From Parafrankia sp. EUN1f (GTDB taxonomy: Bacteria > Actinomycetota > Actinomycetes > Frankiales > Frankiaceae), in assembly GCF_000177675.1 (NCBI RefSeq), contig NZ_ADGX01000071.1, positions 1 through 43,964 on the forward strand: DNA of 43,964 nt, written 5' to 3'. A program made the position numbers and the translations under genes. The notes under the pieces are model-generated. The model made no database searches and was not told where the DNA came from. It saw nothing but the letters and a program-made list of their open reading frames with translations. Shown piece after piece: positions 1-43,964 of the stretch; position 1 is the first letter of the stretch, and every line of letters starts with the position of its first letter.

Positions 1-286
<286 letters not shown>

Positions 287-360
287 ACTTGTAAGATTCT
301 GCTGTTTTGCGTCCACTGTGCGGTTCTCGGGCTGCGACCGGATGGGTCGGGTCTGATAGT

Positions 361-478
361 GTTTCGGTGGCTTTGGCGAAGGGGAAACGCCCGGTTCCAT
401 TCCGAACCCGGTAGCTAAGCCCTTCAGCGCCGATGGTACTGCGCGGGGGACCGCGTGGGAGAGTAGGACGCCGCCGGA
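361..478 (+). rRNA. rrf: 5S ribosomal RNA
   Basis: The segment lies about 75 bases after the 23S end and has the length (about 118) and conserved core of bacterial 5S rRNA, including CCATTCCGAACCCGG and GTGGGAGAGTAGGACGCCGCC. The two ends can pair to form helix I (TTCGGTGG near 362 with CCGCCGGA near 471). The boundaries are good to within a few bases. It is the last gene of the rRNA operon; a strong hairpin begins eight bases later. Confidence 0.95.
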
Positions 479-485
479 CTTCTTT

Positions 486-529
486 AGGTAGGGGCTGTTT
501 CTGGCTGGTGCCGGAGGCAGCCCCTACCT
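486..529 (+). terminator. rRNA operon terminator hairpin
   Basis: AGGTAGGGGCTG (486-497) is perfectly complementary to CAGCCCCTACCT (518-529). The interior can also pair (CTGGC at 501-505 with GCCGG at 510-514), extending the stem. The T-rich stretch TGTATTTGTAGTGCCTTTT follows. Its position directly after the 5S rRNA fits an intrinsic terminator for the rRNA operon. Confidence 0.9.
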
Positions 530-843
530 GTATTTGTAGTGCCTTTTCGGATGGGTCCGGAGGCTCTCGTGGCTGCCCGGTCGCGGGCCGCTGGCCGTGC
601 CAGGGGTACTGGTTCGCTGGGCGTATCACCATTGGCCAGGTGCTGTCGAGGCTCCGAGCGTGTCCCGCAGGTTCGTCGGCGTCGCCGGCCCGGGGCCGGC
701 CTGGAGGGCGCGGCGGACCGGGGCCGGTGAGACGTCCGGTATCAGTGGGCTCTCGGCCGGCCCGGCGGGTGCCTGCCCGGCCGGCCGCAGAGAATGAGAT
801 GTACCTGGGGAAGGCCGCGTTCCGGCACCCCGGAACGAAGGGA
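530..843. other. Gap between rRNA operon and the large TPR gene
   Basis: No gene is supported here. An imperfect GC-rich hairpin, pairing 755-769 with 772-786 at 13 of 15 positions, lies shortly before the likely start of the downstream gene and could be part of its leader. Alternative in-frame starts of the downstream gene exist at 799 and 856. I see no convincing promoter hexamers. Confidence 0.4.
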
Positions 844-3800
844 ATGCTTTCCGTTATGCCGAACGACGAGTCGTCGAGGTCCCAGCCGTCCGGGTCTGGA
901 GGGCCTCCGCGGGAGCGGCGCGCCGGCCAGCAGGGGCGGCCGGCGCGACCAGCGAGAAGCGGTGGGGACCGACGCGACGGTCAGGGACCGCGCCGCGCCT
1001 CGTCGGAGGGCGGCCGTGGAGGCGGCGGCGAGGTCAGGCGATCCGGGCGAGTGATGAAGGGCGACGGCGGGTGGTCCCAGGACCGGCCCGGTCGCCGCAC
1101 CGAGGGCGGCCGCGGCCCGGCGGGTTCGGCTGCCCCCCGCGGCCATGGCGGTTCGAGTGGTTCGACGACCGGCGGTGCCGCGGGCGGCGGCTCGCGTGGC
1201 GCTGGTCCGGCGCGGGGAGCGGGCGCCGGGCGTGGCTCCGCCTCCTCCGGATGGACGCCTTCGTCCGGGCGGGCGTCGTCCGGGCGTGGTGGCCCTGCAC
1301 CGCGGGCCGGTGGAGGCCGTTGGCGCGACAACCAGACCGGCGGATCGGGTGGTGGTTCGGGCTCGGGGCCGCGTCCACAGTGGCAGCGTGCTGGGAGAGG
1401 CGACAGCCCGGGCGCGGGCGCGGGCCCGGGTCGCGCTGAGGGTGCAGGCCGCGCCGAGAGCTCCGGCTGGCAGGAGAGGTCTGGCCGGCCGGAGAGCTCC
1501 GGCCGGCGCGAGAGTTACGGCAGGCCCCCTGGCGCGGGTCGACCTGATGGCGGTCCGTCCGGCGGCGGACGCTGGTCCCGTCCGAGCGACGGCGGAGAAG
1601 GCGACAGCTCCGGATATGGTGCGCGTTCCGGTCGCTATGTCGGTGACCGGGCGGCACGGCGGCCTGGTGGCGGGACCGGTAAGCCGTCCGCCGGCGCGCC
1701 GGTGAACCGTGCGCGTTCCGACGGTCCTGCGCGTGTCTCCACGAACCGGCCCTGGTCCACTGGCCGTGATGGTGCTCCTCGCGATGACGCAGCTCGGCGC
1801 GGCAGTGCTCCGGGTACTGATGGCTGGCGGGGCGGACCTGCACGCGGTGGTGCCACCCGCGAGGGGTACCGCCGAGAGGACAGCCGCGGAGACGGCGACC
1901 GCCGTGACAGCGATCGCCGTGATCGCGACGAGGCCCGCCGGGACGATGCACGTCGCGACGGGGGCCGTGGACGTGCCCCCGAGCGGTTCGCCGCCGGCGA
2001 CCGGCGTTCTGGTGACGGCGGTGGCGCCGGTAGGGGCTTCTCCCGCGGGGACGCCCGCCACGGCGGTTCCCGTGAGCAGCGCCCCGACCGCTCTTCCACG
2101 CCCAGCGGTGACCGCTGGCCCCGGGCTGAGCGTGGCACCGACCAGCGGCGTTTCGCAGGCGCGGATCGTGGGCCCGAGCGCCGTACTGACCAAAGACGCT
2201 TCGACAGCACCGAGCACCGGCCGGCGCGACCGCACGGTGAGGACAACACCCCACGTGGCGAGTCCGGGCCGTCATCTGCGGGCTACCGCGGACGTCCAAC
2301 CGGTGCCGGCGGTCGCGACGGCGGTCGCGACGGCCGCCGGGATTTCCGCCGCGACGGCGGGGACCGGCCCGGACGCTGGAGCGGGTCTGGACCTCGGCCC
2401 GACGGGTCTCGGTCCGACGGCGCCGACCGGCCGCGACGCTTCGGGTCCGGCACGCGCCCGGAGCCGGGCACAAGGTCGGAACCAGGCACGAGGCCGGAAC
2501 CAGGCACGAGGCCGGAACCAGGCACGAGGCCGGAACCAGGCACGAGGCCGGACCGCGAGCCGGTGGCCCGTGGCGGCGCGGCCGACGGCGGCGCCGCGAA
2601 CGCGGGCCCGCAGGTCGGCAGGGGCGACGCCCACCGTGGTGGCGACGCCCACCGTCGTGGCGACGCCTACCGTGGTGGCGATGCGAAGCCACGGTGGGAG
2701 CGTCCGAGCGGTTCGCGCCCGGACGCGAACCGCTCGGGCCCGCGCCGTTCGGATGGTGGTCGGCCTGCGTCCCGTGGCGGCTCCTCGGTCGGGAGGCCCG
2801 CACGCCGTCCCACCGACAGCCCCAGCCGGTCGGGTGGGCCGGGGGACGGCACCGTCCCGCGTCGTCGTCCGGCCGCGCCCGCGCTGCCGGACGAGGCGCG
2901 GGCCGAGCTGCTCGACCGGGACGTCCGGCGGGACCTGCGCAGTGTGCCGGCGCCGTTGGCGGAGACGATCGCCCGGCATCTCGTCGCGGCGGCGATGCTC
3001 GTCGACACCGATCCCGCGCTGGCGTTGGAGCACGCCCGAGCGGCGGCGGCGCGGCTGCCCCGCATGGCAGCTGTGCGTGAGGCAGTCGGCGTAGCCGCCT
3101 ACCACGCCGGTGAGTACGCGGCCGCGCTGCTGGAGCTGCGTGCGGCAAGGCGCATCGACGGGTCGCCGCACAACCTGCCACTGATGGCCGACGCGGAGCG
3201 CGGTCTCGGCCGACCCGAGCGTGCTGTCGACTGCCTGTCCGATCCCGGTGTCGCCGAGCTGGACGAGGCGGCGCGGGTGGAGCTGCTGATCGTGGTGTCC
3301 GGTGCCCGGCGCGATATGGGCCAGCCCGAGGCCGCGGTGGTGCTGCTGCGCGACGCGGCGATGGCCAGGAGCGAACCGCGTCCGTGGACGCCCCGGCTCT
3401 GGTACGCCTACGCGGAGGCGCTGCTCGCCGCGGATCGTCCGGTGGAGGCCCTGCGTTGGTTCACGGCAACCGCGGCGATCGACGAGGACGAGACCGACGC
3501 GGCCGAGCGGATCTACGAGCTGACGGTCATCGACGACGAGGCCGACGAGGCCGACGACGACGTCGACGACCTCGATGTGGTCGATCAGGAGGACCAGGTC
3601 GATCAGGAGGACCAGGTCGATCAGGAGGACCAGGACGACCAGGAGGACCAGGACGACCAGGACGACCAGGTGAGGTCGGCCGAGTCTGACGACATCCCGA
3701 TCGTCACGGATCTGAACCACGACGCAGGCCCTGAGTCCGGGCCGGACGGCGTCACCGCGCCGATCGGTGCGGAGCCACTCGCCCAGGCGGCGCTCGCGCA

Positions 3801-4182
3801 GCAGCCGCTCTCTGAGGACGGAGGCGAGGGGGCCCTTCCCGAGGTATCGGGTGAGGAGTCCCGCGCCGAGGGAAACGCGGCGAACGCCGAGGATCTCGCG
3901 GAGGACGAGCCGGCCAAGGAGACGAGCGAGGAGACGAGCGAGGTGGATGCGGCCGAGCTGGTCGACGCCGCCTCGACCTCGACCTCGGCAGTCACAGGCA
4001 CCGGCGAGCCGGCGCCTGTGGCGGAGCCTGCCGTCGACTTCTCGGCGGCCCCGGAGAGCACGGCGTCGGCAGTCGCCGCGGACAGCGCAGCCCCGATCCC
4101 GGAGATCGTCTTCTCGGACGCTCCGGGCGGTGTGAAGCCGGCCGAGGCGGGAAGCCGGGACGAGGACCAGCCGGCCGGTTGA
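844..4182 (+). CDS. Large Arg/Gly/Asp-rich protein with TPR-like helical domain and acidic tail
   Basis: A protein of about 1112 residues in three parts. Residues ~20-680 are low complexity, rich in R, G, D, S and P with many RGG, RDG and RGD motifs, a composition often seen in RNA-binding disordered regions. Residues ~690-890 are Ala/Leu-rich paired helices resembling tetratricopeptide repeats (for example ALEHARAAAARLP and AYHAGEYAAALLELRAARR). The rest is strongly acidic, with DQEDQV-type repeats at 3583-3669 and an Ala/Glu/Thr-rich end. The start is uncertain: ATG 844 abuts AAGGGA, ATG 856 has the same element 12 bases away, and ATG 799 is also in frame. The TPR part shows that this is the coding frame, because several other frames are also open through the repeats. 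A scaffolding or RNA-associated role is only inference from composition. Confidence 0.75.
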   Translation: MLSVMPNDESSRSQPSGSGGPPRERRAGQQGRPARPARSGGDRRDGQGPRRASSEGGRGGGGEVRRSGRVMKGDGGWSQDRPGRRTEGGRGPAGSAAPRGHGGSSGSTTGGAAGGGSRGAGPARGAGAGRGSASSGWTPSSGRASSGRGGPAPRAGGGRWRDNQTGGSGGGSGSGPRPQWQRAGRGDSPGAGAGPGRAEGAGRAESSGWQERSGRPESSGRRESYGRPPGAGRPDGGPSGGGRWSRPSDGGEGDSSGYGARSGRYVGDRAARRPGGGTGKPSAGAPVNRARSDGPARVSTNRPWSTGRDGAPRDDAARRGSAPGTDGWRGGPARGGATREGYRREDSRGDGDRRDSDRRDRDEARRDDARRDGGRGRAPERFAAGDRRSGDGGGAGRGFSRGDARHGGSREQRPDRSSTPSGDRWPRAERGTDQRRFAGADRGPERRTDQRRFDSTEHRPARPHGEDNTPRGESGPSSAGYRGRPTGAGGRDGGRDGRRDFRRDGGDRPGRWSGSGPRPDGSRSDGADRPRRFGSGTRPEPGTRSEPGTRPEPGTRPEPGTRPEPGTRPDREPVARGGAADGGAANAGPQVGRGDAHRGGDAHRRGDAYRGGDAKPRWERPSGSRPDANRSGPRRSDGGRPASRGGSSVGRPARRPTDSPSRSGGPGDGTVPRRRPAAPALPDEARAELLDRDVRRDLRSVPAPLAETIARHLVAAAMLVDTDPALALEHARAAAARLPRMAAVREAVGVAAYHAGEYAAALLELRAARRIDGSPHNLPLMADAERGLGRPERAVDCLSDPGVAELDEAARVELLIVVSGARRDMGQPEAAVVLLRDAAMARSEPRPWTPRLWYAYAEALLAADRPVEALRWFTATAAIDEDETDAAERIYELTVIDDEADEADDDVDDLDVVDQEDQVDQEDQVDQEDQDDQEDQDDQDDQVRSAESDDIPIVTDLNHDAGPESGPDGVTAPIGAEPLAQAALAQQPLSEDGGEGALPEVSGEESRAEGNAANAEDLAEDEPAKETSEETSEVDAAELVDAASTSTSAVTGTGEPAPVAEPAVDFSAAPESTASAVAADSAAPIPEIVFSDAPGGVKPAEAGSRDEDQPAG
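2478..2549 (+). repeat. Tandem 18-bp repeat in the RG-rich coding region
   Basis: Four uninterrupted copies of GGAACCAGGCACGAGGCC encode repeated (EPGTRP) hexapeptides, with degenerate copies just upstream. The unit keeps the reading frame, so copy number can change without breaking the gene. Confidence 0.9.
3583..3669 (+). repeat. Tandem acidic (DQEDQV)-type repeat
   Basis: Two perfect 18-bp units (GATCAGGAGGACCAGGTC) at 3583-3600 and 3601-3618 are followed by a third nearly identical one and then degenerate GACGACCAG/GAGGACCAG units. They encode an acidic D/Q/E tract after the TPR-like domain. The unit is a multiple of three, so the repeat stays in frame. Confidence 0.85.
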
Positions 4183-4528
4183 CGGTGCGCCGTCCGGCGC
4201 GCCCAGGAGCGCCGGACGGCCGGCCCGCGGCAAGGTACGGACTGGCGCCGATCAAGATCGCTGGCCGGTGGGTGGGGAGGTTCGCACTCCACGAACGCGG
4301 CCGGACCTCCGAGCGCCCGGTAGCCCGGTAACCCGGGTTGACGAGTCGCAAGAGCGAACGATTTGGGTCGTTCCGACGACCCAAATCGTTCTTTCTTGCG
4401 GGTCGCCAGGCGACTCCCCGCCCCTTTTGCCCCTCTTCAGGTGAACTGCTGGTGCTGTGCGGCGGTGCGGGATCCGCGATGGGTGGCGGTGCGGGTCGAG
4501 CCGGCTCTGGAACGACCAAAGGCCAGCC
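4183..4528. other. Convergent intergenic gap
   Basis: This 346-base gap separates the large TPR gene (+) from the DUF1015 gene (-). It contains the bidirectional terminator at 4348-4399. I see no gene or other clear signal in the rest. Confidence 0.6.
4348..4399. terminator. Bidirectional terminator, long perfect hairpin
   Basis: GAACGATTTGGGTCGT (4356-4371) and ACGACCCAAATCGTTC (4376-4391) form a perfect 16-bp stem with a TCCG tetraloop. After a 2x2 internal loop the stem continues with GCAAGA (4348-4353) and TCTTGC (4394-4399). The AT-rich centre stands out against the very GC-rich surroundings. It lies between two convergent genes, so it probably stops transcription from both. Confidence 0.85.
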
Positions 4529-6007
4529 TCAGTCCAGCGGACGCATCAGCAGCCCGGTGCGGGGCTTGGGCGTGAAAAGGGTGGACTTGCGGGGCATCCG
4601 CTCAGCAGCGCCGGCGACGGCGATCACATCCGTGACCGGAGTCGGGTTCAGCAGGAGTGCAACCCCGCCGGAGGCGCGTGCGGCAGCCAGCGCGGCCGGC
4701 GCGTCGTGGTAGTAGTCAACGACCCCGACGGCGTCCTCCAGCTTCCACACCTGCGAGATCAGCGCGAGGTGCGCCACGGTGACGTCGAGGCGCCGAAACG
4801 CCTCCGACCGCTCGGCCGGCAGCGCCTGTCGCAGCAGGTCGGCCGAGGGCTGGGTGAGCAGGTAGGCCGCCGACCCATCGGTGATCACGAAGGCGTGGCC
4901 GGCCCGTCCGGCCGTGGCGAGCTCGTCGAGCAGCGTCGCGGGGTCGACGGGGACGGGCACCGGTGCGGTCGCCGTGCCTGCGGCAGCGGCGGTCGCGCCG
5001 GTCGCGATGGCGTCGGTCCCGGCAGCGGTGGCGGCTGTGCCGTCGGCATTCGTGGTGGTGAGCTGGCGGACGGTGAAGGACTCCCGGGCCCGGCTTACCG
5101 CGTCGGCGAGGGTGAGGCCCCGCACGGCGCGGTGGATGGCGTGTACCTGCGGCCCGCTGGCGGTGGCGTCGACCAGGAAGGTGAGCCCGAAGTCCCACGG
5201 GCCGTCGCCGGCGCCGGCGGCGTGTCGCTCCGCCTGGTACTGGCGATAGGTCGCATACCGGTGGTGGCCGTCCGCGATCACCGCGCGGCGGGGGAGCAGG
5301 TCCGCCGCGATGACTTCCAGGGTGGCCGGGTCGTCGATCGCCCAGAGCCGGTGTGTCACGCGGTCCGCCGTGTTGACGTCGGTGTCGACGTCGATGATCG
5401 GAGGGCTGGCAACGGCTTCGGCCACGGCTGCGCTGGCCGGGCCGCCGCCGTCGTAGAGCAGGAAGATCGGTTCCAGGTTGGCCGCGGTGGCGCGGGTCAG
5501 GGAGAGCCGGTCGGAGACCGGGCCGGCCATGGTGTTCTCGTGCGGCAGGACGATCTGAGCGTCGGGGTCCGCGAGTGCCAGCACTCCGACGAGGCCGCGC
5601 TGGACGTGATCTCCCTGTCGCTGTTCGTACACGTAGAGCGTGGGGACGTCGTCGCGGACCAGCACGCCGCTGTCCACCCACGCGCGCAGGGTTCGCGCCG
5701 CCTGCTCATAACGGTTGCCGACCTCGTCCGCCCCGCCCGTTGCGACGTGCTCGGGAAGGGCGCCGGGAACATCGCCGGGAACGTCACGCGGCAGGATCAG
5801 CCGGACGACGTTGTGCGCGGCGGAGGCCTCCAGCGCCGTGCGCTCGTCCTCGTCGATGACGTCGTAGGGCGGCGACGTGAGCGCGGCGAGATCCGCGCCG
5901 GTGGCCGCGAAACGGGCCGCGCGGAAGGGCGCCAGCACGAGTCCGGCGGGGACTGGCACCGGGACGGACACCGGGGGAACTGGCGCGGCGGCATCAGGGG
6001 CAACCAT
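4529..6007 (-). CDS. DUF1015 family protein
   Basis: About 492 residues. The N-terminal half has the family hallmarks: LAPFRAARF, SPPYDVIDEDER, NVVRLILPRD, then a DGHHRYATYRQYQ motif in the middle. DUF1015 proteins have a ParB-like fold, and some related proteins have been reported as free serine kinases; that function is not established for this one. An Ala/Thr-rich insert of about 40 residues interrupts the C-terminal half and is probably a linker. ATG 6007 is preferred because TACGAT sits seven bases upstream, suggesting a leaderless start. ATG 6016 is an in-frame alternative. The gene converges with the large TPR gene. Confidence 0.85.
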   Translation of the reverse strand: MVAPDAAAPVPPVSVPVPVPAGLVLAPFRAARFAATGADLAALTSPPYDVIDEDERTALEASAAHNVVRLILPRDVPGDVPGALPEHVATGGADEVGNRYEQAARTLRAWVDSGVLVRDDVPTLYVYEQRQGDHVQRGLVGVLALADPDAQIVLPHENTMAGPVSDRLSLTRATAANLEPIFLLYDGGGPASAAVAEAVASPPIIDVDTDVNTADRVTHRLWAIDDPATLEVIAADLLPRRAVIADGHHRYATYRQYQAERHAAGAGDGPWDFGLTFLVDATASGPQVHAIHRAVRGLTLADAVSRARESFTVRQLTTTNADGTAATAAGTDAIATGATAAAAGTATAPVPVPVDPATLLDELATAGRAGHAFVITDGSAAYLLTQPSADLLRQALPAERSEAFRRLDVTVAHLALISQVWKLEDAVGVVDYYHDAPAALAAARASGGVALLLNPTPVTDVIAVAGAAERMPRKSTLFTPKPRTGLLMRPLD

Positions 6008-6014
6008 GAGGCGC

Positions 6015-6020
6015 ATCGTA
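6015..6020 (-). promoter_or_regulatory. Candidate -10 (TACGAT) for a leaderless DUF1015 mRNA
   Basis: On the minus strand TACGAT ends seven bases before ATG 6007, which would place the transcription start at or next to the start codon. No Shine-Dalgarno sequence is visible before this ATG, and no good -35 is seen. Confidence 0.5.
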
Positions 6021-6311
6021 GGTGCTCCGACCCCGCGCCCTCATCCGCCGCGAGGTCCAGGTCCCGCTGGCTGCCCCACCCTGGCGACGCCGCGGTCCCG
6101 GCGCGGCGGTCCCGGCGGGACGGATCCGGGTGGCGTGGAAGACAGGCCGTTATTCCGATGTTGGGGCATGTGAGTGCCGCTTACGGTGAAACTGGTTGGG
6201 AGGGTGGGACACCTCCCTCCCATCTGTGTCGCCGAGGGCGTCGGCCGGGCGGTGCTGTTCCCGCTGCCGTGGTTGCCGCGACCGCGGTGGTCCGGACGAC
6301 GTGGAGGTGCC
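6021..6311. other. Divergent intergenic gap
   Basis: This region separates the DUF1015 gene (-) from the small TPR gene (+). It contains a hairpin, TGGGAGGG (6197-6204) pairing with CCCTCCCA (6215-6222), in what would be the leader of the TPR-HAD operon. A weak -10 candidate, TACGGT, lies near 6182. No gene is supported here. Confidence 0.4.
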
Positions 6312-6746
6312 ATGACGGAGGAGTTCGGCACGGGGGGCGGAGGCGGTCGGCGGGGGCCGGAGCCGGCGCGCTCGCCTGCCGGTGAGGTCTACGACTGGTA
6401 CACACGTGGGATGGCCCTGCTGGGGCACGGCGACGCGAACGCCGCCGTGCAGCTTCTCGCGCACGCCGTGGCGGCGGAGCCGGCGTCGCCGAGCGTGCGG
6501 GAGGCACTGGCCCGGGCCCAGTTCGAGGCCGGCCAGTTCGACGACGCCGCGCGCACCTTCGCCTGGATCGTCGACAGGCATCCCACGGACGACTACGCCC
6601 AGTTCGGGTTGGGAATGGCGGCCCGTCGGGCGGGAGACCTGCGGGTCGCCATCGAGCACCTGGCGCTCGCCGTCGCGATGCGGCCGGACCTGGCCCACTA
6701 CGGTGTCGCGTTGCGCGGCGCGCGCGCGGCGCTGAACCGCGCATGA
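6312..6746 (+). CDS. Small tetratricopeptide repeat protein
   Basis: 144 residues. Three helical repeats of TPR type span residues ~25-130, for example GMALLGHGDANAAVQLLAHA, LARAQFEAGQFDDAARTFAW and GMAARRAGDLRVAIEHLALA. ATG 6312 is chosen because GGAGGT lies five bases upstream. The stop overlaps the start of the HAD phosphatase gene by four bases (ATGA), so the two are translationally coupled. A TPR protein next to a HAD phosphatase is a common actinobacterial pair. Its partner is unknown; TPRs usually bind protein ligands. Confidence 0.85.
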   Translation: MTEEFGTGGGGGRRGPEPARSPAGEVYDWYTRGMALLGHGDANAAVQLLAHAVAAEPASPSVREALARAQFEAGQFDDAARTFAWIVDRHPTDDYAQFGLGMAARRAGDLRVAIEHLALAVAMRPDLAHYGVALRGARAALNRA

Positions 6747-7948
6747 GGCCCTCGACCGCGCCAGTAACGGCTGCGCCAGCCGCGACGGCCGCGCCAGCCG
6801 CGCCAGCCGCGGCGGCTGCATCGGCCGCGACGGCGGTGGCGACGTGGGCGCCGCTTTCCGGTTCGTCGCGGACACCCGCGTCGATGTTCGACGTCGCCCT
6901 GATGGATCTCGACGGTGTCGTGAACCGGGGTGAGCGGGCCGTGCCACATGCCGCGGCCGTGATCGAGGCCGCGGCGGTCGACGGAATGCGCACGGTCTAC
7001 GTGACGAACAACGCGCTGCGGACCCCGGAGACAGTCGCCGCTCGGCTGACCGGCTTCGGGGTTCCGGCCGGGCCCACCGATGTGGTGACGTCGGCGCAGG
7101 CCGCCGCGCACGTGCTGGCCGAGCGTCTCCCTGCGGGGGCGAAGGTGCTGGTGGCCGGCGGGGCGGGGCTGTGGGAGGCGGTGCGGGCCGAGGGGCTGTC
7201 GCCGACGTCGTCGGCTGCCGACGAGCCGGCCGCCGTCGTCCAGGGTTTCGACCCGGAGATGACGTACGCCCGGCTGGTCGAGGCCGTGCTGGCCGTCCGG
7301 GCGGGTGCCTGGTGGGTCGCGAGCAACACGGATCTGACGGTGCCGACGGAGCGTGGGCTGGCGCCCGGTAACGGGGCGCTGGTGGCCTTCGTCCGGGCCG
7401 CGACGGAGGCCGAGCCCGTCGTGACCGGGAAGCCGGAGCTGGCGATGCACGCCGAATCGGTGCGGCGCAGCGGTGCACGCAACCCGATCATCGTCGGCGA
7501 CCGGCTGGACACCGACATCGAGGCGGGCACTCGGTCGGCGACACCGACGTTGCTGGTGTTCACCGGTGTCACCGGGCCCGCCGAGCTGTTCGCGGCGCCG
7601 CCGTGGCACCGGCCCACCTTCGTCGCGGCCGACCTGCGCGGGCTGCGCCGTACCCAGCCGGCGGTCCAGGTACGGGACGATTCGTCCCGGTGCGGCGCCT
7701 GGGCCTGCGTTCTGGACGGAACCACCCTGCGCTGGCACTCGGCGGCGGACGACGGGGCACCTGGTCGCAACGCCGACGTCGACGTCGACGTCGACGCCGA
7801 CGCCGGCGTCGACGCCGGAGATGACGGCCTCGACGCGCTTCGCGCCGCCTGCGCCCTGGCCTGGGCGGCTGCCGACGCGGGACGCACGCTGACCACGCTC
7901 GCCGACGAGCGGCCGCCCGGCTGCGAGGACCTGCGTGTACCCCGCTGA
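6743..7948 (+). CDS. HAD superfamily hydrolase, class IIA (NagD/PGP-like)
   Basis: 401 residues. The four HAD motifs are present: DLDGVV with nucleophile Asp (~residue 55), TNN, the Lys in TGKPEL, and GDRLDTDIEAG for metal binding. The layout matches class IIA phosphatases such as NagD and phosphoglycolate phosphatase; the physiological substrate is not evident. An Ala-rich extension of about 45 residues precedes the domain, so translation could also begin at the ATG near 6884. ATG 6743 is preferred for its ATGA overlap with the TPR gene. A C-terminal Asp-rich tract is encoded by hexamer repeats at 7775-7818. The far end may carry a small extra domain. Confidence 0.88.
   Translation: MRPSTAPVTAAPAATAAPAAPAAAAASAATAVATWAPLSGSSRTPASMFDVALMDLDGVVNRGERAVPHAAAVIEAAAVDGMRTVYVTNNALRTPETVAARLTGFGVPAGPTDVVTSAQAAAHVLAERLPAGAKVLVAGGAGLWEAVRAEGLSPTSSAADEPAAVVQGFDPEMTYARLVEAVLAVRAGAWWVASNTDLTVPTERGLAPGNGALVAFVRAATEAEPVVTGKPELAMHAESVRRSGARNPIIVGDRLDTDIEAGTRSATPTLLVFTGVTGPAELFAAPPWHRPTFVAADLRGLRRTQPAVQVRDDSSRCGAWACVLDGTTLRWHSAADDGAPGRNADVDVDVDADAGVDAGDDGLDALRAACALAWAAADAGRTLTTLADERPPGCEDLRVPR
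7775..7818 (+). repeat. GACGTC/GACGCC hexamer repeat in the HAD gene
   Basis: Three GACGTC units followed by variant GACGCC and GGCGTC units encode an alternating Asp-Val/Ala tract. The unit is in frame, and the tract lies after the catalytic domain. Confidence 0.8.
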
Positions 7949-8012
7949 TGCCGGCTCCGGCCGGCGCAGCGCAGGTCAGCGCGAGTAACGCGGGTCGGTC
8001 AGGCAGCGCAGG

Positions 8013-8351
8013 TCACAGCAGCGCGCGTACCCGGAGCAGGTCGCGGACGCTCGCGTCCACCTTGAGGCGGCCACTGGCCCAGGCCGAGGTGACCGAAAGT
8101 GTCCCGCTGGTCACGGCGAGGAGGTCGTCGCTGCTGAGGGTGAGGGTGATCTGCGCCCCGGGCCGCTCGCCCTCCCCGATGTCATGCAGGCAGCCACCGC
8201 GCAGATGACCGGAGAAGGTGGTCTCCAGATCCGGGATGCGGCAGACGATGACACGATCGGGGGTGCGGGCCGCACGGTTGCTCCGGGCGAGCTCGTCCAG
8301 GCGGGAGGCGAGGTCACGCAGTGCGGCCTCACACTGCAAACGGTCCGCCAT
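8013..8351 (-). CDS. SCP2 sterol-binding domain-like protein
   Basis: 112 residues. The pattern VIVCRIPDLETTFSGHL, then ITLTLSSDDLLAVTSG, then SAWASGRLKVDASVRDL is that of the short actinobacterial SCP2-like proteins found beside tlyA and nadK. SCP2 domains bind lipophilic ligands; the ligand here is unknown. The start is ATG 8351: AAGGAGG lies upstream but about 12 bases away, which is long. No better in-frame start is visible. The gene is divergent from the tlyA operon and convergent with the HAD gene. Confidence 0.82.
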   Translation of the reverse strand: MADRLQCEAALRDLASRLDELARSNRAARTPDRVIVCRIPDLETTFSGHLRGGCLHDIGEGERPGAQITLTLSSDDLLAVTSGTLSVTSAWASGRLKVDASVRDLLRVRALL

Positions 8352-8510
8352 TCCGGACGTCCACCTCCTTCCCCCACCGCCGTCAGACACTAACGCGAGA
8401 GCGCTGCCGACGGCCGGAGCGGGACTGGCCCGGTGTGAGTGCGACCACGTGTGGGATGGCGATGCCCAGGCCGGGCATCGGCACCATCCGGAATGCGAGA
8501 GGCTTGTCCG

Positions 8511-8690
8511 GTGAACACCGACGAACTGTCCGCCGAGCTGACGGCGGCACTCGCGCGGCTCGCGATGCTCCCCGGCCGGCCGGCGGTCGAGCATCTGAAG
8601 GCGTTCGAGGAGGTGCACGGCCTTCTGGAGGACGCCTTGCGGGATCTGGCCGGCACATCCGGTCCGGACGGCGCCCGGGCGCCTCGGTGA
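8511..8690 (+). CDS. Small conserved-type protein upstream of tlyA
   Basis: 59 residues, starting at GTG 8511 with AGAGG about nine bases upstream. The sequence is mostly helical (ELSAELTAALARLAML, then AVEHLKAFEEVHGLLEDAL) with a short Pro/Gly-rich end. I do not recognise a family. Its stop overlaps the tlyA start by four bases (GTGA), so it is probably translated with tlyA. A role as a partner or leader cistron for TlyA is inference from position only. Confidence 0.65.
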   Translation: MNTDELSAELTAALARLAMLPGRPAVEHLKAFEEVHGLLEDALRDLAGTSGPDGARAPR

Positions 8691-9853
8691 GTCGGTCGGG
8701 TCGGGCGGGGTCGTCGGTGGCTCGCCGTGCGCGGCTGGACGTCGAACTCGTCCGCCGCAAGCTGGTGACGTCGCGGGAGCGCGCGGCCGAGGCGATCAGC
8801 GCCGGCCGGGTCCGGGTCGGCGGGGTCACGGCGACGAAGCCGGCGACGATGGTCGACGCGTCGGCGTCGATCGTCCTGGCGGTGGGCGACGATCCGGGCT
8901 ATGCCTCCCGAGGCGCGCACAAGCTGGTCGGCGCCTTCGAAGCGTTCGGTGTTCCCGCGCCGGAGGTCCCTGAGCCGGGGATTCCTGGTTCGGCGGGGAT
9001 TCCTGGTTCGGGAGGTGCAGCCCCGGAGTCCGGCGGTTCCGCGGAACCGCTTCCGGCGTCCGGCGGTTCCGCGGAACCGCTTCCGGTGCGCGCCGGTTCC
9101 GCGGAACCGCTTGTCGAGCCGCCGCAGCCGCCGCAGCCGCAGCCGCAGCCGCAGCCCCAGCAGCCGCAGCCGCAGCATGAGCCGCGGGACCTGCCAGCGC
9201 ATCCTGCGCACCCGGCGCTCGTCGTGGCCGGGCGGCGCTGCCTCGACGTCGGTGCCTCCACCGGGGGGTTCACCGACGTGCTCCTGCGTTACGGCGCCCG
9301 GGAGGTGGTGGCGGTCGACGTCGGCTACGGGCAGCTGGTGTGGCGGTTGCGCGCGGATCCACGGGTGCGGGTGCTGGACCGGACGAACGCGCGGCACCTG
9401 GCGCCCGATCAGGTCGGGGAGCCGGTGGATCTGGTCGTCGGTGACCTTTCGTTCATCTCGCTGGTTCTCGTGCTGCCGGCGCTGAGGGCCTGCGCGGGGC
9501 CCGACGCGGATTTCGTCCTGTTGGTCAAGCCGCAGTTCGAGGTGGGCCGGGAGTTCCTCGGCGCGGGCGGTGTGGTCCGTGATGTGGCCTTGCATGCTGG
9601 TGCGGTGCGATCCGTCGCCGCGGCCGCCGCGGAGCTCGGGCTCGGCGTGTGCGGCGTGACGGCCAGCCCGTTGCCGGGCCCGGCGGGCAACGTCGAGTAC
9701 CTGCTCTGGCTGCGTGCCGACGTGGTCCGTGGCGCCGGGGAGATCGAGGCGATGACGGCCGCGGCGATCGCCGCCGGACCGGCCGGGCCTGCGCCGGCCA
9801 CTCCGCCGGTCGCGCACCCTTCGTCCCCCTACTCCCCAAGGACCGATCGATGA
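8687..9853 (+). CDS. tlyA: TlyA family 16S/23S rRNA 2'-O-methyltransferase
   Basis: 388 residues. An S4 RNA-binding domain (~17-68: ARLDVELVRRKL, AISAGRVRVGGV) is followed by an FtsJ-like methyltransferase with SAM motif CLDVGASTGGF near residue 185. The K-D-K-E tetrad of the family is visible: K79 in RGAHKL, D in VVGDLSF, K in LLVKPQFE, E in GNVEYLLW. In mycobacteria TlyA methylates both rRNAs and gives capreomycin sensitivity. A linker of about 90 residues, rich in S, G, P and Q and encoded by tandem repeats, separates the two domains; TlyA normally has a very short linker. GTG 8687 overlaps the preceding stop; GTG 8717 is an alternative. The stop overlaps nadK by four bases. Confidence 0.93.
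   Translation: MSRSGRAGSSVARRARLDVELVRRKLVTSRERAAEAISAGRVRVGGVTATKPATMVDASASIVLAVGDDPGYASRGAHKLVGAFEAFGVPAPEVPEPGIPGSAGIPGSGGAAPESGGSAEPLPASGGSAEPLPVRAGSAEPLVEPPQPPQPQPQPQPQQPQPQHEPRDLPAHPAHPALVVAGRRCLDVGASTGGFTDVLLRYGAREVVAVDVGYGQLVWRLRADPRVRVLDRTNARHLAPDQVGEPVDLVVGDLSFISLVLVLPALRACAGPDADFVLLVKPQFEVGREFLGAGGVVRDVALHAGAVRSVAAAAAELGLGVCGVTASPLPGPAGNVEYLLWLRADVVRGAGEIEAMTAAAIAAGPAGPAPATPPVAHPSSPYSPRTDR
9033..9110. repeat. Three 30-bp repeats each carrying an identical palindrome
   Basis: The 16-base palindrome CGGTTCCGCGGAACCG occurs at 9034-9049, 9064-9079 and 9094-9109, exactly 30 bases apart. In the first two copies it extends to 18 bases (9033-9050, 9063-9080). The repeats encode (S/R)xGSAEPL decapeptides in the linker of TlyA. 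Confidence 0.92.
9121..9175 (+). repeat. CAGCCG hexamer repeat (Pro-Gln tract)
   Basis: Repeated GCCGCAGCC/CAGCCGCAG units encode a Pro-Gln-rich tract that ends the TlyA interdomain linker. It is in frame and follows directly after the palindromic repeats. Confidence 0.85.
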
Positions 9854-10737
9854 CCCGCGAGGTGCTTGTCGTCACCCATCCGCGCCGTTCCGTGGTGCGG
9901 GAGAGCGCCCAGCAGGTGCTGGAGATGCTCGCGGCGGCCGGCGTCTCGCCGCGGGTGCTGCGGGACGAGGCGGAGCTGCTGGACCTCTCGGCGCCGAACG
10001 TCGTGCCGGCGGACATCGACGCCGCCGTCGGAACGGAGCTGGTGCTCGTCCTCGGTGGCGACGGCAGCCTGCTGCGGGGCGCCGAGTTCGCCCGCTCGGC
10101 CGACATCCCGCTGCTCGGCGTCAACCTCGGCCATGTCGGCTTCCTGGCCGAGGCGGAGCCGGACGCACTGCGCGCCACCGTCGAACACGTGGTCCGCAAG
10201 GAGTACACGGTCGAGGAACGGATGACCGTCGAGGTGACGGTCCGTCACCAGGGTGAGGTTCTCTACACCGGCTGGGCGCTCAACGAGATGTCGTTGGAGA
10301 AGGCCGAGCGGGCCCGGATGCTCGAATGCGTCGTGGAGATCGACGGCCGGCCGCTGTCGCGGTGGGGGTGCGACGGTGTGATCTGCTCGACGCCGACCGG
10401 CTCGACCGCGTACGCGTTCTCCGCGGGTGGTCCGGTGCTGTGGCCGGGCGTCGAGGCGCTGCTGGTGGTGCCGATCAGCGCGCACGCGCTGTTCGCGCGG
10501 CCGCTGGTGCTCGCACCGGGCGCGGTGGTGGCCATCGAGGTGCTGCCGGACGTCCCGGCCGTGCTCTACTGCGACGGGCGCCGGATGTTCGATCTGCCGC
10601 GGCTGTCGCGGGTCGAGGTGGTGCGTGGGCGGCGGCCGGTGCGTCTCGCGGTGATCAGACCACAGCCGTTCACCGATCGCCTGGTGGCGAAGTTCGACCT
10701 TCCCGTCGCCGGCTGGCGGGGGCGATCGGAGCGCTGA
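9850..10737 (+). CDS. nadK: NAD kinase
   Basis: 295 residues, the usual length. It phosphorylates NAD+ to NADP+ in the cytoplasm. The GGDG nucleotide motif is at residues 69-72, followed by GVNLGHVGFL and the conserved CDGVICSTPTGSTAYAFSAG block. ATG 9850 overlaps the tlyA stop (ATGA), so the two are translationally coupled. The gene order small protein, tlyA, nadK, recN is typical of actinobacteria. Confidence 0.96.
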   Translation: MTREVLVVTHPRRSVVRESAQQVLEMLAAAGVSPRVLRDEAELLDLSAPNVVPADIDAAVGTELVLVLGGDGSLLRGAEFARSADIPLLGVNLGHVGFLAEAEPDALRATVEHVVRKEYTVEERMTVEVTVRHQGEVLYTGWALNEMSLEKAERARMLECVVEIDGRPLSRWGCDGVICSTPTGSTAYAFSAGGPVLWPGVEALLVVPISAHALFARPLVLAPGAVVAIEVLPDVPAVLYCDGRRMFDLPRLSRVEVVRGRRPVRLAVIRPQPFTDRLVAKFDLPVAGWRGRSER

Positions 10738-10852
10738 CCAGCGCGCCGACCAGTACGCGCGTCGGCATCACCCCGCGCCGGGACGTGCCGGGAATCGGCG
10801 GCACGCCGCCCTTTCCACGATTTCCGGGTGCCGGCCGGGGCGGATGTGACGC

Positions 10853-10858
10853 TAGAGT
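10853..10858 (+). promoter_or_regulatory. Candidate -10 (TAGAGT) for a leaderless recN mRNA
   Basis: TAGAGT ends seven bases before GTG 10866, placing the expected transcription start at the start codon. No Shine-Dalgarno sequence is visible. I looked for a GAAC-N4-GTTC LexA box between 10738 and 10865 and did not find one. Confidence 0.5.
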
Positions 10859-10865
10859 TCGGGGC

Positions 10866-12617
10866 GTGCTCGAGGAGATTCGCATTCGCGGCCTCGGTGT
10901 CATTGATGACGCTGTCCTCGACCTGGCGCCGGGGCTGACGGTGGTCACCGGTGAGACCGGCGCCGGCAAGACCATGATCGTCCAGGGTCTGGGCCTGCTG
11001 ACCGGAGGCCGGGCCGACTACGCCCTCGTCTCCGCGGCGGCCGGCCGGGCGTCCGTGGAGGCCCGGCTCGTCGTGGCCGCCGACTCCCCGCTGGTCAAGC
11101 GGGTGCACGAGCTCGACGGCGAGCTCGACGACGACGTGATCCTGATGGGGCGCACGCTTACCGCCGAGAGCCGGTCGCGGGCCCAGCTGGCCGGTCGCTC
11201 GGTGCCCGCCAGTGTCCTCGCCGAGATCACCGAGAACGTCATCGCGGTGCACGGCCAGTCCGAGGCACAGCGCCTGCGGCGCCCCGCGATGCAGCGCGAC
11301 GCGCTTGATCGTTTCGCCGGGTCCGCGGTCGCCGAGCCGCTGGCGCACTACGCCCGGGTCTACGCCCGGCTGGCGAAGGCCCGGGCGCGGCTCGCCGAGA
11401 TCACCGGGCGGGCCCGGGAGCGGGCGCAGGAGGCGGAGCTGCTGCGGCTCGGCCTCGCCGAGGTCGAACGGGTCGCCCCGCTGTCCGGGGAGGACGTCGC
11501 GCTGACCGCGGAGCTGAGCCGGCTGGAGCACGCCGAGACCCTGTCCCAGGTGGCGCGGTCGGCGCACGGGGCGCTCGTCAGCGATCCGGAGTCCGGCGAC
11601 GACACCCCGGGCGCGGTCGACCTGGCCGGCGCCGCCCGCCGGATCGTCGCGGGTGACGCGTCGCTCGACCCGGAGCTCGCCGAGCTCGCGAACCGGCTGG
11701 CCGAGGTGGTGGCCCTGCTCGCCGACGTCGCCGCCGACCTGGCCTCCTACGGGGCCGGGGTGGAGTCCGATCCGGCGCGGCTCGCGTCCGCCCAGGCCCG
11801 CCGGGCCGAACTCACGACCCTGGCCCGCGCGCACGGGACGGACGTCGACGGCGTGCTCGCCTGGGCCGAGACGGCGGGGCGCCGGCTGCTGGAGCTCGAC
11901 GCCGACGGCGACCAGTCCGGCGCGCTCACCGCCGAGTGCGCGGAGCTCACCGCGGAGCTCGCCGGGCTCGCCGAGCGGATCAGCGCCGCGCGCAGCGCCG
12001 CCGCGGAGCGCTTCGGCGCGGCGGTGGCGGCGGAGCTGGCGGGCCTGGCGATGCCCAGGGCGAAGGTGCTGGCGGTGGTCGGCCAGCGGGACGACCCGGC
12101 CGGGCTGTCGGTGGGGGGCCGTACGGTCGCCTACGGGCCGAGCGGGGTCGACGATGTGGAGCTGCGGCTGGTGCCGCACCCGGGCGCGCCCGCCCGCCCG
12201 GTGGAGAAGGGCGCGTCGGGCGGTGAGCTGTCCCGGGTGATGCTGGCGATCGAGGTGGTCCTCGCCGCGGCCGACGCCGGCGCGACGATGGTCTTCGACG
12301 AGGTCGACGCCGGTGTGGGTGGCCGCGCCGCGGTCGAGATCGGCCGCCGCCTCGCCCGGCTCGCGCGCACGCACCAGGTCATCTGCATCACCCATCTGCC
12401 GCAGGTGGCGGCCTTCGCCGACCAGCACCTGGTCGTGCACAAGGCCAGCGACGGCTCGGTGACCCGCAGCGGCGTGGTGGCGCTGGACGGCCCGGCGCGG
12501 GTCCGGGAGCTGTCCCGGATGCTGGCCGGCCAGGAGGAGAGCACGCTGGCCCGTGGGCACGCCGAGGAGCTCCTCGCCGCCGCCGCCGCGGACAAGGCCG
12601 AGCTGGCCCGTTCCTGA
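10866..12617 (+). CDS. recN: DNA repair protein RecN
   Basis: 583 residues. RecN is an SMC-like ATPase acting in double-strand break repair. Walker A GETGAGKT is at residues 29-36; the ABC-type signature KGASGGELSRVMLAIE and Walker B MVFDEVDAGVGG are near the C-terminus, followed by VICITHLPQVAAFAD. The middle is Ala/Leu/Glu-rich and fits a coiled coil. GTG 10866 begins the typical N-terminus LEEIRIRGLGVIDDA. It is separated from nadK by 128 bases and has its own candidate promoter. The last 17 bases are duplicated just past the stop. Confidence 0.95.
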   Translation: MLEEIRIRGLGVIDDAVLDLAPGLTVVTGETGAGKTMIVQGLGLLTGGRADYALVSAAAGRASVEARLVVAADSPLVKRVHELDGELDDDVILMGRTLTAESRSRAQLAGRSVPASVLAEITENVIAVHGQSEAQRLRRPAMQRDALDRFAGSAVAEPLAHYARVYARLAKARARLAEITGRARERAQEAELLRLGLAEVERVAPLSGEDVALTAELSRLEHAETLSQVARSAHGALVSDPESGDDTPGAVDLAGAARRIVAGDASLDPELAELANRLAEVVALLADVAADLASYGAGVESDPARLASAQARRAELTTLARAHGTDVDGVLAWAETAGRRLLELDADGDQSGALTAECAELTAELAGLAERISAARSAAAERFGAAVAAELAGLAMPRAKVLAVVGQRDDPAGLSVGGRTVAYGPSGVDDVELRLVPHPGAPARPVEKGASGGELSRVMLAIEVVLAAADAGATMVFDEVDAGVGGRAAVEIGRRLARLARTHQVICITHLPQVAAFADQHLVVHKASDGSVTRSGVVALDGPARVRELSRMLAGQEESTLARGHAEELLAAAAADKAELARS

Positions 12618-12645
12618 GCCCGGCCGAACTGGCCCGTTCCTGAGC
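12603..12645 (+). repeat. Duplicated 3' end of recN
   Basis: CTGGCCCGTTCCTGAGC occurs at 12603-12619, including the recN stop codon, and again at 12629-12645, a period of 26 bases. It looks like a small tandem duplication. Confidence 0.8.
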
Positions 12646-12783
12646 GCGCACGCTCCGCCGCACATCCCCGCTCAGCGGCCGTTCCCGGCGGGGCGGCCTG
12701 CGGCCCTGCTCAGGGCGGTGTTACCGTGAAGACCCGTGGAGGCGCCGGGGCCGGTACCGGCGGCGTGACCACGGGAGTTCCGC

Positions 12784-14639
<1,856 letters not shown>

Positions 14640-14643
<4 letters not shown>

Positions 14644-15281
14644 GCGACACCGTGCACAGCAGCGACACCGTGCACCGCTACGAGGTGGCGGACAGCTCCG
14701 TCGTCTACCGCGGCCGGGTCATCTCCCTGCGCCGCGACATGGTGCGCATGCCCGACGGCGACACCTCGCAGCGCGACGTCGTCGTGCACCCCGGCGCGGT
14801 CGGCGTCGTCGCCCTCGACGAGCAGGAACGGGTCGTGATGGTGCGCCAGTACCGCCACCCGGTCGGCGGGCCGCTGTGGGAGCTGCCCGCCGGCATCCTG
14901 GACGTCCCCGGCGAGCCGGCGTCGGTCGCGGCCGCCCGGGAGCTCGCGGAGGAGGCCGGCCTGCGTGCCGGCCGCCTCGACCTGCTGATCGACGTCTACG
15001 CCTCACCCGGGATGACCGACGAGGCGTTCCGCGTGTTCCTGGCCCGCGACCTGACGGAGATCCCCGCCGCCGAGCGGCATGTCGGCGTCCACGAGGAGGC
15101 CGAGATGGGCATCACCCGCGTCGACCTGTCGGCGGCGGTGGACCAGGTGATGCGCGGCGAGATCACCAACGGCATGGCGGTGATGGGCCTGCTCGCCACC
15201 TACCGCGCCCGCGTCGACGGCTACCGCAACCTGCGCCCGCTAGACGCCCGCTGGGAGGCCAGGCCCGCGGCCAGCGGCTGA
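14640..15281 (+). CDS. Nudix hydrolase, ADP-ribose pyrophosphatase type
   Basis: 213 residues. The Nudix box reads G-ILDVPG-E-x7-RELAEEAGL (in the segment starting [10 protein letters not shown]), with one extra residue between G and E as in ADP-ribose pyrophosphatases. Flanking motifs ([39 protein letters not shown]) match that subfamily. It probably hydrolyses ADP-ribose or a similar nucleotide sugar. ATG 14640 overlaps the pyrG stop (ATGA), a common actinobacterial pair. Confidence 0.9.
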
Positions 15282-15379
15282 CCCCCGCGTCGCTTCGACG
15301 AACTCCGCCGCCGTTAGCGACACCAGGAACGCCGGCCACCTCGACGAGCGGACCGCTACCGGATCCGGACAACTGAGGG

Positions 15380-16611
15380 CTATGGGCGGCGGGTCCAGGG
15401 GAGCAGACGGCGGTGAGAATGGTTCAGCGCCTGCGGGGCACTGCGCGGGGCGTGTTCCAGCCCAGGGATGGGATCACCCTGCCCGAGCCGTCGAATCGAA
15501 GCGACGCCGTCGAGATCGTCGATCTCGAAGCGGCGTAGCTTCACTGCCCACCACACCACGGAGCCGGTATCGACGGAGGTCTTATGCCCCCCGTCAGGAA
15601 GGACTGTCGCCCAACCGCTCCGCGTCGACACGAGAGTCGCCAGAAGTGCGCCTGTGGCGGGCGACCACAGCCGCACCGCGCTGCTGCCGCTGTCGCTGGT
15701 GGCGAGGATGCCTCGGCCAGGCTGAACAGGCGGATCCGGCGCCGCCGTGCCTGCCGGCGGGCTTCCTCCCCGACTGGCTCCCCGAGATGGACCAGCTCGG
15801 AACCGACCCACTCGTCAACCGGAACGTAGACCGGCTTCACCACCGCCTCGTAGAAGGCCTCGACCGCGGCCACGTCGGGGGAGTCGATGCTGGCCCCGAC
15901 CGGCCATCGCTGCCTTTCGCCGTCGCGTTCCCCGGCCACGTCCAGATAACGGAACAATCCGCCCGGCCCGTCCCGGCGGATAGTCGCCTCGGGGTGGCGT
16001 TGCCGGCATGCATCCTCGGCCAGTCCCAGCAGCCGAGAGGTCAAGGCCAGCCGGTCCGGGCCCGGGAACGGCGGTACCTGCCGATCCCAGGCCTCGCCGT
16101 TGCACCCCGGAAAGGCCGGTGCGACCGTGGGAAGCATCGGCTCACCCCCGACAGCCGCATGCATCCCCTCGATCAGGACTCGGAGGGCGTCGGCCTCACC
16201 ATGATCGACCAAGCTGATCCGGGCGATCTCACGTAGCAATGGCGGTGACTCACACGGCGCCACCCGTACGGGAACCAGTAGCCGGCGCCCGGAGACCGAC
16301 GCTGCTAGCGCCGCGTTCAACTCCGCCCTGGGCCACTCGGAGCTCAGGTAGGCGGGGGAGAGGATCACCATTACGCACGGTGCCGTCGTCAGCTCCTGAA
16401 CGGTCCATCCGACGAGGTTGCGCCCGGGGACTGCATGCCAGGCCTGCAGTCGGGGTCGGTATCCGGCCTGTCGCAGCTGCCAAGCGACCCAAACCGCCCA
16501 TGGTTCGTCGGCCGCCGTATAGCTGATGAAGACCATGCGGTGATCCGCCTGCACGCCTGTAGCGCCGTTCTGGCCCGCCATGACCCCCGTCATAGGTGCC
16601 AAGCCTGCCAC
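15380..16611 (-). pseudogene. TIR-domain gene with frameshift into a WD40-like tail (NLR-like remnant)
   Basis: The first frame (start 16611, or ATG 16581 or 16536) has a TIR domain at residues ~26-160: MVFISYTAADEPWAVWVAWQ, VILSPAYLSSEWPRAEL (candidate catalytic Glu in RAEL) and RRLLVPVRVAPCESPPLL. TIR domains of this kind are often NADases in antiphage defence. Next comes a segment with VDEWVGSELVHLGEPV and ARRRRIRLFSLAE, resembling a region that precedes NACHT ATPases in actinobacterial proteins (from memory). Near 15715 the reading shifts by one base. The other frame then gives a WD40 blade and tail (GILATSDSGSSAVRLWSPAT, VVWWAVKLRRFEIDDLDG) to a stop at 15380. No NACHT or multi-blade propeller is present. 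I read this as an internally deleted, inactive TIR/WD40 gene. The first frame also runs on to 15541, probably as nonsense. Confidence 0.65.
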
Positions 16612-16668
16612 GTACCGTCACAGAGCGGACGGCCGCTCCGGTGATCCCGACATCCGTCGGGGGGTCGG

Positions 16669-17565
16669 TCAGTCGTTGCCGACGAGGACGCCGCCGGCTT
16701 CCTCGATCGTGATCGGGGTGGCGGCGGTGAGGGCGACGGCGTCGAGCGGGAAGGCCTGGGCGACGCCTGGGACGGTGAAATAGCCGTCCCAGGTCACGGT
16801 GAGGGTCACCTGGTACGTCCCGGGCCGGTGGTACTGGTGGGTGACGTAGGCGTCCGGGTGGTCGCGGGGGGAGATCGCCGGGTCGTAGGGGCGGCCCGGG
16901 GCGTCCGGGCCGGTCTCGCCGTCGCCGAACTGCCAGGAGTAGCGCGGGACCGCGCTGATCGTCGCCAGAACGGGTTGGGTGACGTCGAAGGTGAACGCGG
17001 CGGGCACGCCGGTGTACATGATCGTCGGCAGGTTCGCGAAGCTGTTCCCGATCGGCTGGACGACGACCTTCGGGGTGGGCAGCAGCTCCTCACGCAGGTA
17101 GTCGGCGAACTGGGCGGCGAGGTCGTTGACGGCGATGCCGTTGGGGTCGTAGAGGACCGGCCCGCAGTCGGCGACCAGGGCGTCGTACTCGGCCCGCTCC
17201 GCCGCGGTCATCTCCGGGGCCGCACCGACACCGGTCAGTGCCGCGCACACAGCGTCCGGGTCGGGTGGGCAGTCGTCGCCGCAGCCACCACCGGCGCCGG
17301 TGCCGTCGTCGAGCGGGACCTTGGTGAGGTAGCCGCCGCGGTAGTGGTACTGGAAGCCGTTGTCCGTGGCGCGGGTGTCGCAGCTGCCCCAGACGGCTCC
17401 CGTGCAGGCGGCCTGCGGGGGTGGTGCGGCGAGGGCCGGCCGGGTGGCGCCGGGCAGCGGCCCGCCGCCGGGCGCCAGTATCGCGGTGATGACCGCCACA
17501 CCCACCAGCATGGTGCGGGTGGCCGCGCGGGCCGAAGCCGGCGGCCGGGCGCGGCTGTCGCTCAT
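16669..17565 (-). CDS. Secreted PKD-domain protein
   Basis: 298 residues. The N-terminus has a basic stretch, a hydrophobic core (MLVGVAVITAILAPGG) and an Ala-rich likely signal peptidase site near residue 45-50. The first half contains several Cys, including CGDDC, suggesting disulphides. A PKD fold is seen near residues 205-265: SWQFGDGETGP, then THQYHRPGTYQVTLTVTW. PKD domains are extracellular beta sandwiches that mediate binding. ATG 17565 overlaps the stop of the lipoprotein gene by four bases (ATGA), so the two are co-translated and probably act together at the cell surface. The function is unknown. Confidence 0.8.
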   Translation of the reverse strand: MSDSRARPPASARAATRTMLVGVAVITAILAPGGGPLPGATRPALAAPPPQAACTGAVWGSCDTRATDNGFQYHYRGGYLTKVPLDDGTGAGGGCGDDCPPDPDAVCAALTGVGAAPEMTAAERAEYDALVADCGPVLYDPNGIAVNDLAAQFADYLREELLPTPKVVVQPIGNSFANLPTIMYTGVPAAFTFDVTQPVLATISAVPRYSWQFGDGETGPDAPGRPYDPAISPRDHPDAYVTHQYHRPGTYQVTLTVTWDGYFTVPGVAQAFPLDAVALTAATPITIEEAGGVLVGND

Positions 17566-18317
17566 GACCGCTGCCCCGCCGCGTAGGTGATGTTCTGGAT
17601 GCGCCAGCCCGGGCCGGTCAGGACGAGCTGTGCGACGGCGGAGCGGGTCGGAACCGCGGGCACCTGGCCGGCGTCGCGCCCGGCCGGGTCGAGGAGCCCG
17701 ACCGCCCGGGTGGTCGCGGCGAACCGGACGTCGACGACGGTGCCGCGGCGTGCTCCCGCGGCCAGGCCGGTGATCTCGTAGGGTGCCTGGGCGGCCCGGG
17801 CGCCGGTCTGGTCGAGGTAGCGGGTCATGCCGACGTCGAGCGCGCAGGTCTGGCAGCCGGGCAGCGCGGTCGCGGAGATGTCGGCGACCCGGCCGGCCTG
17901 CGCGGCCGCGTTGATCTCGCCGTAGTAGGCGGAGACGATCCGGCCGGCGCCGGCGGGGGAGTCGTCCCTGGCCGCGGGCCCACCGGCGCTGGCTCCGCCC
18001 GTGCCGCCGGGGGTGGACTCTCCGGGGTCGGCCGCGCCCGTGGCGGCCGTGGCGTCGGGCCCGGCGGTGGTGGTGCTTGCCGGGGTCTCGGCTCCGGCGC
18101 CGGCCGCTGCCCCCGAGCTGGTGGCGGAGCCGGGGCGGGCCGGGGGCGGTGCGCCGGCCGACCGGCCCTGCGCGTCGCCGCACCCGGCGAGCGACACGCC
18201 CGCGCAGAGGGTGAGGACGACCGAGACAGCGGCGACCGGGACTGTGCCGGCCGAGACAGTGGCGATGACAAGCCTCCGACATGCAGCGAAACGTGACGAT
18301 TCAGCGTCAGTCCGCAC
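17562..18317 (-). CDS. Putative lipoprotein
   Basis: 251 residues. The signal sequence ends in a lipobox, VSLAGC, with the acylated Cys near residue 46. A Pro/Ala/Gly/Thr-rich linker of about 75 residues follows, then a folded domain with [17 protein letters not shown], a CQTC motif, and a C-terminal beta-rich part (RWRIQ-like [11 protein letters not shown]) resembling small accessory domains of other actinobacterial lipoproteins. GTG 18317 is the only good start; TATCGT eight bases upstream suggests a leaderless mRNA. It is divergent from xerD and coupled to the PKD protein. The function is unknown. Confidence 0.78.
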
Positions 18318-18325
18318 AGGGTGTC

Positions 18326-18331
18326 ACGATA
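18326..18331 (-). promoter_or_regulatory. Candidate -10 (TATCGT) for the lipoprotein-PKD operon
   Basis: On the minus strand TATCGT ends eight bases before GTG 18317. No Shine-Dalgarno sequence is visible, which fits a leaderless start. It is back to back with the xerD candidate promoter. Confidence 0.4.
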
Positions 18332-18386
18332 GACGTTCGGTGGCGCCGTCGGGAACGGGCATCAACGAACCGACGTCCGCGCGCCC

Positions 18387-18392
18387 TAATAT
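18387..18392 (+). promoter_or_regulatory. Candidate -10 (TAATAT) for a leaderless xerD mRNA
   Basis: TAATAT is one base from the TATAAT-type consensus and ends seven bases before ATG 18400. It is AT-only in a very GC-rich region. There is no Shine-Dalgarno sequence before the ATG. Confidence 0.55.
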
Positions 18393-18399
18393 CAGTTCG

Positions 18400-19797
18400 A
18401 TGATGACCACGGCGGAAGGCGGCGACGCCCGCCGCGGTGGGCCCGCACACGACCACGCCCCGACCGCGGCCGTTGATCCGGTCGGTGATCCGGCCGATGC
18501 CGCGAGCGGTGGCCTGGTGGGCGATGGGGCGGATGAGGGGGCCGACGCGGGCCAGGTCATCGCCCGCTACCTCGATCATGTGGACGGTGAGCGCGGGCTG
18601 GCGCGCAACTCGGTGCTCGCCTACCGACGGGATCTGCGTCGCTACCACGAGCACCTGTCGGGGCGTGGAATCAGGTCGCTCGGCGCGGTCGGCGAGGCGC
18701 AGATCGCGCAGTTCGCCATCACGTTGCGCACCGGCGACGAGTCGCATCCGCCGCTCGCGCCGGCGTCGGTCGCCCGGATGCTGGTCGCAGTGCGGTCGCT
18801 GCATCGCTACGCGGCCCGCGAGGGAGATGTGAGCGCGGACGTGTCCGGGCCGGTCCGGCCGGCGGCGCCGCCGCGGCGTCCACCCCGGGCCCTGACGGTC
18901 GACCAGGTGACGGCGCTCATCCTGCAGGCCGGGGCGGCCGCGGGGGCGGACCAGTCCGGCCCGGCCCGCCGGCTGCGCTCCGCGGCTCTGCTCGAGCTGC
19001 TGTACGGGACCGGTGCGCGGATCTCGGAAGCGGTCGGGCTCGACCTCGACGATCTCGATCTGGACGGGTCCGCGGTCCGGCTGCGCGGCAAGGGCGGGCG
19101 GGGCCGGGTGGTGCCCCTGGGGCGCTACGCGGTGATCGCGCTGGAGCGGTATCTGCGGGCCGGCCGGCCGCTGCTGGTGGCCGGCCCCGGCAGTGCTGGA
19201 GCTGGCAGTGCTGGAGCTGCCAGCGCTGGAGCAGGCCGTGCTGAAGCTGGCGGGGCGGGTGCGGAGGGCGCCGGAGCCGGCGTCGCAGGCGGTGCCGGGG
19301 CCTTGGGTGAAGCCGATGCCGTGGGTGGTGCCGATCCGGCGGTGGGGGTGGGCCCGGCGGTGTTCGTCTCGCGGCGGGGTACCCGGCTGTCCCGCCAGAG
19401 CGCCTGGTCGGCGTTGCGGGCGGCGGCGGATGCGGCCGGCGTGACCGGGGCGTCACCGCATGTGCTGCGGCACTCGTTCGCGGCCCATCTGCTCGATCGC
19501 GGCGCGGATGTACGGGTCGTCCAGGAGCTGCTGGGTCACGCGTCGGTCAGCACGACCCAGATCTACACCCTGAAGAACACAGACCTGACGACCATGGACC
19601 ATCTTCGCGAGGTGTACACGTCGTCGCATCCGCGGGCGGTGCCGTGCCCATGCTCAGGCACGACCGCAACAGCGACAGCGCCGGCGGTGACGAGACCGTC
19701 CGTGCCGGCGCCGGTCGGAGAGCGGCCGATCGGCGATGGTGATCCGATCGGCGCAGGTGATCGTGATGGTGTCCGGTCGCCCGAGGCGGGGACGTAA
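18400..19797 (+). CDS. xerD: Tyrosine recombinase XerD-type
   Basis: 465 residues; XerD is usually about 300. It resolves chromosome dimers at dif by strand exchange. A core-binding domain ([20 protein letters not shown]) is followed by the catalytic domain with Arg in GARISEA (~residue 207), Lys in [26 protein letters not shown] and Tyr ~389 in TTQIYT. All catalytic residues are present. Three additions explain the length: an acidic N-terminal extension (~50 residues), an Ala/Gly-rich insert (~residues 261-318) inside the catalytic domain between the Lys and HxxR motifs, and a C-terminal tail (~60 residues). ATG 18400 or 18403 starts the protein. XerC is an alternative name, but the position near pyrG and the Nudix gene favours XerD. 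Confidence 0.88.
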
Positions 19798-19808
19798 CCG
19801 CCCGCCTC
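19783..19808. terminator. Hairpin over the xerD stop codon
   Basis: GAGGCGGG (19783-19790) pairs perfectly with CCCGCCTC (19801-19808); the 10-base loop contains the TAA stop of xerD. It lies between convergent genes with a gap of only 34 bases, so a bidirectional terminator is plausible. Confidence 0.5.
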
Positions 19809-19831
19809 AGGACGGTGACCGGGAGGCCGGC

Positions 19832-20050
19832 TCAGGACGGGGTGTACGGCCCGAGGCTCGGCATGCCGTTGGAGGGCGCGGGCGAGGGAACCCCGCCGAC
19901 ACCGCCGACCGACTGGTTGCTGCGCTCGGCCAGGGTCTCGCCCACCTTGCGCGCGATCGCTTCCATCAGGCGCAGTGCCTGCGGCAGCGACAGGTTCAGC
20001 ACCACTTCGCTGTCGTTCGTCATCGCGAAGCGAACCGATACGTCCGCCAT
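19832..20050 (-). CDS. Small hypothetical protein
   Basis: 72 residues from ATG 20050, with GAGAGG seven bases upstream. Residues 1-48 look folded: a short beta hairpin (VSVRFAMTNDSEVVLNLS) and one helix (PQALRLMEAIARKVGETLAER). The end is a Gly/Pro/Ser-rich tail. There is no signal peptide or membrane segment. I do not recognise the family. It converges with xerD. Confidence 0.65.
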   Translation of the reverse strand: MADVSVRFAMTNDSEVVLNLSLPQALRLMEAIARKVGETLAERSNQSVGGVGGVPSPAPSNGMPSLGPYTPS

Positions 20051-20596
20051 TGCTCGACCTCTCTCGCCTGACTCGGAAGGTCTACCTACCGAAGATCTGT
20101 CTGGTGCGTATGACTGGGGTACGTGTGACTGGGAACGGTACGGCCCATCTCGGACGAACGCACGCTCGGGGTTCCCTGAAGCAGGCCACCCCTCACGGTG
20201 TGTCAGATCGTTGGCGCTCCATGTCGCGGTCAGAGTTCTGTGCGGATCCGCCACTGGTCCTGCTCCTTCGCCGGTCGCGACGCTTTTCCTGAGGTCCGCG
20301 CTGCTGTTCGTCGGGCCTGGGGTGCAGGCCGGCCCGGGAGTCGCGGTCGCGATCGTAGCTGCCCCGTTGTTCCCTCATAGTCCACTATCGGGTGAGTGTC
20401 CGCGCCGGCGGGGTGGGGAAAAATGTCCTGCCGTCTCCCGTTGTGGCATCTGTGCTGACCGTGGGCCTTCGTCGGATCTGACGCCCAGTCCACGTGAGCG
20501 CCCCGGGGCCTGGCGGATGACCCGGGCAACTGGGAGCGGAGTCACAGGCAGCGACGCGCACCGGCACCTGCGGGCCGATTCGGGCAGGATGGGTCT
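20051..20596. other. Intergenic gap without a supported gene
   Basis: This gap of about 546 bases lies between the 72-residue protein gene (-) and npdG (+). The region 20090-20400 is less GC-rich than its neighbours. No frame shows convincing codon use, RBS and family similarity together. Promoters for both flanking genes must lie here; CAGGAT at 20585-20590 is a weak -10 candidate for npdG. Confidence 0.4.
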
Positions 20597-21280
20597 GTGA
20601 CCTCAGCCGCGCCCTCTCTTCCTGACGTCTCCTCCCTCGCGATCGGCATCCTGGGCGGTTCCGGGCCCCAGGGTGGCGGGCTCGCGGTCCGTTTCGCGCT
20701 GGCCGGGCACCGGGTGCTCGTCGGATCGCGCTCGGCGGAGCGCGGTCGGGACGCCGCCGCCAAGCTCTCCGGGGCCGGGCGGCTCGTCGAGGGTGGGGAC
20801 AACGCCGACGTCGCCGAGCAGGCGGACGTGGTCATCATCGCGGTGCCCTGGGAGGGCCACGGCGAGCTGCTCGCCGACCTGCGCAAGCAGCTGGCGGGCA
20901 AGATCGTCATCGACTGTGTCAACCCGATGGGCTTCGACAAGGGTGGCGCGTTCGCGCTGCCGGTCGAGGAGGGCAGCGCCGCGCAGCAGGCCGCGGCCGT
21001 GCTGCCGGACAGCACCGTCGTCGGTGCCTTCCACCACGTCTCCGCGGTCCTGCTCATGGACGTGTCGGTCGCGTCCATCGACACCGACATCCTGGTGGTC
21101 GGCGACGACCGCCCGGCGACCGACACGGTGATCGCGCTCGCGAACCGGATCCCCGGGATGCGGGGCATCTACGCCGGCAAGCTGCGCAACGCCGGTCAGG
21201 TCGAGGCGCTCACCGCGAACCTCATCTCCGTCAACCGCCGCTACAAGGCGCACGCCGGCCTGCGGGTCACCGACGTCTGA
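20597..21280 (+). CDS. npdG: F420-dependent NADP reductase
   Basis: 227 residues. It transfers hydride between reduced coenzyme F420 and NADP. The N-terminal Rossmann fold has the family motif GILGGSGPQGGGLAVRFALA and the NADP-selective loop VGSRSAERG. Further conserved segments are VIIAVPWEGH, KIVIDCVNPMGF and VGAFHHVSA. The family is well known in archaea and actinobacteria. The length matches. The start is GTG 20597, with weak AGGA upstream. An F420-reducing gene implies that this organism makes F420, as many actinobacteria do. Confidence 0.92.
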   Translation: MTSAAPSLPDVSSLAIGILGGSGPQGGGLAVRFALAGHRVLVGSRSAERGRDAAAKLSGAGRLVEGGDNADVAEQADVVIIAVPWEGHGELLADLRKQLAGKIVIDCVNPMGFDKGGAFALPVEEGSAAQQAAAVLPDSTVVGAFHHVSAVLLMDVSVASIDTDILVVGDDRPATDTVIALANRIPGMRGIYAGKLRNAGQVEALTANLISVNRRYKAHAGLRVTDV

Positions 21281-21364
21281 GGCTTCTGAGGACGTCTGAG
21301 ACGACCGACGACCGCGGAGACGTCCGAAGCGCCTCCCGGCGCGGGCTCGGGTGAGACTGGCCGT

Positions 21365-22195
21365 ATGACATTCCCGCCGGCGGCACCGTTCCCGGGCTCG
21401 TCCCGCGGGCCCGCCCGTGACGACCTGGGCGCCCGTGACGACTCGGGCGCCCGTGACGACCTGGGTGATCTGGTGCCCGTGCCGGCGGTGGTCCGGCGGG
21501 TGGTGTCCCTGGTGCCGAGCCTGACGGAGTCCGTCGCGGCGAGCGCGCCGGAGCTGCTGGTGGGCGCCACCGACTGGTGCTCCCACCCGCCCGGTCTGGC
21601 GGTGCGCCGGGTGCGTGGGACGAAGAACCCGGATCTGGCCGCCATCGGGGCGCTGGCGCCCGACCTGGTCTGTGCCAACGCGGAGGAGAACCGCGCGGAG
21701 GATCTGGCCGCGTTGCGGGCGGCGGGTCTCGCGGTCTGGGTCACCGCGCCGACCACCGTCCCCGCGGCGCTGCGCAGCCTCGACCGGATGCTGCGGCTGG
21801 GCTGCGGCCTGGCGCGCCCGGACTGGCTGGATGCCGCGGAGCAGGTGTGGGCGGAACCGTTCCGTGGCCCGCGCCGCCGCGCGATCATCCCGATCTGGCG
21901 GCGGCCCTGGATGGCTGTCGGGCGGGACACCTTCACCGGCGACGTGCTGGCCCGGCTCGGAGTGGACAACGCGCTGGCCGGATCCGAGCAGCGCTACCCG
22001 CGGGTGGACATCGCCGCGCTGCCACCGCACGACCTGGTGGTGCTGCCGGATGAGCCGTACGCGTTCAGCCCGTCCGATGGCCCGGAGTCGTTCGAGGCCC
22101 GGGCGGTCTGCGTGTCCGGCCGGCTGCTGACGTGGTACGGCCCGTCCCTGGTGCAGGCACGGGCCGACCTCGCGAACGCGCTGGGGTTCCAGTAG
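21365..22195 (+). CDS. Helical-backbone metal/cobalamin receptor-like protein, apparently cytoplasmic
   Basis: 276 residues. After a low-complexity N-terminus (three 18-bp repeats, 21413-21466) comes a periplasmic-binding-protein fold of the TroA/BtuF type: RRVVSLVPSLTESVAA, VGATDWCSHP, GTKNPDLAAIGALAPDLVCAN, GRDTFTGDVLARLGV. These domains bind iron chelates or cobalamin for ABC importers. No signal peptide or lipobox is visible and no permease or ATPase genes are next to it, so the usual transport role is doubtful. The start is ATG 21365, without a clear RBS. Transcribed with npdG or alone; the gap is 84 bases. Confidence 0.78.
   Translation: MTFPPAAPFPGSSRGPARDDLGARDDSGARDDLGDLVPVPAVVRRVVSLVPSLTESVAASAPELLVGATDWCSHPPGLAVRRVRGTKNPDLAAIGALAPDLVCANAEENRAEDLAALRAAGLAVWVTAPTTVPAALRSLDRMLRLGCGLARPDWLDAAEQVWAEPFRGPRRRAIIPIWRRPWMAVGRDTFTGDVLARLGVDNALAGSEQRYPRVDIAALPPHDLVVLPDEPYAFSPSDGPESFEARAVCVSGRLLTWYGPSLVQARADLANALGFQ
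21413..21466 (+). repeat. Three 18-bp tandem repeats
   Basis: Units of GCCCGTGACGACCTGGGC at 21413, 21431 and 21449, differing at two or three positions, encode (A/P)RDD(L/S)G hexapeptides before the folded domain of the receptor-like protein. Confidence 0.85.
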
Positions 22196-22250
22196 TCGCT
22201 GGTCAGACCGCTGGCCGGCGGCTCATGGCCGGCGGCTCGATGGCCGGCGG

Positions 22251-23276
22251 TCAGTAGCTGTGCTCCACCGTCGGGTACACCCCGCGGGAGACCTCGTCGC
22301 TGTACGCCGCCGCCGCGTCGGCCAGTGCCGTCCGCAGCTCGGCGAAGCGCTTGACGAAGCGCGGTGAGTGGCCGCCGCTCAACCCGGCCATGTCCTGCCA
22401 GACGAGCACCTGCGCGTCGCAGTCCGCGCCCGCGCCGATGCCCACGGTGGAGATCGTCAGCTCCTTGGTCACCCGGGCGGCCAGATCGGCGGGCACGACC
22501 TCCAGCACGACCGCGAACGCGCCGGCCTCCTGCAGGCCCAGCGCGTCGGCGAGCAGCACGTCACCGGCGCGGTCACGCCCCTGGACGCGGTAGCCGCCCA
22601 GCGTGTGGACACTCTGCGGGGTGAGGCCCAGGTGGCCGACCACCGGGACGCCGGCGGCGACGAGCGCCTCGACCTGTGGCAGCACCCGCGCGCCGCCCTC
22701 GAGCTTGACCGCCTGCGCGCCGCCCTCCTTGAGGAACCTGGCGGCTGTCTCCAGCGCCTGCTGCGGGCTCGACTGGTAGGAGCCGAAAGGCAGGTCGGCG
22801 ACGACCATCGCGTTCGACGCGCCGCGCACCACCGCCCGCACCAGCGGGATCATCTCGTCGACCGTGATCGGAACGGTGGTCTCGTAGCCGTAGACCGTGT
22901 TCGCGGCGGAGTCGCCGACGAGCAGGACCGGGATACCGACCTCGTCGAAGATTCCGGCCGAGAGGACGTCGTAGGAGGTGAGCATGGCCCACTTCTCGCC
23001 CCGCTCCTTGGCGGCGCGGATGTCGCGCACCGTCGTCCGGCCGCTGCGGCCCAGGCGGATCGAACGGGTCGAGCGGATCGTGCTCCGCGCGCCGGGCGCG
23101 CCGGGCGCGCCGGTGGTGCCGGATGCATCGGTCGCGGGGGGTGCGGTGGCGGTCGCGGCGGTGGTCGGCGCGCCGTAGAGCGTCGCCGCCTCGTCGCTGC
23201 CGTCGGCGGCGCCGGCTGGGGTGGAGCTGGGGCCGCCCGCAGCGGAGGGGGTGGAATTGCCGATCGACGAGTCCAT
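22251..23276 (-). CDS. panB: 3-methyl-2-oxobutanoate hydroxymethyltransferase
   Basis: 341 residues. PanB makes ketopantoate from 2-oxoisovalerate and methylenetetrahydrofolate, the first committed step of pantothenate synthesis. Typical motifs are [69 protein letters not shown]-like [19 protein letters not shown]. The first ~75 residues are a Ser/Thr/Ala-rich extension not found in the basic family. The start is ATG 23276, with GGGAG five bases upstream. Confidence 0.95.
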
Positions 23277-23767
23277 ACAAACTCCCGGTGAGCCGTCCGG
23301 GCGCGGGATCGCGTCCCGGCGTGGCTCCATGCTGCCACCGAAAGGGCCGTCGCCGACAGGTCTGGCGCGGGCCTGCCTGTACCGGGCCATCATTCGTGCC
23401 GGTGATGTCGCCAGCTGTGCCGGAACGGCTGCGGGCGGTGTTCTGACGGATGCACGTCGTGGAGGAATCGGTCGGGTGTGGTGTGGCCGGCCGGCGCGGG
23501 TGCGTTACTCAGGCGTGTTGTTCGCGCAATCAGATGCATGTGGCGTCGAACGCACGTACTCTCCGATCTTGACAAATCCTCGGGGCCGGGAAACACCGGC
23601 ACGATGAGCCCGGTGTCGACCGGGCCAGGCATTCGCGGCCGTGCTCCACGGCCGCGTGACGTGAATGGTGCGAAGAAGGCGCGGGTGGCGGCGGGCATGC
23701 GGATGGATCGGCCGGGCGACCGGCGCAGGCGCGACGCCTTCCACAGGCGACCCGGCAAGGCGGTCTG
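23277..23767. other. Divergent gap between panB and tetR-type gene
   Basis: This 491-base region must hold promoters for panB (-) and the TetR gene (+). TTGACA at 23569-23574 matches a -35 hexamer, but no good -10 follows at the right distance. A small frame from ATG 23604 to TGA 23768 (54 codons, very Arg-rich) overlaps the TetR start as TGATG; I do not regard it as proven. Confidence 0.4.
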
Positions 23768-24412
23768 ATGTCGGTGGCTCATGCCAACGGGACGGACCCG
23801 CGTGAACACTCGTCCCGGCCACCGTCAGGTGTGGCCCGCCCACCGGGGCGGCCCCGGGACACCCGGCGTGACCCGCTGATCATCGAGGCGACCCTGACGG
23901 AGCTCGCCGCCAACGGCTTCGGGGGCCTGTCCATGGAGGCGGTCGCGGCCGCGGCGGGCGTGGGCAAGGCCACCGTGTACCGGCGGTGGCCGACGAAGGG
24001 CGCCCTGGTCGCCGAGGCGCTCGCGACCCTGGCCACCTCGCACGAGCCGCATGACACCGGATCCCTGCGCGACGACCTGGTCGCGACGGTGAACGCGGTG
24101 CGCCGGCACAGCATCCAGACGCTGTCGGGGCGGATCATGCCCCGCGTGCTGGCGGAGAAGGAGTCCCACCCCGACCTGTTCGACACCTACCGCCAGCAGG
24201 TGATCGTCCCGGCCCGGGAACAGGTCGCGAACGTGCTGCGCCGCGGGGTGGCCAGCGGTGAGCTCAAGGCCGACCTCGACGTCGACCTGGCGACGGACAT
24301 GCTCGTCGGCCCGGTCTCCTACCGGCAGTACACCGCCGGCAGCAACGAGGTGAGCGGGACGCGGATAAGCCAGATCGTCGACACCGTTCTGGGTGGCATC
24401 CGCGCCGACTGA
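23768..24412 (+). CDS. TetR family transcriptional regulator
   Basis: 214 residues. The N-terminal helix-turn-helix spans ~residues 37-83 (IIEATLTELAANGFGGLSME, then AAAAGVGKATVYRRWPTKGA), as in TetR/AcrR regulators. The C-terminal part has the LRDDLVATVNAVRR and DLATDMLVGPVSYR pattern of a ligand-binding domain subgroup that is common in actinobacteria. The ligand is unknown. ATG 23768 has AAGGCGG five bases upstream. It may control itself or the divergent panB side, but no operator is obvious. Confidence 0.9.
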   Translation: MSVAHANGTDPREHSSRPPSGVARPPGRPRDTRRDPLIIEATLTELAANGFGGLSMEAVAAAAGVGKATVYRRWPTKGALVAEALATLATSHEPHDTGSLRDDLVATVNAVRRHSIQTLSGRIMPRVLAEKESHPDLFDTYRQQVIVPAREQVANVLRRGVASGELKADLDVDLATDMLVGPVSYRQYTAGSNEVSGTRISQIVDTVLGGIRAD

Positions 24413-24513
24413 GGCTCCCCGCGGCTGGCCTGGCCGACGCTGACCGAAGCGCCCCGCGGCTGGGCTGGTCGACGCCGCCGGAAAATCGCGTGGGTGCGCT
24501 CTGTGTGCACGGG

Positions 24514-24710
24514 TAGCATCGCGATCGGGGAGGCACCCCGCCGCGCGTGCGTGGCCCCGCCCGGCTCCGGCCGGCGTCGGGTGCCGGGCATCAGGTGCCG
24601 GCGTGGGCGGCCGTCCCGACAAATGAACAGCCTCCAGAGTTCATCACCAGCCATGGTCAGGGCGTGCGTGGGTGCGCCCGGCCATCCGTCCACTGCCGCA
24701 GGAGAATCCG
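24514..24710 (+). promoter_or_regulatory. Candidate thrS promoter and long leader
   Basis: TAGCAT (24514-24519) resembles a -10 hexamer and is about 190 bases before the thrS start, implying a structured GC-rich leader. I looked for T-box features (AGGGTGGNACCGCG-like antiterminator) and did not find them. A short hairpin, GAAC pairing with GTTC, lies near 24623-24641. Function unproven. Confidence 0.35.
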
Positions 24711-26687
24711 GTGTCCGACGTCCGCGTTACCGTTCAGCGAGGTCAGCAGGCCGAGGAGCGGGTGGTGCGGGCGGGTACGACGGCCGCCGAGCTCTTCGAC
24801 GGCGAGCGGTCGGTGATCGCCGCCCGGGTCGGTGGCCGCCAGCGTGACCTGGCCCATCCACTGGCCGCGGGGGACGTCGTCGAGCCGATCACCGTCGACT
24901 CGCCGGACGGTCGGGCGATCGTGCGCCACTCGTGCGCGCACGTGGTCGCCCAGGCCGTGCAGGACCTGTTCCCCAAGGCGAAGCTCGGGATCGGCCCGCC
25001 GATCCAGGACGGCTTCTACTACGACTTCGACGTCGAGCGCCCCTTCACCCCGGAGGACCTCAAGGCCGTCGAGAAGCGCGCCCAGGAAATCATCAAGTCG
25101 GGCCAGCGGTTCTCCCGCCGGGTCGTCACCGACGACGAGGCCCGCGCCGAGCTCGCCGACGAGCCGTACAAGATCGAGCTGATCGGGCTGAAGTCGAGCG
25201 CGGGTGACGACGCCGAGGCCTCGGTCGAGGTGGGCGCGGGCGAGCTCACCATCTACGACAACCTCGACCCGAAGTCGGGCGAGCTGTGCTGGAAGGACCT
25301 GTGCCGCGGGCCGCACGTGCCCACCACCCGGCACATCCCCGCGTTCGCGGTGCAGCGCTCCGCGGCGGCCTACTGGCGGGGCAGCGAGCGCAACCCGCAG
25401 CTGCAGCGCATCTACGGCACCGCCTGGGAGTCGCGGGAGGCGCTGAAGGAGTACCAGCACCGCCTCGCCGAAGCGGAGAAGCGCGACCACCGGCGCCTCG
25501 GCGCCGAGCTGGACCTGTTCTCGTTCCCGACCGAGATCGGCCCGGGGCTGGCCGTGTTCCACCCCAAGGGCGGCGCGATCCGCACCGTCATGGAGGACTA
25601 CTCGCGCCGCCGGCACATCGAGGCCGGGTACGAGTTCGTGAACACCCCGCACATCACCAAGTCCGACCTGTACGAGATCTCCGGGCACCTGGACTGGTTC
25701 GCCGACGGCATGTACCCGCCCATGCAGCTCGACGGCGGGGCGGACTACTACCTCAAGCCGATGAACTGCCCGATGCACATCCTGATCTTCCGGTCGCGCG
25801 GCCGGTCGTACCGGGAGCTGCCGCTGCGGCTGTTCGAGTTCGGCACCGTCTACCGGTACGAGAAGTCCGGCGTCGTGCACGGCCTGACCCGGGTGCGCGG
25901 GCTCACCCAGGACGACGCGCACCTGTTCTGCGCCCGTGAGCAGCTCCCGGAGGAGCTCGACTCCGTCCTGAAGTTCGTCCTCGGGCTGCTGCGCGACTAC
26001 GGCCTGGAGGACTTCTACCTGGAGCTGTCGACCCGTCCCGAGGGCAAGGCGATCGGCTCGGACGAGGAATGGGCGGAGGCCACCGAGCTGCTGCGCGAGG
26101 CCGCCTCCAAGCAGGATCTCGAACTGGTGATGGACGAGGGCGGCGGCGCCTTCTACGGTCCGAAGATCTCGGTGCAGGCCAAGGACGCGATCGGGCGGAC
26201 CTGGCAGCTGTCCACCATCCAGGTGGACTTCCAGCTCCCGCAGCGCTTCGACATGACCTACCAGGCCGCCGACGGCACCCGCCAGCGCCCGTTCATGATC
26301 CATCGGGCGCTGTTCGGGACGATCGAGCGATTCTTCGCGATCCTGCTGGAGCACTACGCCGGCGCGCTGCCGCCGTGGCTGGCCCCGGTGCAGGTCGTCG
26401 GCATCCCGATCACCGACGAGCACGTGCCCTACCTGGCCGACGTCGCGGCGAAACTGCGGGAACGCGGCATCCGGGTGGAGGTCGACTCCTCCGACGACCG
26501 GATGCAGAAGAAGATCCGCACCGCGCAGAAGCAGAAGGTCCCCTTCATGCTGCTGGCAGGCGACGAGGACGTCTCGAAGGGCGCGGTGTCCTTCCGCTTC
26601 CGCGACGGGACGCAGCGTAACGGTGTGCCGGTGGACGAGGCCGTCGCCGAGATCCTCGACGTCGTGGAGCGCCGCGTCCAGGTCTGA
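24711..26687 (+). CDS. thrS: Threonyl-tRNA synthetase
   Basis: 658 residues. Domains in order: TGS (~1-60), the editing/SAD region ([16 protein letters not shown], later the RGPHVP segment), the class II catalytic core with zinc-binding Cys in LKPMNCPMH, motif 2 [26 protein letters not shown], motif 3 in [16 protein letters not shown], and the anticodon-binding domain. It charges tRNA-Thr. GTG 24711 is chosen: AGGAG is about seven bases upstream and the N-terminus fits. The length matches actinobacterial ThrS. Confidence 0.97.
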
Positions 26688-26701
26688 GCCGCGAACGCGA
26701 G

Positions 26702-26731
26702 CGTGGACCCGGAGACCACGCCGGGTCCACG
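26702..26731. terminator. Bidirectional terminator after thrS
   Basis: CGTGGACCCGG (26702-26712) and CCGGGTCCACG (26721-26731) form a perfect 11-bp stem with an 8-base loop. It lies between thrS (+) and the convergent lipoprotein gene (-). Confidence 0.8.
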
Positions 26732-26804
26732 GAGTCCACGGAACAGCGACCAGCATCGTGGGCCGCTGTTCGGGCCGGTCCCCGACCCACCCTCGTGGCC
26801 GAGG

Positions 26805-27643
26805 TCAGGGAAGGGTCATCGAGTGCAGCACCCGACCTGCGCCGTCACGGGCGAACAGTGACAGCGGCGGCCTGGCCTCCGCCTGTTCGGGGCTGTCGAC
26901 CGTCCTGCTCCAGTAGAGGGCGAACGCGCCTGTGTCGCCGAAGGCGACGTTGACTGCCTCGCCGTCCGGGATCACGGCGAACAGTTCCTTCACCTCGAGG
27001 GAAACCCGCCCGAAGGCGTGCCAGAACCAGGTCGGGCGCACCCAGTCGACCACGCCGTCCACCTTGGTGCTCGTACTGAAGACCTCGATCGGTGTCACCG
27101 GCGGCCGGGAGAAGTCGGGGTCGCGGTCCGAGGCCCACCACTGGAGCATGGGCTCGTCGGACCAGGAGAAGTCCGGTGGGCCGTCGCGGCTGACCAGGTT
27201 GACCAGGCAGGCGGCCAGACCCCGGCTGTTCTGGACGAGCACGAGGGGGCCGTCGACCGCGACGAGCAGCCGGCCACTGCTGTCCGGCGCGCTGCCGCCC
27301 GGCGCGCTGCCGCCCGGGGCCACCGGACCGCGGATGTTCCCCGGGGCGCAACGGTGGACGACGGCTGCCTCGGCGGCGGTGTCGAGATCGAGCAGCGGTC
27401 GGCTCTCGACGAAGCGGAGCGTGACCGGTTCACCCCCGGCCCGGCGGGGAGCACGACAGGCGGGAGCCCGGGCGTGCCGGAAGGCGCGGCCGGTGTCGCC
27501 CCGGTTACCGCATCGCCGCACGCGGCCAGTGCGACGACCACCGCGGCGAAGATGCCGGCGGATCGCCAACATCTCCGAAGACCCGTGCGGTCGACTCGCG
27601 GCGAGTGCTGTTCCGTCAGCCCACTGGCACACCCGATGCGCAA
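26805..27643 (-). pseudogene. Lipoprotein gene broken by a one-base frameshift
   Basis: The N-terminal frame starts best at TTG 27643, with GGGAGG five bases upstream, and encodes a signal sequence with lipobox (IFAAVVVALAAC) and a Pro-rich linker (SGTPGLPPVVLPAG). Near 27437 the coding continues in another frame with convincing protein sequence (VTLRFVESRPLLDLDTAAEA, VDGPLVLVQNSRGLAACLVN, VIPDGEAVNVAFGDTGAFAL) to the stop at 26805. The break coincides with a run of five G on the coding strand; six would restore one frame of about 279 residues. It may be a true mutation, a slippage site or a sequencing error. I do not recognise the family. The product would be an exported, membrane-anchored protein. 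The gene converges with thrS. Confidence 0.7.
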
Positions 27644-27827
27644 CCGAACCTCCCTGGCCCCGCGAACGCCGCCGACTGCCACCGGTGGGCAGCGACACCC
27701 GTCTCGATCTTGTCTCGGAGGGAGTGTCAGGGGCAACTCAACCCCTACCTGGACGAGATCGCCGCCAGGCTCCGCGCGCGGCCTCCGGGTGAGGGTCGAG
27801 CCGGTGACCCGGCCAACGGGGGAGGAC

Positions 27828-29621
27828 TCATTCCCGTTCGCGCTCGCGCCAGCGGGAGGTGATCGGCAGGCGGCGGTCGCGGCCGAACGCCTTGGAGGTC
27901 ACCTTGGGGCCGGGCGGGTTCTGCCGCCGCTTGTACTCGGCGAGGTCGACGAGGCGGATCACCCGGTCGACCGTGGCCGGATCGTGGCCGGCGGCGGTCA
28001 GCTCGGCCCGGCCGAGGTCATGGCTGACATAGTCGTCGAGGACGGCGTCGAGCTCGGTGTAGTCGGGCAGCCGGTCGGAGTCGAGCTGCCCCGGGGCGAG
28101 CTCGGCCGACGGCGGCTTGACGATGATCTCCTCCGGGATCGGCGGGACCTCCCCGCGGGCCGTCGCCTGCGCGTTGCGCCAGCGGGAGAGCGCCCACACC
28201 ATCGTCTTCGAGACGTCCTTGATCGGGGCGAAGCCGCCGGCGCTGTCGCCGTACAGGGTGGAGAAGCCGGTGGCCAGCTCGCTCTTGTTGCCGGTGGTCA
28301 GCACGAGGTGGCCGTGCTCGTTCGACAGCGCCATCAGCAGCGTTCCGCGCACCCGTGCCTGCAGGTTCTCCGCGGCCAGGCCGTGCAGGCCGCCGGCGGC
28401 GGCGAGCGCCGCGTGGAAGGCCGCGACGGTCGGCTCGATCGGGACGACGCTGTGCTGGGTGCCCTGGCGGCGGGCCAGCTCCGCGGCGTCGTCCAGCGAC
28501 CCCTGGGACGAGTGGGCCGAGGGCATCGCGACCGTGTGCACGGCCTCGCCGCCGAGGGCGTCCACCGCGATCGTGGCGACCAGGGCCGAGTCGATGCCGC
28601 CGGACAGGCCGAGCGCCACCGAGCGGAAGCCGTTCTTGCGGACGTAGTCGCGGGTGCCCGTGACCACCGCGGCGTACAGCTCACCGACGGGGTCGGGGCG
28701 CTGCGCGATCTGGTGCGGCCGCGGCTCCCAGGCCGGCAGTGGCTCGCCGGCCAGCACGATGTGGCTGACCTCCATCATGGTGCCGTCGCCGGCGGCGACC
28801 TGGCCGGTCATCCCGGTGGCCGTTCCCGGGGTGTTGCGGGCGGGCAGGTCGAGATCGACGGTGAGCAGGGTCTCCTCGAAGACCGGTGCCCGGGCGAGGA
28901 CCGCCCCGGTCGGGTCGACGACGAGCGAGTCGCCGTCGAAGACCAGCTCGTCCTGGCCGCCGACCAGGTTGATGTAGGCGAGGGTGGCGTCCGCTTCGCG
29001 GGCCCGGCGTGCGCACAGCTCGTCCCGGTGGAAGGACTTGCCCTGCTCGTAGGGCGAGCCGTTGATGCACAGCAGCAGCCCGACCCCGACCTTGCGGGCC
29101 ACGGCGACGGGGCCGCCGGCCTGCCAGAGGTCCTCGCAGACGGTGAGGCCGACGTCCACGCCGTGCAGGCGGAAGACGGGGAAGGTCGTGCCGGGCACGA
29201 AGTAGCGGAACTCGTCGAAGACGCCGTAGTTGGGCAGGTGGTGCTTGGCCGAGCGGGCGGCGACGCGGCCCTGCCACAGGACGGCGACACAGTTCTGTGG
29301 CTCGCCGGCGGGGCGCCCGACCGCCGGCGCCGGGGTGGGGGAGGCGTCGAGGTACCCGACGACGACGGCGACGGAGCCCGTTCCCTCCTCGTCGAGGCGG
29401 GCCGCGAGCCGCTCCAGCGTCGCCGCGGAGGCCGCCACGAAGGAGCGGCGCAGGACGAGGTCCTCGGCCGGGTAGCCGGTCAGGGTCATCTCGCCGAAGG
29501 CGACCAGATGCGCGCCCTGGGTCAGTGCCTGTTTGGTCCAGGAGCTCACCAGGTCGGCGTTGGCGTCCAGATCTCCGACGGTGGTGTCCACCTGGGCGAG
29601 GGCGATCCGAAGCTGGGCCAT
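27828..29621 (-). CDS. nadE: Glutamine-dependent NAD+ synthetase
   Basis: 597 residues. The N-terminal nitrilase-type glutaminase has the triad Glu (E44 in FGEMTLTGYP), Lys (SAKHHLPNYGVFDE) and Cys (TVCEDLW). The C-terminal ATP-pyrophosphatase domain has LGLSGGIDSALVATIAVDAL. It amidates deamido-NAD+ to NAD+ in the cytoplasm, taking ammonia from glutamine, which suits its place beside glutamine synthetase genes. ATG 29621 is chosen: it gives the standard N-terminus AQLRIALAQVD, with TACGCT six bases upstream and no Shine-Dalgarno sequence. Confidence 0.95.
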   Translation of the reverse strand: MAQLRIALAQVDTTVGDLDANADLVSSWTKQALTQGAHLVAFGEMTLTGYPAEDLVLRRSFVAASAATLERLAARLDEEGTGSVAVVVGYLDASPTPAPAVGRPAGEPQNCVAVLWQGRVAARSAKHHLPNYGVFDEFRYFVPGTTFPVFRLHGVDVGLTVCEDLWQAGGPVAVARKVGVGLLLCINGSPYEQGKSFHRDELCARRAREADATLAYINLVGGQDELVFDGDSLVVDPTGAVLARAPVFEETLLTVDLDLPARNTPGTATGMTGQVAAGDGTMMEVSHIVLAGEPLPAWEPRPHQIAQRPDPVGELYAAVVTGTRDYVRKNGFRSVALGLSGGIDSALVATIAVDALGGEAVHTVAMPSAHSSQGSLDDAAELARRQGTQHSVVPIEPTVAAFHAALAAAGGLHGLAAENLQARVRGTLLMALSNEHGHLVLTTGNKSELATGFSTLYGDSAGGFAPIKDVSKTMVWALSRWRNAQATARGEVPPIPEEIIVKPPSAELAPGQLDSDRLPDYTELDAVLDDYVSHDLGRAELTAAGHDPATVDRVIRLVDLAEYKRRQNPPGPKVTSKAFGRDRRLPITSRWRERERE

Positions 29622-29627
29622 ACCAGC

Positions 29628-29633
29628 AGCGTA
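29628..29633 (-). promoter_or_regulatory. Candidate -10 (TACGCT) for a leaderless nadE mRNA
   Basis: On the minus strand TACGCT ends six bases before ATG 29621, and no Shine-Dalgarno sequence is visible. Confidence 0.45.
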
Positions 29634-29694
29634 GGCCGCGATCGCCGGCCCGGCGGTCGGTGATGGGCTGCTGGGGCGCAGGTGACACCGGGCA

Positions 29695-29722
29695 TTGCGA
29701 CCGCGCAACTTCGCTGTAACGT
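29695..29722 (+). promoter_or_regulatory. Candidate glnA2 promoter
   Basis: TTGCGA (29695-29700) and TAACGT (29717-29722) are 16 bases apart and about 140 bases before the glnA2 start. This would give a leader with a normal ribosome binding site. No full GlnR-type box was found in this interval. Confidence 0.4.
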
Positions 29723-29864
29723 GCGGAGCCCGAGGTGCGATCAGTCGCTACTCTCGGGTCGAAGCACCCGGTGGCACCGTGTCCCGACCTGGAACCGGAA
29801 CGCACGGCCGGATGATGACTCGGCTCGCCGTGCAGACGAGTCCGCACTCACGCGCGGAGGGCCC

Positions 29865-31223
29865 GTGGACAAGCAACAGGAATTCGTTCTCCGCACCCTC
29901 GAGGAACGTGACATCCGGTTCGTCCGGCTCTGGTTCACGGATGTGCTCGGCGTGCTGAAGTCCGTCGAGATCGCGCCCGCCGAGCTGGAGGGTGCGCTGG
30001 CGGAGGGCATCGGGTTCGACGGCTCGGCGATCGAGGGCTTCGCCCGGGTGCACGAGGCGGACATGCTCGTCCGGCCCGACCCGTCCACCTTCCAGGTGCT
30101 GCCGTGGCGCGGTGAGCACCCGATGACCGCCCGGATGTTCTGTGACCTGATCATGCCGGACGGCACGCCGGCCGCCGCGGACTCCCGCTGGGTGCTGCGC
30201 CGCACCCTGGCGAAGGCCGCCGACGCCGGGTTCACCTTCTACACCCACCCCGAGATCGAGTTCTTCCTGCTCAAGCATCCGCCGACCCGCGGCGGCCCGG
30301 TGCCGCCGCCGGTGGACGAGTCGGGCTACTTCGACCTGACCCCGAACGACATCAGCCATGACTTCCGCCAGCAGGCCATCAGCGTGCTGGAGCGCCTCGG
30401 CATCTCGGTGGAGTTCAGCCACCACGAGGTCGCGCCCGGCCAGCAGGAGATCGACCTGCGGTACGCCGACGCGCTCACCATCGCCGACAACATCATGACC
30501 TTCCGCCAGGTTGTGAAGGAGGTGGCGCTGCGGCAGGGCATCTACGCGACGTTCATGCCCAAGCCGTTCAGCGACCAGGCCGGCTCGGGCATGCACACCC
30601 ACATGAGCCTGTTCGAGGGCGACCGCAACGCCTTCCACGACCCGACCGACGAGTACCAGCTGTCGAAGGTGGGGAAGGCCTTCATCGCCGGGGTGCTGAC
30701 GCACGCCGCGGAGATCACCGCGGTGACGAACCAGTGGGTGAACTCGTACAAGCGGCTGGTGGGTGAGGGGCGCGCCGGCGAGCTGCGGGAGGCGCCCGCC
30801 TACGTCTGCTGGGGCCACAACAACCGGTCGGCCCTGGTGCGGGTACCGCTGTACAAGCTGAACAAGGCGAACACGGCCCGGGTCGAGTTCCGCTCCCCGG
30901 ACAGCGCCTGCAACCCGTACCTGACCTTCGCGCTGATGCTCGCCGCCGGACTGCGCGGCGTCCAGGGCGGTTACGAGCTTCCGGCGCCCGCGGCGGACGA
31001 CGTGTGGACGCTCACCGACTCCCAGCGCCGCGAGCGTGGCATCACCGAGCTGCCCGGATCGCTCGCCGAGGCGATCACCGCGATGGAGAACTCGTCGCTG
31101 GTCCGTGAGACGCTTGGCGACGAGTTGTTCGACTTCTTCCTACGGAACAAGCGCTCCGAATGGATCGAGTACCGCCGCCAGGTCACGCCCTTCGAGATTG
31201 ACCGGTACCTTCCGACGTTGTGA
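29865..31223 (+). CDS. glnA2: Glutamine synthetase family protein GlnA2
   Basis: 452 residues, shorter than GlnA (474). Type I glutamine synthetase motifs are present: GFDGSAIEGF, HPEIEFFLL, HHEVAPGQQEIDLRY, HTHMSLFEG, NSYKRLV, GHNNRSALVRVP, ARVEFRSPDSACNPYL. The tyrosine that GlnE modifies is not conserved: the aligned stretch is DDVWTLTDSQ rather than KDLYELPP. In Streptomyces, GlnA2-type enzymes act as gamma-glutamylpolyamine synthetases, so activity on ammonia should not be assumed. GTG 29865 has GGAGG four to five bases upstream. The stop overlaps the glnE start (GTGA). Confidence 0.92.
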   Translation: MDKQQEFVLRTLEERDIRFVRLWFTDVLGVLKSVEIAPAELEGALAEGIGFDGSAIEGFARVHEADMLVRPDPSTFQVLPWRGEHPMTARMFCDLIMPDGTPAAADSRWVLRRTLAKAADAGFTFYTHPEIEFFLLKHPPTRGGPVPPPVDESGYFDLTPNDISHDFRQQAISVLERLGISVEFSHHEVAPGQQEIDLRYADALTIADNIMTFRQVVKEVALRQGIYATFMPKPFSDQAGSGMHTHMSLFEGDRNAFHDPTDEYQLSKVGKAFIAGVLTHAAEITAVTNQWVNSYKRLVGEGRAGELREAPAYVCWGHNNRSALVRVPLYKLNKANTARVEFRSPDSACNPYLTFALMLAAGLRGVQGGYELPAPAADDVWTLTDSQRRERGITELPGSLAEAITAMENSSLVRETLGDELFDFFLRNKRSEWIEYRRQVTPFEIDRYLPTL

Positions 31224-34200
31224 GTGACCGGCCGGCCAGGGGCGTCGACCCCCGCCGGAACACCGTCGGCGCCCAGCTTGCCCGGCTGGGCTTCTCCGAC
31301 GTCGAGCGGGTCGCGGCCACGATGAGCCGGCTCGGGCTGCTGCCCCCGCCGGACGGGGCGGCGCCCGCAGGGCCCGCGGAGCCCGCCGGGCCTGCCGCCG
31401 GGCTCGCGGTGAATGTCATCATCGGCGAGCTCGCCGCCTCGGCGGACGCCGATCTCGCCCTGCGCTGCCTCGAACGGCTGGTCGAGGCCCAGCCCGCCGG
31501 GGCACAACCCCGGCTGTTGCCGGCACTGGCCGACAATCCCGGTCTGCGCCGCCGGCTGATCGCCGTGCTGGGCGCGAGCTCGGCGCTGGGGGACCACCTC
31601 GTCGCCCATCCGCTGGACTGGATGATCCTCGCCCCGGACGAGGCCACCGCGGGGCCGTCGGACCAGGCCGCCATCCGCCGCGGCCTGCTGCGTGCGGTCG
31701 GCGCCGACCCGGCGGCCGCCGTGCCCCGGGCCCGCGAGGACGGCGTGGCGGTCCTCGACGCGCTGCGGCTGGCCTACCGGCGTGCGCTTCTGGTGCTCGC
31801 CGCGCGGGACCTCACCGGCACCGTGTCGCTGGACGACGCCACCGCGGAGCTCGCGGACCTGGCCGGGGCGGCGCTCGACGCCGCGCTCGCGGTCGCCCGC
31901 GCCGGAGCGAGCCCGGCGGATGTGCCCGTCCGCCTGGCGATCATCGGCATGGGTAAATGCGGCGGACGTGAGCTGAACTACGTCAGCGACGTGGATGTGC
32001 TGTTCGTCGCCGAACCGGCCGCCGACCACGGGCCGGGGGCGCTCGGGGAACCGGGGGCGCCGGGGGAGCCGGGGGAGCCGGGAGACCACCCCGGCGTCGG
32101 CGCCCCGCCCGACCTGGAGGCGACGCTGCGTGCCGCCACCAGGCTGGCCGAGGGTGTCGTGCGGGTGTGCGGCACGTCCACCGCGGCCGGCGAGCTGTTC
32201 CCGGTGGACGTCAACCTGCGGCCCGAGGGCCGGCACGGCGCGCTTGTGCGCACCCTGGAAAGCCATCGCGCCTACTACCGGCGCTGGGCACGGACCTGGG
32301 AGTTCCAGGCGCTGCTCAAGGCCCGCCCGGTGGCCGGCGACCTCGAACTGGGGGCGCGCTTCGGCGAGATGATCGCACCGCTGGTGTGGACGGCGGCGTC
32401 ACGCCCCGACTTCGTCACGGACGTCCGGGCCATGCGGCGCCGGGTGGAACGGTCGCTGTCCCGTTTCGAGGCCGACCGCAACCTCAAACTCGGCCCCGGC
32501 GGGCTGCGTGACGTCGAGTTCGCCGTGCAGCTGCTGCAGCTCGTCCACGGCCGGGCGGACGCCAAGCTGCAGGTGGCCGCCACCCTGGACGCCCTGGACG
32601 GGCTGCGGCGCGGAGGCTACGTCGGCCGCCGCGACGCGGCCGGGTTCGCCGACGCCTACCGGTTCCTGCGGGTCGCCGAGCACCGGCTGCAGCTGCAGCG
32701 GCTGCGCCGGCTGCACACCCTGCCCCGGGATCCCGGCGAGCTGCGCTGGCTGGCGCGCTGCATGGGGCTGCCGGGCGCCGCCGAGCTGGAGGACGAGCAC
32801 CGGCGGGTGACCCGCACCGTCCGGTCCCTGCACGAGAAGCTGTTCTACCAGCCGCTGCTGGAGGCGGTGGCGCGGCTGTCGGCGGGGGAGATGCGGCTGA
32901 CCCCGCAGGAGGCCGCGGACCGGCTCGCCGCGCTCGGTTTCGCCCAGCCCGCGCGCTGCCTGCGCCACATCGAGGCGCTGACCAACGGGGTGAGCCGCAC
33001 CGCCGTCATCCAACGGCGCCTGCTGCCCGCCATGCTGCCCGCGTTCGCGGACGCACCCGAGCCGGACGCCGGGCTGCTCGCCTACCGGCAGGTGAGCGAG
33101 GCACTGGGGCGCACGCCGTGGTACCTGCGCCTGCTGCGGGACTCGGCCGGGGCCGCGGACCGCCTCGCGCGGGTGCTCGCGACGAGCCGCTACGTCGCCG
33201 ACCTGATGACCCGCGCGCCGGAGTCGGTGCGGCTGCTGCGCACCGAGGAGGAGCTGCGGCCGACCTCGCGCGAGGCGATGGTGCGCACCCTGCTCGCGGT
33301 GTCGCGACGCAACCCCGAGGCCGCGGACGCGGTCGGCCGGGCGCGGGCGGTGCGGCGGGTGGAGCTGGTCCGCATCGCCTGCGCGGACCTGCTCGGTCTG
33401 CTGGACGTGGGCGCTGTCGGGCAGGCGCTGTCCGACGCGGCCGCCGCGACCGTGGAGGCGGCGCTGCTCGTCGCGCGCCGCCGCGTCGCCGGCGGGGACG
33501 ACGAGGCGCTGCCGGTGCGGCTCGCGGTGATCGCGATGGGACGTCTGGGTGGCCGTGAGCTGTCCTATGGCAGTGACGCCGACGTGCTGTTCGTCCACGA
33601 GGCGCTGCCGGGCACGCCGCAGCCGCTGGCCGCCCGGCTCGCCGCCGACGTCATCGGTGAGCTGCACCGCCTGCTTGCGCTTCCCGGGCCCGACCCGGCC
33701 CTCGCCCTGGACGCCGGACTGCGCCCCGAGGGCCGCGGCGGCCCGCTGTCGCGGACGGTCGAGGGCTACGCGGCGTACTACGACCGGTGGTCACTGGGGT
33801 GGGAGGCGCAGGCGCTGCTGCGCGCCGAGCCACTGGCCGGCGACGCCGAGCTCGGTGCCCGGTTCTGCGCGCTCGCGGACCGGATCCGCTACCCGTCGGC
33901 GCTGCCGGCGGGCACGATCGCCGAGATCCTGCGGTTGCGCGGGCGGATGGAGCGTGAGCGTGTCCCGCGCGGAGTCGACCGGGCGATGCACGTGAAGTTC
34001 GGTCCCGGCGGGCTGACGGACGTCGAGTGGACCGTGCAGGTGCTCCAGCTTCGGCACGCCCACCGCGTCCCGGCGCTGCGCACGACCGCGACCCGCGCCT
34101 GTCTGCGCGCGGCCGCGACGGCCGGCCTGCTCGCGCCTGCGCAGCTGTCCGCGCTGGATGCGGCCTGGACCCTGGCCTCCCGGGTGCGCAACGGCGTCAT

Positions 34201-34375
34201 GCTGACGTCCGGGCAACGCGGTGATCTTCTTCCGGGCGTGGCGCCCGGCCTGGAACGGGTCGCCCGCGCGCTCGGCTACCCCGCCGACGAGGTGGACCAG
34301 CTGCCCGGTGACTACCGCCGGGCAGCGGCACGTGCGCACGCGGTCGCCCTGGACGTGCTCGGCCGCGAGCAGTGA
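31220..34375 (+). CDS. glnE: Glutamine synthetase adenylyltransferase
   Basis: 1051 residues. Two nucleotidyltransferase domains are visible: GMGKCGGRELNYVSDVDVLF (~residue 237-260) and AMGRLGGRELSYGSDADVLF (~residue 770-790), each followed by its regulatory helical part (KARPVAGD, NLKLGPGGLRDVEFAVQLLQ; then RGGPLSRTVEGYAAYYDRW, HVKFGPGGLTDVEWTVQVLQ). It adenylylates GlnA on tyrosine to lower its activity when nitrogen is plentiful; the N-terminal domain may remove the group. A Gly/Pro/Glu-rich repeat insert lies near 32030-32100, just after the first motif. GTG 31220 overlaps the glnA2 stop by four bases. Confidence 0.95.
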   Translation: MSDRPARGVDPRRNTVGAQLARLGFSDVERVAATMSRLGLLPPPDGAAPAGPAEPAGPAAGLAVNVIIGELAASADADLALRCLERLVEAQPAGAQPRLLPALADNPGLRRRLIAVLGASSALGDHLVAHPLDWMILAPDEATAGPSDQAAIRRGLLRAVGADPAAAVPRAREDGVAVLDALRLAYRRALLVLAARDLTGTVSLDDATAELADLAGAALDAALAVARAGASPADVPVRLAIIGMGKCGGRELNYVSDVDVLFVAEPAADHGPGALGEPGAPGEPGEPGDHPGVGAPPDLEATLRAATRLAEGVVRVCGTSTAAGELFPVDVNLRPEGRHGALVRTLESHRAYYRRWARTWEFQALLKARPVAGDLELGARFGEMIAPLVWTAASRPDFVTDVRAMRRRVERSLSRFEADRNLKLGPGGLRDVEFAVQLLQLVHGRADAKLQVAATLDALDGLRRGGYVGRRDAAGFADAYRFLRVAEHRLQLQRLRRLHTLPRDPGELRWLARCMGLPGAAELEDEHRRVTRTVRSLHEKLFYQPLLEAVARLSAGEMRLTPQEAADRLAALGFAQPARCLRHIEALTNGVSRTAVIQRRLLPAMLPAFADAPEPDAGLLAYRQVSEALGRTPWYLRLLRDSAGAADRLARVLATSRYVADLMTRAPESVRLLRTEEELRPTSREAMVRTLLAVSRRNPEAADAVGRARAVRRVELVRIACADLLGLLDVGAVGQALSDAAAATVEAALLVARRRVAGGDDEALPVRLAVIAMGRLGGRELSYGSDADVLFVHEALPGTPQPLAARLAADVIGELHRLLALPGPDPALALDAGLRPEGRGGPLSRTVEGYAAYYDRWSLGWEAQALLRAEPLAGDAELGARFCALADRIRYPSALPAGTIAEILRLRGRMERERVPRGVDRAMHVKFGPGGLTDVEWTVQVLQLRHAHRVPALRTTATRACLRAAATAGLLAPAQLSALDAAWTLASRVRNGVMLTSGQRGDLLPGVAPGLERVARALGYPADEVDQLPGDYRRAAARAHAVALDVLGREQ

Positions 34376-34425
34376 GCCTTTTCCGTCACACCCGGGGATC
34401 GGTGCGCACCCGACGGGCGGTTCAC

Positions 34426-34459
34426 CGGCTCCGGTACGGGATGCGCCGAACCGGAGCCG
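34426..34459. terminator. Hairpin between convergent glnE and glnII
   Basis: CGGCTCCGGT (34426-34435) pairs perfectly with ACCGGAGCCG (34450-34459) across a 14-base loop. It lies between the stop codons of convergent genes and may work in both directions. Confidence 0.6.
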
Positions 34460-34474
34460 ATGGACGAGCGGTCC

Positions 34475-34498
34475 CGCGGGCGGCGAGGCCCGCCCGCG
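34475..34498. terminator. Second hairpin between glnE and glnII
   Basis: CGCGGGCGG (34475-34483) pairs perfectly with CCGCCCGCG (34490-34498) across a 6-base loop. It is the first hairpin met by transcription leaving glnII. Confidence 0.55.
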
Positions 34499-34522
34499 AG
34501 TATCCGTCCGCGGGATCTGACG

Positions 34523-35578
34523 TCAGACCGTGACGGTGGCCTCGGCGCCCTGCGACGGCACGAACAGGGTCGGCTTGTCGCCGGCCAGCGCGCTGCAGCA
34601 GGTGTCGATCATGAGCGCGGAGACCACGTACGGGTCCATGTTCGCGTTCGGACGGCGGTCCTCGATCCAGCCCTTCTTGGCCTTCTCGACGGCCCACGGG
34701 ATCCGGACCGACGCGCCGCGGTCCGAGGCACCCCAGGAGAACTTGTTCCACGGGGCGGTCTCGTGCTTGCCGGTGAGGCGGTCCTGGATGCCCGTCCCGT
34801 AGTGGGTGACGTGCTCCAGAACCCGGGGGGCAAGCGACTCGCAGACGGTGACGATCGCGTCCCAGCTCTCCATGGTCTGCTTCGTGGAGAAGTTGGTGTG
34901 CGCGCCGGCGCCGTTCCAGTCACCGAGAACCGGCTTCGCGGCGAAGGAGACCGTGGTGTCGAAGTCCTCGGCGATGCGGTGCAGCAGCCAGCGGCCCAGC
35001 CAGATGTGGTCGCCGATCGTAGGCGCCGGCAGCACGCCGATCTGGAACTCCCACTGGCCCATCATGACCTCGGCGTTGGTGCCCTCGATCGCGAGGCCGG
35101 CGTCCAGGCACGCCTGGGTGTGACGCTCGACGATGGCCCGGCCGGGCATCTTCTCGCCGCCGACGCCGCAGTAGTACGGGCCCTGCGGCTCGGGGAAGCC
35201 GACCGCCGGCCAGCCGAGCGGCCGGCCGTTCTGGAAGAACGTGTACTCCTGCTCGATGCCGAACATCGGGGTCATGTCGGCGTACTTGTCGGCCACCGCG
35301 CGGGCGATGGCACGGGTGTTCGTCGGGTGCGGCGTGAAGTCGGTCAGCTGCACCTCGCACAGGACGAGCACGTTGTCGCCACCGCGCAGTGGGTCCGGAA
35401 CGGTGACGACGGGCTGCAGCACGCAGTCGGAGTTCGACCCCGGGGCCTGGTTGGTGCTGGAGCCGTCGAAGCCCCAGATCTCCGGCTCCTTGCCGCTCTT
35501 GACGATGCGGGTCTTGCTCCGCATCAACGGCTCCGGCTCGGTGCCGTCGATCCAGATGTATTCGGCCTGATAGCTCAC
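34523..35578 (-). CDS. glnII: Glutamine synthetase type II
   Basis: 351 residues, the short eukaryote-like form (GSII). Motifs: YIWIDGTEPEPLMRSKTR, WGFDGSSTNQAPGSNSDC, FGIEQEYTFF, GPYYCGVGGEK, NAEVMMGQWEFQIG, GDWNGAGAHTNFSTK and the C-terminal ASDRGASVRIP. It makes glutamine from glutamate, ammonia and ATP. GSII is found in Frankia, Streptomyces and rhizobia and is typically induced under nitrogen limitation. GTG 35578 has GGGAG five to six bases upstream. A complete GlnR-type operator lies 116-153 bases upstream. GlnE-type control is not expected, since GSII lacks the target motif. Confidence 0.97.
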   Translation of the reverse strand: MSYQAEYIWIDGTEPEPLMRSKTRIVKSGKEPEIWGFDGSSTNQAPGSNSDCVLQPVVTVPDPLRGGDNVLVLCEVQLTDFTPHPTNTRAIARAVADKYADMTPMFGIEQEYTFFQNGRPLGWPAVGFPEPQGPYYCGVGGEKMPGRAIVERHTQACLDAGLAIEGTNAEVMMGQWEFQIGVLPAPTIGDHIWLGRWLLHRIAEDFDTTVSFAAKPVLGDWNGAGAHTNFSTKQTMESWDAIVTVCESLAPRVLEHVTHYGTGIQDRLTGKHETAPWNKFSWGASDRGASVRIPWAVEKAKKGWIEDRRPNANMDPYVVSALMIDTCCSALAGDKPTLFVPSQGAEATVTV

Positions 35579-35600
35579 TAGTACTCCCCGTGGTTGACGT

Positions 35601-35610
35601 GTCACGTGAC
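35601..35610. promoter_or_regulatory. Palindrome GTCACGTGAC before glnII
   Basis: A perfect 10-base palindrome lies about 23 bases before the glnII start codon, within the leader or near the promoter. It contains GTGAC-like half-sites in both orientations. The binding protein is unknown. Confidence 0.4.
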
Positions 35611-35693
35611 GGAGCGACTGTGTGATCGGCCGGGGGAGGGCCGACCCCGGCCGCGACTGACGGGAGGGTTCGTCCGGAGCTTGGTCGGGCCCG

Positions 35694-35731
35694 GTTTCCA
35701 ATCAGTTCCCGTCTTGTTAATTCTCGGTCAC
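35694..35731 (-). promoter_or_regulatory. Four-part GlnR-type operator upstream of glnII
   Basis: On the minus strand the order is GTGAC, n6, TTAAC, n6, GGAAC, n6, GAAAC, with exact 11-base spacing throughout. This matches the Streptomyces GlnR consensus gTnAC-n6-GaAAC-n6-GtnAC-n6-GAAAC: the outer two parts match perfectly and the inner two partly (GGAAC matches GtnAC at four of five, TTAAC matches GaAAC at three of five). GlnR activates nitrogen-assimilation genes under nitrogen limitation. Confidence 0.75.
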
Positions 35732-35824
35732 TCGGTTGTTGCCGGGCGGCCAAAGCCGTGCCTCGAAGCGAATACCGGGCGAGCCGCGACAGATGCGGAA
35801 CGGAAAAGCGGCTGTAACGAGAGA

Positions 35825-35856
35825 AGGCCCGTGTCCAGGGGTTCACGGACACGGGC
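35825..35856 (-). terminator. glnA terminator hairpin
   Basis: GGCCCGTGTCC (35825-35835) pairs perfectly with GGACACGGGCC (35846-35856), 11 bp with a 10-base loop. It lies about 240 bases past the glnA stop and separates glnA from the glnII control region. Confidence 0.7.
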
Positions 35857-36097
35857 CCCGCCTCATCGGCCGATCCCGCCACGGCCTTGCCGAGGATATT
35901 CCGGTGGGTCTGACCGCAGGTCTTCGCCGACCAGTCGGAGGTCCGGACCACGGGTGCGGAGCGGAGGTCCGGCGCGGCGCAGTCCTAGGTCATGCCGAAA
36001 GCCACCGAAAGCCACCGAGGGCCACCATGCGCGGTGTGTCGAGAGACGGTGGAACCCCATTGGTGACGCTGGTGGAGGACCGGGACGGAATCGAGAC

Positions 36098-37522
36098 TCA
36101 GATGTCGTAGTAGAGGCTGAACTCGTAGGGGTGGGGCCGCAGCCGGATGGCGTCGACCTCGTTCACCCGCTTGTAGTCGATCCAGGTCTCGATGAGATCG
36201 CCGGTGAACACGTTCCCCTCGCGGAGGAAGTCGTTGTCGGCCTCCAGCGCCTCCAGGACCTTCTCCAGGGAGCCGGGCACCTGCGGGACGGCGGCCAGCT
36301 CGTCCGGAGGGAGCTCGTAGAGGTCCTTGTCGATGGGGTCCGGCGGGTCGATCTTGTTCTTGACCCCGTCGAGACCGGCCATCAGCATCGCCGCGAACGC
36401 GAGGTACGGGTTGCAGCTCGGGTCGGGCACCCGGAACTCGACCCGCTTCGCCTTCGGCGAGTCACCGCCGAGCGGGATCCGGCAGCAGGCCGAGCGGTTG
36501 CGCGCCGAGTAGACGAGGTTGACCGGCGCCTCGTAGCCGGGCACCAGCCGCCGGTAGGAGTTCGTGGTGGGGTTGGTGAACGCGAGCAGGGCCGGCGCGT
36601 GGTGCAGCAGCCCGCCGATGTAGTGCCGGGCGGTGTCGGAAAGCCCGCCGTAGCCGTTGGGGCTGTAGAAGAGCGGCTCGCCGTCCTTCCAGAGGCTCTG
36701 GTGGGTGTGCATGCCGGAGCCGTTGTCCTCGAACAGCGGCTTGGGCATGAACGTCACCGTCTTGCCCCGGGCGCGGGCCACGTTGCGGATCACGTACTTG
36801 TAGAGCATCAGGTTGTCGGCCGTCTTGAGCAGCGTGTCGAACCTGATGTCGATCTCGGCCTGGCCGGCGGTGCCTACCTCGTGGTGCTGCATCTCGACGG
36901 TGATACCGACATCGAAGAGCACCCGGCTCATCTCCGAGCGCAGGTCGGTGAAGTGATCCGTCGGCGGCACCGGGAAGTAGCCGCCCTTGAAACGGGGCTT
37001 GTAGCCGAGGTTCCCGCCCTCCTCCTTGCGTGCGGTGTTCCAGGCGGCCTCGACCGAGTCGACCGCGTGCATCGAACCGTACGGGGTGTAGTCGTACCGC
37101 ACGTCGTCGAAGATGTAGAACTCGGCCTCGGGCCCGAAGTACGCGGTGTCGGCGATGCCGGTGCCGCGCAGGTACTCCTCGGCCTTCCGTGCGATGTTGC
37201 GGGGATCCCGCGAGTACTGTTCCTTGGTGATCGGGTCGTGGATGAAGAAGGTCATCGCGAGGGTGGAGTGCTCGCGGAAGGGGTCGACGAAGGCCGTCCG
37301 CGGGTCCGGCAGCAGCAGCATGTCCGATTCGTGGATCGCCTGGAAACCGCGGATCGACGACCCGTCGAACATGAGACCGTCACTGAAGACCGACTCGGAG
37401 AAGACCTCCGCCGGGATCGTGAAGTGCTGCATGACGCCGGGCAGGTCGCAGAACCGTACATCAATGAACAGAACTTTTTCGTCACGGATATAGCGGAGTA
37501 CGTCGTCGGCGTTCGTGAACAT
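36098..37522 (-). CDS. glnA: Glutamine synthetase type I
   Basis: 474 residues, the standard length for bacterial GSI (glnI in Frankia). Motifs: [107 protein letters not shown]. The adenylylation site is kept: Tyr ~401 in [11 protein letters not shown], matching the GlnE gene nearby. ATG 37522 has GGAGGG three to four bases upstream. A GlnR-type box lies 100-115 bases upstream, and TACTCT near 37561 is a -10 candidate. Confidence 0.97.
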
Positions 37523-37575
37523 CCACCCTCCAGCGTTCTTCAGGCTTCCAATGACTGACAGAGTACGCTCTGATC

Positions 37576-37655
37576 GGTTGCGCGGTGTCACCGCGTGGCG
37601 CGTCGAGGGAATCAACGCACCGTTTCGTGGATGTTACGTTAACGGCGTTGGTGAC
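37576..37655 (-). promoter_or_regulatory. GlnR-type site(s) upstream of glnA
   Basis: On the minus strand GTAAC-n6-GAAAC occupies 37637-37622, a perfect match to the gTnAC-n6-GaAAC unit of GlnR operators. Another GTCAC half-site is at 37655-37651, out of the 22-base register. A weaker unit, GTGAC-n6-CAACC, is at 37591-37576. The region also separates glnA from the divergent RDD gene. Confidence 0.6.
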
Positions 37656-37691
37656 GTTCTGTCATGGCCCTGGTGGCGCGAGCGGGCCGCA

Positions 37692-37697
37692 TAGGCT
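37692..37697 (+). promoter_or_regulatory. Candidate -10 (TAGGCT) for a leaderless RDD mRNA
   Basis: TAGGCT ends six bases before GTG 37704. No Shine-Dalgarno sequence is present. The same hexamer precedes the DUF4191 gene. Confidence 0.45.
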
Positions 37698-37703
37698 TGC
37701 GTG

Positions 37704-38180
37704 GTGGGACGCGCACTCGGAGGTTGGCTGGAGGGCCCCGGTCTGCCCCGGGACACGCCGCCCGGAGCCCGGCTCGGGCTTCCGGCGGACGGGCCCGGTT
37801 CGGTGGTGGGCTTCGGGCCCCGGATCATTGCGTACATCGTCGACGGCGTGCTGGCGAACCTGCTGGTCGGCCTGCTCTTCGTGGTCGGGGTCGACGCGGC
37901 GGCGGACATCCGCGGCCTGGCGATCTACGGTGCCTTCCTCCTGGAGGAACTGGTGCTGGTCACGGTGGCCGGGCAGACGATCGGCATGCGGCTCGCGGGG
38001 ATCAGGGTGATCCGGGTGCGGGACTTCGGGCGGCAGAGCTGGCCGTGGGTCCTGGTCCGGACGCTGCTGTTGGCCCTGCTGGTCCCGGCGTTCATCTGGG
38101 ACCGTGACCTGCGCGGCACGCACGACCGCGCCGCGGGCACGGTCGTCGTGCGTGACGAGATCGTCCCGTCGAAGGCCTGA
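37704..38180 (+). CDS. RDD family membrane protein
   Basis: 158 residues from GTG 37704 (GTG 37701 directly precedes). The RDD-type pattern is clear: GPRIIAYIVDGVLANLLVGLLF (R and D in the first membrane segment), a second segment with AFLLEELVLVTVAGQTIGMRLAG, and a third (RTLLLALLVPAFIWDRD) followed by HDRAAGTVVV. Two or three membrane helices are predicted by eye. The function is unknown; the family is linked to transport in a few cases. A gene of this type beside glnA and lipA is conserved in actinobacteria. Confidence 0.88.
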   Translation: MGRALGGWLEGPGLPRDTPPGARLGLPADGPGSVVGFGPRIIAYIVDGVLANLLVGLLFVVGVDAAADIRGLAIYGAFLLEELVLVTVAGQTIGMRLAGIRVIRVRDFGRQSWPWVLVRTLLLALLVPAFIWDRDLRGTHDRAAGTVVVRDEIVPSKA

Positions 38181-38228
38181 CGTACAGGCCGTGGAGACAG
38201 CCGCGGCCTGAGCGGAAGGCGAGACACC

Positions 38229-38262
38229 GACGCCCACGTCCCCGCTCGGGGACGTGGGCGTC
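38229..38262. terminator. Bidirectional terminator, perfect 15-bp hairpin
   Basis: GACGCCCACGTCCCC (38229-38243) pairs perfectly with GGGGACGTGGGCGTC (38248-38262) across a GCTC loop. It lies between the convergent RDD and DUF4191 genes. Confidence 0.85.
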
Positions 38263-38318
38263 ATGACGTTGATGGGCCGCCGCGACCGCTGGCCGCCGCC
38301 GCGGCGCGGCGGGCGGGT

Positions 38319-39326
38319 TCAGCGCGGGCGGCCGCCGCGGGGGATGTTGCGCGGGATCGGGCCCTTCGGAATCGGCAGGACGGGGCTGCTCACGGCCCGC
38401 AGTCGGCGCTCGAGGGCGTCGACGTCGCGCTTGCGCAGCTCACGGCGCAGCCGCATGAGGGTGCTCTGCAGCTTCGGCAACGGGATCTCGCCCTCGCCGT
38501 TGCCGACGATGTAGTCGACCATCGGCGCCTCACCGACGATCTTGCGGATGCGTCGTTTCTCGGCGGCGAGCAGCTCCCGAGGCCCGCGCCCGCGGCCCTC
38601 CGCGATGAGTACCACGCCAGCCCGGCAGACCACGCGATGGACCACATCCTGGTGCCGGTTGACCCCGACGGCGGGGGTGAGGCGCCAGTCACCGCGCATG
38701 CGCTCCACCACGCCGGCCGCCGCGCCGGGCTTGCCTTCCATCTCCGCGTACGCGGTCTTCTGGACCCGGCGGCTGAAGACATTGAGGGCCACCACGATGC
38801 CCAGCAGGATCGCGATCGGCAGCCAGACATACAGCGGGCCGACGAAGACTCCGAGCAACACGCCGATCACCACCGGCACGGCCAGCCCGAGCAGGCTTAG
38901 CCAGAGCACCTGCGGATCGCGCTGCCGGGTGATCTTGTAGACCATCCGGATCTGGGCGAGCCTGCCCGGCGCGCCGGCGCCCGCGCCGCCGGACGCGGGA
39001 CCGGTGGCCCGGCCGGCCTTCTCCGGCTGGTCGGCCTTGCCCGACCCTGCCTTCGAGCCCGCCTTGGCGCCGGCCTTCGGACCGCCGTTGCCGGCCCCGC
39101 CGTTCTTGGCGGCCCCGCCACTCCTGCCAGCCCCGCCACTCCTGCCAGCCATGGTGCTCCGCTCCGGGCCACGTGGGCCATCACCAGCCGCGCCCGGTCC
39201 GTTCCGCCCCGCGGCGCTGGCCTTGCCCGACCGACGGGACGACCCGCCACCACTTGTTCCGTTCCCACCCACGGCCGCGAGCGCCGGCTCCCCGCCGGCA
39301 CCGGTCGGCTTCCTCCGCAGCGCCAT
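38319..39326 (-). CDS. DUF4191 family membrane protein
   Basis: 335 residues. The first ~115 are a basic Gly/Ala/Ser/Lys-rich extension. Then comes the conserved core: LAQIRMVYKITRQRDPQVLW, two membrane segments (LLGLAVPVVIGVLLGVFVG and YVWLPIAILLGIVVALNVF), and a cytoplasmic part with YAEMEGKPGAAAGVVERMRG, RAGVVLIAEGRGRG and KLQSTLMRLRRELRKRDV. Mycobacteria have a homologue between glnA1 and lipA. The function is unknown. ATG 39326 has TAGGCT seven bases upstream and no Shine-Dalgarno sequence; ATG codons inside the extension are less likely. Confidence 0.87.
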   Translation of the reverse strand: MALRRKPTGAGGEPALAAVGGNGTSGGGSSRRSGKASAAGRNGPGAAGDGPRGPERSTMAGRSGGAGRSGGAAKNGGAGNGGPKAGAKAGSKAGSGKADQPEKAGRATGPASGGAGAGAPGRLAQIRMVYKITRQRDPQVLWLSLLGLAVPVVIGVLLGVFVGPLYVWLPIAILLGIVVALNVFSRRVQKTAYAEMEGKPGAAAGVVERMRGDWRLTPAVGVNRHQDVVHRVVCRAGVVLIAEGRGRGPRELLAAEKRRIRKIVGEAPMVDYIVGNGEGEIPLPKLQSTLMRLRRELRKRDVDALERRLRAVSSPVLPIPKGPIPRNIPRGGRPR

Positions 39327-39333
39327 AGGCGCG

Positions 39334-39339
39334 AGCCTA
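39334..39339 (-). promoter_or_regulatory. Candidate -10 (TAGGCT) for a leaderless DUF4191 mRNA
   Basis: On the minus strand TAGGCT ends seven bases before ATG 39326, with no Shine-Dalgarno sequence in between. Confidence 0.45.
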
Positions 39340-39383
39340 CGGCCTTCGCGGGCCCGGCTGGTGGCCCGGTCGGCGCCTGCGGG

Positions 39384-39827
39384 TCAGGAACGTGCGGCGG
39401 CGGCGGCGCGGGCGCGCGGCGGGGAGACCCGAGGCTTGGGGGCGCGCCCGGTGGAGCCGCGGGTTCCCGGGGCCCTGGCGACCGCTGGCCGCGGCGCCGA
39501 CTCCCGCTCGCGCGGCGCCGGGCAGTCGCCCCCGGCGGCCGCTGCCACCGGGCGGGTGACCAGCGGCGCACCCGTCCTCGCCTCCGCGGGTATGCCTGCG
39601 TGGGCGGTCGTCGCCGGCGGGACCGCCGGCGACGGGACGGACGCGTTCGCCGGGGCGGGGACCAGGCCGAAGGCGGAGACGGAGATCTGGTCGACCCAGC
39701 GGTAGCCGGTCGTGACGTGCAGGTCGGTGGCGGCCCGCCAGGCGTTGTGGCGAGCGGTGCGCTGGCCGCCGTGCGGCAGGACGAGAAGAGTCAGTTCCTC
39801 AAGGGCGGAGAGGAGTGAGCGGAACAC
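39384..39827 (-). CDS. Hypothetical protein
   Basis: 147 residues if GTG 39827 is the start; GGGAGG lies about 11 bases upstream, which is long. Residues ~1-60 look folded (SLLSALEELTLLVLPHGGQR, TARHNAWRAATDLHVT, GYRWVDQISVSAFG). The rest is Ala/Pro/Arg-rich low complexity. I do not recognise the family. The frame stays open upstream to 40109, but that part lacks plausible protein sequence. The gene sits between lipA and the DUF4191 gene, on the same strand. Confidence 0.5.
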   Translation of the reverse strand: MFRSLLSALEELTLLVLPHGGQRTARHNAWRAATDLHVTTGYRWVDQISVSAFGLVPAPANASVPSPAVPPATTAHAGIPAEARTGAPLVTRPVAAAAGGDCPAPRERESAPRPAVARAPGTRGSTGRAPKPRVSPPRARAAAAARS

Positions 39828-40044
39828 GGTGTCGACGACCTCCCGACGCGGTCGTGGAGCCCGAGGCGGGACAGGTGCCCCGCCGGAACAGCACTGAGTG
39901 TGAAGGCGCGGGCGTCGCCGATTACTCCCGCAGCTGGCGGAGATGACGGGGGTGCCCGCAGCGCGGCGAGCCCCGTGTCTTGTGACCGCCGCGTGACGCA
40001 GGCACGAGCCTAGTCGTCCGGGGTAGTCATCACCAGCGCACTCG

Positions 40045-41037
40045 TCACCCGGTGTGAGAGTCGTGCGACACACTTTGGGAGGTAACCGCCTCACCCCGGG
40101 CAGTTTCACTACGGAAGGTAATTGCCTGCTGGTAGAGGCGGCCGGCGCGGTAGGAGGAGCGGACGAGGGGGCCGGACAGGACGCCGGCGAAGCCGATCTC
40201 GGTGCCGCGTTGCTGCCAGGCGATGAACTCGTCGGGGTGCACCCAGCGTTCGACGGGGTGGTGGCGGGGGGTGGGGCGTAGGTACTGGGTGACGGTGAGC
40301 AGGTCGCAGCCGGCGTTGTGCAGCGAGGTCATGGCTTCCTCGACCTCGTCATCGGTCTCGCCGAGCCCGAGGATCAGGTTGGACTTGGTGACGAGGCCGG
40401 CGGCGCGGGCGCGGGTGAGGACGTCGAGGGAGCGTTCGTAACGGAATCCGGGCCGGATGCGGCGGAAGATCCTCGGGACGGTCTCGAGATTGTGGGCGAG
40501 TACCTCGGGTGCCGCGCCGAAGACCTCGTCAAGCTGGTCGGGGTGCCCGGCGAAGTCGGGGATGAGGACTTCGACGCCGGTGCCGGGGGACTGTGCGTGG
40601 ATGCGCCGGACGGTCTCGGCGTAGAGCCAGGCGCCGCCGTCGGGGAGGTCGTCACGGGCGACGCCGGTGACGGTGGCGTAGCGCAGGCCCATCGTCGACA
40701 CGGATTCGGCGACGCGGCGTGGTTCGTCGGTGTCCAGGGGAGTCGGGCGGCCGGTGTCGATCTGGCAGAAGTCGCAGCGTCGGGTGCAGACGTCCCCGCC
40801 GATGAGGAAGGTGGCCTCGCGGTCCTCCCAGCATTCGTAGATGTTGGGGCAGCCGGCTTCCTCGCACACGGTGTGCAGGCCGGCGCCGTGGACGAGGCTG
40901 CGGACGTCGGTGTATTCGGGGCCGGTGCGCAGCCGGGTACGGATCCACGGGGGTTTGCGTTCGATCGGGGTCTGGGCGTTGCGGGCCTCGAGGCGTAGCA
41001 GTGGCCGGCCCTCCGGCACGACTGGCGTGGCCGTCAT
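40045..41037 (-). CDS. lipA: Lipoyl synthase
   Basis: 330 residues. A radical SAM enzyme that inserts two sulphurs into protein-bound octanoyl groups. The auxiliary cluster ligands C58, C63 and C69 ([12 protein letters not shown]) and the radical SAM ligands C84, C88 and C91 (CTRRCDFC) are all present, as are [41 protein letters not shown] and the C-terminal RSSYRAG. ATG 41037 overlaps the lipB stop by four bases (ATGA), so lipB and lipA are coupled. Confidence 0.97.
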
Positions 41038-41735
41038 CCGGCGGCTCCTCCTTCGATGTCTCCGGCGCCGATCAGCGCGCCGGCCTGCGACTGCCGGCGG
41101 GCCTGCGCCTCGTAGCCGGCGGTGAGGTAGTCGGTGATGGCGCTGGTCAGGTGGCGCTCCACCACCGGGCGGGCGTCCGCCACCGTCACCGTGCGCCCCA
41201 GTTCCAGGCTGAGGCTGGTCACGCCAGCGTCGGAGATCCCGCACGGCACGATCCGGCCGAACGAGCCCAGGGCGGGGTCGCAGTTGAGCGCGAAGCCGTG
41301 CGTGGTGACCTTCCAGCTCACCCGGACGCCGATGGCGGCGAGCTTGCGGGTGCCGTCCGCCGTCCAGACCCCGGTGCGGCCGTCGACCCGGCGGGTCGCC
41401 ACGCCGAACTCGGCGCAGACCGCGATCAGGCCGGCTTCGAGCATCCGGACGTAGGCGACGACGTCCAACGGCATCGGGAGCTGGACGATCGGATAGCCCA
41501 CGAGCTGCCCGGGGCCATGCCAGGTGATGCTGCCGCCGCGGTCGACGTCGACGACCTCCGCCCCGTCCACCGGGCGGTCGGCGGGGTCGGTGCGCCGGCC
41601 CGCGGTGTAGACCTCGGGATGCTCGAGAAGGATCAGCGTGTCCTCGCCGCGCCCGTGACGGCGCTCCTCGGCCAGCGCGCGCTGCCTGCCCCAGGCCTCC
41701 TGATAGGGAACGACACCCAACTGCAGGACATCCAC
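41034..41735 (-). CDS. lipB: Octanoyl transferase
   Basis: 233 residues. LipB moves octanoyl groups from acyl carrier protein to lipoyl domains, the step before LipA. Motifs: [50 protein letters not shown], the Lys in [20 protein letters not shown] and the catalytic Cys in [19 protein letters not shown] 41735 gives the usual N-terminus ([10 protein letters not shown]), with TACCCT six bases upstream and no Shine-Dalgarno sequence. Confidence 0.95.
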
Positions 41736-41741
41736 GTCCCG

Positions 41742-41747
41742 AGGGTA
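41742..41747 (-). promoter_or_regulatory. Candidate -10 (TACCCT) for a leaderless lipBA mRNA
   Basis: On the minus strand TACCCT ends six bases before GTG 41735, and no Shine-Dalgarno sequence is visible. Confidence 0.4.
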
Positions 41748-41832
41748 CGCCGGTGGGACGACCGGCCCGGCCGGCAACGGACGAGTGGCTCGTCCCACCG
41801 GCTTCAGACCGGTCTGGCTTCCAGGGCGGATG

Positions 41833-42555
41833 TCACTCCGGCAGGCGGCGCGGTGAGACGCGTGTCTCGACCGCGGTTGCGCCCGGGCCCGGCTCGACCC
41901 GCCAGGCGTGGACGTCCGGCCGGTCCGAGACGGCCTCGACCAGCTCGGTGCCGCGGAAGTGCAGGCCGACGCCGTCGTCGGTGGCCCAGCCGGCGGGGAG
42001 CGTCCCGTCGGCCACGAGGCGCTGGTAGAGCGGGCGGCGCGCGCTCTCGGAGTCGTAGTGCGGGGTGTTGCTGTGTGGCAGCAGGCCGAGGCCGTTCGTG
42101 ACCGGGCGCAGGTCCGGGCCGAAGGAGTCGGTGGTGCCGCCGACATGCCAGCACAGCGACCCGGCCGAGACGCCGCCCAGCACCACGCCGGCCTCCCAGG
42201 CCTCACGCAGGATCTCGTCGAGGCCGTGCACCCGCCAGAGCGCGAGCAGGTTCGCCACGCTGCCGCCGCCGACCCAGATGACGTCCTGGGCGAGCAGGTG
42301 GGCCCGCGGGTCGGCGACGTTCGGCATCGGGAACAGCGCCAGGTGGGAGACGGCGACGTCCGGCCGGTCCCGGTTCAGCGCCGCGTAGCCGCGGGCGTAG
42401 GCGGACTGGTCGTCGCCGAGAGCTGTCTGCAACAGGCAAAGCCGGGGCCGGCCGGTCGGCTCCGCGAGGGCGATCGCGTGATCCAGCAGCGGCCCGACCT
42501 TGGCACCCCACCTGCCGTCGGGCTGGAAGCCACCGCTTGTCGCGAGGATCTGCAC
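41833..42555 (-). CDS. Peptidase E-like protein (family S51)
   Basis: 240 residues. The class I glutamine amidotransferase-like fold of peptidase E is recognised from [27 protein letters not shown] and the nucleophile elbow GVSAGSLCW with its Ser, plus [18 protein letters not shown]. coli peptidase E cuts Asp-X dipeptides; the substrate here is not shown. GTG 42555 is chosen because AGGAG lies six bases upstream and the fold begins at once; the frame stays open to 42639. It lies upstream of lipB on the same strand, with a gap of 97 bases. Confidence 0.87.
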
Positions 42556-42631
42556 AGCTGACTCCTGGTTGAGTTCGGCTCCTGGCTCGACCGAAGGCCC
42601 GGCCGGCTCGCTCCCACCGTTCGGAACGAAG

Positions 42632-42640
42632 TTATCCACA
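42632..42640. promoter_or_regulatory. DnaA-box-like sequence TTATCCACA
   Basis: The nine bases match the classical DnaA-box consensus TTATNCACA exactly. It is a single copy in the gap between the divergent peptidase E and pseudokinase genes; no cluster is seen nearby, so this is not an origin. Confidence 0.4.
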
Positions 42641-42678
42641 ACAGCGGAAAGTGTCCTGCGAGGGTTGCCGGTTCGGCC

Positions 42679-42684
42679 TAGCGT
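42679..42684 (+). promoter_or_regulatory. Candidate -10 (TAGCGT) for the pseudokinase gene
   Basis: TAGCGT ends eight bases before GTG 42693. No Shine-Dalgarno sequence is present, which fits a leaderless start. Confidence 0.4.
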
Positions 42685-42692
42685 CGACGATC

Positions 42693-43964
42693 GTGACCTT
42701 CACGGACGATTCCGGCGATCGGCCGGGCCGGCACGGCGGTGATCCCACGGTGCCGGGCATTATCCTTCGCCACCGGCGCTACGACGCCGGGGCCGGTGAG
42801 GTCTGGGCCGGTCGTGTCGAGCAGCTCGGCGCGGACGTCACGGTTCGGTACGTGCGGCTGCCGGCGGATCCGCTGGTGCGTGCCGAAGGGCTGGGGGAGA
42901 TCCGGCGTCAGCTCGACGTCCGCCATCCGCACCTGGTCTCGGTGACCGATGCCATCCGGACGGCGGACGGGCTGGCAGTCGTGGCCGAGCCGGTGCCCGA
43001 GACCGTCAGCCTGTCCCGGCTGCTCGCGGCCCGGGGCCGGCTGGAGCCGGGCGAGGTCGTGACGATCGGCCTGCCCGTGGCGCAGGCACTCGCGGCGGCG
43101 CATGGCGCCGGGCTGGTCCACGGCGAGCTGACCGCGCTGGACATCCTGCTGGAACCGAACGGCCGGCCGGTGCTCGCCGGCGTCGGCGTCGCCGCCCTGA
43201 CCAGCCCCGGCGGGTCTCCCGCGGACGACGTGCATGATCTCGCGGAGCTTCTGCTCGGGGCTATGAGCCAGGCCACCGGCCCCGACGCGGCCGCGGTCGC
43301 GGTGGCGGTCGCGATGGCGCTGATCGACGATCAGCTGCGCCGGCCGTCCGCGGCCGAGCTGGCCGCCGGCCTCGCACGCAGTGCCACCCCACTGCCGATC
43401 CGCATGACGGGCGTCTCGCCCGGCGGCTCCGTGGGCAGCGAGATCGAGCTCGCCTCCGACCCGTGGATCGACGAGGCGGAGCCGGTGGCAGACGCCGGTG
43501 ATGATCTCGGTGGTGACCGCGACCGTGACCCGTGGGCCACGGGGCCGGAGTGGCAGGCCGGTCGCCGCCACACCGCGCGTGCCCAGGGCGGCGGCGAGGT
43601 TGTCGGTGAGGACGGGGCCGGCGGGCGGCTGCTGCCACCCGGCGGCGATCCTTCCGAGGCCGCTGTTCCGGACGTCTGGGCGGGCGGCGGGGCGGACGCG
43701 GCCTGGCAGGAGCCCGGCGAGCCCTCTTCGCCGCCGTCGGAGGGCATTGCGGAGGGCACTGCGGCGGGCGAACCCGCGGGTACGCCCCCCGGCCCCGGCC
43801 CCGGCGCGGGCGCGGCGAGCGGTCGAACCCAGCCGAGAGACGGCCGGACCGCACCCTCCGATCCGTCCGAGCTGGTGGGATCGCTGCACCCGGTGGGCCG
43901 TGATCGCCGCGGCGGCAAGGCGGTGCGTCGTGGCGGGCGGTCGGCGACCCCGGCACCGTCGGCG
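42693..43964 (+). CDS. Protein kinase-like protein lacking catalytic residues (pseudokinase), partial
   Basis: 424 codons are visible and the frame is open to the window edge. Residues ~22-235 follow a Ser/Thr kinase plan: a lobe with VTVRYVRLPADPLVRAEG, then RHPHLVSVTDAIRTADGLAV, VSLSRLLAARGRLEPGEVV, AQALAAAHGAGLVHGELTAL. The catalytic loop reads HGE (143-145) instead of HRD, and the DFG position reads AGVG (162-165). The usual Lys strand has Arg instead. It therefore probably does not phosphorylate, and may bind nucleotide or a partner. The rest (from ~240) is acidic, then Gly/Pro-rich, then basic near the edge (RDRRGGKAVRRGGR). GTG 42693 begins the frame. The C-terminal part is missing, so a membrane or sensor domain cannot be excluded. 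Confidence 0.75.
   Translation, partial: MTFTDDSGDRPGRHGGDPTVPGIILRHRRYDAGAGEVWAGRVEQLGADVTVRYVRLPADPLVRAEGLGEIRRQLDVRHPHLVSVTDAIRTADGLAVVAEPVPETVSLSRLLAARGRLEPGEVVTIGLPVAQALAAAHGAGLVHGELTALDILLEPNGRPVLAGVGVAALTSPGGSPADDVHDLAELLLGAMSQATGPDAAAVAVAVAMALIDDQLRRPSAAELAAGLARSATPLPIRMTGVSPGGSVGSEIELASDPWIDEAEPVADAGDDLGGDRDRDPWATGPEWQAGRRHTARAQGGGEVVGEDGAGGRLLPPGGDPSEAAVPDVWAGGGADAAWQEPGEPSSPPSEGIAEGTAAGEPAGTPPGPGPGAGAASGRTQPRDGRTAPSDPSELVGSLHPVGRDRRGGKAVRRGGRSATPAPSA

Follow-up and report, generated by a model that had tools for sequence, protein, structure and literature searches.

TIR effectors act on NAD+. The bNACHT antiphage proteins follow a tripartite plan consisting of an N-terminal effector, a central NACHT and a C-terminal sensor; clade 6 has nuclease effectors with NCH1 domains, and clade 14 has SNaCT domains without a discernible effector (PMC12169576). 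As far as the main text of that article goes, neither TIR nor WD40 occurs in it as a term.

The locus described here lies in a window of 43,964 nucleotides (the whole stretch of DNA that was analyzed) from Parafrankia sp. EUN1f, whose draft genome has 396 contigs and an estimated contamination of 4.86%. Window positions 15380-16611 on the minus strand, the interval singled out by an earlier sequence-only reading, very probably hold a former gene for an NLR-like STAND receptor, now a pseudogene that has lost its core by an internal deletion. Compared with the tripartite plan, the window copy has an N-terminal effector domain (TIR_2) and has lost NACHT, and is thus a remnant rather than a member.

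Results

Domains and frames of the window copy

In the ORF listing, a 356-aa ORF with a GTG start extended from 16611 to 15541 on the minus strand. Its first 300 codons (15712-16611, minus strand) form the 5′ remnant, which comprises the TIR and NA-iREase3 domains and ends at the linker that led to NACHT, as delimited by Pfam, identity to the sister copy and an alignment with 13 relatives. The TIR domain was found at residues 27-144 (16180-16533, minus strand; TIR_2, PF13676, E = 6.5e-29, 101.3 bits against a cut-off of 28). The glutamate after the S..W stretch was kept (SSEWPRAE in the window, RSEWPRAE in the sister), and we take the last E of SSEWPRAE to be the catalytic glutamate of a TIR NADase. 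The sequence-only reading was right about a TIR domain with a conserved glutamate; the region after it, which that reading left as of unclear family, belongs instead to a named family, NA-iREase3 (residues 193-300; 15712-16035, minus strand; PF22739, E = 4.9e-22, 79.2 bits against a cut-off of 27), with model positions 3-111 of 118 covered. Pfam describes PF22739 as "NACHT-associated inactive Restriction Endonuclease 2", so that a NACHT would be expected alongside; the Pfam scan found none in the window ORFs.

By frame analysis, residues 301-356 and the stop codon (15541-15711, minus strand) are the out-of-frame end of the 356-aa ORF and represent WD40 DNA read in the wrong frame. The 3′ remnant (15440-15710, minus strand) lies in another frame and consists of the last WD40-like blade and a conserved C-terminal tail (74% identity to the sister tail, E = 6.9e-38), in agreement with the single blade and tail proposed earlier. 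The tail also aligned with the tails of 10 relatives, this alignment leaving out L087, L090 and L092. The ORF in the tail frame extends from 15811 to 15380, and only its part from approximately 15710 downward is beyond the junction. Neither WD40 (PF00400) nor any other Pfam family matched the window tail by itself at E ≤ 1; its kinship to WD40 proteins therefore comes from homology to the long relatives and not from a profile match of its own. Sensor repeats in frame were not retained in the window copy, which has one blade and the tail in the other frame.

Structure prediction for the 356-aa product, from a two-row alignment, gave a mean pLDDT of 35.8, too low for the model to be of use, and a phmmer search of solved structures with the remnant gave no match at E ≤ 0.001. 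No Rfam match was found at the gathering threshold within 14900-17000, and neither promoter-like nor terminator-like sites were found within 15200-16800. The genome itself was rich in TIR genes: 19 further loci matched the TIR part of the remnant at E = 0.001 or better.

A long gene at the same site in a sister genome

A stretch (L027) of a genome of the same genus (G003) was colinear with window positions 10033-26659. Window residues 1-300 were 78% identical to the protein encoded there, with no stop, and the 5′ open frame of the sister gene had 1402 codons, including a run of N. The sister counterpart of the window tail sits 4.2 kb past the gene start. Inside the gene the blastn alignment was split: window position 15718 corresponded to L027 position 10851, and window position 15710 corresponded to L027 position 14207. 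Approximately 3.35 kb of sister sequence, 969 bases of it N, were missing from the window. The missing piece encodes NACHT (PF05729, 40.3 bits, cut-off 26.7), pentapeptide repeats and WD40 repeats, and the order in the sister gene is TIR, NA-iREase3, NACHT, pentapeptide, WD40. Stretches reading GAFGHGKT and LLFDGFDE were present in the sister protein; we take them to be of the Walker A and Walker B types, respectively.

The split placed the deletion junction and frame break at 15710-15718 on the minus strand. Relatives typically have SLAEFEGRWD (FSLAEFEGRWD in the copy of G025), and the window keeps FSLAE before going out of frame; the break is therefore most likely at 15711/15712, close to the shift that had been noted near 15715. 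The run of 969 N lies in the WD40 array of the sister; beyond it, as sequenced, the sister tail is out of frame with the 5′ part. Because this run may be either a scaffold gap of nominal length or withheld sequence, the sister gene is only possibly intact and the deletion length is approximate; the deletion in the window stands whether or not the sister gene is intact. The suggestion that full-length relatives carry NACHT and WD40 between the two ends was borne out, with pentapeptide repeats in addition, and a long homolog covering both ends, proposed earlier as the test of the deletion model, was found at the orthologous position within the genus. An internal deletion that fused the two ends and broke the frame is thus well supported by the colinear long gene.

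By eye, no long sequence common to both sister flanks was visible at the junction. Between 15250 and 16700 we observed five two-copy families of direct repeats (13-22 bases) and one inverted pair of 12 bases. None of these was taken to have caused the deletion; the only family touching the junction (15711-15732 with 16014-16035, 77%) has both copies in the retained part. The alignment with L027 had a second break, at window positions 19199/19336 inside the recombinase (xerD-like) ORF, where the window has an Ala/Gly-rich stretch of approximately 136 bases and the sister has approximately 17.

Neighboring genes and presence in the genus

The Pfam domains of the neighbors were CTP synthase, NUDIX, PKD, phage-integrase and SMC_N; the gene names used here (recN, pyrG and xerD) are presumed. 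The sequence-only reading had put the locus between pyrG/Nudix and xerD. These flanks were found; two overlapping ORFs, however, separate the remnant from the phage-integrase-family gene: a PKD-domain ORF ending at 16669 and a 251-aa ORF (17562-18317) with no Pfam match.

When orthologous loci were compared, as had been proposed, the long gene was found in G003 and an empty site in the other four genus members. In all four, the Nudix gene was directly followed by the PKD-domain gene, and no counterpart of window positions 15289-16653 was found (blastn; neighbors compared in frame). The gene was present in two of the six genus genomes compared, those of the window and of G003, at one site (E = 1e-40 or better). 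Either it was gained before these two lineages split or it was gained twice; the deletion then took place in the lineage of the window. As read from these assemblies, one locus shows three states: an empty site, a long gene and a deletion wreck.

Long relatives and survey of the class

Sister-protein matches at E = 1e-80 or better occurred in at least 24 of the 35 genomes of the order (one family among those listed). Nine of 13 relatives had single frames of 1535-1704 aa from stop to stop; among the other four, that of G016 began at a contig end and had 1084 aa, that of G023 was truncated at a contig end, and those of G014 and G025 were broken. The relative in Frankia torreyi CpI1 had an open frame of 1623 aa. 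Domains were scanned in the N-terminal 900 residues of nine of the 13, one of them in two pieces (L087, L090, L091 and L092 left out). TIR_2, NA-iREase3 and NACHT were found in this order in all nine; in G028, NACHT scored 24.7 bits, under the cut-off of 26.7. Pentapeptide repeats followed NACHT in eight of the nine (L079, L082-L086, L088 and L089), as in the sister, where WD40 repeats follow in turn, giving two repeat types in one receptor.

At least 42 NA-iREase3 matches were found in at least 24 of 296 class genomes; 37 of the 42 lay in open frames of at least 940 aa and five, including the window copy, in short frames of 143-647 aa. Counts for the order and the class are lower bounds, with 17 and 14 first-look candidates, respectively, scored per genome. 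The other short forms were G025:C46, which is broken, G025:C75, in which NACHT follows in a separate frame of 1106 codons, G007:C556 and G026:C353. Homologs with the same end point in a single frame, which the sequence-only reading had named as evidence against a deletion, were not seen among the 37 long-frame matches listed and the three short ones examined (the window copy and the two of G025).

Two further relatives showed breaks of their own. The relative at G025:C46:26500-32500 (L087), from another genus, went out of frame near residue 325 and matched nothing beyond residue 481, and its adjoining ORFs were transposase-like by eye. A third broken relative, at G014:C326:36500-44500 (L092), was split into two frames around the WD40 part, possibly by a sequencing error.

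The missing middle in the same genome

No close copy of the missing middle was found elsewhere in the genome of the window. The other matches in this part had 30% identity (residues 564-1017) and 40% identity (residues 914-1053), and PF22739 matched only once in this genome. Neither an intact spare copy nor a misplaced middle was therefore apparent. Elsewhere in the same genome, open frames of 1365 and 1313 aa showed matches to the stretch of the sister protein from NACHT to WD40 and to its WD40 part.

Divergence of the two remnants and their flanks

Between window and sister, dS was 0.426 in the TIR and NA-iREase3 part (300 codons) and 0.481 in the tail (85 codons), with dN/dS of 0.29 and 0.23, respectively. 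Similarly raised dS with low dN/dS in both remnants fits the two ends of one gene. The tail differences fell 16, 12 and 29 times on first, second and third codon positions over 92 codons (binomial P = 0.005). With such a third-position bias in a tail that is now out of frame, both ends were probably still being translated during most of the divergence of the alleles, relative to which the deletion looks recent. When 66 amino-acid differences were polarized against 13 relatives, 13 fell on the window branch and 19 on the sister branch, and 34 were undecided; no excess of changes, and hence no extra decay of the TIR and NA-iREase3 frame, was seen on the window branch.

For six neighboring genes (recN, pyrG, Nudix, the PKD gene, the 251-aa ORF and xerD), dS ranged from 0.078 to 0.179, so that the dS of the receptor allele was approximately 2-times to 6-times theirs. 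The distance between the receptor alleles was similar to that of the window Nudix and PKD genes from those of four other genus members (dS 0.29-0.55). Identity to L027 in steps of 250 bases was 71-89% across 15251-16750 and mostly 91-99% outside; other steps of low identity began at 12501 (88%), 18001 (88%) and 24251 (79%). The high divergence of the alleles suggests replacement by recombination, or separate gains; faster evolution of the receptor gene is an alternative.

Discussion

The long protein would work in three steps. A trigger would be sensed by the WD40 and tail region, NACHT would then oligomerize with ATP, and the TIR domains clustered in this way would act on NAD+, so that the infected cell is stopped or a signal is made. 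The antiphage part of this scheme is suggested by what is known of the family. In the lineage of the window, a deletion of approximately 3.35 kb (sister coordinates, 969 of these bases N) most likely removed NACHT and the pentapeptide repeats and spared very little of the WD40 array. The accompanying shift of frame leaves at most a 356-aa TIR and NA-iREase3 piece, having neither the oligomerizing engine nor the sensor. Although the effector and its glutamate are kept, no regulated response would be expected of such a piece, and receptor function has presumably been lost; a leftover TIR product from the remnant is possible.

Three other explanations of the broken gene were weighed against this deletion. 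The strain could carry a full gene whose two ends were misjoined in assembly owing to the WD40 repeats; the draft state of the genome would allow this, and the N run in the same array of the sister may point to difficulty in assembling it. However, the left side of the junction is in NA-iREase3 or the linker and not in the repeat array, the flanks share no long sequence by eye, no other contig carries the missing part at high identity, frames with NACHT-to-WD40 and WD40 similarity did assemble in the same genome, and there is no N in 15000-17200. We consider a misassembly improbable. The reverse order of events, in which the sister joined a short TIR protein to a neighboring WD40 fragment with new sequence between them, has nothing in its favor beyond the broken frame itself; it is scarcely credible, given that the long architecture is already present in nine scanned relatives and that the two ends correspond to a single gene at a single locus and have similar dS.

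The TIR and NA-iREase3 piece could also have been kept as a functional short protein, either a free effector or a dominant-negative partner of other TIR proteins, for which the 19 other TIR matches in the genome are possible partners. Its 300 open codons, their dN/dS against the sister, a TIR domain above its cut-off and the lack of excess change on the window branch are all compatible with this. The tail, however, has an equally low dN/dS although it is now out of frame, so that the low values can be attributed to the time before the deletion. In addition, no recurring short form was seen (only five of the 42 NA-iREase3 matches listed were in frames shorter than 940 aa), and 56 out-of-frame residues are appended to the window piece. 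A retained short protein thus seems very unlikely, and an internal deletion in a receptor gene remains our preferred explanation.

More tentatively, and at somewhat less than an even chance, Frankiaceae may keep receptors of TIR, NA-iREase3, NACHT, pentapeptide and WD40 parts in a birth-and-death turnover like that of plant and fungal NLRs, of which the window would hold a recently killed allele. The steps of this turnover would be gain into a fixed intergenic site, allele replacement between species (the alleles being older than the flanks) and loss by deletion or breakage. The window copy neatly illustrates the death of such a gene and is not a new kind of system. It calls for caution where TIR or NA-iREase genes are counted in surveys as defense systems without a check for the ATPase core, and the long Frankiaceae proteins with TIR, NA-iREase3, NACHT and WD40 merit testing.

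Comparison with known systems

Among the literature matches listed, judged by titles and the starts of abstracts, none described the Frankia receptor or its remnant. In PADLOC-DB 2.0.0, the TIR part had weak matches, the best to the Aga_TIR and PDC-S66 models; no model covered the long protein (the sister and one relative were scanned, the relative giving no matches). The window domain belongs with NA-iREase3 (PF22739) by its score, and in nine scanned relatives this domain stands just before NACHT, whereas in the window no NACHT follows it. Like the bNACHT proteins as described in the main text cited above, the long relatives have an N-terminal effector domain (TIR), NACHT and C-terminal repeats; unlike them, they carry TIR together with an inactive-REase domain, followed by repeats of the pentapeptide and WD40 types. 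Receptors of plants (TIR-NB-LRR) and fungi (NACHT-WD40) would be comparable in working rather than by membership: they share with the long relatives an effector, a STAND ATPase, a repeat sensor and the turnover of their genes.
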